Shown: positions 1-51,695 of the stretch, piece by piece | Numbering within the stretch: position 1 is the stretch's first letter | Layout: each line of letters opens with the position of its first letter | Source of the DNA: an uncultured Eubacterium sp. | GTDB lineage: Bacteria > Bacillota > Clostridia > Lachnospirales > Lachnospiraceae | Reading direction: 5' to 3' | Length of the DNA stretch: 51,695 nt | Assembly: GCA_947384955.1 (NCBI GenBank) | Contig: CANDJC010000014.1 | Coordinates: forward strand, 1 to 51,695 | Made by a program: the position numbers and the translations under genes | The notes under the pieces: model-generated | Seen by the model: only the letters and a program-made list of their open reading frames with translations | The model's database searches: none | Told to the model about the DNA's origin: nothing

Positions 1-2
1 TG

Positions 3-275
3 GTACATTCAGAAGATATTATGATAAAGTTAACTGCTGTTTCAATATCTGATAAACAATTTTCAAAGCTGGATTCTAAAGCTGAAGATACAGCTTTAAA
101 GATTAAAATAGTGGAATATTTACAAAATCAGCCGGCAGCAACGCAAAAGGAGCTGCAGGAAGCTTTCAACGAAACAAGGACACACATACAAAAAAATATG
201 AAAGAATTGGTAAATGAGGGAAAAATAGAACGTAAAGGCGGAAAAAGGTTTGGATATTGGGAAATCAAAAAGTAG
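3..275 (+). CDS. C-terminal winged-helix domain of a regulator, cut by the window edge
   Basis: The reading frame is open from the first bases of the window to the stop, so the gene very probably begins upstream; an ATG at position 21 is available but has no ribosome binding site before it. The visible 90 residues form a winged helix-turn-helix: a helix (KIKIVEYLQNQP), a recognition helix region (TQKELQEAFNETRTHIQKNM) and a wing (GKIERKGGKRFGYWEI). This layout is common at the C-terminus of AlbA_2/Schlafen-type ATP-binding transcriptional regulators in clostridia, where the wHTH follows an ATPase-like domain. That family assignment is inferred from the tail only; a free-standing small DNA-binding protein is the alternative. 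Confidence 0.5.
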   Translation, partial: VHSEDIMIKLTAVSISDKQFSKLDSKAEDTALKIKIVEYLQNQPAATQKELQEAFNETRTHIQKNMKELVNEGKIERKGGKRFGYWEIKK

Positions 276-917
276 AATTTCCCCAAAGCTGTTTTAATGC
301 TCTGTTTCAGCTTTGGAACAGCTTTGGCAATGCTTTAAGTAAATGTTAAAGTGATTTTACCACATTTCTAATGAATTTTCTGCATCTGCCCATGTCTGCA
401 TACAGCCCTTAAGATACAGCGCTTCATATCAAGAGGGCTGTCTATTGCCAAGCATTTAAAGCATGGTGTTGTTTTTAATCCTTCCTGCGCTTTTTCGCAG
501 TCTATCCGTAAAACATATCCGTCAAAGCAGCAAGTATTTCTTGTATGTTACAGGTTTTTCTTTCACTTATTTTTGCCCTTATGAGGGTTCGTAACATGAG
601 GGTATATTAGCTGGAACAGCCAATATCCGTAACCTCCGTCTTTCTTTTTTTGTGATATCTATTATATTCTCAACGGTGAATAATATCAAGGTATTTCTTT
701 CTGCCAGTAACACATCTGCAAAAACCACGGGTCAGAATCAGCGGGCATATTTTGACCTGCAGCACAGAGCATGCCGTGAACAGGTTAACTATGGCAAAGA
801 AAAGCGTATGCTACAGGAAAGCCATTTCCCTGGCGCTCCGTTATAATAAACTTACTTAATAAACAGCGGTCAGACAGCTGCCAGGAACCTGTCTGATACT
901 GACAAAGGAGGAAAAGT
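276..917. other. 640-bp intergenic region, possible decayed gene fragment
   Basis: No convincing gene. On the minus strand, 547 down to 368 is a stop-free stretch of about 59 codons without a start codon. It reads like real protein with many cysteines (CCFDGYVLR, TTPCFKCLAIDSP, KRCILRAVCRHG) and ends in TAG, so it may be the end of a decayed gene; I do not recognise it. A hairpin with a T-rich tail lies at 598-652. A TATAAT at 842-847 could be the -10 of the operon starting at 918, but no good -35 box sits at the right distance. Confidence 0.25.
598..652 (+). terminator. Possible Rho-independent terminator
   Basis: An imperfect stem pairs GGTATATTAGCTG with CAGCCAATATCC around a GAA loop, flanked by GAGG/CCTC, and is followed by a pyrimidine-rich tract ending in seven Ts. 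It could end transcription from the left before the operon that begins at 918. Confidence 0.35.
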
Positions 918-1907
918 ATGAATATTCTTGGTATTTCATTTGGCAAGAAAAATGCCAACACGGACATTCTGGTAAAGGAAGCGCTGTTCGGATGCCGTGA
1001 AGCTTCCCCGGATGCGGAAATCCGTTTTGTAAACACCTGCAACCTGAATATCGGCCGGTGCCGCGGGTGCGGGGCATGTTCGACACAGTTAGAGAAAGGG
1101 AAAGATAACGTCTGTATTTTCAAGGATGATTTTCAGGAACTGGAAGATAAAGTACGCTGGGCGGATGTGCTGGTTGTAGGGGCTCCGGTTTACGTGCTGC
1201 AGCCTGTGGGGCAGTTTAAGGATTTTGTAGACCGTTTCAGCTGCAGACATGACAATTCAGCGATTAACTGGGTATTAGACAAACGCCGCAACGGGGAAAT
1301 GCCGGGCGACGCGGATGCATTTCCAATGGAGAGGCTGAAAAAGAGGACGGTCTGCTATGTTTCAGTCGGCGGCGCGATTACGGAGAACTGGACTTCGATG
1401 GGAACGGCTACCTTGCATCTGTTTGGATTCCCTCCGATGATGAAGGTCATGGGCAATTATAATGCGAACGGCATGGGCGTGATTGGAAATCCATACATAG
1501 ACAGGCAGCTGATTGACAATATGCACGAGATGGGAAAACGGACAGTGGAAGGCTATTACGACGATACGGCAGAATTCTTCCAGCCGGAAAATAAGCCGAA
1601 AGGCGTCTGTCCGGTATGCCACCAGAACCTGATTACAGTAGTTCCAGGCACGACGAAGGTGGAATGTCCGGTGTGCGGGATTGAAGGCGAGCTTCGGATT
1701 GAGAACGGCGGAATCGAAGTGGAATTTTCGAAAGAGCAGCAGAACCGGGCGCGCGGCACATTTGCAGGGCTTCGGGAGCATACGACGGAAATCCAGAGCT
1801 TTGGCGGCATCTGCGGGCCGAAGATTATGGCAAATAAAGAAATGTTAGATAAAAATATGAAAGAGCGGATTAAAGACTTCGAAACGGCAATTGCAAACCG
1901 TTCCTAA
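918..1907 (+). CDS. Iron-sulfur flavoprotein-like NAD(P)H-dependent FMN reductase
   Basis: A 329-residue flavodoxin-fold protein. The N-terminus (MNILGISFGKKNANTDILVK) is the FMN phosphate-binding start of the NADPH-dependent FMN reductase/iron-sulfur flavoprotein family. Cysteines 48, 51 and 54 (CRGCGAC) with Cys66 could hold a [4Fe-4S] cluster as in archaeal Isf. VVGAPVYVLQPVGQFKDFVDR is the usual second flavin-binding segment. Unlike the ~190-residue core family, it has a long C-terminal extension with two CPVC knuckles around residues 231-256, a zinc-ribbon or rubredoxin-like site. AAAGGAGG lies seven bases before the start. It is the first gene of the importer/reductase operon, so it probably shuttles electrons or reduces the imported compound; that role is inferred. 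Confidence 0.75.
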   Translation: MNILGISFGKKNANTDILVKEALFGCREASPDAEIRFVNTCNLNIGRCRGCGACSTQLEKGKDNVCIFKDDFQELEDKVRWADVLVVGAPVYVLQPVGQFKDFVDRFSCRHDNSAINWVLDKRRNGEMPGDADAFPMERLKKRTVCYVSVGGAITENWTSMGTATLHLFGFPPMMKVMGNYNANGMGVIGNPYIDRQLIDNMHEMGKRTVEGYYDDTAEFFQPENKPKGVCPVCHQNLITVVPGTTKVECPVCGIEGELRIENGGIEVEFSKEQQNRARGTFAGLREHTTEIQSFGGICGPKIMANKEMLDKNMKERIKDFETAIANRS

Positions 1908-1995
1908 AAAGATGTATATAGCAGTGAAAAGCCGGTATGGCGGGCACTGATATAAATAGTATCAACAAAGTTTTTAAGCAAAAGGAGGAAAAGGT

Positions 1996-3699
1996 ATGAG
2001 TTTGAAAAGAGTGATTAGTTTTGGTGTGGCAGCGATGATGTCGGTATCTCTTCTGGCAGGCTGCGGCAATGGGGCTGCAGAAACAGGCGGACAGCAGAGC
2101 GGCAATGACGCAAAAACAGAAGCGGATGATGGCGCGGGGAAAGAAGACGGAGCCGGCGGCGAGGCAGATGCACCGGATGAAGGAAACGAAGGCGCATCCG
2201 GCGAAATAAAGGGCGCAAACGAAGACGCTCCAAACACAGAGACGACTGACGAAACACTCCGCATCGGACTGTCCGCAGAACCATCTACACTCTGGGGTTC
2301 TGCAGTCGGCAAGGTAGAAAACGAAGCACAGATAATAAACAGCGCGATTATGGACCGCCTCGTAAATGTAGACCATAATACAGGTGATGTTTATGCGATG
2401 CTTGCATCAGAATGGGAATGGGCAGACGACACACACTGTACATTTACACTGCGCGATGATGTTACGATGTCTGACGGGACACCGCTGGTAGCAGACGATG
2501 TGGTATATTCGGTAGGCGTATGGATGGATGCCAGTGCGAATACAGATACCGGGCGTTATTTAAAAGGCGTGGAAGCAGCAGATGAGCATACCGTTACGAT
2601 TGAATTTAATACAGCAGCTCCAGACTTTATGAACATGCTGGCATGGTCGAATTTTGCGATTGTCAGCGAAGATGAAGTAAAGGCAGCAGGCGGCCTGGAA
2701 GCAGCAGCAAAAAATCCGACAGTCGGCGTAGGCAGATATAAGTTCAAAGAATGGAAGAGCGGACAGTCCATTACACTTGAACGTAACGACGATTACTATG
2801 ACAAAGATTATGCCGGATACTATAAAGAAATCGTATTTACATTTACAAACGATGCGGCTGCACGTGCGATGGCAGTACAGTCCGGCGACTTAAACGTAGC
2901 TTATGATATGCCAATCAGCATGGTAAATACATATGTTGGAAGCGATGCGGTTGACGTAATTATGCATACATTCGGACAGAATACACGTTTATATTACAAT
3001 ATGGGGCCGAAAGCAGGCGCTACGAAAGACATTAAAGTACGCCAGGCAATTGACAAAGCACTGGATTTTGATGCAATCGCTATGGTTGGTACAGCAGGCA
3101 CCGTACCGGAAGTACACGGCTACTTTGATTCCGAAAGCAAATATTATAACGAAACTTTTACAGCAGAAGAGCGTAAAGTTGATTTAGAAGGCGCAAAAGC
3201 ACTTTTAGCAGAAGCAGGCTATGCAGACGGTCTGGATTTGACCATTGTCGGCATGCAGGATCAGAATCCGATTTTTACGGTTATGCAGGAAAGCTTAAGG
3301 CAGGCTGGCATTAATCTGACAATCAACATTGTAGATACGCCGCAGTTCGTAGAAGCAGCTAACGGCGGAGACTATGATTTAATTCATGTAGGCGACCTTG
3401 TAGACGCAAGATATCCGGCTATGATGACATTTTTCCGTCAGATGAATATTGATACCTTCTGTATCGGCGGACCGAAATATACAACACCGGAAGTAGACGA
3501 TGCCATTGGCGAGTTTATTGCAGAAAAAGATGAGAAAAAGGCTCAGGATATGGCAGCTGAATTAGAGAAAACCTGGAAAGATGAAATGTGGTTCTCCAAT
3601 ACTTATGCGGAAATGCATGCAGCAGTTACTTCCAAAGGACTGAAAGGCTATAACACAATTGAAAGAGGTTTTGTTGACCCGACTGGCTTCTATAAATAA
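1996..3699 (+). CDS. Peptide/small-molecule ABC transporter lipoprotein, SBP_bac_5 family
   Basis: A 567-residue extracytoplasmic binding protein. The N-terminus is a lipoprotein signal peptide ending in the lipobox LLAGC, so the mature protein is anchored through Cys23. Residues ~25-80 are a low-complexity Ala/Gly/Asp/Glu linker. The rest is family 5 binding protein: LRIGLSAEPSTLW start, DDTHCTFTLRDDVTMSDGTP with DDVVYSV (the family signature region), and KVRQAIDKALDFDAIA. Family 5 proteins bind di/oligopeptides, nickel, glutathione or other small molecules, so the ligand is open. RBS AAAGGAGG is strong. A perfect terminator-like hairpin follows the gene, which should make this product more abundant than the permeases, as is usual for binding proteins. 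Confidence 0.9.
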   Translation: MSLKRVISFGVAAMMSVSLLAGCGNGAAETGGQQSGNDAKTEADDGAGKEDGAGGEADAPDEGNEGASGEIKGANEDAPNTETTDETLRIGLSAEPSTLWGSAVGKVENEAQIINSAIMDRLVNVDHNTGDVYAMLASEWEWADDTHCTFTLRDDVTMSDGTPLVADDVVYSVGVWMDASANTDTGRYLKGVEAADEHTVTIEFNTAAPDFMNMLAWSNFAIVSEDEVKAAGGLEAAAKNPTVGVGRYKFKEWKSGQSITLERNDDYYDKDYAGYYKEIVFTFTNDAAARAMAVQSGDLNVAYDMPISMVNTYVGSDAVDVIMHTFGQNTRLYYNMGPKAGATKDIKVRQAIDKALDFDAIAMVGTAGTVPEVHGYFDSESKYYNETFTAEERKVDLEGAKALLAEAGYADGLDLTIVGMQDQNPIFTVMQESLRQAGINLTINIVDTPQFVEAANGGDYDLIHVGDLVDARYPAMMTFFRQMNIDTFCIGGPKYTTPEVDDAIGEFIAEKDEKKAQDMAAELEKTWKDEMWFSNTYAEMHAAVTSKGLKGYNTIERGFVDPTGFYK

Positions 3700-3755
3700 C
3701 AGCTGTAACAGCAGATTTACATACTTTGTGATGAAGTGATTCCGAGGGAATCTCC

Positions 3756-3788
3756 GGCACTGTGGGGTATCCTCCACAGTGCCTTTTT
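3756..3788 (+). terminator. Intra-operon hairpin terminator after the binding-protein gene
   Basis: A perfect 10-bp stem (GGCACTGTGG / CCACAGTGCC) with an 8-base loop is followed directly by TTTTT. It sits between the binding-protein gene and the first permease, so it probably works as a partial terminator that lowers expression of the downstream genes. No separate promoter is obvious in the 50 bases after it. Confidence 0.85.
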
Positions 3789-3838
3789 ATATCCGTTTCC
3801 ATTCAACGACAGCATATAATGAAAAAGAGGGTTTGACT

Positions 3839-4804
3839 ATGTTAAGGTATGTCATTAAAAGACTCCTTCTGCTCATTCCGATTATTCTTGGCGTTTCTGC
3901 TATTATTTTTGCCTTAAAGACATTTACGCCGGGCGACCCGGCAAGGCAGATTTTAGGAAATGACGCAACACAGGAACAGGTGGATGCGAAGAGGGAAGAG
4001 CTGGGGTTAAATGACCCGGTGATTGTACAGTATTTCCGTTACATAGGCGGAATCGTAAGAGGAGATTTCGGCGATTCCTACCGTACCGGCGAGCCGGTGC
4101 TTTCTGAGATTCTTCCAAGGCTTGGGACATCTGCGAAGATTACCATCGGCGCAGTTGCAATCGGCGCTGTTATCGGCGTGCTGCTTGGGATTATCTCGGC
4201 ATTAAAAAAATATACATGGATTGATTCGGTTGTGCTCGTTGTATCCATGCTGTTTCAGTCTGTGCCGGAGTTTGTTGTGGCGCTTGTGCTGATTATGATT
4301 TTTGCGGTACAGCTGCATCTGCTGCCGGCAACCGGTATTGATACGATTCAGGGATATATCCTTCCGATGGCGTGTACGGGCCTTGCTTCGGTAGCAAGCT
4401 ATACGCGTATTACCCGTTCTTCCATGCTCGAGGTATTAGGAGAAGATTATATCCGTACGGCACGGGCAAAGGGCCAGACCGAAGCGAATATTACTTATCA
4501 CCATGCACTGCGCAACGCGATGATTCCGGTTGCACAGTCGATTGGTACCAATCTTGGCAACTCCATCGGCGGCGCTATGGTATTAGAGACGGTGTTCAGC
4601 GTGCCGGGTGTTGGAAAGTACATTGTAGATTCGATTACACAGAGAAATTATCCGTCTGTGTTAGGAGGGGCTTTGATTATTGCGATTGTGCTGACGGTGA
4701 TTAACCTTTTGGTGGATATCAGCTTCGTTTTGATTGACCCGAGATTAAAGACGACGATTATTGCAGGCGGGGCTAAGAAAAAACCTGCCAGGAAAGCAGC
4801 GTAA
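3839..4804 (+). CDS. ABC transporter permease, DppB/OppB type
   Basis: A 321-residue inner-membrane permease. It starts MLRYVIKRLLLLIPIILGVS, the standard DppB N-terminal membrane segment, and has the conserved periplasmic GDFGDSYRTGEPV stretch, several further hydrophobic helices and the EAA loop near residues 205-235 (LGEDYIRTARAKGQTE). I chose the ATG at 3839, with GAGGG seven bases upstream, over an upstream in-frame ATG at 3779 that lies inside the terminator hairpin. It pairs with the next gene's product to form the channel of the importer whose binding protein precedes it. Confidence 0.93.
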   Translation: MLRYVIKRLLLLIPIILGVSAIIFALKTFTPGDPARQILGNDATQEQVDAKREELGLNDPVIVQYFRYIGGIVRGDFGDSYRTGEPVLSEILPRLGTSAKITIGAVAIGAVIGVLLGIISALKKYTWIDSVVLVVSMLFQSVPEFVVALVLIMIFAVQLHLLPATGIDTIQGYILPMACTGLASVASYTRITRSSMLEVLGEDYIRTARAKGQTEANITYHHALRNAMIPVAQSIGTNLGNSIGGAMVLETVFSVPGVGKYIVDSITQRNYPSVLGGALIIAIVLTVINLLVDISFVLIDPRLKTTIIAGGAKKKPARKAA

Positions 4805-4819
4805 GGGGAGGGAAAAAAC

Positions 4820-5728
4820 ATGGCAAAAATGCATACTCCCGCAATGGAGAAGATAGAAAGAAAAAATGCAAAACGTAAAAAACCGGTTAAATCTACGCCG
4901 GCATATGAATCCTGGAAGCGTTTTAAAAGAAATCCTACCGCATTAATCGGACTTGTGGTTGTCTGCATCCTGATTCTGGTTGCTGTTTTTGCAGATTTTA
5001 TCGCCCCGTTTGAGTACGAGGTGCAGGATTATATGGCAATGATGCAGAAACCGAGTGCGGAGCACCTGTTTGGAACAGACCAGTTTGGACGTGACATTTT
5101 CAGCCGCTGTATTTATGGTACGAGATATTCTCTGATTATTGCTCTGTTTTGTACGATTGCGGCATTTTTCAGCGGCGGCCTGCTCGGTATCATTGCGGGA
5201 TATTTTGGCGGCAAGGTCGATACGGTAATTATGCGTATTATGGATATTTTTCAGGCAATTCCGATGATTATGATGGCGATGTGTATCGTTGCGGTATTAG
5301 GAAACGGCATTCCGCAGCTGGTAGCGGCGATTATGTTTGCGTCGATGCCTACCATGGCAAGGAACAACCGTGCGGCTATTTTAAGAGTGCGCGGGAATGA
5401 CTACATCGAATCTTCAGAGGCAATCGGTGTCGGACAGGTGCAGATGATTATCAAGCATATGATTCCGAATGCGGTCGGCGTTATGATTATTTATTTCGTT
5501 GGTTTCCTGGCAGTATCGATTATGATGATGTCTTCCATGAGCTATATCGGCGTAGGCCTTGCGGCTCCGACACCGGAGTGGGGGCTTATCTTAAATGACG
5601 GCAAGCCTTATATTACCCAGGCTCCGTATATGATGCTGTTTCCGGCGCTGATGATTATGATTACATGTTTTGCATTTAACCTGATGGGCGATGGTCTGCG
5701 CGACGCATTCGACCCGAGGCTGAAGTAG
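4820..5728 (+). CDS. ABC transporter permease, DppC/OppC type
   Basis: A 302-residue second permease. It has a basic cytoplasmic N-terminus, then the OppC_N segment ESWKRFKRNPTALIGLVVV, the conserved HLFGTDQFGRDIFSRCIYGTR motif region of DppC proteins, and an EAA loop (NDYIESSEAIGVGQ). The end, GDGLRDAFDPRLK, is canonical for the family. It follows the DppB-like gene by 15 bases with RBS GGGGAGGG, and forms a heterodimeric channel with it. Confidence 0.93.
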   Translation: MAKMHTPAMEKIERKNAKRKKPVKSTPAYESWKRFKRNPTALIGLVVVCILILVAVFADFIAPFEYEVQDYMAMMQKPSAEHLFGTDQFGRDIFSRCIYGTRYSLIIALFCTIAAFFSGGLLGIIAGYFGGKVDTVIMRIMDIFQAIPMIMMAMCIVAVLGNGIPQLVAAIMFASMPTMARNNRAAILRVRGNDYIESSEAIGVGQVQMIIKHMIPNAVGVMIIYFVGFLAVSIMMMSSMSYIGVGLAAPTPEWGLILNDGKPYITQAPYMMLFPALMIMITCFAFNLMGDGLRDAFDPRLK

Positions 5729-5755
5729 GAGCGATAGGCAGGGAGGGAAACAGAG

Positions 5756-6739
5756 TTGAGCAGCGATAAAATATTAGAGATTAAAGACCTTGTCATACAT
5801 TATGAAACGGACGAGGAAGTTGTAGAGGCAGTCAACGGAATTACGCTGGAATTAACGAAAGGCAGGATTATCGGCCTTGTAGGGGAAACCGGGGCCGGCA
5901 AGACGACGACTGCGCTTGGAATCATGGGCCTTCTTCCTCCGAAAGTAGGCCATGTGATTCAGGGCTCTATTAAGTTAGAAGGCGAAGACCTTTTGAAAAA
6001 ATCCAGCCGCGAAATGCGCAGCGTGCGCGGAAAACGAATCAGCATGATTTTCCAGGACCCGATGACGGCGTTAAACCCGGTAAAGACGGTCGGGGACCAG
6101 ATTGCAGAGGTTGTGCTTTTACACAGTCACTGCTCCAAAGCAGAGGCATTAAAGCGTGCCCAGGATATGTTAGCAATGGTCGGCATTGTCCCGGAACGTT
6201 ATAAAGAATATCCGCACCAGTTTTCCGGCGGCATGAAACAGAGAATTGTCATTGCGATTGCGCTGGCGTGCGAGCCGGACTTATTAATCGCAGACGAGCC
6301 GACGACGGCGCTGGATGTAACGATTCAGGCGCAGATACTGGATATGATGCGCGGCCTGCAGAAAGACCACGGCACTTCCATGATTCTGATTACCCATGAC
6401 CTGGGCGTTGTGGCAGAAATGTGCGATTCCTGCGCGGTGATGTATGCCGGAAAAATCGTTGAATTTGGCAGTGTAGAGCAGGTATTTGACAATCCGAAGC
6501 ATCCGTATACCAGGGCGCTTTACAAATCGATTCCGTCGTTAGACCGGGATGTGGAACGGCTGGAAGTAATTCCGGGTCTTGTAACAGACCCTGCAAATCT
6601 GCCGCCTTACTGCAGTTTTTATGACAGATGCGCTGAAAAATGTGAGAAATGCAAAAGATTTGAACCATGGCCGGTTGATGTTGAGTCAGGTCATGTGGTC
6701 AGCTGCATTCAGTATACACCGGAATGGGAGGGAAAGTAA
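5756..6739 (+). CDS. ABC transporter ATP-binding protein, DppD/OppD type
   Basis: A 327-residue nucleotide-binding subunit. Walker A is GETGAGKTTT, the Q-loop lies in MIFQDPMTALNP, the signature is FSGGMKQRI, Walker B is LLIADEPTTALD and the H-loop is LITHDLG. The C-terminal oligo_HPY extension (NPKHPYTRALYKSIP) and a cysteine-rich tail (CSFYDRCAEKCEKCKRF) are typical of the family, where the cysteines bind an Fe-S cluster in some members. It starts with TTG, supported by GGGAGGG eight bases upstream; no better ATG exists nearby. Its stop abuts the next gene's ATG. Confidence 0.93.
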   Translation: MSSDKILEIKDLVIHYETDEEVVEAVNGITLELTKGRIIGLVGETGAGKTTTALGIMGLLPPKVGHVIQGSIKLEGEDLLKKSSREMRSVRGKRISMIFQDPMTALNPVKTVGDQIAEVVLLHSHCSKAEALKRAQDMLAMVGIVPERYKEYPHQFSGGMKQRIVIAIALACEPDLLIADEPTTALDVTIQAQILDMMRGLQKDHGTSMILITHDLGVVAEMCDSCAVMYAGKIVEFGSVEQVFDNPKHPYTRALYKSIPSLDRDVERLEVIPGLVTDPANLPPYCSFYDRCAEKCEKCKRFEPWPVDVESGHVVSCIQYTPEWEGK

Positions 6740-7708
6740 ATGTCGGAAAATTTGATAGAAGTCAGTAATCTGAAAAAATACTTTTTTACTCCAAGGGGCA
6801 CGCTCCATGCGGTGGATAATGTCACATTTAATATCGAAAAAGGCAGAACAATCGGCATTGTAGGAGAGTCCGGGTGCGGAAAGTCAACCCTTGGAAAAAC
6901 ACTGATGCGCCTGCATACGGCGACTTCCGGAAAAGTCATGTACAAAGGCAGCGACATTGCCAGTATGCCGATTAAAGAATTTAAGAAAAATTACCGTTCA
7001 AATATCCAGATGATTTTCCAGGACCCGTATGCTTCCTTAGACCCGCGCATGAGCGTTCTGCAGCTGGTCGAGGAGCCGATTAAGGTACAGAATCCTTCGA
7101 TGGGAAAAGCCGAGGTGACCAAAAACGCACAGGATATGATGGAACTGGTAGGACTCGCAAAGCGTCTCGAGGGCGCATATCCGCATGAATTAGACGGCGG
7201 GCGCCGCCAGCGTATCGGGATTGCAAGGGCGTTATCCCTGCACCCGGAGTTTATTGTCTGCGACGAGCCGGTATCGGCATTAGACGTGTCGATTCAGGCG
7301 CAGATTTTAAATCTTTTGCAGGATTTACAGAAAGACCGCGGGCTGACGTATATGTTTATCACACACGATATGTCGGTTGTAAAACATATTTCGGATGATA
7401 TCGCGGTGATGTACTTAGGGCAGATGATTGAAAAATGCGATGCGAAGGAAATCTTTAAAGATACCATCCATCCGTATTCCCAGGCGCTTTTATCAGCCAT
7501 TCCGATTCCGAATGTGCATGTAAAAAAAGAGCGCATGGTATTAAAGGGAGAGCTGACATCCCCGATTGACCCGAAGCCGTGCTGCCGTTTTGCAGCAAGG
7601 TGTCCGTATGCGGCAGATAAATGCCTGGCAGAAGAACCGGTTCTGCGCGAGATGAAGCCGGGGCATTCGGTAGCCTGCCATTACGCGGAAAAATTTATGA
7701 AACAGTGA
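6740..7708 (+). CDS. ABC transporter ATP-binding protein, DppF/OppF type, variant signature
   Basis: A 322-residue second nucleotide-binding subunit. Walker A is GESGCGKSTL, Walker B is FIVCDEPVSALD, the H-loop is MFITHDMS, and the oligo_HPY tail has a cysteine-rich end (CCRFAARCPYAADKC). The ABC signature reads LDGGRRQR rather than LSGGQRQR: the serine that contacts ATP gamma-phosphate is aspartate. I have seen this variant in other clostridial DppF-like proteins, so it may mark a subfamily rather than a defect. Its start codon directly follows the preceding gene's stop, so the two ATPases are probably translationally coupled. Confidence 0.92.
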   Translation: MSENLIEVSNLKKYFFTPRGTLHAVDNVTFNIEKGRTIGIVGESGCGKSTLGKTLMRLHTATSGKVMYKGSDIASMPIKEFKKNYRSNIQMIFQDPYASLDPRMSVLQLVEEPIKVQNPSMGKAEVTKNAQDMMELVGLAKRLEGAYPHELDGGRRQRIGIARALSLHPEFIVCDEPVSALDVSIQAQILNLLQDLQKDRGLTYMFITHDMSVVKHISDDIAVMYLGQMIEKCDAKEIFKDTIHPYSQALLSAIPIPNVHVKKERMVLKGELTSPIDPKPCCRFAARCPYAADKCLAEEPVLREMKPGHSVACHYAEKFMKQ

Positions 7709-7827
7709 GCTGTAAAGACGCAGCAAAGACCGGGCCAAAGGGCAGATAAGGCCGTTTAAGAAGACTGACGGCATAAAATATTTACAAAGTCAGACAGGGA
7801 AAACCTGTGATGGGAAAGGAGACTAAT

Positions 7828-9282
7828 ATGGCAGATTATGAAACACAGATTGTAGTAATTGCAGGAGGTCCTTCGGGACTTGCGGCAGCAGTTCAGGCAG
7901 CAGAGGACGGAGCAGAGGTAATTCTTGTAGAAAAGAATGCGGCAGTCGGCGGAGCGGCAAATATGGGAATGGGCCCGCTTGCAATTGAGTCGCATATCCA
8001 GAAACGCCAGATGATTGACCTGACAGTTGAAAAGGCTTACCGGATGATTATGGAATACTCGCATTACAATATTGACGGACGTCTGGTAAAGCGTTATTTC
8101 GAACAGTCCGCAGAAACCATTGAATGGTTAGAGGACATGGGCGTAGAGTTTGAAGGGGCATACAAATATTTTACACAGTCTGAAGCTACCTGGCATATCG
8201 TTAAAACAGACCAGGGCATCGGGCCGAGAGCAGCTTCCTTTATGAACAGGGCAATGTATGAGAAGGCTCAGGAGCTGGGTGTAAAGATTATGCTGGAAAC
8301 TCCTGCAAAGAAGATTTTAAAGGACGATGAAGGAAAGGTCTGCGGTGTTTTAGCTGTCAATAAGGAAGGAAAAGAGATTGAAATCGCCTGCAAGGCTGCC
8401 ATTATCTGTACAGGCGGCGCAGGGGCAAATCCGGAATTTATTAAAGAGCAGACAGGCTATAAGTTCGGCGAAGATATGTTTAACTTTGCAATTCCTGGCA
8501 ATGTCGGCGACGGCATTAAAATGGCATGGGAAGCAGGCGTGGACAAAACAAGAGTGCGCATTGAAGAAGCAGCCAGCTTTGAAGGCATTGACGAGCTGCC
8601 GCAGAGCGTTCCAAATATCCTGATGCAGCCGAACCTTTTAGTAAATCTGGACGGAAAACGTGTGATGGATGAAGAGCAGATGCAGAATACGACATTTTTA
8701 AGCAATGCGGCTTCGCATCAGAAAAACCGCGTGCTGTTCAGCATCGTAGACAGCTCGATTGTAAAATATTATATGAAAAACGGCGTAGATGAAATCAGCA
8801 TGGTACGTTTTAACCCGGATGTATCTGATTTTATCGACGGCGTAAAAATCGCGCAGGAAACCGGAAACAAGGGACTGTTTATGGCAGATTCCATTGAAGA
8901 GCTTGCGGAAAAGACAGGCATCAACGCAGAAAACCTGGAAGAGACAATTGATGAATACAATGACTACTGCGACGGTGTGGATGAAGAATTCTTTAAGAGA
9001 AAGAAATATCTGCGTCCGCTCACAAAAGCGCCTTACTATGCAGCAGCTGTACGTCCAGGCGGATACGGCACGGTCGGCGGCATCCGCATCAATGAAAACT
9101 GCGAGTGCTTAAACAGCGAATTTGAACCGGTTCCGGGACTGTATGCGGCAGGCGCGGATGCATGCAACATTTACGACGACAGCTATATGTTCCTGCTGCC
9201 GGGCAATTCCATGGGATTTGCAGTCAATACAGGACGTATTGCCGGCATGGAAGCTGCGGAATATGTAGAAGACGAAGACTGA
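7828..9282 (+). CDS. FAD-dependent oxidoreductase, fumarate reductase flavoprotein-like (FAD_binding_2)
   Basis: A 484-residue soluble flavoprotein. The N-terminal dinucleotide fold is VVIAGGPSGLAAAVQAAEDG followed by LVEKNAAVGG; the usual GxGxxG is read here as AGGPSG. The C-terminal half has the FAD_binding_2 closing motifs GTVGGIRIN, PGLYAAGADA and GNSMGFAVNTGRIAGMEAA. Members reduce or dehydrogenate C=C bonds next to an electron-withdrawing group (fumarate, urocanate, ketosteroids). There is no signal peptide and no FMN-binding domain, so it acts in the cytoplasm and must receive electrons from another protein. I chose the ATG at 7828 (AAAGGAG six bases upstream) over 7807. It lies between the importer and two Fe-S electron carriers, which suggests it reduces the imported compound. 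Confidence 0.85.
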   Translation: MADYETQIVVIAGGPSGLAAAVQAAEDGAEVILVEKNAAVGGAANMGMGPLAIESHIQKRQMIDLTVEKAYRMIMEYSHYNIDGRLVKRYFEQSAETIEWLEDMGVEFEGAYKYFTQSEATWHIVKTDQGIGPRAASFMNRAMYEKAQELGVKIMLETPAKKILKDDEGKVCGVLAVNKEGKEIEIACKAAIICTGGAGANPEFIKEQTGYKFGEDMFNFAIPGNVGDGIKMAWEAGVDKTRVRIEEAASFEGIDELPQSVPNILMQPNLLVNLDGKRVMDEEQMQNTTFLSNAASHQKNRVLFSIVDSSIVKYYMKNGVDEISMVRFNPDVSDFIDGVKIAQETGNKGLFMADSIEELAEKTGINAENLEETIDEYNDYCDGVDEEFFKRKKYLRPLTKAPYYAAAVRPGGYGTVGGIRINENCECLNSEFEPVPGLYAAGADACNIYDDSYMFLLPGNSMGFAVNTGRIAGMEAAEYVEDED

Positions 9283-9335
9283 TTATACTGGAAAAGGCGC
9301 TGCTTAGCCGTGCCTGACAGACAGTATGCTGTTTT

Positions 9336-9367
9336 CCGGCATCAGGCGTCCGTTCGTCTGATGCCGG
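9336..9367 (+). other. Intergenic hairpin without T-tract
   Basis: A perfect 10-bp stem, CCGGCATCAG / CTGATGCCGG, with a 12-base loop lies between the flavoprotein gene and the next gene. No run of Ts follows, so it is more likely an mRNA-stabilising or processing structure than a terminator. Confidence 0.5.
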
Positions 9368-9406
9368 ATTCTGTGCATAAAGATTCTTAAATTTGGAGGA
9401 GTTCGT

Positions 9407-11536
9407 ATGGTTAGTATTACAATCGACGGCACCAGGCTTCAGGTGCCGGAAGGGAAAAATGTCCTGGAATGTGCGCTGGATGCAGGAATTTATATCCCGC
9501 ATCTGTGCCATCATAAGGATTTAACGCCTCTTGGTTCCTGCCGGATGTGTATCGTGCAGGTGAACGGGGAAGAAAAACCGGTTCCGTCCTGTACGCTGAA
9601 AGCGCAGGAAGGTCTTGTGATTCAGACGCAGACAGAGGAAATTACAAGGCTTCGCATGCTGGCGCTGGAGCTTCTGCTGGCCGGGCATCCGGAAGACTGC
9701 TCGACGTGTCCGAAATACGGCAATTGTGAGCTGCAGATGCTGATTCAGTACATCGGGCCGAAAACGGGACGGCTGAAAATGCGTTCGAAAGGGTTTGCCT
9801 CAGATGAAAGAAATCCGCTGATTCTGCACGACATGAACCGCTGCGTGCTTTGCGGACGCTGCGTGCGTGCCTGTAACGAGCTGCGCGGCGTGCATGTACT
9901 GCAGTATCAGAAAAAGGATATGGAAGTATATACAGGCGCACTGCATGAGCGGCTGTTAAAGGACGCAGACTGCCGTTTCTGCCAGGCATGTGTGGAAGTC
10001 TGTCCGACAGGAACCATCCGCGACAAGCTGGCAGATTCCGAAGTGCGCAAGGAAGACTATGTTGTTCCGTGCAGAACCGGGTGTCCGGCGCATATTGATA
10101 TCCCGCGCTACATCCGTTTTATCAGTCAGGGCAATTTTGCGGCTGCAAACGCTACGGTACGCGAGAAGGTGCCGTTCCCGCACAGTCTCGGATATATCTG
10201 TGTACACAGCTGCGAGCTGGAATGCAAGCACAGCCACTTAAATGAGCCGGTTTCCATTCGCAACCTGAAACGGTTTGCGGCAGAGCATGACGACGGGGAA
10301 TGGAAGAAACGGGCATTCCATAAGCCGGCTACCGGAAAGAAGCTGGCGGTCATAGGCAGCGGGCCGAGCGGCCTTACAGCGGCTTATTACGGCGCAAAGC
10401 TGGGCCATTCCGTGACGCTGTTTGAAGAAAGCGGCAAATTAGGCGGACAGCTCCGCTACGGCATTCCTTCTTACCGCCTGCCAAGGGAAGTGCTGGATAA
10501 AGAGATTGCGGATATTCTGCAGGCAGGGGATATTACGGTTAAGCTGAATACAAAGATAGAAAATGCGCCGCAGCTTCTAAAAGAAGGATTTGACGCGGTT
10601 TACGCAGCGGCAGGAACGCATCAGGGCGCAAGGCTTCCGCTGCCGGGCAGCGACTTAGAAGGCGTGCAGGTCAATACCGATTTTCTGCGGGCATTTGAAG
10701 AAGGAACAGCATCTGTAGGCGAAAGAGTCGTGATTTTAGGCGGCGGAAACGTAGCGATTGACTGTGCGGGTGCAGCGTTCCGCCTTGGTGCAAAGAGCGT
10801 GGATATGGCATGTCTGGAAGCATACGATGCAATGACAGCCACAGACGAGGAACGTACCTGGGCAGAAGAGGAAGGCGTTGTACTGCACAATTCAAAGACA
10901 TTCCCGCAGATACTCGGCGAGAACGGGCACTGCACCGGCGTAGAAATCCAGAGCGTCGGAAACTTCCGCAAAGAAAACGGACGCATGGTATTTGACAAGA
11001 TGGAAGGAACGAATGAAATTCTTGCAGCGGATACGGTTATCTTCGCAACAGGACAGCGGCCGGCAATTCCGATGGATGCGGAAGTATTCGGACTGGAGTT
11101 AACGCACGGCAATTATATTGCCGCAAAGGGCGAAAACGGCGAGACATCCGTAGAAGGCGTCTGGGCAGGCGGCGACTGCGTAACCGGAACCTCTTCTGTT
11201 ATCAAGGGCATCGAAGGGGCCAGAAAAGCAGTTTCCGCGATAGATAAATATCTGGGCGGAGACGGAAATATCGAGGAATCGCTTGCACCGGAACAGGAAA
11301 AAGACCCTTATATCGGAAGCATCCCGGGGTTTGCAGATATTCCGCGCACGCAGCCGCAGGTCGTACCGGTACCGCAGAGAGTGGAAAACTGGAAGGAATG
11401 CGGCCCGATGGACAAAGGCTTTGATGAAAAACTGGCCAGATGCGAGGCAGGACGCTGTCTGCAGTGTGACTTAAGGCTGTGTATTTCAAGCCCGAGAACC
11501 TGGGGCGATTTTGCAAAGGAGGCGGAGAGCAAATGA
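9407..11536 (+). CDS. Chimeric NuoG-like ferredoxin / GltD-like NAD(P)H oxidoreductase
   Basis: A 709-residue electron-transfer protein with two parts. Residues 1-~210 resemble the NuoG/HydA N-terminus: a [2Fe-2S] ferredoxin (CHHKDLTPLGSCRMC...C), a His-Cys3 [4Fe-4S] motif (HPEDCSTCPKYGNC) and two further [4Fe-4S] motifs (CVLCGRCVRAC and CRFCQACVEVC). Residues ~220-709 are glutamate synthase small-subunit (GltD)-like: N-terminal cluster cysteines (CRTGCPAHIDIPRY, CVHSCELEC), an FAD fold (VIGSGPSGLTAAYYGAKLG) and an NAD(P) fold (VVILGGGNVAIDCAGAAFRLG). A short cysteine tail, CEAGRCLQCDLRLC, ends it. It probably takes electrons from NAD(P)H and passes them along its Fe-S chain. It overlaps the next gene by ATGA, so the two are made together. 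Confidence 0.85.
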   Translation: MVSITIDGTRLQVPEGKNVLECALDAGIYIPHLCHHKDLTPLGSCRMCIVQVNGEEKPVPSCTLKAQEGLVIQTQTEEITRLRMLALELLLAGHPEDCSTCPKYGNCELQMLIQYIGPKTGRLKMRSKGFASDERNPLILHDMNRCVLCGRCVRACNELRGVHVLQYQKKDMEVYTGALHERLLKDADCRFCQACVEVCPTGTIRDKLADSEVRKEDYVVPCRTGCPAHIDIPRYIRFISQGNFAAANATVREKVPFPHSLGYICVHSCELECKHSHLNEPVSIRNLKRFAAEHDDGEWKKRAFHKPATGKKLAVIGSGPSGLTAAYYGAKLGHSVTLFEESGKLGGQLRYGIPSYRLPREVLDKEIADILQAGDITVKLNTKIENAPQLLKEGFDAVYAAAGTHQGARLPLPGSDLEGVQVNTDFLRAFEEGTASVGERVVILGGGNVAIDCAGAAFRLGAKSVDMACLEAYDAMTATDEERTWAEEEGVVLHNSKTFPQILGENGHCTGVEIQSVGNFRKENGRMVFDKMEGTNEILAADTVIFATGQRPAIPMDAEVFGLELTHGNYIAAKGENGETSVEGVWAGGDCVTGTSSVIKGIEGARKAVSAIDKYLGGDGNIEESLAPEQEKDPYIGSIPGFADIPRTQPQVVPVPQRVENWKECGPMDKGFDEKLARCEAGRCLQCDLRLCISSPRTWGDFAKEAESK

Positions 11537-12717
11537 CAATCTTTGAGACTGCAAAAGCAATGGGGTATGCGGCAGCCGCGGACAAAATCAATGCAGCTTC
11601 CCTGACAGAATACGGCCTGTATCCAGAGCCTTTTATGGAAAAAGTATACCGGGCCAATGCGAAGAAAACAGACGTGCGCGTTTATGCGGGCTTAAATAAT
11701 GCAGATACAGACGGTGTGCTGCTAGGTCTTTTAAAACAGCATCTGGAAAAAGTCATCGCCGGAATTGAAATTGCCGGAATGCTTACAGGCGCGAAAGTAA
11801 AATATCTGTATCTGCCGCAAGAAGAACAAGAACTCGCTGACCAGATTCGCAGCGAGGTGCAGGCGCATGATATCATTTTAGTCAGTGATATTATCAATGT
11901 CAGAGAAGCAGAAGAGGACCTTTTGCTGCATATCGCAGCGGCCGCAGACCTTGCGGATATCATCGCAGATACCTATGAACCGGGCGTTTACATTGCCGGA
12001 GAAGACGGAAGCCTGAAAAAGGTCCCGGCGGATACGAAAGTGCCGCAGCTGGTGTCTTTGGACGGGGCAAAGGCGGTATACCTTGGCTATCAGTATTATA
12101 CGCCGAAGGAAGCAGAAGAGCTGTCTGCTAGGGATGCCGTAAACGGGGTCATCCGTGTGCTGACGGAAAAAGACTGCATTGTGGCAGAAACCGCAAAGCA
12201 GCTGTTAAAAGACAGAAAGGCCAGCTGCGGAAAATGCGTATTCTGCAGAGAAGGCCTGATTCAGTTAGAATATATGCAGAAAGAAACCGCTGCGGCAAAA
12301 GGAAAGGCCGGATATGCAGACCTGACAAAAGAAATCGGGGAAGCAATGTGCGATTCCACACTCTGCAGCGTGGGGCAGGTATCCGCGAAAGCGGCGTTAA
12401 CCGCTATGGGCAGATTTGCGGATGAATACGAAGCGCATATTAAGAAAAATAAATGTCCGGCCGGGGTATGCGGCGCGTTTGTACATATTTATATCGACCC
12501 GAAGACCTGCAGCGGGTGCGGGGAATGTGTAGATGTATGCCCGGCAGAATGTATCGAGGGCAAAGCGAAATATATTCATATGATTGATGAATTTGAGTGT
12601 ACCAAGTGCGGCAAGTGTATCGAGGCATGTGAGGAAGGGGCTGTGATTCAGACTTCCGGAAAGCTGCCGAAGCTGCCGGGCAGGCTGACAAAAGTTGGGA
12701 AATTTAAGAAGCACTGA
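11533..12717 (+). CDS. NuoF-like Fe-S protein lacking FMN/NADH motifs, with two C-terminal ferredoxin motifs
   Basis: A 394-residue protein. The C-terminal half has the NuoF cluster motif SCGKCVFCREG, a downstream single cysteine (MCDSTLC) and two [4Fe-4S] motifs (CSGCGECVDVCPAEC and CTKCGKCIEACEEGA), as in HydB/HndC. Upstream, residues ~50-115 align by eye with the NuoF Rossmann region (VIAGIEIAGMLTGAKVKYLYL matches the family's HSVIEGMAIAGYAIGA-YIYV stretch), but GRGGAGFPTG and the acidic NADEGEPG loop are absent. FMN and NADH binding are therefore probably lost, leaving an Fe-S relay. I chose the ATG at 11533, which overlaps the previous stop and has AAAGGAGG upstream. It presumably docks the chimeric GltD-like protein to the flavoprotein. 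Confidence 0.8.
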   Translation: MTIFETAKAMGYAAAADKINAASLTEYGLYPEPFMEKVYRANAKKTDVRVYAGLNNADTDGVLLGLLKQHLEKVIAGIEIAGMLTGAKVKYLYLPQEEQELADQIRSEVQAHDIILVSDIINVREAEEDLLLHIAAAADLADIIADTYEPGVYIAGEDGSLKKVPADTKVPQLVSLDGAKAVYLGYQYYTPKEAEELSARDAVNGVIRVLTEKDCIVAETAKQLLKDRKASCGKCVFCREGLIQLEYMQKETAAAKGKAGYADLTKEIGEAMCDSTLCSVGQVSAKAALTAMGRFADEYEAHIKKNKCPAGVCGAFVHIYIDPKTCSGCGECVDVCPAECIEGKAKYIHMIDEFECTKCGKCIEACEEGAVIQTSGKLPKLPGRLTKVGKFKKH

Positions 12718-12805
12718 GAATGTGAGTGCGGGAGGCCGGGAGAGGAGACGAATCTAATCTTCTGTCCTCCTTTAAAAAAGCAAAAAATGTTAGGTATTCT
12801 GGAAT

Positions 12806-12979
12806 TCAGAAAAATATTTCTCGCAAAAATCTCTGGCTGTCATGATTTGGATATTTAATGATTTCGGCTGTAGCGCATGCAGTTATTTTTCGATTTGCGG
12901 CAGCGATTAAAATTTTTCTTGGAAATCCGCCCAAAAATACACCAGAAATCAGGACGTTTGTATCTATTACAATTTTCAT
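12806..12979 (-). pseudogene. Truncated PIN-domain toxin
   Basis: A 57-codon minus-strand gene whose ATG overlaps the stop of the AbrB-type gene (ATGA). The start, MKIVIDTNVLISGVF, is the classic PIN-domain N-terminus with the first catalytic aspartate in IDTN, followed by GGFPRKILIAAANRKITACA. PIN toxins usually run to about 130-145 residues and need three or four acidic residues; this one ends right after ATAEIIKYPN, so it lacks the later active-site positions. It is probably a decayed RNase toxin left next to its still intact antitoxin. Confidence 0.75.
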
Positions 12980-13242
12980 GCCCGTCTCTTCCTTCTGACA
13001 GACCTGACTATCTCGTCAACATCACTTTCAACGTAACCAGCAGATGCTGCCCATTTTTGGGCTTCATCCAATGAGGCTTCGAATTCTTCTGCGGAAGGAA
13101 GTTTTAATGTCTTGAGCATAATAACATCCCCCGAAGTGTACAATGCAAGTTTATCGCCGGCATCAATAGACAAAAGCTTGCGGATGCTGACTGGCAGGGA
13201 AATCTGACCTTTGGAAGAAACCGTTAATATTTGCATACTCAT
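12976..13242 (-). CDS. AbrB/MazE-family antitoxin
   Basis: An 88-residue DNA-binding protein. The N-terminal SpoVT-AbrB swapped-hairpin domain is clear (TVSSKGQISLPVSIRKLLSI, then GDKLALYTSGDVIMLK). The C-terminal half (SAEEFEASLDEAQKWAASAG...DEIVRSVR) is the helical tail that would wrap a PIN toxin. The start MSMQIL has AAAGGAG eight bases upstream; an earlier in-frame ATG would place the promoter inside the gene. Its stop overlaps the start of the truncated PIN gene, the usual antitoxin-toxin order. A 19-bp palindrome between promoter and RBS is a likely autoregulatory operator. Confidence 0.85.
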   Translation of the reverse strand: MSMQILTVSSKGQISLPVSIRKLLSIDAGDKLALYTSGDVIMLKTLKLPSAEEFEASLDEAQKWAASAGYVESDVDEIVRSVRRKRRA

Positions 13243-13258
13243 TGCTTGTGCTCCTTTC

Positions 13259-13277
13259 ATGTAAGAATTTCTTACAT
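13259..13277. promoter_or_regulatory. Palindromic operator for the AbrB/PIN operon
   Basis: ATGTAAGAA, one base, TTCTTACAT: perfect 9-bp arms placed just downstream of the minus-strand -10 box and upstream of the RBS, where a bound antitoxin would block transcription. The half-site ATGTAAGAAT occurs again at the start region of the divergent esterase promoter (about 13427-13436). Confidence 0.6.
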
Positions 13278-13279
13278 TG

Positions 13280-13308
13280 ATTATGTCATAATAGGAATAC
13301 ATTTGCAA
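13280..13308 (-). promoter_or_regulatory. Sigma-A promoter of the AbrB/PIN operon
   Basis: Reading the minus strand: -35 TTGCAA, 17-base spacer, -10 CATAAT. The palindromic operator begins two bases after the -10. Confidence 0.65.
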
Positions 13309-13400
13309 GAAAAAATTGAGTTTTGCAGTACAAAAATCAGCGTTTTCCATTTCAGAAACGATGATAGACGAATCCTGTCCGCAGGGAAATACAAAAGGCA

Positions 13401-13429
13401 TTGCATAGATGATTTATCAGTGGTATGAT
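13401..13429 (+). promoter_or_regulatory. Sigma-A promoter of the esterase gene
   Basis: -35 TTGCAT, 17-base spacer, -10 TATGAT, about 60 bases before the esterase start. The predicted start region carries ATGTAAGAAT, one half of the neighbouring AbrB operator. Confidence 0.65.
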
Positions 13430-13491
13430 GTAAGAATCAATACTGCAGACCAGGCGTAATCCAGCTTCAGCCATCAGAAAGGAAGAAAAAA

Positions 13492-14325
13492 ATGGCATTG
13501 ATACAGATGAATTTATTATCCCAGTCACTCATGCGGACAGTTCCGGTAAATGTAATCCTGCCCGCGGATAAAATGCTGTTTCCGGGAATGAAACAAAGAG
13601 AGGACAAACCTTATCAGACCTTATATCTGCTGCATGGGGTTTTCGGAAATTATACGGACTGGATAACCGGAACCAGAATCCAGCGCTATGCACAGGAGCA
13701 TGACCTGGCGGTGGTAATGCCGTCCGGGGATAATGCCTTTTATTTAGACCATCCGCGGCGCGGGGATAACTATGGCGAGTTTATCGGAAAAGAACTGGTC
13801 AGTCTGACGAGAAAAATATTTCCGTTGTCCAAAAGGCGGGAAGATACCTTTATCGGAGGGCTGTCCATGGGCGGCTACGGGGCGCTGCGCAACGGCTTAA
13901 AGTATCAGGAAACGTTTGGATATATCCTTGTGCTGTCTTCGGCGCTGGTGTTAGAAGAAGCAGTGCAAAGAACAGAAGACGACAGCTTTTTATTAAATTC
14001 CAAAGCTTATGCACAGGAATGCTTTGGAAACCTGGAACAGGCGCTGGAAAGTGACGTAAATCCGAAATACATCGTAAAACAGCTCAAAAAACAGGGCGCG
14101 CCGCTTCCTAAAATCTATATGGCTTGCGGCAGCGAGGACGGGTTAAAAGGCGTGAACCGGGAATTTGCGTCTTTTCTGAAAGAAAACGGGGCAGAAGTTT
14201 TTTACGAAGAAGGACCGGGAGGGCATGACTGGGATTTCTGGGATGCTTATATTAAAAAAGGAATCGAATGGCTGCCTGCGGAAGAAAACGGCAGCGGAAT
14301 GAACAGCGGCAATGTCGGGCTGTAA
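13492..14325 (+). CDS. Putative esterase (esterase D / tributyrin esterase family)
   Basis: A 277-residue alpha/beta hydrolase of the PF00756 type. The oxyanion strand is LYLLHGVFGNYTDW near residue 50, the nucleophile elbow is GGLSMGGYGA with Ser125, and the catalytic His lies in GPGGHDWDFWD near residue 245; an Asp in ACGSEDGLKG is the likely third residue. No signal peptide, so it acts in the cytoplasm. Relatives hydrolyse short-chain acyl esters such as tributyrin or acetylated sugars and aromatics. AGAAAGGAAG precedes the ATG. It is followed 80 bases on by an RpiR-type regulator, which may sense a sugar released by it. Confidence 0.85.
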   Translation: MALIQMNLLSQSLMRTVPVNVILPADKMLFPGMKQREDKPYQTLYLLHGVFGNYTDWITGTRIQRYAQEHDLAVVMPSGDNAFYLDHPRRGDNYGEFIGKELVSLTRKIFPLSKRREDTFIGGLSMGGYGALRNGLKYQETFGYILVLSSALVLEEAVQRTEDDSFLLNSKAYAQECFGNLEQALESDVNPKYIVKQLKKQGAPLPKIYMACGSEDGLKGVNREFASFLKENGAEVFYEEGPGGHDWDFWDAYIKKGIEWLPAEENGSGMNSGNVGL

Positions 14326-14405
14326 GAAATCGAAGCTTTGTCTGCAGTGTGCGATGGCCAGAGCTTTGCCGGGAAATGGATTGCATTTGCAGGAAGGATG
14401 ACGGC

Positions 14406-15185
14406 ATGAATGTTTTGCAAAATCTGATAGAATTATATGACCATCTGGCTGCAGACAGCACGTACCGCTCGGTTGTCAGAAAGATTCTTATGAATTTAAA
14501 AGAGGCAGCAGATGCGAATGTCTATGAACTGGCGGCGCTTACCGAATCCTCCCGCACAACCGTCTGGCGCATGCTTCAGCTGATGGGGTATGAGCGGTTT
14601 GGCGATTTTCATTATGCCTTAAAGCAGGCGGTCGGGCATTATACTTATTATAACCGGATTCTTCCAGTCTCGCGCATGCATACGGAAGAAGATATTATCC
14701 AGGAAGCAGAGCGCCGTCTGGAATGTGCGGTACGGGATGTAAAACAGGATTTGAATCTGGAGCAGATACAAAAAACAGCCAGGCGCATTATGGAATCAGA
14801 CGGGCTTTATTTCTTTTTTCCATACCGGACGCCGGCGATGGGGTCTTTTCAGCAGAATCTGGCAATGGCGGGTGTGGAGACAAACGTTGTATGCCTGCTG
14901 CCGGATATGCTGGCGTGCTCGGAAACGATGGGGGAGCGCTGCGTGGTATTCTGCATGACGATTGAGCATGCGGAGACACAGGATATGACAGAGATTTTTG
15001 AGCGGCTGCAGAAGCATGGGGCGTATACGGTGCTTTTTTCAGGCAGTGAGAGCCGTTATGACGAATACGTAAAACAGCAGCTGTGCGCAGAACCCAAGGG
15101 AGGCTCCGCGTTAGAGAGCGTGGTCCGGTTTGAAATGTATATCCTGGCTTTAAGCGAGGTGTTTCGTAAAATGTATCTGGAGTGA
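14406..15185 (+). CDS. RpiR/MurR-family transcriptional regulator
   Basis: A 259-residue regulator. Residues 1-~77 are the HTH_6 domain (NLIELYDHLAADSTYRSVVR, then AADANVYELAALTESSRTTV with WRMLQLMGYERFGDF). Residues ~110-240 are a weak SIS-like sugar-phosphate-binding domain (SDGLYFFFPYRTPAMGSFQQ, VVFCMTIEHAETQDM). Such regulators usually control sugar or amino-sugar genes. An upstream in-frame ATG at 14268 would overlap the esterase by nearly 60 bases; the ATG at 14406 has AGGAAGG seven bases before it. Its stop lies three bases from the stop of the convergent TetR gene, with no terminator between them. Confidence 0.8.
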   Translation: MNVLQNLIELYDHLAADSTYRSVVRKILMNLKEAADANVYELAALTESSRTTVWRMLQLMGYERFGDFHYALKQAVGHYTYYNRILPVSRMHTEEDIIQEAERRLECAVRDVKQDLNLEQIQKTARRIMESDGLYFFFPYRTPAMGSFQQNLAMAGVETNVVCLLPDMLACSETMGERCVVFCMTIEHAETQDMTEIFERLQKHGAYTVLFSGSESRYDEYVKQQLCAEPKGGSALESVVRFEMYILALSEVFRKMYLE

Positions 15186-15188
15186 AAG

Positions 15189-15731
15189 TCATGCAGTGCT
15201 GTCAGCTGCGTTTTCCAGGCATCCGGCTAATTCAGCAGCCGTTTCCTTCATCCCGCGCCTGAACCAGACCTCAATCCAGCCATATAAAAAGAAGGCGGCA
15301 TAAGCAGAAGAATAGGCAGGGATGAGCTCCTGGTCTGGATTAAAGCCGCACATATCTAATAGGATGTCTTTTAACAGATAAATATATCCTCTTTGATTGA
15401 GCAGACTGTAAAAATCACGGTTTGTTTCGAGATGGGAAAATACCTGATAAATCAGTCTGCTTAAAGGCAGTCCCGGGTTTTGCTCCCATGCGTCTGTCCA
15501 GCTGTGAAACAGATGCTCAATATGCGCTTTCAAAATATTCTCCTTTGTTTCAAAATTACGGTAAAAAGATGCGCGGCCTACACCGGCTGCGTCGCATAAT
15601 TCACTGATGGAAATTTCATGCATCGGCTTTTCTTCCAGCAGAGTGAGCAGAGAATCCGTCAGATGTTCGACGACATAAGCGTTGCGGTTTTGATTGCTGA
15701 ATGGTGATACATTTTTCGGCTTTTGTTCCAT
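15189..15731 (-). CDS. TetR/AcrR-family transcriptional regulator
   Basis: A 180-residue repressor. The HTH is at residues 20-66 (LTDSLLTLLEEKPMHEISIS, then ELCDAAGVGRASFYRNFETK), typical of TetR. The C-terminal ligand domain is TetR_C_7-like, with RGYIYLLKDILLD and AFFLYGWIEVWFRRGM. Its start and promoter region are duplicated 1.26 kb to the right, in front of the small membrane protein and hydrolase genes. That suggests the regulator originally faced, and still controls, that hydrolase pair. Confidence 0.88.
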   Translation of the reverse strand: MEQKPKNVSPFSNQNRNAYVVEHLTDSLLTLLEEKPMHEISISELCDAAGVGRASFYRNFETKENILKAHIEHLFHSWTDAWEQNPGLPLSRLIYQVFSHLETNRDFYSLLNQRGYIYLLKDILLDMCGFNPDQELIPAYSSAYAAFFLYGWIEVWFRRGMKETAAELAGCLENAADSTA

Positions 15732-15838
15732 GTTCTTTTACCTCATTGAAAACGAAAAAGATTGCTGCTACATTTGTACTGCTGATACGTTTGTGTTATA
15801 TTAGCACAGGCTGCTCGTGCTGTCAAGAGAGGAATGAA
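15672..15838. repeat. Direct repeat copy A: TetR 5' end and control region
   Basis: About 165 bp from inside the TetR 5' coding end through its promoter to GAGGAATGAA. It is repeated in the same orientation at 16934-17099 with scattered differences. The Rpn nuclease gene lies between the copies. Copy A keeps a full TetR gene; copy B keeps only its first 20 codons. Confidence 0.85.
15774..15826. promoter_or_regulatory. Divergent overlapping promoters with TetR operator
   Basis: Minus strand: -35 TTGACA (15821-15826), 17-base spacer, -10 TAATAT (15798-15803) for tetR. Plus strand: -35 TTGTAC (15774-15779), 17-base spacer, -10 TATATT (15797-15802). The -10 boxes overlap. The sequence TTGTACTGCTGATAC, conserved in the second copy at 17035-17050, contains the imperfect dyad TGTA-N7-TAC(A/G) and is the likely TetR operator. 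Confidence 0.65.
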
Positions 15839-15945
15839 GGCGCGTTTCGGCAGAAGCATACCAAACACAGGCTTTCAGAGCTGATGCGCTGGCTCGCGGC
15901 TTGTAAAATCAGGAGGTTTATGGTAGTATTGAAATACGAAAACGA

Positions 15946-16752
15946 GTGGGAAAGCAGGTGGGAAGACTGACGGTAACGGATAAGCAGCATCAGGAAGATT
16001 TGCAGCGTTTGCGTTTGTTAAGGCCAATCGATGATGACTTTATGCGTTGTCTTTTTAAAGATAACATTCCATTGGCTGAGTTTGTGTTACGCATTATCAC
16101 TGATAAACCTGATTTAATGATTACTGAATGTGAAACACAGAAAGATATGAAAAGACTGGCCGGGGCACGTTCTATCTGCCTGGACGCATATGGAATGGAT
16201 TCGGCTGGAAAAAAATATGATATAGAAGTCCAAAGACAGGGCAAGGGAGCAGACCCGCACAGGGCAAGATACCATTCAAGCGTAATGGATATAGAGAATC
16301 TTCATTCCGGTCAGGAATTTAAAGAGCTGCCGGACACATATACAATTTTTATCATAGAAAAAGATTTTTACGGTCAGGGCGAGGCAGTTTATCCGATTGA
16401 GAGAATCAACCTTGCAACGGGTAAATCTTTTGAAGATGGAGAGCATATTCTTTATGTGAATGGTGAATATCGTGGTGATTCTGTTATGGGAAAACTCATG
16501 CACGATTTTAATTGTACCAAAGCAGATGATATGAATTTTGAATTGATGGCAGACCGGACACGGTATCTAAAAGAGAACCCGAAAGGAGTGAGCGAGATGT
16601 GTAAAATTATGGAAGATATGAGAAGTGAATCTTTAAAAGAGGTTGCTCTTCGTATGCTGTCAGCTGGAAAATATGCTCTGGAAGAAATTGCAAATATTTC
16701 TGGACTTTCTCTTGACGAAGTAAAGAAATTGAAAGCCGAAAGAACAGTGTAA
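15946..16752 (+). CDS. Rpn-family nuclease / PD-(D/E)XK putative transposase
   Basis: A protein of up to 268 residues of the recombination-promoting nuclease (PDDEXK_2) family. The N-terminal core has RPIDDDFMRCLFKDNIPLAE, and the nuclease motif is YDIEVQRQ (E-x-Q of the PD-(D/E)XK fold) with an upstream Asp in SICLDAYGMD. RARYHSSVMDIENLHSG matches the conserved arginine/tyrosine segment. The C-terminus (LSAGKYALEEIANISGLSLD) is the helix-turn-helix-like tail seen in clostridial members. The start is uncertain: GTG at 15946 or GTG at 15958 fit the frame, while the AGGAGG at 15911 serves a short out-of-frame ATG at 15920. The gene lies between two copies of a TetR control region, consistent with insertion or rearrangement. 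Confidence 0.8.
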   Translation: MGKQVGRLTVTDKQHQEDLQRLRLLRPIDDDFMRCLFKDNIPLAEFVLRIITDKPDLMITECETQKDMKRLAGARSICLDAYGMDSAGKKYDIEVQRQGKGADPHRARYHSSVMDIENLHSGQEFKELPDTYTIFIIEKDFYGQGEAVYPIERINLATGKSFEDGEHILYVNGEYRGDSVMGKLMHDFNCTKADDMNFELMADRTRYLKENPKGVSEMCKIMEDMRSESLKEVALRMLSAGKYALEEIANISGLSLDEVKKLKAERTV

Positions 16753-16763
16753 ACAGAACTGCG

Positions 16764-16828
16764 GGCCAGGAATCATAAGTAAAGCTGATAAGCCGGGAAT
16801 CTGAAAAACAGGTTCCTGGCCTTATTTT
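16764..16828 (+). terminator. Terminator after the Rpn gene, long loop
   Basis: GGCCAGGAA (16764-16772) pairs perfectly with TTCCTGGCC (16813-16821) across a 40-base loop and is followed by TTATTTTTT. Confidence 0.55.
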
Positions 16829-16873
16829 TTGTACTGAAATGTAAATTTACTGTGAATTTGATTAAAAAGTCTT

Positions 16874-16993
16874 TTACAAAATATCACTGGAAAAACAGAA
16901 AAATGCTTGCTTTGTACAATGCGGATAAACGGTGACATAAGCGCTGCGGTTTTGATTGCTGAAGGGTGATACATTTTTCGGCTTTTGTTCCAT
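16874..16993 (-). pseudogene. TetR 5' remnant (39 codons)
   Basis: A minus-strand ORF beginning MEQKPKNVSPFSNQNRSAYV, 19 of 20 residues identical to the start of the complete TetR protein, then diverging (TVYPHCTKQ...) to a stop. It is the truncated second copy of that gene, still preceded by its promoter-operator region and divergent from the small membrane protein gene. Confidence 0.85.
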
Positions 16994-17099
16994 TTTCTTT
17001 TGCCTCATTGACAAACAGGATTATTGCTGTTACAGTTGTACTGCTGATACATTTGAATCAGATTAGCACAGAACAGACATACTGTCAAGGGAGGAATGA
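16934..17099. repeat. Direct repeat copy B: TetR 5' end and control region
   Basis: Second copy of the 165-bp block at 15672-15838. It keeps the operator (TTGTACTGCTGATACA) and a minus-strand TTGACA/TAATCT promoter. The plus-strand -10 is weakened to CAGATT compared with TATATT in copy A, so rightward transcription may be lower here. Confidence 0.85.
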
Positions 17100-17101
17100 A
17101 A

Positions 17102-17236
17102 ATGACAAAAATACAAAAGCGTGTTCTGATACTAACGGCAGTCATTCTGACTGGTGCCGTTTCCGGACGTTTCACAGTGCGGATTTTCCTGAATCTGCTG
17201 CTGGGAGGCACGCTGTCTGGAGGAAATTTTTTATGA
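17102..17236 (+). CDS. Small membrane protein, 44 residues
   Basis: MTKIQKRVLILTAVILTGAV and then SGRFTVRIFLNLLLGG...GNFL: a short basic N-terminus followed by one or two hydrophobic stretches, so probably a single-pass membrane peptide. GGGAGG lies seven bases before the ATG. Its stop overlaps the start of the hydrolase gene by ATGA, the usual sign of translational coupling. It sits directly behind the TetR control region. I know no named family for it; an alternative is a leader peptide whose only job is to couple translation. Confidence 0.6.
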   Translation: MTKIQKRVLILTAVILTGAVSGRFTVRIFLNLLLGGTLSGGNFL

Positions 17237-18249
17237 GGCACGATAAAGTGAAAGATAAAAAGAAAAGGAGAGGGCGCTTGATGTGGGGATTGATTTATAC
17301 AGGAGCTTTTCTTGCGGCTTTTGCCGTTTCTGCAGTTGTAAAAATGAAGGCGGATCCGTTTGGCGGAAAATATACGCCGCACTGGGACAGCTCGGTGGGA
17401 ACCGTTTATAAGAACCTTTCTTATGCGGACGGGGAGGCGAATAAATTTGACCTTTATGTACCTGCCAGAAGCGGGAAAGAGAGCTGCGGACTGGCGGTTT
17501 ATCTCCATGCAGGAGGTTTTACCAGCGGAGATAAGAGCGGCGATGCGCAGATGCTGCAGTGGCTCTGTGCCAAAGGTTACGTAGCGGCCGGCATTAACTA
17601 TACGCTGTTTAGCGAAAAAAATCCCGATGCCAATGTGTATACACAGTCTGTGGAAATACGGGAGAGCATTCCTTTTGTGATTGAGGAAGCCGAAAAACGA
17701 GGATACCACATTGACCAGATGGCGGTGGCGGGCGGTTCGGCGGGGCATACGCTTGCTATGCTGTATGCATACCGTGACGCCGCGTGTTCGCCTGTTCCGG
17801 TGAAAATGGTTTTCGGCGCAGCCGGACCCTCCTGTTTTTATCTGGAAGACTGGATTAATATGGGGACAGACCCGGCCCGGCCGCATTCTATTGACCCGGA
17901 TGCAGATTACAGCGGTATTGCCGGACTGTTTTATGCCATGTCAGGGAATCAGATTACAGCGGATATGCTTGCAGACGGTACATATGTGAAACAGGTAAAA
18001 GATATTTCGCCGGCTCTGTGGATAGATGAAAATTCTGTTCCGTCTGTATCTGCGTACGGTGCATGGGACAAAGTGCAGCCGTTTGGCGCTTCCAGACGGT
18101 TAGACGCGGCTTTGACGCAGTATGGCATTCCGCACGAATATATAGTGTGTGAGCATTCCGGGCATGGCCTGCAAAATGACAATGCACAGTATGCAGAGTT
18201 CATGGACAAGGTTTGCGAATATCTGAATCTCTATATGCCGGCAGACTGA
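17233..18249 (+). CDS. Membrane-anchored alpha/beta hydrolase (BD-FAE/esterase-lipase type)
   Basis: A 338-residue hydrolase with a strongly basic N-terminus (RHDKVKDKKKRRGR), one membrane helix (LMWGLIYTGAFLAAFAVSAV) and an exported catalytic domain. LAVYLHAGGFTSGDKSG is the HGGG-like oxyanion region, VAGGSAGHTLAML carries nucleophile Ser169, and the catalytic His lies in CEHSGHGLQ near the end; the Asp in GAWDKVQPFG is the probable third residue. I take the ATG at 17233, which overlaps the small upstream gene; an ATG at 17281 with GGAGAGGG upstream would remove the basic tail but keep the helix. Likely substrate is an acylated sugar or lipid at the cell surface. Regulation by the TetR protein is inferred from the shared operator. 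Confidence 0.8.
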   Translation: MRHDKVKDKKKRRGRLMWGLIYTGAFLAAFAVSAVVKMKADPFGGKYTPHWDSSVGTVYKNLSYADGEANKFDLYVPARSGKESCGLAVYLHAGGFTSGDKSGDAQMLQWLCAKGYVAAGINYTLFSEKNPDANVYTQSVEIRESIPFVIEEAEKRGYHIDQMAVAGGSAGHTLAMLYAYRDAACSPVPVKMVFGAAGPSCFYLEDWINMGTDPARPHSIDPDADYSGIAGLFYAMSGNQITADMLADGTYVKQVKDISPALWIDENSVPSVSAYGAWDKVQPFGASRRLDAALTQYGIPHEYIVCEHSGHGLQNDNAQYAEFMDKVCEYLNLYMPAD

Positions 18250-18304
18250 CAGGTTTCAGATTCTGAACCAAAATCTATTTTTATGAAACATTCGATTTCT
18301 CCTT

Positions 18305-18331
18305 CGGGCGCAGACCGCGCCCGTTTTTTTT
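18305..18331 (+). terminator. Rho-independent terminator after the hydrolase gene
   Basis: CGGGCGC / GCGCCCG stem with a 5-base loop followed by eight Ts. Confidence 0.9.
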
Positions 18332-18376
18332 ATACTGTAATCATCAAAAACAAGTACAGACAAGGAGGAATCTGAC

Positions 18377-19153
18377 ATGAAATACAGCTTATGCATCGAT
18401 TTATTTTATCTTGAATTCGGCCCGTGCGGCCCGGTATTCTCGGATACGGACAAATTATTAAAAGGCATGGACCTGGCAAAGAAAACAGGGTTAAAGGCAG
18501 TCGAATTCTGGGACTGGTACGGCAGGGACTGGGAAGCGCTGTTAGCAAAGAAAGAAGAATGCGGCCTTGAGGTGACAGCTCTCTGTGCGAAAGACCGCGG
18601 AAATCTGGACAATCCGGCTGCGCGGGAAACGGCGCTGGCAGGGCTGAAAGAAACCATAGACATAGCAAAAAAATTCCGCTGTCCAAACATTATTGTAACC
18701 GCGGGAGACAGCCCGGATGTGAACCGGGCGGCAGCAAAGGCTTCGATTGTGACAGGTCTTAAGGAAATGGCGCCGTTAGCTGAAAAAGCAGGAGTAACCT
18801 TAATCCTGGAACCGATTTCCGGCGGATATTTTACCGATTCGAAGGAACCGTTTTCGATTATTGAAAAAGCCGGAAGCCCGAATGTAAAGCTTTTGTATGA
18901 TATTTTCCACTATCAGATAATGGAGGGAAATATTGTAGAAACCATCAAAGCGAATATAGACAAAATCGGCCATTTTCATGCGGCAGGAAATCCTGGCAGG
19001 AATGAGATTACATCCGGGGAACTGAATTACGCTTATATTTTCCGCGAGATTGAAAAGCTGGGATATGAAGGATATGCCGGGCTGGAATATCTGCCGCTGA
19101 TGGAAAAGGAAGCAAGCGTGCTGGCTTTGAAAGAATTTATGGAACAGCTGTAA
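18377..19153 (+). CDS. Sugar isomerase/epimerase, hydroxypyruvate isomerase-like TIM barrel
   Basis: A 258-residue xylose isomerase-like TIM barrel. The order of motifs fits the Hyi/OtnI group: FWDWYGRDWEALLAKKEECG after strand 1, VTAGDSPDVNR, the metal ligand Glu in LILEPISGG, Asp in LLYDIFHYQIMEGN, a His in IGHFHAAGNPGRNE and the last Glu in YAGLEYLP. These enzymes interconvert hydroxypyruvate/tartronate semialdehyde or keto-sugars using a divalent metal. Strong AAGGAGG RBS. It is followed after 140 bases by a Gfo/Idh/MocA dehydrogenase, so the two probably act on the same sugar acid or polyol; the exact substrate is not visible. Confidence 0.83.
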   Translation: MKYSLCIDLFYLEFGPCGPVFSDTDKLLKGMDLAKKTGLKAVEFWDWYGRDWEALLAKKEECGLEVTALCAKDRGNLDNPAARETALAGLKETIDIAKKFRCPNIIVTAGDSPDVNRAAAKASIVTGLKEMAPLAEKAGVTLILEPISGGYFTDSKEPFSIIEKAGSPNVKLLYDIFHYQIMEGNIVETIKANIDKIGHFHAAGNPGRNEITSGELNYAYIFREIEKLGYEGYAGLEYLPLMEKEASVLALKEFMEQL

Positions 19154-19294
19154 ATAAAAGAATGAAGTACAGAAGACAAAAAGGATTGATAAAAATTTAC
19201 AGAATATAAAGCTGAGACAGTTATGGCAGACACACAGGAAAATCTGTAAAACTGTAAAAACATAACAGAATAAAGAAAACAGGAGGAATTTTAA

Positions 19295-20362
19295 ATGAAA
19301 ACATTAAACATAGGTGTGATTGGAATCGGTGTCATTGCGACTACAAAACATATTCCGGCTCTTTTAAAGAGAGAGGATGTCAAAATTACGGTTATCTGCG
19401 ACATTGACGCAGCAAAGGCGCAGAAGGCAAAAGAGGACCTCGGACTCGCGGATGCGAAAGTCTGTACAGATTATAAAGAAGCATGCACAGACCCGGATAT
19501 TGATGTCATCCATGTATGCACGCCAAATACTTCGCATCATGATATTACCATGCTGGCTTTGAATCACGGCAAGCATGTGCACTGCGAAAAACCGCTGGCG
19601 CTTACCTATCAGGATGCAAAAGAAATGGCGGATACCGCAAAAGCAAAAGGCTTAAAGCTGACAAGCGGCACGCAGTGGAGATATAATCCGGCTCCGATGA
19701 GAATGAAACAGATGGTACAAAACGGCGAGTTCGGCGATATTTATTATGTAAAATCTTCCCAGCTGCGCCCGAGAAGGCTTCCGGCTTACGGCGTGTATAC
19801 AAGCAAAGAAGGAAACGGAGGCGGTGTTCTTTTAGACGGCGGCCCGCACTCCATTGACCTTCCGATGTGGCTGACAGACAATTATGACGTAGCCAGTGTT
19901 TACGGCGTCACATTTGACAAAATGAAAAATTTCCCGGAAGGCAACGACCTCGGGCCATGGGACCCGCAGAAGTTTGATGTAGAAGACACGGCGGCAGCCA
20001 TGATTACGATGAAAAACGGCATGGTCATTTACATGGAAACTGCCTGGGCGACCAATCTGCAGCAGCCGGCGCCGGGAGTTGTGGCAGAAATCGGCGGAAA
20101 TAAAGCTGGTGCGGACATGGTCGGACCTGGTTTTGAGAACCATGTGCGCACGACAAAGATGACAGACGGCAAACTTACTACGACGACAGAAAAAATTGAT
20201 GAGCCGGTGAACATGAATGAATATGATATTTTCCACTGGATTGACGCGATTCAAAACGACGGTGAACCGGCAGTCCTCCCGGAGCAGGCAGTGACCGTAG
20301 TGCGCGTGATTGAAGCGGTTTATGAGTCTGCAAGAACAGGAAAAGCGGTTATTTTTGATTAA
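19295..20362 (+). CDS. Gfo/Idh/MocA-family NAD(P)-dependent oxidoreductase
   Basis: A 355-residue dehydrogenase. The Rossmann fold starts NIGVIGIGVIATTKHIPALL, an acidic residue ends strand 2 (VICDIDAAKA, favouring NAD), and VHCEKPLALT carries the family's EKP lysine. The C-terminal domain has GGVLLDGGPHSIDLPMWLTD with the conserved catalytic-region Asp and His. Substrates are sugars, inositols or their amino/keto forms. It shares orientation and probably a transcript with the isomerase upstream, and ends at a strong terminator. Confidence 0.88.
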   Translation: MKTLNIGVIGIGVIATTKHIPALLKREDVKITVICDIDAAKAQKAKEDLGLADAKVCTDYKEACTDPDIDVIHVCTPNTSHHDITMLALNHGKHVHCEKPLALTYQDAKEMADTAKAKGLKLTSGTQWRYNPAPMRMKQMVQNGEFGDIYYVKSSQLRPRRLPAYGVYTSKEGNGGGVLLDGGPHSIDLPMWLTDNYDVASVYGVTFDKMKNFPEGNDLGPWDPQKFDVEDTAAAMITMKNGMVIYMETAWATNLQQPAPGVVAEIGGNKAGADMVGPGFENHVRTTKMTDGKLTTTTEKIDEPVNMNEYDIFHWIDAIQNDGEPAVLPEQAVTVVRVIEAVYESARTGKAVIFD

Positions 20363-20387
20363 TAAATGCTTTAATTATAGTAATTAT

Positions 20388-20421
20388 AGAAAGGACTGTT
20401 TTGTCAGTCCTTTCTGTTTTT
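20388..20421 (+). terminator. Strong Rho-independent terminator
   Basis: AGAAAGGACTG / CAGTCCTTTCT, a perfect 11-bp stem with a 6-base loop followed by GTTTTT. It ends the isomerase-dehydrogenase unit and lies against the end of the convergent MerR gene, so it may also slow transcription from that side. Confidence 0.92.
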
Positions 20422-21256
20422 ATGGTGCTGTGTCAGGCATGGTAACAGGAATCTCGATTTGTACAATGTAATTCTCAATCCGGTCAATCACATTTTCATT
20501 AATGCCCATTTCGTAAGAATATCCATGGAGCGTCAGATTCTGCTCTCTGGCATAGGCGAGGATTTCCTGATACCGTTTTGGGATTCCGTCCCAGCTGCCT
20601 TTATGAAAGGCTTTCAGGTATTTCCCGCCGGGCATGACATGCAGGCCGGCTTCATACGGCAGAAAAGGAATTTCAATAAAAAGTCTGCTGTAATCATCAA
20701 AACGGCCGTTTTGCAGGCTGTCAGCGGAAATCATGGAGCCATAGGAGGCTTTGTGGAGACGTCCGAGATGGTATTTTTCGGTTTCAGCGGTAATCAGCTC
20801 TACCTGCTGCTCAAAGGAGGTATCCGGGTTTATGTCTACGGTAACCAGACAGTGTTCCTCTTTTTCAACAATACGGATTTCAGATAAGTCCATCGTCAGA
20901 AGAGTGTCCATATTCTGGTGAAGCGAGCATAAGGTGGCCCGGACTGCCTGCAGATGGGTGAGCTGCAGGTCAAGGCTTGCGATTTTTTCTTCCAGAAGGC
21001 ATTTTAAGCTGCCGGCAGACCGGTTATTCATAAAATCCTGTATCTCACGGATAGAAACATCCAGTTCCCGCAGAAGAAGGATGGTTTCAAGAACAGGACT
21101 CTGATAGTAATTGTAGCAGCGGTATCCGTTTTCCGGATTGATGACAGCCGGTTTGAACAGGCCGATTTCATCGTACCACATCAGAGTTTTTTTGTTAATG
21201 CCGTGCATGGCTGCAAACTGGCCGATTGTAAGAAGCTTATCTTTTTTGTTAATCAT
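20420..21256 (-). CDS. MerR-family regulator with GyrI-like effector domain (BmrR-like)
   Basis: A 278-residue regulator. The MerR HTH is at residues ~8-77 (LTIGQFAAMHGINKKTLMWY, EIGLFKPAVINPENGYRCY), then a coiled coil (residues ~80-115) and a C-terminal GyrI/effector-binding domain (EIPFLPYEAGLHVMPGGKYL, AFHKGSWDGIPKRYQEILAY). BmrR-type proteins bind hydrophobic or cationic drugs and activate exporters, but no exporter is adjacent here. It is 49 bases downstream of the phosphopantetheinyl transferase gene and probably co-transcribed with it. Confidence 0.88.
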   Translation of the reverse strand: MINKKDKLLTIGQFAAMHGINKKTLMWYDEIGLFKPAVINPENGYRCYNYYQSPVLETILLLRELDVSIREIQDFMNNRSAGSLKCLLEEKIASLDLQLTHLQAVRATLCSLHQNMDTLLTMDLSEIRIVEKEEHCLVTVDINPDTSFEQQVELITAETEKYHLGRLHKASYGSMISADSLQNGRFDDYSRLFIEIPFLPYEAGLHVMPGGKYLKAFHKGSWDGIPKRYQEILAYAREQNLTLHGYSYEMGINENVIDRIENYIVQIEIPVTMPDTAP

Positions 21257-21305
21257 TTTATCATTACCTCATTCCGGTTTTCATGTAATCCAGGCTTTAT
21301 CTCAG

Positions 21306-21953
21306 TTATTCAGCGGACGTCTGCCAGAAAGAAAGTGAAGATGTGACCGGCAGCAGTGTCACTTTTTCTGGAACGCCCGGATAGCAGAGCGAGAGAATGT
21401 GTCCGCGGGAAAGCTGTTTCTGATAACAGCAGATGCCGGAATCCGAACATTGTACAACAGGGGCATTTGCGGCATCAGAAAAAGAAAAGGAAAATCCGGT
21501 TAAATCAGTGTCCACTCCGGTTCCTGACTGTTTTACATAAGCCTCCTTCAGTGTCCAGAAACGGTAAAACCATTCCTGTTCCAAAAGAGGGGTTCTGCCG
21601 GCCTTTTTCAGGAAAGCCTGTTCCTCAAAAGAGAGCGCTTTTGAAATCAGAACCGGGGCAAAATATCCGGGAAGCTCTGCATCAAGCCCGACCGGCCTGT
21701 TATAGAAAGCGCATGCCGCAAGTCCGCTGCAGTGGCTGATATTAAAATGAATTTCGGGATAGTCTGTAAGAAAGGGCTTCCCGTTTTTTTCTGTGCCGAT
21801 ACAGGAGGCGAGGGCTTCCTGGGAGAGGGATATGTGATACAGCCGGCTCAGTCCTTTCTGCAGAAGCTCTCTTGCGAGCAGATGCTCCTGTCTGCTGACA
21901 GCAGGGATGGATTCGGATGCAGGGGTATAATAAGTATAATAGATAACAGGCAT
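21306..21953 (-). CDS. 4'-phosphopantetheinyl transferase (Sfp-type)
   Basis: A 215-residue enzyme that would move phosphopantetheine from CoA onto a carrier-protein serine. The family's motifs are present: NGKPFLTDYPEIHFNISHCS, GLDAEL (the metal-binding Asp region; IGID in most members) and RFWTLKEAYVKQSG (W-x-x-KE-x-x-K). I start at MPVIYY (21953) with AAAGGAG six bases upstream rather than at 22007. Sfp-type enzymes usually serve non-ribosomal peptide or polyketide synthases, but none is in the window, so the partner carrier protein lies elsewhere or this is the housekeeping enzyme. Confidence 0.85.
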   Translation of the reverse strand: MPVIYYTYYTPASESIPAVSRQEHLLARELLQKGLSRLYHISLSQEALASCIGTEKNGKPFLTDYPEIHFNISHCSGLAACAFYNRPVGLDAELPGYFAPVLISKALSFEEQAFLKKAGRTPLLEQEWFYRFWTLKEAYVKQSGTGVDTDLTGFSFSFSDAANAPVVQCSDSGICCYQKQLSRGHILSLCYPGVPEKVTLLPVTSSLSFWQTSAE

Positions 21954-21978
21954 AGCGGCTCCTTTTGGGTTTTTTATT

Positions 21979-22007
21979 ATCATAGTATAGAATGCGCATG
22001 ATAGCAA
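21979..22007 (-). promoter_or_regulatory. Sigma-A promoter of the PPTase-MerR operon
   Basis: On the minus strand: -35 TTGCTA, 17-base spacer, -10 TATGAT, placing the start about 20 bases before the RBS. Confidence 0.65.
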
Positions 22008-22246
22008 TATCTATTTTAACCTGCGTTTTCCCATTTTCTCCAGTCTCTTGTTTACAAAGCCGCATAACCGCTAAATTTATGGATAAATATCTGCTGTGAG
22101 TGTGCTTTATAAATCCATTTAAATCGCTTCGCGATGGAATTTTTGCACTTCTGAATCATTTCCTGCGTCCCGCACAGTAAATGTGCAGGACTGTCTGAAT
22201 GGTTACGCTGCTTAATCCGTTTAAACGGAAACTGTAAAATAACCGC

Positions 22247-22275
22247 TTTACAATGTGTATGGTATATGATATTTT
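22247..22275 (+). promoter_or_regulatory. Possible promoter in the 330-bp gap before the hydrolase
   Basis: TTTACA, 17 bases, TATTTT. The gap 22008-22339 also holds two small dyads: ATCGC-TTC-GCGAT near 22125 and the perfect 12-bp palindrome CCGTTTAAACGG at 22217-22228, just upstream of this promoter, a possible operator. No gene is seen in the gap. Confidence 0.35.
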
Positions 22276-22339
22276 AAATAATAAATGGCTGTTAATGGCT
22301 GGCTGACTGCTGAAAATATAGAATTTACGGAGGAATAAG

Positions 22340-23176
22340 ATGTATCTGGAAAAAGAAAATGTATCCCTTTACTATGAAGTACATGGGGAAGGAGATACGC
22401 TCATACTGATTCATGGAGTTATCGTGGATGCGGACTTGTACCGGGAGGCGGCAAAGCTGCTCTCTAAATATTACCAGGTGATTCTATATGACCGCAGGGG
22501 GAATTCACGCAGCAGATGCAAAGGGAATCTCAGCTTTCGCATGGATGATCAGATAGAAGATATCAAAGACCTGATGGATGCCCTTGATGTGAAAACGGCG
22601 TATTTTGCAGGGGTCAGTGCGGGCGGCGTAATCGGGCAGTATTTTCTGCAGCGTTATCCAGAGCGGGTAAATCACCTGATTGCATACGAGCCCGCCATGC
22701 TGGGGGTACTGCTGGATGATGAAAATTTAAAAGCCTGGATAGAAGAAATGAAACAGACCGTTGCAAAGCGCAGATTCAATTCAGCGCTTCTTCGTTTTGC
22801 GCAGCATATCGGCCCGATGGATGAACGCGCGCCGGAAAAATCTCCTGAGGTTTCCCAGCGCGAAATGGAAAACCATGTGTATGCACTTACGCAGGAGTTC
22901 CCGGGAATGGCGGAGTATCAGCCGGATATGGAGAAAATGAAAGCATTAGCAGATAAAATTACGTTTGCGGCAGGGGAGAGAAGTACCCAGGCCGGCACGG
23001 TTTATGCCCGCGCGGCTGTACGTCTGGCGGAAGAAATCGGGAGGAAGCCGATTTATTATCCTGGAGGGCATAATCTTCCGTTTGAACTGCCGAGGGAGTT
23101 TGCGGTTTGTGTGATTGGGACGATGGCTTTTTTGGGGGGGGGTGGGACGCCGGGCGGAGCAGTTTTTTCCTTCTGA
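22340..23176 (+). CDS. Alpha/beta hydrolase with C-terminus replaced by a repeat arm
   Basis: A 278-residue hydrolase fold protein. DTLILIHGVIVDADLYREAA is the oxyanion strand, VILYDRRGNSRS the usual DxRG turn, FAGVSAGGVIGQYFLQRYPE carries the nucleophile Ser, and PIYYPGGHNLPFELPREFAV has the catalytic His, so the active site is complete. The last residues (GGGGTPGGAVFSF) are encoded by a nine-G run and the outer end of repeat arm 1, which supplies the stop codon. The original C-terminus was therefore probably altered by the element. Haloalkane dehalogenase/hydrolase-type activity on a small ester is likely; the substrate is unknown. Confidence 0.8.
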   Translation: MYLEKENVSLYYEVHGEGDTLILIHGVIVDADLYREAAKLLSKYYQVILYDRRGNSRSRCKGNLSFRMDDQIEDIKDLMDALDVKTAYFAGVSAGGVIGQYFLQRYPERVNHLIAYEPAMLGVLLDDENLKAWIEEMKQTVAKRRFNSALLRFAQHIGPMDERAPEKSPEVSQREMENHVYALTQEFPGMAEYQPDMEKMKALADKITFAAGERSTQAGTVYARAAVRLAEEIGRKPIYYPGGHNLPFELPREFAVCVIGTMAFLGGGGTPGGAVFSF

Positions 23177-23447
23177 TGTTCCGCTTCCAAAAAGTAAGAA
23201 GTTCTAAGTTTTCTGCGCAGGGCTGTGGCTGCGGACGGACCGGCGCCTGATTCCCTGGCGTTACTGGCAGCTGTAAGCAGTGGCACTGGCAGGCGCCTTT
23301 TGGGGACTTCGAAGCTTTATCAGGCTGGAAGTAATGTGTCCCCAAATCCTGGGTATTGAGCAGAAAACTAAGAACTTCTAACTTTTTTCCAGAGTCTCAT
23401 CAGAAGGAAAAAACTGCTCCGCCCGGCTGATTTTGGCTGAATTTACG
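23144..23447 (+). repeat. Composite repeat locus A, arm 1 (palindromic, ~300 bp)
   Basis: Reads from an outer end GGGACGCC to an inner end TTTGGCTGAATTTACG. The arm is itself a long inverted repeat: 23149-23178 is exactly complementary to 23398-23427 (30 bp). Inside are further dyads: AGAAGTTCTAAGTTTTCTGC with its near-complement, GGCGCCTG with CAGGCGCC, and TTGGGGAC with GTCCCCAA. Arm 2 is an inverted copy at 23800-24103. The arm overlaps the end of the alpha/beta hydrolase gene. Confidence 0.9.
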
Positions 23448-23799
23448 TATCAGAGCAAGAATGTAAGTTATCTGAGTTTCTTTAAATAAGGCGGGAAAAA
23501 CGTAGGATATGCTGTGTTGTAAATTATGATAAAATATTTATTAAACAACAGTTTACAATTTTTTATATTTTGGTATCTTTTAATAAAATCCAGGCCAGAT
23601 ATTGTACATAGTCATAATAATTGAATCTATATCTTGTACCTAATCTAAAACTTATAAACTGGTGTTATTAAAGATATGAATGCAGAAATTTTTCTCTTTA
23701 TTTATTCATTTATATAATTCCAAACCTTTTCTTGTTACCCTGATTATCCTGATAAACCTGCAAAATGTAAAATAAATACTATACAGTAAATCTTGCTAA
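23448..23799. repeat. AT-rich core of composite locus A
   Basis: 352 bp between the facing arms, with no ORF of note. It contains motifs shared with the core of locus B: TATATCTTGTAC (23628-23639), AGATATTGTACATAG, AACAGTTTACAATTTTTTAT and AAAACTTATAAACTGGTGTT. They read in both orientations. Confidence 0.7.
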
Positions 23800-24103
23800 C
23801 GTAAATTCAGCCAAAACCAGCCGGGTGGGGAAAGGGTTTCCTTCTTATGTGACTCTGGAAAAAAGTTAGAAGTTCTTAGTTTTCTGCCCAATACCCAGGA
23901 TTTGGGGACACATTACTTCCAGCCTGATAAAACTCCGAAGTCCCCAAAAGGCGCCTGCCAGTGCCACCGCTTACATCTGCCAGTAACGCCAGGGCATCAG
24001 GCGCCGGTCCGTCCGCAGCCACAGCCCTGCGCAGAAAACTTAGAACTTCTTACTTTTTGGAAGCGGAACATCAGAAGGAAACCCTTTCCCCGCCCGGCGT
24101 CCC
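23800..24103 (-). repeat. Composite repeat locus A, arm 2 (inverted copy)
   Basis: Inverted relative to arm 1, inner end CGTAAATTCAGCC, outer end GGCGTCCC. Its own outer stem (23820-23849 with 24069-24098) pairs with two mismatches, but its variable segment (GGGGAAAGGGTTTCC) differs from that of arm 1 (GGAGCAGTTTTTTCC), with matching changes on the partner strand. It lies 63 bases past the stop of the kinase gene. Confidence 0.9.
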
Positions 24104-24166
24104 GTCCCCCAAAAACCCTCCCACATACTACACATCCCATTATTTGCACAAAATAAGAAATTCATT

Positions 24167-24853
24167 TTATAAAAACAGCAGCACAGAAGCCGTAAACATA
24201 CCTCCGCTAACCTCCGTCTCCAGATTCCCTCCATACTTTTCAGCCGTTTTTTGCACATTTCCAAGCCCGATACCATGATGCTTCGGGTCCTTTTTTGTAG
24301 AAAAGAACCTCCCAAATCGTTTTTTTGGCGTTTCGCCACAGGGATTTTTTATTTTAATGATAAGAAACCGTTCAATTTTACGAATTGCCACCGAGATAAC
24401 AGGCGCAGCGCTGCAGCCGTCAGAAGTACAGTATTTTTTTGTATTTTCCAGAGCGTTATCCAGCAGATTAAATAAAATTACGCAGATATCGTCAGCCAGA
24501 ATACTGCTTTCTTTTGGAAACTCTGCATTCAAGTCCATCGCTATGCCAAGAGACTGTGCCTGGGCAAGGGTATGGTTTAAAATAGCATCTACGATATCCA
24601 CGCCGCTCCATGTAATATCCGGGAGCTCTCTGACTGGTTCGCTGACAGAAGTAACATAATCCATAATTTCCGTACACCCGCATTTTTGTGCCAGGCAGTA
24701 AATCATCTGCAGGTGATGATTCATGTCATGATACAGTCTGGCATTTTCACCGTAAACGCGGTTCAGCCGGCGGTGGTTTTCCTCGAGCAGTTCATTTTTC
24801 AGCTCTAAAAACCGTATTCTGCTAAGCATAAATCCCGTCTGTAGTTTCTTCAT
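24167..24853 (-). CDS. GHKL sensor histidine kinase, soluble (AgrC-like catalytic part)
   Basis: A 228-residue kinase. A short coiled coil leads into the H-box LYHDMNHHLQMIYCLAQKCG, followed by the N-box NLLDNALENTKKYC and the G-box GIGLGNVQKTAEKYGG of the HATPase_c_5 (AgrC/CitA-like) group. The N-terminal membrane sensor of AgrC-type proteins is absent: an in-frame stop lies just before the ATG and there is no hydrophobic segment. It follows the LytTR response-regulator gene by 93 bases on the same strand, so they form a two-component pair whose input must come from another protein or a cytoplasmic signal. Confidence 0.85.
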   Translation of the reverse strand: MKKLQTGFMLSRIRFLELKNELLEENHRRLNRVYGENARLYHDMNHHLQMIYCLAQKCGCTEIMDYVTSVSEPVRELPDITWSGVDIVDAILNHTLAQAQSLGIAMDLNAEFPKESSILADDICVILFNLLDNALENTKKYCTSDGCSAAPVISVAIRKIERFLIIKIKNPCGETPKKRFGRFFSTKKDPKHHGIGLGNVQKTAEKYGGNLETEVSGGMFTASVLLFL

Positions 24854-24946
24854 TGTTTATAACTCCATGATACACGTCTTGTTTTTGCCGTGCACTGATA
24901 AAAATTTATCCGGCAAAGGATAACCGGCTGTTTATTTTACAGCGTA

Positions 24947-25669
24947 TCAGATTCTGCTGCTCCAGAATTTATTCAGCTTCTGCTTTAAGTCCGGCAGGCG
25001 GCTCTGGGCAGCCGGGAGTCTGATATGCTCCGTTAAAATGCAGTCAGCGTGTTCAACCGCGCAGACGTGGCGCAGATTGACAATGCATCCTCTGTCGATA
25101 AAAACAAAATCACCGTCAGGAAGTTCTTTGTATACCTCAGCCAGTGATTTGCGGATTTTAATCGTTTCTGTCCGGTTTTTCATATGGAAGATACAGTTCT
25201 TTCCCTCGCGCATCAGATAGAGGATGTCTTTGAGCGGTATCCGCTCCATGCGGTTTTGGTTTGCAATCAGATAAGAATCCGTGCGCTGGGTTTCGATGAT
25301 GGAGGCGGCATCAAGCAGCGCGTGCGCCAGGCGCCCGGACAGCTGGTCTTTTGGCACGTAGCGGAAAATATTCAGTTCGTAAGCATCTACGGCATATTTA
25401 TAATGGGCTGTGACAAATATAATCAGCGCAGCCGGCAGTTTTTTATGAATCTGTTTTGCCAGTTCCATGCCCGAGAGGTCTGGCATTTCAATGTCCGCAA
25501 GCACCAGGTCAAAAAAGGCCCCGTCCTCTAACGCATACAGCAGATGTCCGCCGTTTTGATACGAACGAATATCAGGCAGAATATGCTGTTTTTCCAGGCA
25601 CCGGCGAACCTGGTTTTCAATATGCGCAAGCAAAAGCGGTTCATCGTCACAGATAGCAATTTGCAGCAT
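24947..25669 (-). CDS. LytTR-family response regulator (AgrA-like)
   Basis: A 240-residue regulator. The receiver domain (1-~120) has the acidic pair in IAICDDEP, phosphoacceptor Asp in DLVLADIEMPDLSGMELAKQ, Thr in IIFVTAHYKYAVDAY and Lys in FRYVPKDQ. The LytTR DNA-binding domain (~140-235) shows IPLKDILYLMREGKNCIFHM, LPDGDFVFIDRGCIVNLRHV. LytTR regulators often control peptide signalling, bacteriocins or surface functions; no such target is adjacent. It is the first gene of the pair with the GHKL kinase. Confidence 0.9.
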   Translation of the reverse strand: MLQIAICDDEPLLLAHIENQVRRCLEKQHILPDIRSYQNGGHLLYALEDGAFFDLVLADIEMPDLSGMELAKQIHKKLPAALIIFVTAHYKYAVDAYELNIFRYVPKDQLSGRLAHALLDAASIIETQRTDSYLIANQNRMERIPLKDILYLMREGKNCIFHMKNRTETIKIRKSLAEVYKELPDGDFVFIDRGCIVNLRHVCAVEHADCILTEHIRLPAAQSRLPDLKQKLNKFWSSRI

Positions 25670-25744
25670 GGTAAAAATTCCTTTTTCTTCGTTTACAGAC
25701 TGGATTTTCTTCTGGCCCGGCTGACACTTTCTTAAAGCAGAGCG

Positions 25745-26443
25745 TCAGTTCCGGCCAGACTGCAGCGCCGGGTCTTTGACATGATTTGCTTCAAAAGCCT
25801 TCTGTCTGTCGATACAGGTGCCGCAGCGGCCGCACGGAGAATCACCGCCCTCATAACAGCTCCAGGTCAGTTCATAGGGAACCTGAAGCTTCAAGCCTTC
25901 TTTCACAACGTCAGCCTTGCTGCAGCCGATAAAAGGAGCTTCTATGCGAAGTATTTTTCCGCTTCCTTCCATAACGGCATTGTTCATGCTGTCAAAAAAT
26001 GCCCTGCTGCAGTCAGGATAAGCGCTGCCTGTTGCATCATCCTGATGGGCTCCGTAATAAATACAGGTACATTCCATAGAAAGAGCCACGCTTGCGGCGC
26101 AGGATAAGAAAAGACCGTTGCGGAACGGCACATAAGTAGATACCAGGCCGTCCGGCTGTTTTTCTAACTGGCCCGCATAAGATTCTTTTGGAATTTCCCG
26201 TCTGGAATGAGACAGAAGGCTGCAGCTGCTTTCTGCAAAAACAGGTGTAAGGTCGAACTCTTTTCCGGCCAGCCCGTAATAGTTTAAAATCTGCGCAGCC
26301 GCTTCCAGTTCTTTTTTGTGCTTCTGGCCGTAGGTAATGGAAAGAGGAATGACATTTTCTTTTCCATACTGCCTGATGGCAAGACCAAGACAGGTGGTGC
26401 TGTCGACACCGCCGCTGAATAATACCATTGCTTTTTCTTTCAT
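25745..26443 (-). CDS. queC: 7-cyano-7-deazaguanine (preQ0) synthase QueC
   Basis: A 232-residue PP-loop enzyme converting 7-carboxy-7-deazaguanine plus ammonia and ATP to preQ0 in queuosine synthesis. The PP-loop is LFSGGVDSTTCLG (residues ~8-20), SITYGQKHKKELEAA follows as expected, YYGAHQDDATGSAYPDC is the conserved middle motif, and the zinc cysteines are in CYEGGDSPCGRCGTCIDRQKA-type spacing at the C-terminus. Last gene of the queT-queF-queC operon, 44 bases after queF, and under the preQ1 riboswitch upstream of queT. Confidence 0.96.
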   Translation of the reverse strand: MKEKAMVLFSGGVDSTTCLGLAIRQYGKENVIPLSITYGQKHKKELEAAAQILNYYGLAGKEFDLTPVFAESSCSLLSHSRREIPKESYAGQLEKQPDGLVSTYVPFRNGLFLSCAASVALSMECTCIYYGAHQDDATGSAYPDCSRAFFDSMNNAVMEGSGKILRIEAPFIGCSKADVVKEGLKLQVPYELTWSCYEGGDSPCGRCGTCIDRQKAFEANHVKDPALQSGRN

Positions 26444-26487
26444 AAAAGTTCCTTTCGCGTGTTTATAAAATTCGTGACGGGCAGGTG

Positions 26488-26985
26488 TTATCTGTTATCC
26501 ACTTTTTCCGGATACAGGTCATGATGGGTCAGCCGTTCGAACGCGGCCTGTTCCCAGCAGGTGCCCGGCTTTCCGTAATTACAGTATGGGTCTATGGAAA
26601 TTCCTCCGCGCGGTGTAAATTTCCCCCAGACCTCGATATACTTCGGGTCCATCAGGCGGATTAAGTCTTCCATAATAATATTTACGCAGTCTTCATGAAA
26701 ATCTCCGTGGTTTCGAAAACTGAACAGATACAGCTTGAGTGACTTGCTTTCGACCATTCGCTCTGCGGGCACATAGGAAATATAAATTGTCGCAAAATCC
26801 GGCTGGCCTGTCATAGGACAAAGGCTGGTAAATTCCGGGCAGTTAAATTTGACAAAATAATCATGATCCGGGTGCTTGTTCGCAAAAGTCTCCAGGACCT
26901 GCGGCGCATAATCATCCGGATATGCGGTATGCTGGTTTCCTAAAAAAGAGATGCCTTCTAATTCTTCCCTGGTTCTTCCCTGCAT
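26488..26985 (-). CDS. queF: NADPH-dependent 7-cyano-7-deazaguanine reductase QueF
   Basis: A 165-residue short-form (YkvM-type) QueF that reduces the nitrile of preQ0 to the aminomethyl of preQ1. The catalytic Cys and Asp are in [19 protein letters not shown], and the QueF signature for NADPH binding is [20 protein letters not shown]. The C-terminal [14 protein letters not shown] is standard. Its AGGAGG RBS is clear on the minus strand. It acts directly on the product of the downstream queC. Confidence 0.96.
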
Positions 26986-27100
26986 GCTGATATTCCTCCT
27001 GTACAGATGTATGTTTGCGGCAGATATTGTAAAACTGCCTGATAAGAGTTCGTCTGCTGTATTTCACAGCATGATATGTTTTTATGAAACTGTTAAGCGC

Positions 27101-27607
27101 TTATGCTTTGCGTACGTTCGCCTGTCTGCCAGCGGTAATCTGTCCTAAGGCTTTTACCAGCAGCACGCCGCAGACTGCCGGAATAATCTGTCCGATGCTA
27201 AGGCTTGCAGCCAGCGGCAGGTAAGGCAGCTTCAGCAGATAAGACAGCCAGATGGGAACGCCCATTCCCGGGACCAGGATAATCGGAATGACAATCAGCC
27301 ACCGGTTTAAATGCATAGAACGGATGCCGCAGATGAGCGAAGCAGTCACAATGCCAACAAGGCATCCTCCTAACATATCCAGAATGCCCAGCCCTCCAAA
27401 CAGCATGTTTGCGATGAAATTTGCGAGACCAAGGGGTATTACCAAAAAAGGGAACAGATAGGAAAGAGCATACAGCGCCGTAGCGATTCGGATTTGATAA
27501 GCTCCGAAAGAAAAACTCTGGGTAAAATACAGCACCGTTACATACAGTGCGATTACCATGGCAGAAAACGTCAGTTTCTGTACTTTGCTCATATCTTTAT
27601 CAATCAT
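27101..27607 (-). CDS. queT: Queuosine precursor transporter QueT
   Basis: A 168-residue membrane protein of the QueT (COG4708) ECF S-component family. Hydrophobic segments include LTFSAMVIALYVTVLYFTQS, SYLFPFLVIPLGLANFIANM, GGLGILDMLGGCLVGIVTAS and the C-terminal LSIGQIIPAVCGVLLVKAL. GAYQIRIATALY matches the conserved N-terminal QueT stretch. I take MIDKDMSKVQ as the start because GGAGG lies nine bases upstream. It imports preQ1 or a related base with a shared ECF energising module that is not in the window. It is the first gene of the operon and follows the preQ1 riboswitch. Confidence 0.92.
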   Translation of the reverse strand: MIDKDMSKVQKLTFSAMVIALYVTVLYFTQSFSFGAYQIRIATALYALSYLFPFLVIPLGLANFIANMLFGGLGILDMLGGCLVGIVTASLICGIRSMHLNRWLIVIPIILVPGMGVPIWLSYLLKLPYLPLAASLSIGQIIPAVCGVLLVKALGQITAGRQANVRKA

Positions 27608-27656
27608 AATAGTCACCTCCAAATAAATGCACAACAGCTTATATTGTTACAGCTGT

Positions 27657-27697
27657 CCCTAGTTTTGTTTAATGACAGGATGGTCTCGAACTGTCCG
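27657..27697 (-). promoter_or_regulatory. preQ1-I riboswitch aptamer
   Basis: Minus-strand RNA: P1 strand GACAG, loop UUCGAGACCAUC, P1' CUGUC, then an A-rich tail AUUAAACAAAACUAGGG. This matches the compact H-type pseudoknot of preQ1-I aptamers; the tail is very close to that of the Thermoanaerobacter example (UUAACAAAACAAGG). It lies about 40 bases downstream of the promoter start and 50-90 bases before the queT start, with a small hairpin (ACAGCT/AGCTGT) between it and the RBS as a possible expression platform. Its gene context, queT-queF-queC, fits exactly. Confidence 0.82.
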
Positions 27698-27741
27698 TTT
27701 CATATTCGGAAGCATGCTGCTTTATCAGCAGACATGGGTAG

Positions 27742-27770
27742 AGTATACAGCATGATTTGAGAAAATGCAA
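27742..27770 (-). promoter_or_regulatory. Sigma-A promoter of the queT-queF-queC operon
   Basis: On the minus strand: -35 TTGCAT, 17-base spacer, -10 TATACT. The predicted start lies about 40 bases before the riboswitch aptamer. Confidence 0.75.
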
Positions 27771-27919
27771 GATAAAATTTGCAGGGATGCCGCTGTCTTT
27801 TCCGGATTGGTAACAGTTTAGACAGGGGATTATATGCTGGTCTTTTGGATACTGGGTGATGGGAATGCAGTCTTCTGGGCGGGGTGATGGATAAGTGGTG
27901 GTTATGCGTTGCTTTTGAT

Positions 27920-28226
27920 GGGACGCCGGACGGGGGAAATGTTTTCCTTCTGATGTTCCGCTTCCAAAAAGCAGGAAGTTCTAAGTTTTCTGCATCAAGG
28001 TTTTGGCTGCGGACGGACCGGCGCCTGATGCCCTGGCGTTACTGGCTGCTGTAAGCGGTGGCACTGGCAGGCGCCTTTTGGGGACTTCAGAGTTTTATCA
28101 GCCGATAGATACTGTGTCCCCAAATCCTGGTTACTGAGCAGAAAACTAAGAACTTCCAGCTTTTTTCCAGAGTCACATCAGAAGGAAAACATTTCCCCCG
28201 TCCGACTGGTTTTGGCTGAATTTACG
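27920..28226 (+). repeat. Composite repeat locus B, arm 3
   Basis: Same orientation and boundaries as arm 1 (outer GGGACGCC, inner TTGGCTGAATTTACG). Its outer stem, 27925-27955 with 28176-28206, is 31 bp and pairs almost perfectly. The variable segment here is GGGGGAAATGTTTTCC, different from arms 1, 2 and 4 but matched by GGAAAACATTTCCCCC on the partner strand. Locus B lies in the gap between the divergent queT and MarR-type transcription units. Confidence 0.9.
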
Positions 28227-28935
28227 ATGGCAGAATTTACATCATGGAAGTTAATTTACATTTTATCAGCTTAAAGAGAACTTTATTTACGTGTAATTTG
28301 CTGCATGAATTTTCTGATGTATGAAATTTAGCTGGTGAACATAGAAGTGTCTGATTTCTGGCAGAAGCAAATTGAAATCAGAACTCAAAACAGCCAGTAT
28401 CTTACATAAAACACCCGTTTACAAATTTTCAGATTTCGATATATTTTTGTAATAATCAATACTATATCTTGTATATATTCGCTTCCATATTAATCTATAT
28501 CTTGTATCAATACTGTTTTACAGCTTTACTGATTTTGATGTATTATTGCGAAAATCTAAACTATATATTGTATTTATCTATAATTGTATAGTCAGGCTAT
28601 GGCATAGAATCATAAACTTGCAAATCGGTATTAATACAAGATACAGATTAAAAAGAAGCGAATATATACAACATCAGTTTGCAAGTTTTCAGATTTTGAT
28701 ACATTTTGGATAAACTCAAACTATGTGTTGTATATATTTTCCATAATTCAAACTATATCTTGTTCTCAAATAAAAACTTATAAACCGATGTAACCTATAA
28801 TATGGTATGAAATCAAAAACTTGTAAACCGATGAAGTAAATATAAGATACCGCATGGATTATTATAAAAATATATCAAAATCTAAAGCCATAAACTGGTG
28901 TTACATAAAATAAAAACTTACAGCCGGACGAAAAA
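28227..28935. repeat. AT-rich core of composite locus B with iterated motifs
   Basis: 709 bp with no credible ORF. It is built from degenerate units in both orientations. One motif is (C)TATATCTTGTAT, seen at 28463-28474 and 28496-28507 and in variant form at about five other places, including inverted ATACAAGATACAG. The other is GTTTACAAGTTTTCAGATTT continuing TTGATATATTTT, near 28413, 28513 and 28677, with inverted forms near 28815 and 28865. Spacing is irregular, about 30-100 bp. Confidence 0.7.
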
Positions 28936-29237
28936 CGTAAATTCAGCCAAAACCAGCTGGACGGAGCCGTTTTTTCCTTCTGATGTGACTCTGGAAAAAA
29001 GTTAGAAGTTCTTAGTTTTCTGCTCAGCACCCAGGATTTGGGGCTCACTGCCTGCTCCCAGATAAAACCCTGAAGCCCCAAAAGGCGCCTGCCTAAGCCA
29101 CTGTTTAGAACTGCCAGTAACGCCAGGGCATCAGGCGCCGGTCCGTCCGCAGCCACAGCCTTGCGCAGAAAACTTAGAACTTCTTACTTTTTGGAAGCGG
29201 AACATCAGAAGGAAAAAACTGCTCCGTCCAGCGTCCC
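28936..29237 (-). repeat. Composite repeat locus B, arm 4 (inverted copy)
   Basis: Inverted relative to arm 3. Outer stem 28956-28985 with 29203-29232 pairs with two mismatches. The inner TTGGGGAC/GTCCCCAA stem of the other arms is TTGGGGCT/AGCCCCAA here, changed on both sides so that pairing is kept. The outer end (AGCGTCCC) lies 46 bases before the promoter of the MarR-citrate synthase operon. Confidence 0.9.
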
Positions 29238-29283
29238 AAAAGAACCACTCCCCCCATCTTTTGTTAAAAAAATATAAAATCTA

Positions 29284-29311
29284 TTGACATCTGAAAAATA
29301 TGCACTATAAT
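29284..29311 (+). promoter_or_regulatory. Sigma-A promoter upstream of the MarR-citrate synthase operon
   Basis: Consensus -35 TTGACA, 16-base spacer, consensus -10 TATAAT. The predicted start is near 29318, giving a 295-base leader that contains a terminator and a CIRCE-like dyad. Confidence 0.8.
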
Positions 29312-29363
29312 GAATAAATAAAATAGTAAAACACTTTCATACAGGCAGTCATAAAGTTCCAGG

Positions 29364-29391
29364 TGCTTCTGTATCAGAAGCATATTTTTTT
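29364..29391 (+). terminator. Early terminator in the leader (attenuator or sRNA end)
   Basis: TGCTTCTG-TAT-CAGAAGCA, a perfect 8-bp stem followed by TATTTTTTT, about 50 bases after the predicted start. Transcripts that stop here would be about 75 nt long. Confidence 0.8.
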
Positions 29392-29400
29392 AATCCTGTA

Positions 29401-29427
29401 TTAGCACTCACATGCGCAGAGTGCTAC
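29401..29427. promoter_or_regulatory. CIRCE-like operator (HrcA site)
   Basis: TTAGCACTC, nine bases, GAGTGCTAC. This matches the CIRCE consensus TTAGCACTC-N9-GAGTGCTAA at 17 of 18 positions with the exact spacer length. It lies directly after the early terminator and about 190 bases before the MarR-type gene. No chaperone gene follows. Confidence 0.65.
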
Positions 29428-29613
29428 CAAGAATTGTGTCGAATTTTAATCTGTCTGATAAAAATCCGTCAATGTTCTTTTTGTTTCTCAGCAACTGATG
29501 ATTTCAGCGTTTCTTAATTATAGTAAAATACAATGCTTGCAGACTTTCCAAATTTTGCCTGAAACAGAAACGGTAGTATGAATCAGAAATATGTTCCAAA
29601 AAGGAGGATTTAT

Positions 29614-30174
29614 ATGGTACAACGTGAAAAAATTAACAATGCAGGAATCAGCGATGCAGAAATGAATCAGACGAAAATGAGCGATAATGGGAATGAACAG
29701 ATTCAGGACGCTGATATTATAAAATTATCTCATGAGCTGACTTACCGCAGGTTTTTGTTAAGTGACGGCAAAATCCGCAGTTTTTTCCAGAAACTGACGA
29801 TTCCTGAATATCTCGCGCTGCATATTATTAACGACAGCGAGATGGAGGAAGATTCCGGGAAGACTTATTTAACAGGCATTGCGGAAAAAATGCAAAGGAC
29901 AGTCCGCCAGACCTCTCATATGGTCAAGGCTTTGCAGGAGCGCGGGATGATTGCATGGTCTCATGACGGCGACGGGAGCGCGGGTACATATGTTTCGATT
30001 ACGCAGGAGGGCAGAAAAATGCTGGCGGAGGAAGAAGACGTGCTGAAAGAGTTTTACGGGAGTGTGTTTGCAAAATTCGGCAAAGACAGCCTGATGGAGC
30101 TTTTGCAGCTGATGAAGCAGTTAGAGTCCATTATGAGTGCGGAGTTTAAAGCAATGGAAGGAAATGAGGTGTAG
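29614..30174 (+). CDS. MarR-like winged-helix regulator
   Basis: A 186-residue regulator. After a polar ~30-residue leader it has the MarR-like core: LSHELTYRRFLLSDGKIRSF, FQKLTIPEYLALHIINDSEM, the recognition helix AEKMQRTVRQTSHMVKALQE, the wing SHDGDGSAGTYVSITQEGR and a C-terminal dimerisation helix (LMELLQLMKQLESIMSAE). I start at MVQREK (29614) with AAGGAGG seven bases upstream, rather than at 29578. Only four bases separate it from the citrate synthase gene, so it probably regulates that operon. Confidence 0.78.
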   Translation: MVQREKINNAGISDAEMNQTKMSDNGNEQIQDADIIKLSHELTYRRFLLSDGKIRSFFQKLTIPEYLALHIINDSEMEEDSGKTYLTGIAEKMQRTVRQTSHMVKALQERGMIAWSHDGDGSAGTYVSITQEGRKMLAEEEDVLKEFYGSVFAKFGKDSLMELLQLMKQLESIMSAEFKAMEGNEV

Positions 30175-30178
30175 CCGG

Positions 30179-31501
30179 ATGGAACAGCTGAATAATTATG
30201 CAGAAAATAAAGAAAAAATATGCCGGAAAAACGATATGATTTCGCCGAGGCTGTATGAGGAGTATGGCGTCAACCTGGGCCTGCGAGATGAAAAAGGAAA
30301 CGGGGTGCTGACCGGGCTGACACGAATATCCAAAATTGTATCCGCCAAATTTGAAAACGGACGGAAAATACCGTGTGACGGGGAGTTATGGTACCGCGGT
30401 TACCGGGTGGAAGATTTGATAAAAAGCCTGGATGATACCGAAATGGGGTTTGAAAAAATAACCTATCTGCTTTTAATGGGAGAAATGCCTTCGGAGGGCG
30501 AGTATCAGGAGTTTTATCAGCTGATTGGAGAATGCCGCACGCTGCCGCCGAATTTTACCAGGGGCGTGATTATGAGAAAACCGGGTGCGGATATTATGAA
30601 TACGATGACCAGAAGCATTCTGAACCTGGCGGCATATGACGAGCGGGCAATGGACACAAGCGTTACAAACAGCCTGCGCCAGTGCATCCAGCTAATCAGC
30701 CAGTTTCCGCTGCTTGCGGTATACGGATACAATGCTTATAATTACTATGTCAATGAATCCAGCATGATTATTCATAATCCGGAGCCGTCTTTGTCTGCGG
30801 CGGAAAATATTCTTCGGATGTTAAGGCCGGATAAAAAGTATACCCAGGTGGAGGCAAAGGTGCTTGACACAGCGCTGCTGCTGCATATGGAGCACGGCGG
30901 CGGAAATAATTCCACATTTACGACCAGGGTGGTTACGTCATCTGGCTCGGATACGTATTCTACGATTGCGGCGGCGATGTCATCACTGAAAGGGCCGAAG
31001 CACGGCGGCGCAAATATCAAAGTAATGGAAATGATGGCGGATATCCGTGCGCATGTAAAAGATTATGCGGATAAAGAAGAGCTGTCCGCGTATCTGGCTA
31101 AAATATTAGACGGGGAAGCATTTGACGGCAAAAAGCTGATTTATGGAATGGGACATGCTGTCTATACACTTTCTGACCCGAGAGAACGGGTATTTAAACA
31201 GTATGTGGAACGGCTGGCAGAGGAAAAGGGCAGACAGCAGGATATGATGCTGTATCAGAATGTGGAAGATTTAGCGCCGCTTTTAATTGGAAGCAAGCGT
31301 AACCGGAATAAGAATGTCAGCCCGAATGTGGACTTTTACAGCGGATTTGTCTATGAAATGCTCGGAATTCCGCAGGAACTGTATACGGCGATGTTTGCGG
31401 TAGCAAGGATTGTCGGCTGGAGTGCGCACCGCATTGAAGAGCTGATTTGCACCGATAAGATTATCAGGCCGGCATATATGAGCGTGATGGAGAAGCGATA
31501 A
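30179..31501 (+). CDS. gltA: Citrate (Si or 2-methyl) synthase
   Basis: A 440-residue citrate synthase that condenses oxaloacetate with an acyl-CoA. The catalytic residues are visible: His in HMEHGGGNNSTFTTRV, His in KGPKHGGANIKVMEM, the conserved YGMGHAVYTLSDPR, and Asp in SPNVDFYSGFVYEMLG. An N-terminal domain of about 50 residues precedes RISKIVSAKFENGRKI. The true start is the ATG at 30179, right after the MarR stop. Anaerobes of this group often use it for glutamate synthesis through a partial TCA cycle; no aconitase or isocitrate dehydrogenase is in the window. Confidence 0.92.
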   Translation: MEQLNNYAENKEKICRKNDMISPRLYEEYGVNLGLRDEKGNGVLTGLTRISKIVSAKFENGRKIPCDGELWYRGYRVEDLIKSLDDTEMGFEKITYLLLMGEMPSEGEYQEFYQLIGECRTLPPNFTRGVIMRKPGADIMNTMTRSILNLAAYDERAMDTSVTNSLRQCIQLISQFPLLAVYGYNAYNYYVNESSMIIHNPEPSLSAAENILRMLRPDKKYTQVEAKVLDTALLLHMEHGGGNNSTFTTRVVTSSGSDTYSTIAAAMSSLKGPKHGGANIKVMEMMADIRAHVKDYADKEELSAYLAKILDGEAFDGKKLIYGMGHAVYTLSDPRERVFKQYVERLAEEKGRQQDMMLYQNVEDLAPLLIGSKRNRNKNVSPNVDFYSGFVYEMLGIPQELYTAMFAVARIVGWSAHRIEELICTDKIIRPAYMSVMEKR

Positions 31502-31561
31502 ACAGCTTCCAGCGAAACAGTTCGAATAAATCAGAAGAATCAGAAAGGATTAAGATAGAAA

Positions 31562-32851
31562 ATGAGTGATTATAAAATCAATACAAAATGCGTTCAGGCA
31601 GGCTATACACCGGGAAACGGGCAGCCGCGCCAGATTCCGATTGTACAGTCTACGACGTTTAAATACGATACAAGCGAAGAAATGGGAAAGCTGTTTGATT
31701 TAGAGGCATCGGGGTATTTTTATACACGCCTGCAGAATCCGACGAATGACTATGTGGCAGCGAAAATTGCGGAATTAGAAGGCGGCAGCGCGGCTATGCT
31801 GACCTCATCCGGCCAGGCGGCGAATTTTTTTGCACTGTTTAATATCTGCGAATGCGGCAGCCATATTGTGTCGTCGTCCTCGATTTACGGGGGAACCTTT
31901 AACCTGATATCGGTGACGATGGCGAAGATGGGAATCGAGGTTACGTTTGTATCGCCGGACTGCACACAGGAAGAGCTGCATGCGGCTTTTAAGGAAAATA
32001 CAAGGGCTGTATTCGGCGAGACGATTGCAAATCCGGCGCTGACGGTGCTGGATATTGAAAAATTTGCAAAAGCAGCGCATGCGCACGGCGTGCCTCTGAT
32101 TGTGGATAATACGTTTCCGACACCGGTAAACTGCCGTCCGTTTGCATGGGGCGCGGATATTGTGACGCATTCTACGACAAAATATATGGACGGGCACGGA
32201 GCGGCTGTCGGCGGTGCGATTGTAGATTCCGGCAGGTTTGACTGGATGGCGCATGCGGATAAATATCCGGGGCTCTGCACGCCGGATGAATCATATCACG
32301 GTATCACTTATGCGGAAAGATTCGGAAAAGAAGGCGCGTTTATTACGAAATGTACGGCGCAGCTGATGCGTGATTTTGGCTGTATTCAGTCGCCGCAGAA
32401 TGCATTCCTTTTAAATCTCGGCTTAGAATCGCTGCATGTGCGTATGCCGCGCCATGTGGAAAACGGCCAGGCAGTGGCGGAATTTTTAGAAAAGCATCCG
32501 AAGGTTATGGCTGTAAATTATTCCGGGCTGAAAGGGGATAAATATTATGAGCTCGGGCAGAAATACCTGCCGGACGGCGGCTGCGGCGTTGTATCCTTCG
32601 AGCTGAAAGGCGGACGGGCCGCGGCGGAGACTTTTATGAAAAACCTGAAGCTGGCAGCGATTGAGACGCATGTGGCGGATGCGAGAACCTGCTGCCTGAA
32701 CCCGGCGACATCGACTCACCGCCAGATGACCGATGAACAGTTAGCCCAGGCAGGCATACCGGCGGGACTGGTCCGGATGTCCTGCGGACTGGAGGATAAG
32801 GAAGATTTAATCGCAGACCTTTTGCGGGCGCTGGATGCGGTATCGGATTAA
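31562..32851 (+). CDS. metY: O-acetylhomoserine aminocarboxypropyltransferase (sulfhydrylase)
   Basis: A 429-residue PLP enzyme of the Cys/Met metabolism family, forming homocysteine from O-acetylhomoserine and sulfide. The phosphate-binding SSGQAANFFALFNICECGSH, the Asp in PLIVDNTFPTPV and the Schiff-base Lys in THSTTKYMDGHGAAVGGAIV are all present. The length and the insertion after the lysine (KYPGLCTPDESYHGITYAER) favour MetY over the shorter cystathionine gamma-synthase. It follows citrate synthase by 60 bases. No S-box or T-box is visible ahead of it. Confidence 0.92.
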   Translation: MSDYKINTKCVQAGYTPGNGQPRQIPIVQSTTFKYDTSEEMGKLFDLEASGYFYTRLQNPTNDYVAAKIAELEGGSAAMLTSSGQAANFFALFNICECGSHIVSSSSIYGGTFNLISVTMAKMGIEVTFVSPDCTQEELHAAFKENTRAVFGETIANPALTVLDIEKFAKAAHAHGVPLIVDNTFPTPVNCRPFAWGADIVTHSTTKYMDGHGAAVGGAIVDSGRFDWMAHADKYPGLCTPDESYHGITYAERFGKEGAFITKCTAQLMRDFGCIQSPQNAFLLNLGLESLHVRMPRHVENGQAVAEFLEKHPKVMAVNYSGLKGDKYYELGQKYLPDGGCGVVSFELKGGRAAAETFMKNLKLAAIETHVADARTCCLNPATSTHRQMTDEQLAQAGIPAGLVRMSCGLEDKEDLIADLLRALDAVSD

Positions 32852-32965
32852 GCAGTACGCTTTGAAAGCAGCAAAAGCAGGGGGAAACTCTTGCGTTATG
32901 ACGAATAATTTAAGCCTTATGGGTTACAATACATGTAATAAAAATGAAATCAGGAGGAAAATTAC

Positions 32966-33160
32966 ATGATTGACCCAAAAAGCCAGGCACTAACCGGTGA
33001 AAATAACAGAAGGCTTACCAAAAAATCCCAGTCTGACAGCCAGTCTACAGCAGCATGGATGGGGACAGACCACCATGAACCAAAATCGAACGTATCGATT
33101 CCGGGCGGCAGTGCCGTAGAGCATGCCAAGGAATGGACCGATAACGGAAGCAGGCTGTAA
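32966..33160 (+). CDS. Small DUF3787-type protein
   Basis: A 64-residue hydrophilic protein with RBS AGGAGG eight bases before the ATG. The stretch STAAWMGTDHHEPKSNVSIP and the end AVEHAKEWTDNGSRL match the short clostridial DUF3787 family, recognised by its TAAW motif. Function is unknown. It ends 12 bases before the PFOR gene and is probably co-transcribed with it. Confidence 0.7.
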   Translation: MIDPKSQALTGENNRRLTKKSQSDSQSTAAWMGTDHHEPKSNVSIPGGSAVEHAKEWTDNGSRL

Positions 33161-33172
33161 GGAGGCGCAGGA

Positions 33173-36100
33173 ATGGGAAAAATTAAAATGACCGTTGACG
33201 GCAATACGGCTGCGGCTTATGCAGCCTATGCCTTTACCGATGTAGCAGCGATTTATCCGATTACGCCTTCTTCTACAATGGCAGAAGCCGTAGATGAATG
33301 GGCGGCAGGCGGAAGGAAAAATATTTTCGGACAGACTGTAAAAGTCGCGCAGCTGCAGTCAGAAGCAGGCGCTGCGGGAGCATTTCACGGCTCTTTGCAG
33401 GCGGGTGCCCTGACGACGACGTTTACCGCGTCGCAGGGGCTTCTTTTGATGATACCGAATATGTATAAAACAGCCGGAGAGCTGCTGCCCGGGGTATTTC
33501 ATGTCAGTGCCCGCGCGCTCGCGGCTCAGGCGCTTAGTATTTTCGGAGACCATCAGGATGTAATGGCCGCCAGGCAGACGGGCTGTGTCATGCTTGCATC
33601 CGGCTCTGTGCAGGAGGCGGCTGATTTAGCGCCGGTCGCGCATCTTTCTGCGATAAAAGGGCGGCTTCCGTTTATCCATTTCTTTGACGGCTTCCGTACG
33701 TCTCATGAAGTGCAGAAAATCGAAGTGTTATCTTATGAGGATTACGCCGGCCTGCTCGATAAAAAGGCGCTTCAGGAATTCCGCGACAGGGCTTTGTCCC
33801 CGAATCATCCGGTGACAAGGGGCACGGCTCAGAATCCGGATATTTATTTCCAGACCAGGGAAGCCTGCAATCCGTTTTATGAACAGATTGTTCCGATTGT
33901 AGAAGAATACATGGGACAAATCAGCACGCTTACAGGCAGAAGCTACAGCCTGTTTAACTATTACGGCGCAAAAGATGCGCAGTATGTCATTGTGGCAATG
34001 GGCTCTGTCTGTGATACCATAGAAGAAACGGTGGATTATTTCAATGCGCAGGGAGAAAAATACGGGGTATTAAAAGTGCATCTGTTCCGTCCGTTTTCGA
34101 TGCGCCATTTTGTAAATGCCCTGCCGAAGACGGTGCAAAAAATTGCCGTGCTTGACCGTACCAAAGAGCCGGGAGCGCCCGGGGAGCCGCTTTATCTGGA
34201 TGTAAGAAACTGCTATTTTGGAAAGCAGGACGCACCGGTAATTATCGGCGGGCGTTTCGGGCTTGGCTCGAAGGATACAACGCCTGCAGACATCAAAGCC
34301 GTGTTTGATAATTTAAAAAGTGTCACTCCAAAGGAGAACTTTACCGTGGGCATTGAAGATGATGTGACGCATACGTCTCTTGCGCACACAGATAAAATTG
34401 TAACGGCCAAAGAAGGAACGGTACGCTGCAAATTCTGGGGACTTGGCTCGGACGGAACGGTCGGCGCAAATAAGCAGGCGGTTAAAATTATCGGAGAACA
34501 CACAGACCAGTATGTACAGGCATATTTTGCTTACGATTCGAAAAAATCCGGCGGACTTACGACCTCGCATTTAAGGTTTGGGAATCATCCGATTAAGTCG
34601 GCTTATTTAATTGACGAGGCAGATTATATTGCCTGCCACAACCAGTCGTTTGTCCACAGCTATGATTTGCTGAAAGGCTTAAAGCGCGGCGGTACGTTTG
34701 TATTAAACTGCCTATGGGACAGCAGTGAGCTCGACGAACAGCTCCCGGCGAAAATGCGGCGTGAAATCGCGGAAAGGGAGATTGATTTTTACTGCATCAA
34801 TGCGATAAAGCTGGCAGAAGAAATCGGCCTTGGCAACCGCATTAATATGATTATGCAGGGAGCCTTTTTCAAACTGGCTAATATTCTGCCGCAGGATGAG
34901 GCGAAACAGTATTTAAAAGACGCTGTGTTAAAAGCCTATGGAAAAAAAGGCGAAAAAGTCATCCAGATGAATCATGAAGCCATTGAGCACGGGTTTACAG
35001 ACCTGGTAAAAATCAATGTGCCGCAAAGCTGGAAGGAGTTAAGCATACAGGAACCGGAAAGGGCTTCTGCTGTAAAGGAGCCGGAATTTGTTGCTCAGAT
35101 TATGCGTCCGATGAACCGTCAGGAAGGAGATTCGCTGCCGGTCAGCGCTTTTCGGGGAATCGAAGACGGTACGTTTCCATGCGGCACGTCTGCTTATGAA
35201 AAGCGCGGCATCGCGGTTAATGTGCCTGAGTGGAATGAGCATACCTGTATCCAGTGCAACCAGTGCTCTTATATCTGTCCGCATTCCTGTATACGTCCGG
35301 TACTTCTGACCGGGGCTGAAAAGGAGGCTGCACCGGAGACATTCCGCACACAGCCTGCAAAAGGAAAAGGGCTTGAGGATTATGCGTTCCGTATCCAGAT
35401 TAGCACGATGGACTGTACCGGCTGCGGCAACTGTGCGGACATCTGTCCGGCTGACCCGAAGGCGCTTGTGATGAAAAAACTGGCGACGCAGACCTCGTCC
35501 GAGGTTCCAAACTGGGAATATGCAGTCAGCAGGGTTTCGGATAAAGGAAGCCTGTTTGAAGGAAAGACGGTGAAAGAGAGCCAGTTTAAGCAGCCGTTAA
35601 TCGAATTTTCGGGAGCCTGCGCCGGCTGCGGCGAGCCTGCTTATATCAAGCTGATTACGCAGCTGTACGGGGAGCGCATGATGATTGCAAATGCCACGGG
35701 ATGTTCTTCTATCTGGGGCGCGTCCGCACCGACCATGGCTTATACCTGTAACCAGGAAGGGCACGGGCCGTCCTGGGCCAACTCTCTGTTTGAGGATAAT
35801 GCGGAGTTTGGCTACGGCATGTTTTTGGGCGTGCGCCAGATTCGCGACAATCTGGAACAGAACATGAAACTCCTGATGGAAAAAGGCTCCATTTCGCAGA
35901 GCCTGAAGGAAGCGTTTGCACACTGGATACAGGTGCGGGAAGAAGGAGCAGAATCGCTGCAGGCAGCCAGAGCAGTCCGTGCGGAGCTTGCCAGCGTATT
36001 TTCGGATGATAATCCGGCAGAAAAATCTCTGCAGGAACTGCAGGCATATCAGGAAATCCAGAGAAACCAGGATTATCTTGCAAAGCGTTCCATCTGGATT

Positions 36101-36739
36101 ATCGGCGGCGACGGATGGGCCTACGATATTGGCTACGGCGGTCTTGACCAGGTGCTTGCTTCGGGCGAGGATGTCAATGTGCTTGTATTTGATACCGAAA
36201 TTTATTCCAATACCGGCGGCCAGGCATCCAAATCCACACCGGCCGCGGCAGTAGCTAAATTTGCAGCCTCCGGCAAAAAATCAGCGAAAAAAGACCTGGG
36301 CCGGATGATGATGACCTACCGGAATGTGTATGTGGCGCAGATTGCCATGGGAGCGAATAAAAATCAGACATTAAAGGCCGTCCGCGAGGCGGAAAGCTAC
36401 AAAGGGCCGTCTCTTATCATTGCTTATGCACCGTGTATCAGCCACGGTATCCGCACGGGCATGGGCAAGAGCATGGAAAACATGGCTCAGGCTGTTGCGG
36501 CAGGCTACTGGCATCTGTACCGCTACAATCCGCAGCTGATAAAAGAAGGGAAAAATCCGTTTACGCTGGATTCCAAAGACCCGGAGGGCAGCTTCCAGGA
36601 ATATATTATGGGACAGGTGCGTTATTCCGCGCTTGCCAGACAGTTCCCGCAGCATGCGCAGAAGCTGTTCGAAAAGGCAGAAGAAGATTCGAAAATCAGG
36701 CTTGGAGAATATAAGAAGCTGAGCGGAAAAGGAGCCTGA
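33173..36739 (+). CDS. nifJ: Pyruvate:ferredoxin (flavodoxin) oxidoreductase
   Basis: An 1188-residue single-chain PFOR that oxidises pyruvate with CoA to acetyl-CoA and CO2, reducing ferredoxin. Domains in order: N-terminal pyruvate-binding domain (AAIYPITPSSTMAEAVDEWA), domain II (DRTKEPGAPGEPLYLDV), the gamma/CoA domain (GLGSDGTVGANKQAVKIIGE), two [4Fe-4S] motifs (CIQCNQCSYICPHSC and CTGCGNCADICPADP), the proximal-cluster cysteines (CAGCGEPAYI) and the TPP domain (IIGGDGWAYDIGYGGLDQVL, EIYSNTGGQASKSTP). It is full length. It is the main source of low-potential electrons for this anaerobe and could feed the Fe-S proteins of the first operon. Confidence 0.97.
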   Translation: MGKIKMTVDGNTAAAYAAYAFTDVAAIYPITPSSTMAEAVDEWAAGGRKNIFGQTVKVAQLQSEAGAAGAFHGSLQAGALTTTFTASQGLLLMIPNMYKTAGELLPGVFHVSARALAAQALSIFGDHQDVMAARQTGCVMLASGSVQEAADLAPVAHLSAIKGRLPFIHFFDGFRTSHEVQKIEVLSYEDYAGLLDKKALQEFRDRALSPNHPVTRGTAQNPDIYFQTREACNPFYEQIVPIVEEYMGQISTLTGRSYSLFNYYGAKDAQYVIVAMGSVCDTIEETVDYFNAQGEKYGVLKVHLFRPFSMRHFVNALPKTVQKIAVLDRTKEPGAPGEPLYLDVRNCYFGKQDAPVIIGGRFGLGSKDTTPADIKAVFDNLKSVTPKENFTVGIEDDVTHTSLAHTDKIVTAKEGTVRCKFWGLGSDGTVGANKQAVKIIGEHTDQYVQAYFAYDSKKSGGLTTSHLRFGNHPIKSAYLIDEADYIACHNQSFVHSYDLLKGLKRGGTFVLNCLWDSSELDEQLPAKMRREIAEREIDFYCINAIKLAEEIGLGNRINMIMQGAFFKLANILPQDEAKQYLKDAVLKAYGKKGEKVIQMNHEAIEHGFTDLVKINVPQSWKELSIQEPERASAVKEPEFVAQIMRPMNRQEGDSLPVSAFRGIEDGTFPCGTSAYEKRGIAVNVPEWNEHTCIQCNQCSYICPHSCIRPVLLTGAEKEAAPETFRTQPAKGKGLEDYAFRIQISTMDCTGCGNCADICPADPKALVMKKLATQTSSEVPNWEYAVSRVSDKGSLFEGKTVKESQFKQPLIEFSGACAGCGEPAYIKLITQLYGERMMIANATGCSSIWGASAPTMAYTCNQEGHGPSWANSLFEDNAEFGYGMFLGVRQIRDNLEQNMKLLMEKGSISQSLKEAFAHWIQVREEGAESLQAARAVRAELASVFSDDNPAEKSLQELQAYQEIQRNQDYLAKRSIWIIGGDGWAYDIGYGGLDQVLASGEDVNVLVFDTEIYSNTGGQASKSTPAAAVAKFAASGKKSAKKDLGRMMMTYRNVYVAQIAMGANKNQTLKAVREAESYKGPSLIIAYAPCISHGIRTGMGKSMENMAQAVAAGYWHLYRYNPQLIKEGKNPFTLDSKDPEGSFQEYIMGQVRYSALARQFPQHAQKLFEKAEEDSKIRLGEYKKLSGKGA

Positions 36740-37140
36740 GGGTGCAAAGGTGAAAGCTGGCGGAGAAGAGGAAGCAGAAAAGTGAAAATTTAGAAAAAAG
36801 TGTCTGAGAGCGAGAAAGTGAAATGCTGAGCGAAACAGACTGCCTGAAAGCGTGAAGCTGAAAAAGAATGAGCGGGTGCAGAGTCAGAAAATAAGGGACT
36901 CTGTGCCTGCTTTTTTGAATGGAAAAAGATTATCCATTCAGGGCGGCTGCATAAAAAGGAAGCAGTCTGGCTGTAACAGCATATACTGATAATGGGAATA
37001 AAAATAGCAGTAAATCATTATGAAATATCCTGACTGATAATTTCATGAAAATCTTATGGGACGTAATATCCAATTGAAAATTCCGATTAAAAATCCGATT
37101 TTAAATATAAGGCAGTTACAGCAAAGTGAGGAGGGAAACT
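36740..37140. other. 400-bp intergenic region after PFOR
   Basis: Contains purine-rich sequence with no ORF, the PFOR terminator (36871-36916) and an AT-rich stretch before the hemerythrin gene. That stretch has the near-repeat TCCGATTAAAAATCCGATTT at 37083-37102 and a small dyad TGAAAT...ATTTCA (37020-37046). No promoter with good boxes was seen. Confidence 0.4.
36871..36916 (+). terminator. Rho-independent terminator after PFOR
   Basis: AGCGGGTGCAGAGTC pairs with GACTCTGTGCCTGCT (one G-T and one other imperfect pair) across an 11-base loop, followed by TTTTTT. Confidence 0.88.
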
Positions 37141-38490
37141 ATGGGAAACAAGCTGATTTGGGATGACAGATTTAATATTGGAATAGAAAATATCGATAAG
37201 GAGCACAAAAAGCTGTTCAAAATCATGAATAAGCTGTTTACGGCAAATGAAAATAAAGATAAGAGCCAGTGGTTCTGCCGGGAAGGCATTAAATATTTTA
37301 AAGAACATGCCATCAGGCATTTTTCGGAAGAAGAAGACTACATGAAAAGCATCGCTTACCCGGGCCTTGAGATGCATAAGCGCCTTCACGAGGATTTCCG
37401 TCTCCGGACGCTTCCGGCGTTAGAAAAGGAACTGGAAAAGACAGATTTTGCCCAGGATGCCATCAGCCATTTTCTGGGAGTGTGTGCCGGATGGCTGATA
37501 GGGCACACGCTGACCGAAGACCATGCAATTGTGGGAAACGAAGAGACAAAATGGTCCGAGTTTCTCCCGGAAGAGGAGCAGGGAGCTGTAAAGCAGACAA
37601 TCCGGAATCTGCTGTATGACATGTTCGAGCTGGACGCACAGGCAGTCAGCGAGTGCTACGGGGGAGAGAGGTTTGGAAACGGAGTTTATTACAGGCTGAT
37701 TTATGCATCCGAAAGCGGCAGACAGCGTGAAATTATTCTTATCTTTGAAGAAAAGCTCCTGCTTGCAACGGTCGGAAAGCTAATCAGCAGCCACCCGTCT
37801 CAAATAGACGTGACACTTATCAATGCTTCGCGGTATGCGGCCATGCAGTTTACAGAGCGCATTAAGAAGCATTTTTCCAAAACCGAGCTTTATACGCTAA
37901 AGAGCGAGCATCTGCTGACCTATGAGCAGTTTCAAAAAGCAATCGAAAAGGAACATCTGCGCTACAGCCTTTTATATAACACAGGGGAAGGCTATTTTGC
38001 ATTCTGTTCTTTTATGCCGCAGCAGGTATCAGAAAAAAGCGATGAACTGCATACAGAAAGCGAGATAACACATGTAAAGAACTATCTGAGGATGAATGAA
38101 CAGGAGAAGAACAGCGGGAAAAAGAAGCTGCTTGTGGTAGATGATTCTGTGACCGTGCGCCATGCAATGAAAAACCTGCTGCAGGATGACTATCAGACTG
38201 CCGTGGCTGCTTCCGGGATTTCTGCCATAAGAAGCATTACCCTTGACAGGCCGGACCTCATTTTACTGGATTATGATATGCCGGTCTGTGACGGTGCGCA
38301 GATACTGCAGATGATTCGCTCGGAAACGGCATTTGCGGATATTCCGGTATTCTTTCTGACCGGAAAGGTTGATAAAGAAAGCGTGAACAGAGTGCTGCCT
38401 TTAAAGCCGCAGGGGTATCTGGTAAAGAGTGCGAAGCCGCTGGATATTAAAAAGAATATTGACAGTTATTTTGAGCGGGCAACTGGATAA
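37141..38490 (+). CDS. Bacteriohemerythrin - receiver domain fusion
   Basis: A 449-residue protein with three parts. Residues 1-~140 are a complete hemerythrin domain: WDDRFNIGIENIDKEHKKLF, HAIRHFSEEEDYM, HKRLHEDF and HTLTEDH supply the diiron histidines and carboxylates that bind O2. Residues ~155-310 are an alpha/beta domain with CheX/CheC flavour (REIILIFEEKLLLATVGKLI, INASRYAAMQFTERIKKHF); this assignment is tentative. Residues ~325-449 are a receiver: LLVVDDSVTVRHAM, phosphoacceptor Asp in DLILLDYDMPVCDG, FFLTGK and LVKSAKP. I start at MGNKLIW with GAGGAGG upstream. It probably couples oxygen sensing to a phosphorelay; no kinase or chemotaxis gene is next to it. Confidence 0.85.
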   Translation: MGNKLIWDDRFNIGIENIDKEHKKLFKIMNKLFTANENKDKSQWFCREGIKYFKEHAIRHFSEEEDYMKSIAYPGLEMHKRLHEDFRLRTLPALEKELEKTDFAQDAISHFLGVCAGWLIGHTLTEDHAIVGNEETKWSEFLPEEEQGAVKQTIRNLLYDMFELDAQAVSECYGGERFGNGVYYRLIYASESGRQREIILIFEEKLLLATVGKLISSHPSQIDVTLINASRYAAMQFTERIKKHFSKTELYTLKSEHLLTYEQFQKAIEKEHLRYSLLYNTGEGYFAFCSFMPQQVSEKSDELHTESEITHVKNYLRMNEQEKNSGKKKLLVVDDSVTVRHAMKNLLQDDYQTAVAASGISAIRSITLDRPDLILLDYDMPVCDGAQILQMIRSETAFADIPVFFLTGKVDKESVNRVLPLKPQGYLVKSAKPLDIKKNIDSYFERATG

Positions 38491-38508
38491 ACTGCCTGGA
38501 AAAGCTTT

Positions 38509-38540
38509 AAAACCGCTGGCTGGGGCTGGCGGTTTTCTTC
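38509..38540 (+). terminator. Terminator after the hemerythrin fusion gene
   Basis: AAAACCGC / GCGGTTTT stem with a 12-base loop; the T-rich side (GGTTTTCTTCT) gives a modest tract. Confidence 0.6.
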
Positions 38541-38569
38541 TGGCTTGAAATTTCAATTTTTTTCCCTAA

Positions 38570-38598
38570 TTGCTAAACCGTTCATTATCTGTTATAAT
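38570..38598 (+). promoter_or_regulatory. Sigma-A promoter of the surface-polymer cluster
   Basis: -35 TTGCTA, 17-base spacer, -10 TATAAT. The start would be near 38605, giving a leader of about 145 bases before the first polymer gene. Confidence 0.75.
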
Positions 38599-38748
38599 AA
38601 ACCCGATTATGTAAAAACCGATAAACCGGGCAATACTTAAAAATAAGAAATTCCTCTCAGTTTCACACAGTTTTACCGCGCAGAATGACGCAGGACTGAT
38701 GCACACAAATGATTTAATGAAGTATTAACACAAGGAGATTAAACTAGC

Positions 38749-40536
38749 ATGGAGAATCTGATAGACAAAAGGCAGATTACTGCCCAGGTTACAAAGATAT
38801 CATGGGAACGCATCTGGCTTCATTTGGAAGTAAAGGTGACATTTGCCGAAGGTGCAGACACAGAAAGCCCGCTTTCTTTTTATCTGATTAACGGCCTGTA
38901 TGAGCCGAAAGCAAAGCTTAAAATAACAGGGACTAAGAGCAGGAAGGAAAGCGCGGAAACAGACGGGAAAACGGAGGTTTTGTACAGCCTGAAGGTAAAT
39001 ATTACGAATCCGGGCACCAGCTTATGCCTGCCGCAGGGCACGTATTCCATGATTATCTGCCAGAAAAAATGCCAGATGGCAAAAGCAGAGATTGCGCAGT
39101 CTCTGGTAAAGGATATGAGCAGCGCTTCGAGGAATTTCCTCTATGGCGGCAGGGCGAAGGTTTATTCGGTTACGTTTTATGTAACGGAGGGCGATGAGGG
39201 GCTTCCGTTTATTATGTATGTGCTTGCCGGCGGCAGGACAGGCATCAGCGCTCCGACGGTAAAGCAGAAAAAAGGTTTTCATCCGAAAGAAGCGCTGAAA
39301 AAGAAATATTCTAAGATTAATAAACCGCTGAAAGTGGATATGTACTGGAAATATCGGAAAAAATATAAGCATAAGAGCAAAAAGCCGGTTGTGATGTTTA
39401 TGTCTGAACAGAGCACGGCAATCAGCACCAATTTAAAAGCAGTCAAAGACCGCATGCTTGCCCGCGGCATGGATAAGGATTATGTGATTGTGGAGTCATA
39501 CCGCTCTTCCGTAACCAATCCGCGCATGGGAATTAAAAGCTGGATGGATACGCTAAAGAAAATGGCAATGGCGGATTTTATTTTCTTAGACGACCATGCG
39601 CCGATGCTAGACTGGCTGATTGTGGACAAGGATACGACGATTATTCAGCTGTGGCATGCAGGGGCAGGGTTTAAGTCCTCCGGATACAGCAGATGGGGGC
39701 ATATCGGCTGTCCGGCGCCTTACAGCTGTCACAGACAGTATAAATACGGCATTTCCGGCTCGAAGAACATCGCGCATTTCTTTTCGGAAGTATGGGGGAT
39801 TAATGATTCCCAGGTGCTGCCGACAGGGATGCCGAGAATTGACGAATTTTTAGACGAAGAGCACCGTGAAAAGAAAACGAAAGAGCTGTATGAGAAATAT
39901 CCGGTCTGCAGGGATAAGAAAGTCATTTTATTTGCGCCGACTTACCGGGGCACGAATAAGGCAAATGCCCATTATCCGTACGAGCTGATTGATTTTGACA
40001 GGCTTTATGAGGTCTGCGGAGACGAGTATGCGGTTTTATTTAAGATGCATCCGTGGGTTGCCGCGCCGGTTCCGGTTCCGGATAAGTATAAAGACAGGTT
40101 TGCGGATGCGGGAAGATATCCGAATATCAATGATTTATTTTATATTACAGAGCTTTTGATTACGGATTATTCTTCCAATATTTTTGAATATTCTCTGATG
40201 AAAAAGCCAATGCTTTTTTATGCGTTTGATGAAATCCAGTATTCGTTTTCGAGAGGCTTCCACAGGCCGTATGAGGAATCGGCGCCTGGCAGGGTCTGCC
40301 ATACGTTTGATGAAGTGTTAACAGCTGTCGAACAGAAAGACTTTGACTATCCAAAGGTCGAGGAGTATGTAGAGAAGCATTTTGACTATATTGACAGCCA
40401 TTCGAGCGACCGCGTCATTGACTGGATTATTTTAGGCCAGCTGCCGGATTCGGTAAAAAAAGACCTTGCGGCGGATGCTGCGGTAAATAAGGAGTTAGAA
40501 ACCCTGGATTTTAAACCGGCAGACAGCGGGAAATAG
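38749..40536 (+). CDS. CDP-glycerol/ribitol phosphotransferase (TagF/TarL-type polymerase)
   Basis: A 595-residue polymerase of the teichoic-acid glycerophosphotransferase family. Residues 1-~150 form a beta-rich N-terminal domain not present in the smaller family members. A lysine-rich linker follows (~175-215), then the GT-B-like catalytic domain with the conserved pieces IIQLWHAGAGFKSSGY, LPTGMPRIDEFLDE, ILFAPTYRG, KMHPWVAAP and LLITDYSSNIFEYSLMKKPM. Such enzymes transfer polyol-phosphate from the CDP form to a growing lipid-linked chain on the inner face of the membrane. It is the first gene behind the cluster promoter and is followed in 11 bases by a cytidylyltransferase, which should supply its substrate. 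Confidence 0.88.
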   Translation: MENLIDKRQITAQVTKISWERIWLHLEVKVTFAEGADTESPLSFYLINGLYEPKAKLKITGTKSRKESAETDGKTEVLYSLKVNITNPGTSLCLPQGTYSMIICQKKCQMAKAEIAQSLVKDMSSASRNFLYGGRAKVYSVTFYVTEGDEGLPFIMYVLAGGRTGISAPTVKQKKGFHPKEALKKKYSKINKPLKVDMYWKYRKKYKHKSKKPVVMFMSEQSTAISTNLKAVKDRMLARGMDKDYVIVESYRSSVTNPRMGIKSWMDTLKKMAMADFIFLDDHAPMLDWLIVDKDTTIIQLWHAGAGFKSSGYSRWGHIGCPAPYSCHRQYKYGISGSKNIAHFFSEVWGINDSQVLPTGMPRIDEFLDEEHREKKTKELYEKYPVCRDKKVILFAPTYRGTNKANAHYPYELIDFDRLYEVCGDEYAVLFKMHPWVAAPVPVPDKYKDRFADAGRYPNINDLFYITELLITDYSSNIFEYSLMKKPMLFYAFDEIQYSFSRGFHRPYEESAPGRVCHTFDEVLTAVEQKDFDYPKVEEYVEKHFDYIDSHSSDRVIDWIILGQLPDSVKKDLAADAAVNKELETLDFKPADSGK

Positions 40537-40547
40537 GAGGAAAGCGT

Positions 40548-41318
40548 ATGAATATCGCGATTATATTTGCTGGCGGCAGCGGTGTGCGCATGGGCTCGGG
40601 CATTCCCAAGCAGTTTTTGGAAATTAACGGAAAGCCGGTGATTATCCATACGCTGCAGCTGTTTCAGTATCACGATGAGATTGATAAGATTTATATTTCG
40701 GTTCTGGAGGAATATATCGGCTATATGAAAGAGCTGGTGGATGAATACCGCCTGAATAAAACGGCGGCAGTGATTCCGGGAGGAGATACGGCGCAGGATT
40801 CGATTTATAACGCACTGAAACAAGCGGAATCGGAAAACCCGCACGATTCGATTGTGCTGCTGCATGACGGGGTGCGTCCGTTTGTGTCTTATGAGGTGAT
40901 TTCGAACAATATCAGGGGCGTGAAGGAAAACGGCAATGCAATTACCTGTACGGCCTGCTACGAGACGATTCTGCTAAGCCATGACGGCCAGAGCGTGGAA
41001 TCGGTGCCGTACCGCAAGGATACATTTGCAGCGCAGGCGCCGCAGAGCTTTTATCTGAAAGATATTATCGCGGCCCATGACGAAATACGCAAAAGGCCGC
41101 AGCGGTATGAAAATATGGTGGACGCCTGTACGATTATCCGCAGCCAGGGCATACAGGCGCATATGGTACCGGGAAACCGGGGGAATATCAAAGTTACGAC
41201 GCCGGAGGATGTTTATATGTTCCGCGCGCTGCTGCAGTATAAGGAAAATGAGCAGGCATTCGGGCTGGGCATTACCAACCGGATAGAGACGCGCATGAAT
41301 AAGCACCGTATCAAATAA
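40548..41318 (+). CDS. IspD/TarI-like cytidylyltransferase, copy 1
   Basis: A 256-residue CTP:alditol-phosphate cytidylyltransferase. The nucleotide loop is IIFAGGSGVRMGSGIPKQFL, with HDGVRPFVSYEVISNN, AQAPQSF and a C-terminal GNRGNIKVTTPEDVYMF that fits the family. Context argues for making CDP-ribitol, CDP-glycerol or a related alditol for the adjacent polymerase rather than for isoprenoid synthesis. A second, divergent copy lies at 50856-51578. A TarJ-type ribulose-phosphate reductase is not present; the next gene is an extended SDR instead. Confidence 0.87.
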   Translation: MNIAIIFAGGSGVRMGSGIPKQFLEINGKPVIIHTLQLFQYHDEIDKIYISVLEEYIGYMKELVDEYRLNKTAAVIPGGDTAQDSIYNALKQAESENPHDSIVLLHDGVRPFVSYEVISNNIRGVKENGNAITCTACYETILLSHDGQSVESVPYRKDTFAAQAPQSFYLKDIIAAHDEIRKRPQRYENMVDACTIIRSQGIQAHMVPGNRGNIKVTTPEDVYMFRALLQYKENEQAFGLGITNRIETRMNKHRIK

Positions 41319-41345
41319 AGCATACAGAATGGAGGAAAGGTAAGT

Positions 41346-42452
41346 ATGGAAAATAATGCAGCTTTAATCAATGACCAGATACTGGAAAGCCCGAAGGATT
41401 CGATTCTCCAGGAAGATTTGGAACAGCTTATAAAAAATCCGTCTGTTCCGTTTGATATGCTGAAAGATAAGACCGTATTTGTCACAGGCGCTACGGGTTT
41501 ATTAGGTTCTCAGACTGTCAGAGCGCTTGCGTGTGCAAACCGCCTGCTGGGCAGCGGTATCCGGATTCTTGCCATGGCCAGAAACAGCCAGAAAGCGGAA
41601 AAAGTATTCGGCTCTCTGCTGAATCGGGGAGACGTTAAACTGGTGCATGCGGATGTGAACGCGGAAATTACATGCGAAGAACCGGTCGATTATATTGTGC
41701 ACGGGGCGAGCGCTACAAGCTCCAGATATTTTGTATCCAATCCGGTCGAAACGATTAAAACCGCGGTAGACGGAACGGTGCATGTGCTGGAATTTGCAAA
41801 GCAGAAACAGGTAAAGGGCTTTTTGTATCTGTCTTCTTTGGAAGTATACGGAACGCCCGCAGCGGATGCCGGACTGATTGAGGAGTCCTACAGCGGCTAC
41901 ATTGACCCGCTTGCCGTGCGCAGCAGTTATTCCCAGGGCAAACGGATGGCGGAATGCATCTGCGCGGCCTATGCGTCGCAGTACGGGGTGCCGGTTAAAA
42001 TCGCAAGGCTTTCCCAGACATTCGGCGCCGGGGTGGAATACGACGACGGGCGTGTATTTGCGGAGTTTGCAAGATGCGCGATTGAGAAAAAAGATATTGT
42101 GCTGCATACGGCGGGAAAAACAGAGCGGAGCTACTGCTATACCAGGGATGCGGCTGCGGCGATGCTGCTGATTCTGGTAAAAGGAGAAGCCGGGAGCGCC
42201 TATAATGTAACTAATATGGACACAAGGATTTCGATTGCCAATATGGCGCAGCTTGTCTGTGATATTTTCCCGGAATCCGGAATCCGTGTGACCTTTGATA
42301 TGCCAAAGGATGTGGCTTCGTTTGGATATAACCCGGAAATGGTCATCGCGCTGGATGCAGGAAGGCTGATGGAGCTTGGATGGAAGCCGGCGGTGAACTT
42401 AAAGGAAATGTTTCAAAGGCTGGCTGCGAGCATGGAAAACAGCAGGAATTAA
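41346..42452 (+). CDS. NAD-dependent epimerase/dehydratase (extended SDR)
   Basis: A 368-residue extended short-chain dehydrogenase. After a ~35-residue extension the Rossmann motif is VFVTGATGLLGSQTVRALAC, then DYIVHGASATSSRYFVSNPV, SSLEVYG and the catalytic YSQGK (Y-x-x-x-K). RSYCYTRDAAAAMLLIL is the usual C-terminal nucleotide-sugar binding region. Relatives act on UDP-, dTDP- or CDP-linked sugars. Between a cytidylyltransferase and a pyruvyl transferase, it likely modifies a nucleotide-activated precursor of the polymer; whether the nucleotide is CDP is inference. Confidence 0.87.
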   Translation: MENNAALINDQILESPKDSILQEDLEQLIKNPSVPFDMLKDKTVFVTGATGLLGSQTVRALACANRLLGSGIRILAMARNSQKAEKVFGSLLNRGDVKLVHADVNAEITCEEPVDYIVHGASATSSRYFVSNPVETIKTAVDGTVHVLEFAKQKQVKGFLYLSSLEVYGTPAADAGLIEESYSGYIDPLAVRSSYSQGKRMAECICAAYASQYGVPVKIARLSQTFGAGVEYDDGRVFAEFARCAIEKKDIVLHTAGKTERSYCYTRDAAAAMLLILVKGEAGSAYNVTNMDTRISIANMAQLVCDIFPESGIRVTFDMPKDVASFGYNPEMVIALDAGRLMELGWKPAVNLKEMFQRLAASMENSRN

Positions 42453-42536
42453 GATGCAGCTGCCAGACGGCACTGACTATAAAGGCTGTGCGGCCCGCAT
42501 GAGAAGGAAGGCTTTCGCAGCAGAATGGAGAGTACG

Positions 42537-43730
42537 ATGAAATATGGAGTATTGATGCATAAGACGACAATGAATCTGGGAGATGATATTCAGGCCTATG
42601 CTTCCGCCCAGTTTCTGCCGCATATTGATTATATGGTAGAGCGGGAAAATATCGATTCGTTTCAGTCGAAAGACAATGAGCCGGTAGGCGTGATTATGAG
42701 TGCCTGGTGGATGTGGCAGAAATGGAACTGGCCGCCTGCAGAGTGCATTGTGCCGAAGCTGGTCAGCATGCATATGAACAATTATACGATTTACCGCAAA
42801 GCGTCTCCGATTCAGGATGAATGGCTCGAAGGCATTGGCGGGGAGTTTTTCCGTGCAAACGGCCCGGTGGGCTGCAGGGACCAGACGACACTGGATTTTT
42901 TCAGGGAGCGCGGATTTGACTGTTATTTCAGCGGCTGTATTACGCTGACGCTGCCGAAACAGAAGAAAACGCCGGATGCCGGCACGTATGTATGCCTGGT
43001 GGATTTAAAGCCGCAGCTTGAAGAAGCCGCCAGGGAGTGGTTAAAGGACAGCGGCCTGGAAATCCGTGTGCTGACGCATCACTGTGATTACAGAAAGTCG
43101 GATGCTTCCATGGAACAGCGGTTTGAGGCAGTGGAGGATATTCTGACACAGTACCAGAACGCACGCTTTGTCGTTACGAGGCGTCTGCATGTATCACTGC
43201 CATGCCTTGCGATGGAAACGCCGGTACTGTCGATTGTAAATATGAACGATACCGGAAATACAACAAGATGGGCCCCGTATTATAACTGGGTACACAATAT
43301 ATCAGATCAGGATTTTATTTCCGGGAATATTAATTTTGACTTTAACAATCCTCCGGCAAATAAGCAGGAGCATATGGCGACAAGAAACGCGCTCACAGAC
43401 AGCATCCGTCAGTTTATTGATGAGACAAAGGACTGCGGGCTTCCAATCGGAGAAATCAAAAAGACCTCTTATACGGAAGAGCAGGCCCGCCGCTGGCAGA
43501 ATGAGCTGATGCACTGGACACTGGAAAAATGGCTGCACCAGAACAGGGGACTGTTAGAAGAGCGCAATAAATATAAAAAGAAAGCGGCCACGCTGGAAAA
43601 ACGCCTGAAGAAAGGAAATGGCGGCATACTGCCTGAGGAGCTGGATAAAATTCAAAAGCTGGAACAAAAGCTGGATGATATCACGCTTAAGGACTGGGCA
43701 AAAGCATGCATGAAACGGCATAAAAAGTAA
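42537..43730 (+). CDS. Polysaccharide pyruvyl transferase family protein with C-terminal coiled coil
   Basis: A 397-residue protein of PF04230. The start MKYGVLMHKTTMNLGDDIQA carries the family N-G/N-L-GD motif; the second half has FVVTRRLHVSLPCLAMETPV, the conserved R-x-H segment of these transferases. They add pyruvate ketals to sugars or, in some cases, act as glycosyltransferases. The last ~90 residues (ALTDSIRQF... NKYKKKAATLEKRLKKGNGG... KIQKLEQKLDD) are charged and probably coiled coil. ATG at 42537 has GGAG seven bases before it; an in-frame ATG at 42525 adds four residues and cannot be excluded. Confidence 0.85.
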   Translation: MKYGVLMHKTTMNLGDDIQAYASAQFLPHIDYMVERENIDSFQSKDNEPVGVIMSAWWMWQKWNWPPAECIVPKLVSMHMNNYTIYRKASPIQDEWLEGIGGEFFRANGPVGCRDQTTLDFFRERGFDCYFSGCITLTLPKQKKTPDAGTYVCLVDLKPQLEEAAREWLKDSGLEIRVLTHHCDYRKSDASMEQRFEAVEDILTQYQNARFVVTRRLHVSLPCLAMETPVLSIVNMNDTGNTTRWAPYYNWVHNISDQDFISGNINFDFNNPPANKQEHMATRNALTDSIRQFIDETKDCGLPIGEIKKTSYTEEQARRWQNELMHWTLEKWLHQNRGLLEERNKYKKKAATLEKRLKKGNGGILPEELDKIQKLEQKLDDITLKDWAKACMKRHKK

Positions 43731-43806
43731 CTGCCCGCCGCCTGCTTCCTGCTTCCTGGAAAAACAGCAGGCTTGCAGTGAAATAAGAGCAGTTAACATA
43801 GAATAG

Positions 43807-43838
43807 GAGTAAAGCAGTAAAATGAGTAAAGCAGTAAA
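43807..43838 (+). repeat. Short tandem repeat across the nucleotidase start codon
   Basis: GAGTAAAGCAGTAAA occurs twice with a period of 17 bases (43807-43821 and 43824-43838), spanning the start codon. The only GGAG is 12 bases from the ATG, longer than usual, as if a short duplication had moved the RBS away. Confidence 0.7.
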
Positions 43839-46800
43839 GAAAAACGGAAGAACGTTTCGCAGCATTTTGAATTTCATGCTGGTATTCATTCTGGTATTCT
43901 TATCATGCCCCATGATGAATGCGAATGCGAAGACAGAGAAAAAGCCTGCAGCGCCGCAGATTCAGAAAGCGACTCTGCGGATTATATCTACGACGGACCT
44001 GCACGGCCAGGTATCAACGACACATTATGATAATGCAAGTGAAAAACCGGGAAGCCTGGCCCAGATTTATACGCTGATTAAGGAAGCCAGGCAGGAAACC
44101 GGGACGGGCAATACGCTGACCGTTGATACCGGAGATTCTGTATACGGCTATGCGGCAGATTATATCCTGGATAAATCCGGGGAAAATACTGTACAGCCGA
44201 TTTATAAAGCGATGGCGCTTGTCAATTATGATGCAATTGCACTTGGCAACCATGATTTTGACTACGGATATCCGTACATTGACAAACAGCTGGAATTATC
44301 CGGGCTGAAAAAGAAATGCGTAGTGTCTAATATCATAAGGGCGGATACGGGGCAGACGGCCTGGAACGAATCCAAAATGATTACCAAAAAACTGCGGACG
44401 GATAAAAATAAATCTGTCATTGTAGAAGTCGGGGTCATCGGCATTACGATTCCTTCCATGTCTTCTTACTCAAACTGCAAAGAAGACCTGATTGCGCTTC
44501 CGATTGTAAGTACTGTAGAAAAGCAGGCAGCGGCGTTAAAATCCCAGGGGGCGGATTTTGTCGTTGTTATCGCGCATTCCTCTATGGGGAACGCAAATCC
44601 GGATGCGGACAGCGACAATGCGGTCTATGCTCTGACGAAGCTTGAAAATGTAGATGCCATAGCCGCAGGACACGGCCATAAAAACTATCCGTCGTCTGAC
44701 AAGGCTTCTGCTTCTTATTATAATCTGCCGAATGTAGATAAAAAGACCGGACTTATGAACGGCAAACCGGTTACGATGGTAAAAGACCACGGAGCCGGCA
44801 TGGGAGTGATTGACCTGAATCTGGAAATAGACGAAGACGGGGAAATTGCAATTACAGGCTCTTCGGCAGAGCTTCGCATGGTAACGAAGGACACGCCTTC
44901 AAGTACGGCTATTTTAGATTCTCAGGAGCCGGAAATAGGCGCAGTGAACGAGTCGCTCAAAGAAGTAGTCGGCACGCTCGCAGCGGATGAAAAGATTAAC
45001 AGCTATTTTGCACTGTTAGAAGATAATTATGCGATTCAGCTCGTAAATGAATCGAAGCTTCAGTACGGGCTGGCTTATACCGGAGGGGCTGGAAAGCTGG
45101 AATACGGCAGCTGCCCGGTTGTGGCGACGACGAAATATACCTTAAGCGGCAGCCAGTCCGCCGAGGATAATATCAGCTTAAACGGTACAATTACAATGAA
45201 AGATATCCTGAATATGCAGCAGGATAACCATAATAACAACATTGTCTACTGGGTAACCGGCGCGCAGCTAAGAGAGCTGATTGAGTGGTCAGCCAGTGTC
45301 TATACAGCCGCAGACGGCAGCATTTCTTCCGATGAGGTATTAGAGCAGATGCTCGAAGAAAGAGGCGCGTCTTCGATTGCAGGAGCGGAATGGCTGGATG
45401 ACTGGAGCAGCTTTGCGGTATTTGACGGAATTGAGTATACCATTGACGCGACAAGGCAGCCGCGCTACTCCAAGGCGGGGGATTTGAAAAACGACTATTC
45501 GCAGCGTGTCATCAGTCTGACACACAACGGACAGCCGGTTATGGATGATCAAAAGCTCATACTTGTCAGCCATACGATTCCGAACGCAGACGCCACAGGC
45601 ACGATTTCATCGCAGAAGGTGCTCGGCAAATCAGACCTTGCATATGTGCATCTGATGAATTACATCAGACAGCAGCAGAAATTCGGAGACCTGAAATCAG
45701 ATACGGACCAGAACTGGAACGTCGTATTTGACGCGGACCGCGAATATATCGTGCGGGCAAGCGCATTTTCACAGACAGACGCGCTGATGAAGGAATGGTT
45801 TAACGGATTGTTAAGCAGCAATGACAAATTTGCTTATTACCTGGCAAAATTTATCCAGACAGATAAGACGGATACGATAAAACCGCTTCTGATTGTCGCG
45901 TCTGCAATGTCAGAAGAAACAGACCAGCCGGTTGATATCAAGGTGCAGGCAAGCGACCGCTCCGGTGTGAGCCGGATAAAATGGACAAAGGGCCAGGAAG
46001 CGGCAGACAGCACAGCATGGGAAACAGCGCAGGAGGTGACGCTCGGTTATTTTACGGTTACAGAAAACGGGATTTATTCCGTAAGGGCAGAAGATGCCTA
46101 TGGCAATGTAAGCGTGAAATATATCGAAGTATCGAATGTGAATCCGAATGCGGTGCAGGCGCCTACCATTAATAAAATCAGCAACAAAGGCTCTGCCCTG
46201 ACAGGAACTGCCAGATACGGAACGACAGTTCATATTAATGCAGACGGAAATACTTATGAAACAGAAGCATCCGCAGACGGCACATACACCTGTACGATTG
46301 AACGTCTGCCAGCCGGAAGGACGATATCTGCTTACTGTACCGACGAAAACGGAAAGCAGAGCAAGACGGTTTCTATCACGGTATTTAAAAACGGGCCGGA
46401 CATGCCGGTCATTGACCCGATTACAAATAAATCACTGAAGGTCACAGGACGCTACACAGGCTCTTCCGCAGCCGTGATTGCGATTGCGGGCACGACGGTA
46501 TACTGTTCTGCGGCAGACAAGGCGCTGTATATGAAATCAGATGCGTACAGCAAGGCAAGGGAGCTTCAGATTGTAGATTCTGTAATTACCGGGACGAACT
46601 TTGAAATGACGCTTCCGGTGCAGAACGCAGGAACATCCGTAAAATTTCTGACACTCGATAAAGCCGGCAGAAGAAGCGCTACGGCAGCCATTCAGACAGA
46701 GGATGCCGCGCCGGATGTGCCGGTTGTGGAAGAAATCTGCGACCTGGAAGATTTTGTTTACGGGCAGGTTACGAATGTAAAAGAATCCGGAACGGTAACG

Positions 46801-47514
46801 ATTATGTCAGGAGGCCGTCAGTACAGCGGTGAAATTGGCTCAGACGGCAGATTTGCGGTACAGACAGACGGGGGATTCAGCGCAGGCCAGGAAATTTTAG
46901 TGTCCGCAAGCGATATCAAAGACGGAGAATCCAGGACCAGTCTGGCAGCGTCTGTAAGCGTCCGGTCAAATGCTGATTTTACTTCCATGGCAGATACTAC
47001 GCTGCAGCCGGTTTATTCAAACAGCCTGGAGATTAAGGGCAGCACGCTGACAGGCTATGCGGTCAGTGTCATTGTACGCGGCAGGAGCACAAGGGTTACG
47101 ACTGACAGTATCGGCCAGTTTACGCATACGTTAAGCCAGCCGCTTATGGCAGGAGAAAAAGTATACGCTGTTGCCAGAAGCGGAGGAAAAATTGCGGAAA
47201 TTGCAGAAATGACCGTTACAGAATACGTGCCGGTTGTCGTTACGCCGGAAACACCGTCCGTGCTTACAAGCGATATCAATCTGTATACACAGCAGATTGA
47301 AGTGCTTGCAAAAGAATCCGGTACGATTGTGATGAATATTGACGGCGTGGATTATACGTCACAGACAGGCGTTTATAACCAGGCATATAACGGATATGTC
47401 TATACACTGCAGCTGCCGGCGGCTTATGCGGAGCAGACGATTTCCATACGTCTGATTAATGCATCCGGGATGTCCAGCGGCACGGTGACTGTGATAAGAA
47501 CAGGCAATATGTAA
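43822..47514 (+). CDS. Secreted 5'-nucleotidase / cyclic phosphodiesterase with Ig-like C-terminal repeats
   Basis: A 1230-residue exported protein. Residues 1-~36 are a signal peptide (hydrophobic ILNFMLVFILVFLSCPMM, then ANAKT). Residues ~50-330 are a calcineurin-like metallophosphatase: STTDLHGQVS, VDTGDSVYG, LGNHDFDYGYPY, VIAHSSMGNANP and AAGHGHKNYPSS supply the two-metal ligands. Residues ~370-640 are the 5'-nucleotidase substrate-binding domain (YWVTGAQLRELIEWSASVYT). The remaining ~550 residues are several Ig-like beta domains. No LPxTG motif or cell-wall-binding repeat ends it, so attachment is unclear. It would release phosphate and nucleosides outside the cell. It lies within the polymer cluster, where it may recycle nucleotides or act on polymer linkages. 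Confidence 0.9.
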   Translation: MSKAVKKNGRTFRSILNFMLVFILVFLSCPMMNANAKTEKKPAAPQIQKATLRIISTTDLHGQVSTTHYDNASEKPGSLAQIYTLIKEARQETGTGNTLTVDTGDSVYGYAADYILDKSGENTVQPIYKAMALVNYDAIALGNHDFDYGYPYIDKQLELSGLKKKCVVSNIIRADTGQTAWNESKMITKKLRTDKNKSVIVEVGVIGITIPSMSSYSNCKEDLIALPIVSTVEKQAAALKSQGADFVVVIAHSSMGNANPDADSDNAVYALTKLENVDAIAAGHGHKNYPSSDKASASYYNLPNVDKKTGLMNGKPVTMVKDHGAGMGVIDLNLEIDEDGEIAITGSSAELRMVTKDTPSSTAILDSQEPEIGAVNESLKEVVGTLAADEKINSYFALLEDNYAIQLVNESKLQYGLAYTGGAGKLEYGSCPVVATTKYTLSGSQSAEDNISLNGTITMKDILNMQQDNHNNNIVYWVTGAQLRELIEWSASVYTAADGSISSDEVLEQMLEERGASSIAGAEWLDDWSSFAVFDGIEYTIDATRQPRYSKAGDLKNDYSQRVISLTHNGQPVMDDQKLILVSHTIPNADATGTISSQKVLGKSDLAYVHLMNYIRQQQKFGDLKSDTDQNWNVVFDADREYIVRASAFSQTDALMKEWFNGLLSSNDKFAYYLAKFIQTDKTDTIKPLLIVASAMSEETDQPVDIKVQASDRSGVSRIKWTKGQEAADSTAWETAQEVTLGYFTVTENGIYSVRAEDAYGNVSVKYIEVSNVNPNAVQAPTINKISNKGSALTGTARYGTTVHINADGNTYETEASADGTYTCTIERLPAGRTISAYCTDENGKQSKTVSITVFKNGPDMPVIDPITNKSLKVTGRYTGSSAAVIAIAGTTVYCSAADKALYMKSDAYSKARELQIVDSVITGTNFEMTLPVQNAGTSVKFLTLDKAGRRSATAAIQTEDAAPDVPVVEEICDLEDFVYGQVTNVKESGTVTIMSGGRQYSGEIGSDGRFAVQTDGGFSAGQEILVSASDIKDGESRTSLAASVSVRSNADFTSMADTTLQPVYSNSLEIKGSTLTGYAVSVIVRGRSTRVTTDSIGQFTHTLSQPLMAGEKVYAVARSGGKIAEIAEMTVTEYVPVVVTPETPSVLTSDINLYTQQIEVLAKESGTIVMNIDGVDYTSQTGVYNQAYNGYVYTLQLPAAYAEQTISIRLINASGMSSGTVTVIRTGNM

Positions 47515-47533
47515 AAACGGCTGGATTATGATA

Positions 47534-47575
47534 CGGGAGGCCGATGTTACGTTACCGGCCTCCCGCCTGATTTTG
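47534..47575 (+). terminator. GC-rich hairpin after the nucleotidase gene
   Basis: CGGGAGGCCG / CGGCCTCCCG, a perfect 10-bp stem with a 12-base loop. The tail CCTGATTTTG has only a weak T-tract, so partial termination is likely. Confidence 0.65.
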
Positions 47576-47680
47576 TGAAAGATGTTTTGGGACTGGTACA
47601 GCATTTTAAATGGCATGTAGTTTTAATATAAAAGGCTGCCGCATCATGTGACATGCGAATGACAGGCAGTGAGGAAGATT

Positions 47681-49690
47681 ATGTATAAAAGACCTTACAG
47701 GAAAATTATTTACCGTAAAAAAGTAAATATTCTGCTTGTTCAGATTGTAAACCGGAATCTGGGCGATACGGTCATTGCAGATAATGCCGCTTATCTGGTT
47801 AAGAGGCAGCTGCCGTATTATATGAAAAAGCACTGCAGGCTGCAGCTTTATGATATTCAGAGCGAAGATTATGAAATGGTGCGCGAGGCTGACCTGATGA
47901 TTTTCGGCGGCGGCGGGCTGATTAAATACCGTCAGGAAGAGTTTCATTTTTATGTTCCCGCGCTTTTGGAATGTGCCAGGGAACATGAGATACCGGTGTA
48001 TTTTAACTGTGTAGGCGTGGAAGGATTTGACGGCTCAGACGAGCGCTGCCTGCGTCTTGCGCGCGCTTTGAATTTCGGGTGTGTCAAAGGGATTACCGTG
48101 CGGGATGATTTGGATACGCTTCAGAATTATTATTTAAACCGGGAATTAATTTCAAAGCTGATACGCGAAAACCCAGGGAGCGGAATCCCGGATTTAGATT
48201 TAGGCACAGAAACCGGCCGTGCTTTTACAGCTCCTTCGGCAGATACGGCTGTGTTTACGCCCGAGGTGTACGGCATAAAAAAAGAGGTCCGTACAGGTGT
48301 CATCGGGCTTGGCATTGTGCGCAGCCGGATTTTTGAAGATTACGGCATTTTGGAAATTACGAGGGAATTCCAGCTGGAAATGTGGCAGGGAATTGTCAGG
48401 GAACTGGAAGCGGGCGGATATCAGTGGAAGTTTTTTGTCAACGGCCTGAAGTCTGACTATGATTTTGCGCTGGAGGTTCTGGAAGCGATGGGCAGGAACG
48501 CAGAGCAGTATTTAGTGCCAAGGCCGGTGGAAAGCAGGGAGCTTGCAGAAACGATTGCTTCGTTTCAGGGCATCATTGCGTGCCGGATGCATGCGAATAT
48601 TATTGCGTATGCGCTCGGAGTCCCGAGCATCGGTCTTGTATGGAATGACAAAATGGTCTTCTGGGGAAAACGCATCGGCTATCCGCAGCGTTTCCTAAAA
48701 AGCCATCAGTTTCAGCCGGAGCAGATTGTGCGCTGCCTGGCAGAGAGCATGGAAGAAGGCGTGAAACCCTGCCCGAAAAGCTTAAAGGCCGGTATTGAAA
48801 AGCCGCTGCAGCGTTTTATCCGCGAGTATGCCTCCCTGGCATGGAAAAAACACAGGCGCGATTTTGTGCCGAAGCCGCAGGACTGGGCGGACCGGCTTGC
48901 CGCTGCAGCGTTAGGCGGCATCCATATGCGCTATACGAATATGAATACGCCAAAAGGGCTGGAGGGCGCGCTGGAGCATGGATTCCGCCTGCTGGAGGCA
49001 GACCTTCGCATGACAAAGGATAAGCGGCTTGTCTGTGTGAACGGCTGGTCAAAGGGAACGTATGAAAAGCTGGGCGTAAATCCCGCGCAGCAGGAAGAGG
49101 GCATAGACTATGATACGTTTTTAAAATGCCGGATGTACGGAGTATATGAAACCATGGATGCGGAGGGGCTGTTCGCACGCATGAAACAGGAGGAAGGCAG
49201 CTGGAAACTGATTCTGGATATCGGAAAGCCGAATAAGGAAGTGCTTTCCGATATGATAGAAGCGCTGCGCAGCCTGTGCGTTCCCGCGGATTACTGGCAG
49301 GAGCATCTGATGATACGGCTGCAGGGAAAATACGATGTGGAAATGGTGCAGCTTTCCGGCCTGCCCATGCAGCTGATGTATTATGTACCGCCTAAGCAGA
49401 AGAGAGAAGAAAAGAATCTGACACTCGATTCTATCGGAAAATTCTGCAAAAAGCGCGGCATTCAGTGGGTATCCATTGCAAAAGAGGCGCTGGATGAAGA
49501 ATTAATGGCATATTTAAAAAAACAGAAGCTGAAGACCTGTCTGTTCAGCTATAACCGCTATACCGATGTGTTACATGCGCTGGAGCTGGGCGCGGACTGG
49601 ATTGCCACCTCTTATCTTTCACCGGAAGAACTCAACGGACGGTATGAAAGAGGCTGGACTGTTGTTATCAGACAGAGGGTGAAACGATGA
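47681..49690 (+). CDS. Pyruvyl transferase domain fused to a degenerate GDPD-like domain
   Basis: A 669-residue fusion. Residues ~15-400 are a polysaccharide pyruvyl transferase domain: ILLVQIVNRNLGDTVIADNA (the N-L-GD motif), LMIFGGGGLIKYRQEEFHFY, and GIIACRMHANIIAYALGVPS (R-x-H). Residues ~420-669 resemble a glycerophosphodiester phosphodiesterase barrel: MNTPKGLEGALEHGFRLLEA followed by DLRMTKDKRLVCVNG matches the family's ENT-x-EAF...E-D-V-x-x-TKDG-x-xV-HD pattern. The first catalytic HR-G is read as HMR and the HD as NGW, so the classic acid-base histidines seem lost. I start at 47681 (GAGGAAG upstream) rather than at a GTG at 47669. It overlaps the next gene by ATGA. Confidence 0.78.
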   Translation: MYKRPYRKIIYRKKVNILLVQIVNRNLGDTVIADNAAYLVKRQLPYYMKKHCRLQLYDIQSEDYEMVREADLMIFGGGGLIKYRQEEFHFYVPALLECAREHEIPVYFNCVGVEGFDGSDERCLRLARALNFGCVKGITVRDDLDTLQNYYLNRELISKLIRENPGSGIPDLDLGTETGRAFTAPSADTAVFTPEVYGIKKEVRTGVIGLGIVRSRIFEDYGILEITREFQLEMWQGIVRELEAGGYQWKFFVNGLKSDYDFALEVLEAMGRNAEQYLVPRPVESRELAETIASFQGIIACRMHANIIAYALGVPSIGLVWNDKMVFWGKRIGYPQRFLKSHQFQPEQIVRCLAESMEEGVKPCPKSLKAGIEKPLQRFIREYASLAWKKHRRDFVPKPQDWADRLAAAALGGIHMRYTNMNTPKGLEGALEHGFRLLEADLRMTKDKRLVCVNGWSKGTYEKLGVNPAQQEEGIDYDTFLKCRMYGVYETMDAEGLFARMKQEEGSWKLILDIGKPNKEVLSDMIEALRSLCVPADYWQEHLMIRLQGKYDVEMVQLSGLPMQLMYYVPPKQKREEKNLTLDSIGKFCKKRGIQWVSIAKEALDEELMAYLKKQKLKTCLFSYNRYTDVLHALELGADWIATSYLSPEELNGRYERGWTVVIRQRVKR

Positions 49691-50817
49691 AGTTAAATAC
49701 AGATATAAAAATTTTCCTAAAGCAGTATGCAAAAATGGCTGTGCAGAATCTCCTGCTTCCGCTTGTATACCAGCTTCAGAAGCCGAAGAGAATAGAAAAA
49801 GGGCTTGTTGTTTTTGCAGACGCACATAATCAGAATGTGCCGTCAAGCATGGCGCCGCTTGTAAAAGAAGTGAAAAGGCGGGGAAACATGCGGGCTGTGC
49901 AGATTTATGACGATTATCAGCATATTTCGTTTCCGCGGCTGCTAAAAAGGATGCTTGTTTTTATGAAATATTATGCGAGGGCGGAATATGTTGTCATCTG
50001 TGATAATTTTCTGCCTGTTTCATCCTGCAGGAAGCGAAAAGAAACGACGGTGATTCAGCTGTGGCATGGGTGCGGGGCATTTAAAAAGTTCGGCTATGAT
50101 ACAACAGGGGATATTCCGGCGTATTATAAAGGAAATGTCTACCGCAATTATGATATCGTAACGGTCAGTGCGCCCGGGTGCGCGCCGCATTTTCAAAGCG
50201 CGATGCGTCTGCCGCAAAAGGTATTCCGGCCGCTTGGCGTCTGCCGTACGGATAAATTTTTCCGCGATACTTATAACCGGGCATGCAGGAAGCTGTTTTA
50301 TGAAAAGCATCCGGATGCAGAAGGAAAAAAGATTGTACTCTGGGCGCCGACCTTCCGCGGCAGTCCTGCCAGCCCGCAGCTTCCACAGTATGAGGATATT
50401 TTATCGCTGCGTGACCAGCTGCCGGAGGAGGTATTTTTGGTGATGAAGGTGCATCCGCATCTTTCGAAGAAGTATCCTTATGATAACAGCACCCTTTCGA
50501 CAGACCGGCTGCTTCCGGTGACAGACCTTCTGATTACGGATTATTCATCGATTCTGTTTGAATACTGCATTTATAAAAAACCGATGCTGTTTTATGCGCC
50601 GGATATGGATGCATACGGTGTGGAGCGCGGTTTTTATCTGGATTACAAAAAGCTGCCGGGAACGATTGTAACACAAAAAGAACAGCTTTTGCAGGAAGTC
50701 TTAAAAGCGCTTTCAAAAGGAAGAGAAGATAAGCGGGTTCAGGCATTTTATGATGCTTATATGTCGGGCTGCGATGGCAGGGTTACCGAAAGGCTGGCAG
50801 ATATTATGGGAGCATAA
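49687..50817 (+). CDS. CDP-glycerol glycerophosphotransferase family protein (TagB/TagF-type)
   Basis: A 376-residue polyol-phosphate transferase, the short form of the family without the N-terminal extension of the 595-residue one at 38749. Conserved pieces are VIQLWHGCGAFKKFGYD, PLGVCRTDKFF, IVLWAPTFRGS, MKVHPHLSKKYP and LLITDYSSILFEYCIYKKPM. A basic, partly hydrophobic N-terminus (FLKQYAKMAVQNLLLPLVYQ) probably sits on the membrane. Its start overlaps the preceding fusion gene, and a cytidylyltransferase follows 38 bases on. It may be the primase that adds the first polyol phosphate, with the larger protein as polymerase; this division is inferred from size. Confidence 0.88.
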   Translation: MKLNTDIKIFLKQYAKMAVQNLLLPLVYQLQKPKRIEKGLVVFADAHNQNVPSSMAPLVKEVKRRGNMRAVQIYDDYQHISFPRLLKRMLVFMKYYARAEYVVICDNFLPVSSCRKRKETTVIQLWHGCGAFKKFGYDTTGDIPAYYKGNVYRNYDIVTVSAPGCAPHFQSAMRLPQKVFRPLGVCRTDKFFRDTYNRACRKLFYEKHPDAEGKKIVLWAPTFRGSPASPQLPQYEDILSLRDQLPEEVFLVMKVHPHLSKKYPYDNSTLSTDRLLPVTDLLITDYSSILFEYCIYKKPMLFYAPDMDAYGVERGFYLDYKKLPGTIVTQKEQLLQEVLKALSKGREDKRVQAFYDAYMSGCDGRVTERLADIMGA

Positions 50818-50855
50818 ATTTGATTGATAAACAGAAAGCGGCAGGGTGATAAGAA

Positions 50856-51578
50856 ATGGCAGAAAAAAAGAACGTCTATGGCGTTGTGTTAGCGGGCGGA
50901 GTGGGAGCCCGTATGGGAAATGTGGAAAAACCAAAGCAGTTTATGGAGGTAGGGGGAAAACCGGTTCTGATTCTTGTGCTGGAAAAATTTGCGGTTCACC
51001 CGGGATTCGACCAGGTGCTTGTCCTGTCTCCCAAACAGTGGATTCGCTACACGCAGGATTTAATCCGCAAATATATACCGCAGCCGGAGCGGATTGCGGT
51101 GTTAGAAGGCGGGGATACAAGAAATGAAACCATTATGAATTCCATCCGGTATTTGGAAAAGGAGAACCTCTTAGATGAGGATACCGTGATTGTCACCCAT
51201 GATTCTGTCCGCCCGTTTGTCACACACCGCATACTGGAAGAAAATATACAGGCGGCAAAAGAATTCGGGGCCTGCGATACGGTTATTCCTGCGACAGATA
51301 CGATTGTACAGAGCAATTCCCACAAAATCATATCCGATATCCCGGACCGCTCTGTCATGTATCAGGGGCAGACGCCTCAGTCTTTTAAGGCGAAAAAACT
51401 GAAGCGGGTTTATGAATCACTGACAGAGCAGGAGAAAGAAATTTTAACGGATGCGTGTAAAATATTTGTGATTAAGGGGGAAGAAGTGCGGCTGGTGCAG
51501 GGTGAGGTTTATAATATTAAGATTACGTATCCGTATGATTTGAAGGTTGCAGAATCTTTAATTGCGGACAGGACGTAA
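50856..51578 (+). CDS. IspD/TarI-like cytidylyltransferase, copy 2
   Basis: A 240-residue cytidylyltransferase. Motifs: VVLAGGVGARMGNVEKPKQF, EGGDTRNETIMNSIRYLEKE, THDSVRPFVTHRILEENI, GQTPQSFKAKKL and the ending EVYNIKITYPYDLKVAESLI. GDTRNETI and the length are closer to TarI than to IspD. It is clearly diverged from the copy at 40548 (HDGVRPF there, HDSVRPF here), so the two may activate different alditol phosphates, for example ribitol and glycerol. Last gene before the window edge in the cluster. Confidence 0.87.
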   Translation: MAEKKNVYGVVLAGGVGARMGNVEKPKQFMEVGGKPVLILVLEKFAVHPGFDQVLVLSPKQWIRYTQDLIRKYIPQPERIAVLEGGDTRNETIMNSIRYLEKENLLDEDTVIVTHDSVRPFVTHRILEENIQAAKEFGACDTVIPATDTIVQSNSHKIISDIPDRSVMYQGQTPQSFKAKKLKRVYESLTEQEKEILTDACKIFVIKGEEVRLVQGEVYNIKITYPYDLKVAESLIADRT

Positions 51579-51600
51579 GGGGAAGACGGGATGGCCTCTC

Positions 51601-51695
51601 GGACGCCGGGTGACGGGAAGATGCACCGGCTTCCTGGGACGGCTCCGGAATGTTAAGAATCCCTAAGCATTCTGCATTTACGCTGTGGCCACGGA
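51601..51695 (+). repeat. Divergent fifth copy of the palindromic repeat arm, cut by the window edge
   Basis: It begins GGACGCCGGG like the outer end of arms 1-4 and then, after a different variable segment, continues GTTAAGAATCCCTAAGCATT and CTGCATTTACGCTGTGGCCA. This tracks the arm sequence GTAAGAAGTTCTAAGTTTTC, TGCGCAGGGCTGTGGCTGCG with many substitutions. It starts 22 bases after the stop of the cytidylyltransferase gene. Only the first third is in the window. Confidence 0.5.

Follow-up and report, generated by a model that had tools for sequence, protein, structure and literature searches.

A candidate high-copy, BIME-like composite repeat built from paired hairpin arms related to TwoAYGGAY in an uncultured Eubacterium sp.

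The 51,695-nucleotide stretch of DNA analysed here (the window) carries two copies of a composite repeat in which hairpin arms, each a long stem around a two-hairpin centre, face one another in inverted pairs across an AT-rich core. We estimate a probability of roughly one half that this is a high-copy, BIME-like composite of TwoAYGGAY-related hairpin arms, in which copying, RNA selection and transcript-end steps contribute with the weights given below. The features of the two composites are:

23043..23143, minus strand: outward tail of arm 1; C-rich, G-poor, by eye and family average
23144..23447, plus strand: arm 1, written from outer to inner end; its RNA-like (TwoAYGGAY) strand is minus, inner to outer
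23448..23799, no strand: core of composite 1, AT-rich, 26% GC
23526..23668, plus strand: core repeat element with inverted ends and related copies in other cores
23800..24103, minus strand: arm 2, mate of arm 1; its RNA-like strand is plus
24104..24204, plus strand: outward tail of arm 2; C-rich, G-poor, by eye and family average
27819..27919, minus strand: outward tail of arm 3; C-rich, G-poor, by eye and family average
27920..28226, plus strand: arm 3, whose minus strand at 27960-28171 matches Rfam RF01731 TwoAYGGAY (70.8 bits, cut-off 43)
28227..28935, no strand: core of composite 2, AT-rich, 28% GC; contains core repeats around 28406-28506 and 28662-28791
28936..29237, minus strand: arm 4, mate of arm 3
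29238..29338, plus strand: outward tail of arm 4; C-rich, G-poor, clear only in the first ~40 nt, by eye and family average

An earlier, sequence-only reading had described paired, self-matching arms in the window; this observation is confirmed, and the interpretation placed on it is partly supported. The segments 23137-23448 and 23799-24110 are 92% complementary over 312 nt, arms 3 and 4 form the second pair, and every arm is itself an inverted repeat (67-71 nt, 85-88% across the four arms). The AT-rich cores that the pairs face are 354 nt (26% GC) and 711 nt (28% GC) long, and the variable stem segments and their complements are present as had been noted, with one mismatch in the fourth arm (GGAGCCG opposite CTGCTCC). 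The outer stem had been put at ~30 bp, which is too short; RNAalifold predicts 58 outer pairs from 89 arms (those scoring at least 190 bits and near full length, with columns gapped in at least 70% of arms dropped).

The motif occurs at 81+78 places in the source genome, compared with 22 for the reversed motif, and we therefore estimate ~140 type-C arms. Neighbouring arm pairs within 2 kb, taken in any orientation, lie inner end to inner end in 37 of 38 cases, the sole exception being a split mate in locus L060, and there are 36 distinct paired cores among the inner-facing pairs selected. A mate was found at >80 bits in 25 of the 30 first loci, and in 27 after a closer look (two composites being counted twice among the 30); in 15 of them the contig stops partway through the second arm, and the repeat explains some of the fragmentation of the assembly. 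Composites lie between tandem (14), divergent (7) or convergent (6) genes with gene ends not clearly preferred, in a count that leaves out ORFs overlapping an element by at least 150 nt. Such overlaps with mechanical ORFs affect 27 of 47 elements for ORFs of at least 100 aa and 3 of 47 for those of at least 200 aa; the arms themselves yield ORFs of this kind. A type-C 37-mer had no match in the named genomes searched, a set from which records near the source genome may be missing. In a second species (G002), arm pairs are oriented -+ in 41 cases, ++ in 6, -- in 5 and +- in 2, with overlapping loci not de-duplicated.

Pairing within the stems is close to complete, even though the stem sequence is distinct in each of the 89 copies. 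Among 7031 stem cells, 6876 (97.8%) are Watson-Crick pairs, with 65 G.U, 16 A.C, 51 other combinations and 23 gaps, and the paired fraction is 0.978 in register versus 0.285-0.375 when the sides are slid. In a set of 40 arms, 98.8% of stem cells pair, and 253 are changed on both sides, versus 72 in shuffles. The proposal that two-sided changes exceed chance is borne out by the same 40 arms, where 33 of 81 pairs show them, versus 17.5 in shuffles and 4-8 with partners slid by 1-3 columns; further pair types are not above shuffles (55 versus 54.6). Covariation beyond the four window arms, which had been named beforehand as the thing to look for, is found in the 89 arms here and in 91 arms of G002 with the same two-sided stem changes.

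The sequence-only reading knew of no named family with this layout, a claim that is incomplete, since one of the four window arms (arm 3) passes the cut-off for RF01731 and the framework is common to the genus copies. RF01731 gives two matches in 10 source-genome loci with ~23 arms and, on wider scoring, three matches with 17 of 224 candidates scored. Across the genus, 8 of 20 loci (from G012, G007 and G011) give 11 matches, scoring 94.8-118.8 bits plus one at 57.9 that is above the cut-off, and none of the G002, G004 and G008 loci in this set has a match at the cut-off; across the family, TwoAYGGAY is found in 21 of 150 genomes, including the source genome. The matches fall on the outward-read strand of the arms. 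Judged by these matches, the repeat is a probable relative of an RNA family that is already described but has no explanation. Since Rfam is a catalogue, the proviso set beforehand, that an arm might prove to be part of a catalogued repeat, applies in part, although Rfam types this family as Cis-reg.

TwoAYGGAY came out of a comparative-genomics screen, in which Weinberg et al. listed it among probable RNAs (PMC2864571), and a CsrA-binding sRNA role has been proposed for it (PMC4333381). The arms share with the Rfam family a long outer stem around two hairpins on the same strand, but their loops are larger, almost all of them without AYGGAY, their hypervariable stems extend past the Rfam model, and they form inverted pairs around AT-rich cores in >100 copies. 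A description of RF01731 as a paired repeat was not found in a limited literature search. TwoAYGGAY would be recast from a candidate RNA to a high-copy repeat that is often paired, occurs in some of the family genomes sampled and is linked to the presence of CsrA.

The motif A[CU]GGAU is absent from the central 150 nt of all 89 arms and AYGGAY occurs there three times, always as ACGGAC; GGA is present at least once in 89 of 89. Type-B arms have hairpins lacking AYGGAY by eye, and most carry ACGGAC in the outer internal loop, on its 3' side. The loops of several relatives are ACARGGAUGU-like and those of many carry CsrA-like sites, and the copies here appear to have lost these CsrA-type hairpin loops. 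It is improbable that the elements act as CsrA-binding decoys or CsrA-controlled Rho terminators, the CsrA binding being putative. CsrA is present in all 21 TwoAYGGAY genomes versus 82 of the full 150 (p 8e-7, hypergeometric, kinship uncorrected), and the relatives' loops, the GGA in every centre, the C-rich tails (see below) and the described exposure of rut sites by CsrA at pgaA (PMC7652899) all agree with such a role; however, the missing A[CU]GGAU, the scarcity of ACGGAC, the type-B hairpins and the unmatched Rho of the source assembly oppose it. As a function in the source species we rejected the CsrA decoy, the loops being nearly gone although co-occurrence elsewhere is complete. CsrA-like genes near arms were also considered as parts of the element, but two adjoin a flagellin-like gene and are probably flagellar paralogues (gene names read from sequence, without a family search).

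Structural selection and side-to-side copying had both been proposed as causes of the matched stems, and each has gained some support. Double changes number 174 here (86 transversion-type) versus 72 single departures in a count charging each side, and 138 versus 183 single-sided departures (74 G.U, 36 A.C, 73 other) in G002, with the reservation that event counts on trees of recombining repeats may be inflated. Their ts:tv is 89:80 here, versus 764:792 at unpaired columns, and 75:63 in G002, versus 211:163; adjacent double changes on one branch number 20 here versus 6.9 ± 2.4 expected. The double changes thus show no bias toward transitions and tend to fall in neighbouring pairs, and therefore one side may be recopied from the other, which is suggested rather than proven; they are unusual by these internal ts:tv and adjacency tests, as opposed to by comparison with a yardstick RNA family. 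Within one composite the arm centres resemble each other and the stems do not: for 26 composite mates, centres are 0.910 alike versus 0.789 for random pairs (p 6e-17), and stems 0.844 versus 0.838 (p 0.36).

We lean slightly toward the view that much of the stem and centre matching is renewed by template switching, in which one half of a close-by inverted repeat is copied from the other, and hold it a little less firmly than before because single-sided departures exceed double changes in G002. Stems would be copied inside a single arm and centres from arm to arm, with selection keeping certain unpaired sites. Work on hairpins maintained by template switching describes multi-base compensatory changes in one step that need no G-U intermediates (PMC8794818). 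One-step change of this sort is suggested here as well, but at two nested levels in a bacterial repeat family, whereas there it is inferred for RNA genes generally. A hundred fast-changing matched stems per genome would permit a direct measure of one-step versus two-step paired change, and the repeat is a good test case for how hairpin matching is maintained.

Other features suggest that there is RNA-level selection as well. A U.U mismatch is kept at two stem positions, in 88 and 81 of the 89 arms respectively, and G.U exceeds A.C on the outward strand in both species. The difference between strands is modest (p 0.041 and 0.043 in column sign tests; by events, p 0.024 on the stem tree, or 0.090 without two hot pairs, and 0.004 and 0.016 on the whole-arm tree). 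In other genera, predicted G.U is alike on both strands (94 and 97; 29 loci, of which one, L112, is from the source genome), and hence the RNA strand is not favoured there. We think it somewhat more likely than not that selection acts on the hairpin as RNA, in the sense that runs outward from the core.

Ordinary RNA-structure selection could conceivably suffice on its own, with TwoAYGGAY-type RNAs whose two-sided changes are normal compensatory ones, passing via G.U or slightly deleterious intermediates. The Rfam match to the same outward strand, the conserved unpaired positions, the excess of G.U over A.C, the surplus of single-sided departures in G002, and CsrA in all 21 TwoAYGGAY genomes of the sample, with CsrA-like sites in many relatives' loops, are in keeping with this. 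We nonetheless find it unlikely, given double changes that are free of transition bias and clustered in adjacent pairs, and wobble pairs that make up just 0.9% of stem cells here and 2.3% in G002. Conversely, we regard as doubtful a self-correcting palindromic repeat, in which nested inverted repeats are recopied from each other and covariation arises largely without RNA selection. Covariation is a main computational line of evidence for RNA structure, and if such a repeat were real, TwoAYGGAY would show DNA-level palindrome correction imitating the covariation used in RNA discovery, and CsrA loops and C-rich tails would be additions in those lineages that employ the hairpin as a two-way transcript-end element.

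Returning to the composite of TwoAYGGAY-related arms, we note that most of its outward flanks are rich in C and poor in G. A C-G excess of at least 15 in 78 nt is seen in 81 of 93 outward flanks, versus 1 of 93 on the other strand and 140 of 1000 random windows. The skew is 0.57 where the gene points toward the element (34 flanks) and 0.50 where it points away (47), against a baseline of -0.12; in G002 it is 0.53, falling to 0, and in other genera it is weak (0.10-0.14 over the first 80 nt, none beyond; 22 loci). By composition, these flanks fit the C-rich, G-poor stretch of a Rho-dependent terminator on the putative transcribed strand. Intrinsic terminators were rejected, as inspection by eye showed no U-run past the outer stem. 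A transcript reading through from either side would meet one arm in its outward sense followed by a C-rich, G-poor tail, and we tentatively propose that the arm pair may be a two-way transcript-end element, combining termination with 3'-end protection; a portable element of this kind is a testable idea. Rho-dependent ends trimmed to stabilising hairpins (PMC13289151) are similar: here too, a C-rich, G-poor stretch comes after a hairpin that by eye lacks a U-tract. They differ in that Rho is unmatched here, the layout is symmetric and two-way, and the present case is known from sequence alone. The Rho RNA-binding domain has 0 matches in the 271-contig source assembly, and is found in 146 of 150 genomes of the family and, within the genus, in 11 of 13, including G002. 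There is no clear promoter enrichment in the cores (250 sigma70-like sites versus 225 ± 14) and no conserved upstream box by eye, and autonomous transcription is therefore unsupported.

REPs are short, whereas the arms here span 250-300 bp with two inner hairpins, have stems hypervariable on both sides, and show no Y1 transposase association. The likeness to BIME/REP repeats (PMC2817692) lies in high-copy palindromes of alternating orientation, intergenic in BIME/REP. It is possible, though not probable, that the composite is a miniature mobile element of the REP/BIME or MITE-like kind, mobilised by a transposase in trans, with a DNA hairpin or cruciform selected and no cellular function. High copy number and inverted pairing fit this, as do outer ends that are inverted as in a MITE, core repeats that have inverted ends and are shared among cores, and two Y1_Tnp matches in the source genome, one with stops. 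Furthermore, the composite L056:2654-3465 is missing from the same gene pair in G002, indicating gain or loss as a unit, although the empty site is too diverged for a target duplication to be read; among the 12 source-genome/G002 locus pairs whose flanks match, it is the only one to do so on both sides. However, Y1_Tnp is found in just 11 of 21 TwoAYGGAY genomes versus 88 of 150 overall, and we rejected REP/RAYT mobility on this lack of association, the two source-genome matches notwithstanding. Moreover, the closest two of the 89 arms differ by 5.7%, and there has therefore been no recent burst. A clean empty site at queT was also discarded: the G002 and G005 orthologues lack the arm but homology stops short, and the G004 contig ends.

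The earlier claim that the element has no protein gene holds for both window cores, neither of which has an ORF of at least 80 aa wholly inside, but not for all copies: in one of 51 cores (L026) there is a gene with a tRNA_edit domain (PF04073, 89.1 bits). The 51 cores hold seven ORFs of at least 100 aa, versus 1.5 in shuffled cores. We rejected the idea of an autonomous form whose core carries a mobility gene, as six core proteins (one per core) compared with Pfam gave only tRNA_edit, a cellular gene. The cores often hold a repeat of their own. Outside type-C composites, the core element lies on the inner side of an arm in 13 of 15 loci fetched; ten of these 13 have low-scoring arms, and only L153 reads as type B. 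At L151, two core elements lie 1.6 kb apart with only a 132-aa mechanical ORF in between. Two other core ORFs are repeats by eye, and the seventh is antisense to the tRNA_edit gene.

The sequence-only reading had placed four arms of about 300 bp in the window as two inverted pairs (23144-23447 with 23800-24103, and 27920-28226 with 28936-29237), each arm an inverted repeat in itself; both claims are borne out by the window sequence, and the arms' inner ends face cores that are AT-rich and 354 and 711 nt long. The inner-to-outer strand of one arm (27960-28171) matches the Rfam RNA family TwoAYGGAY (RF01731) at 70.8 bits against a cut-off of 43, with the remaining three window arms below that cut-off in the Rfam search. 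What the window holds is a real element, both structured and repeated. In the whole home genome (5.06 Mb, 271 contigs), a 17-base motif of its arm type (type C), allowing up to three mismatches, occurs at 159 places versus 22 for the reversed pattern, and we therefore estimate about 140 arms. An inverted mate arm scores above 80 bits at 25 of the first 30 loci (27 of 30 with a profile search), and a contig end falls inside the mate arm at 15 of these 30. The fetched stretches contain 36 distinct cores of 69 to 1527 nt bounded by two arms (both >150 bits), and 37 of 38 neighboring arm pairs no more than 2 kb apart face inward, the exception being a split mate in locus L060. With ORFs overlapping an element by at least 150 nt removed beforehand, 14 of the composites having both neighboring ORFs called lie between tandem ORFs, 7 between divergent ones, and 6 between convergent ones, compared with 162, 34, and 30 for all neighboring ORFs. 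Because of this removal (mechanical ORFs of at least 100 aa overlap 27 of 47 elements by at least 150 nt, and those of at least 200 aa overlap three of 47), a position of the composites between genes is only likely.

No two stems are identical among 89 distinct complete home-genome arms, and their 7031 stem cells comprise 6876 Watson-Crick, 65 G.U, 16 A.C, and 51 other pairs, with 23 gaps. For 40 arms, 33 of 81 pairs show two-sided change, where shuffles give 17.5 ± 1.7; counted by cell, two-sided changes number 253 versus 71.6 ± 8.7 in shuffles; sliding the partner yields only 11 to 24 two-sided cells, and 'further pair types' are no more numerous than in shuffles (55 versus 54.6). The second species of the genus (G002) has a second arm type, B, and 91 such arms contain 6259 Watson-Crick, 148 G.U, 41 A.C, and 104 other cells, with pairing of 0.947 in register versus 0.265-0.332 when slid.

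Most likely, the element works as a hairpin read outward and kept matched by selection plus recopying. When events are counted on a tree of the home-genome stems, with each changed side charged, there are 174 changes from one Watson-Crick pair to another (86 transversion-type) and 72 that leave pairing (27 to G.U, 12 to A.C, and 33 other); terminal branches hold 60 of the 72 departures versus 107 of the 174 double changes. A path via G.U is expected to favor transitions; the transition:transversion ratio is 89:80 for double changes and 764:792 for unpaired columns on the same tree (75:63 and 211:163 in G002). Departures in G002 (74 G.U, 36 A.C, and 73 other) exceed double changes (138), and matching is therefore looser there. 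Same-branch double changes in adjacent pairs number 20 versus 6.9 ± 2.4, and mates of one composite make up 9 of 19 mutually nearest arm pairs. Across 26 composites, the centers of mates are more alike than those of random arms (0.910 versus 0.789) and their stems are not (0.844 versus 0.838); stems are on average more conserved than centers. These patterns are consistent with recopying over short distances, at two levels, between inverted repeats that lie close together, and PMC8794818 describes template switching of this kind. Correction acting alone is argued against by U.U mismatches conserved at two positions inside the stem (88 and 81 of 89 arms). On the outward strand G.U exceeds A.C modestly in both species, and fold predictions give no strand difference in G.U (94 and 97) across 29 loci, all but one of which come from other genera.

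The element is a diverged relative of TwoAYGGAY in an arrangement like that of BIMEs, the composites of REP palindromes. We do not file it under TwoAYGGAY because AYGGAY loops, when tested for, are nearly absent, nor under BIMEs because the tested association with the REP-linked Y1 transposase was not found in genomes of the family (11 of 21 TwoAYGGAY genomes versus 88 of 150 overall). Of the 150 family genomes, 21 have RF01731 matches; in six of these all 17 scored candidates match, so that each has at least 17 copies. Among the matches listed, eight neighboring ones no more than 600 nt apart all point apart, as in the home genome. Weinberg et al. (PMC2864571) list TwoAYGGAY as a probable RNA that is unlikely to be cis-regulatory or a switch; PMC4333381 proposes a CsrA role. 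CsrA is present in 21 of 21 TwoAYGGAY genomes versus 82 of 150 overall (P = 8e-7, uncorrected for kinship), and many of their arms have ACARGGAUGU-like loops, close to the CsrA SELEX consensus RUACARGGAUGU given in PMC7652899. Within the genus, such loops are kept in some copies (G012, some of G007, and G011) and are missing from type B of G002, G004, and G008 and from the home species. Most type-B arms (e.g., L087, L088, and L090) do contain a sequence fitting AYGGAY, namely ACGGAC; it occupies the 3' side of the outer internal loop rather than a hairpin loop. Three loci encode further CsrA paralogues, short and divergent, in addition to canonical csrA:

L134:420-743, divergent CsrA paralogue beside a flagellin-like gene
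L135:8462-8761, divergent CsrA paralogue
L136:2477-2764, divergent CsrA paralogue beside a flagellin-like gene

Beyond the outer arm end, C strongly exceeds G on the outward strand, independently of neighboring gene direction (skew 0.57 and 0.50; baseline -0.12). The skew is 0.65 over the first 20 nt and has faded at ∼250 nt. Within 60 nt on this strand, CCCC occurs in 78 of 93 flanks and GGGG in none of the 93. C minus G reaches at least 15 in 78 nt in 81 of 93 outward flanks, in a single flank of the 93 when the other strand is read, and in 140 of 1000 random windows; a spacing rule for Rho loading sites holds for 66 of 93, 1 of 93, and 344 of 1000, respectively. Such tails resemble Rho loading sites. 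They are present in G002 and barely so in other genera. The Rho RNA-binding domain was not found in the home assembly (rated 95.9% complete); Rho is present in 11 of 13 genus genomes, with G012 also lacking a match, as do three further genomes of the 150 in the family, two of these only 67% complete. Given the pair layout, read-through from each direction would meet one arm and one tail, from which we infer that the composite is a putative two-way transcript-end element.

The cores resemble one another, with 220 of 1275 core pairs matching versus 2 of 1275 after shuffling, and share a piece of ∼140 bp with inverted ends. In 13 of 15 loci fetched around its copies, this piece lies inward of an arm, with type-C arms in three and low-scoring arms in ten, one of which reads as type B. 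There are two exceptions: at L157 a copy is outside the arm pair, and at L151:1-2750, a gene-poor and AT-rich stretch, two inverted core elements are separated by 1.6 kb and no arm was found. One of 51 cores contains a tRNA_edit gene between its two arms (L026:2215-2703; PF04073, E = 3e-25); of six core ORFs searched in Pfam, no other gave a match. Some cores contain ∼100-nt partial copies of the arm's inner half in tandem, single-orientation arrays:

L018:147-607, tandem partial-arm array in core
L069:265-884, tandem partial-arm array in core
L011:298-760, tandem partial-arm array in core

At one shared site, a home-genome composite (L056:2654-3465) lies between ABC permease and glycosidase-like genes (names judged from sequence), and the same gene pair in G002 is separated by ∼200 bp with no arm. 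Next to a different gene, an arm occurs on the same side in the home genome and in G002, by eye type C in the former and type B in the latter. No arm is present beside queT in G002 or the relative G005. In the window, a weak preQ1 riboswitch match (27653-27699, minus strand; 24.8 bits, below the cut-off of 39) lies upstream of a queT-like gene adjoining queC- and queF-like genes, again named from sequence. A G002 locus, L090:1297-2491, holds three type-B arms together, of which two are nearly identical and in tandem, a local duplication.
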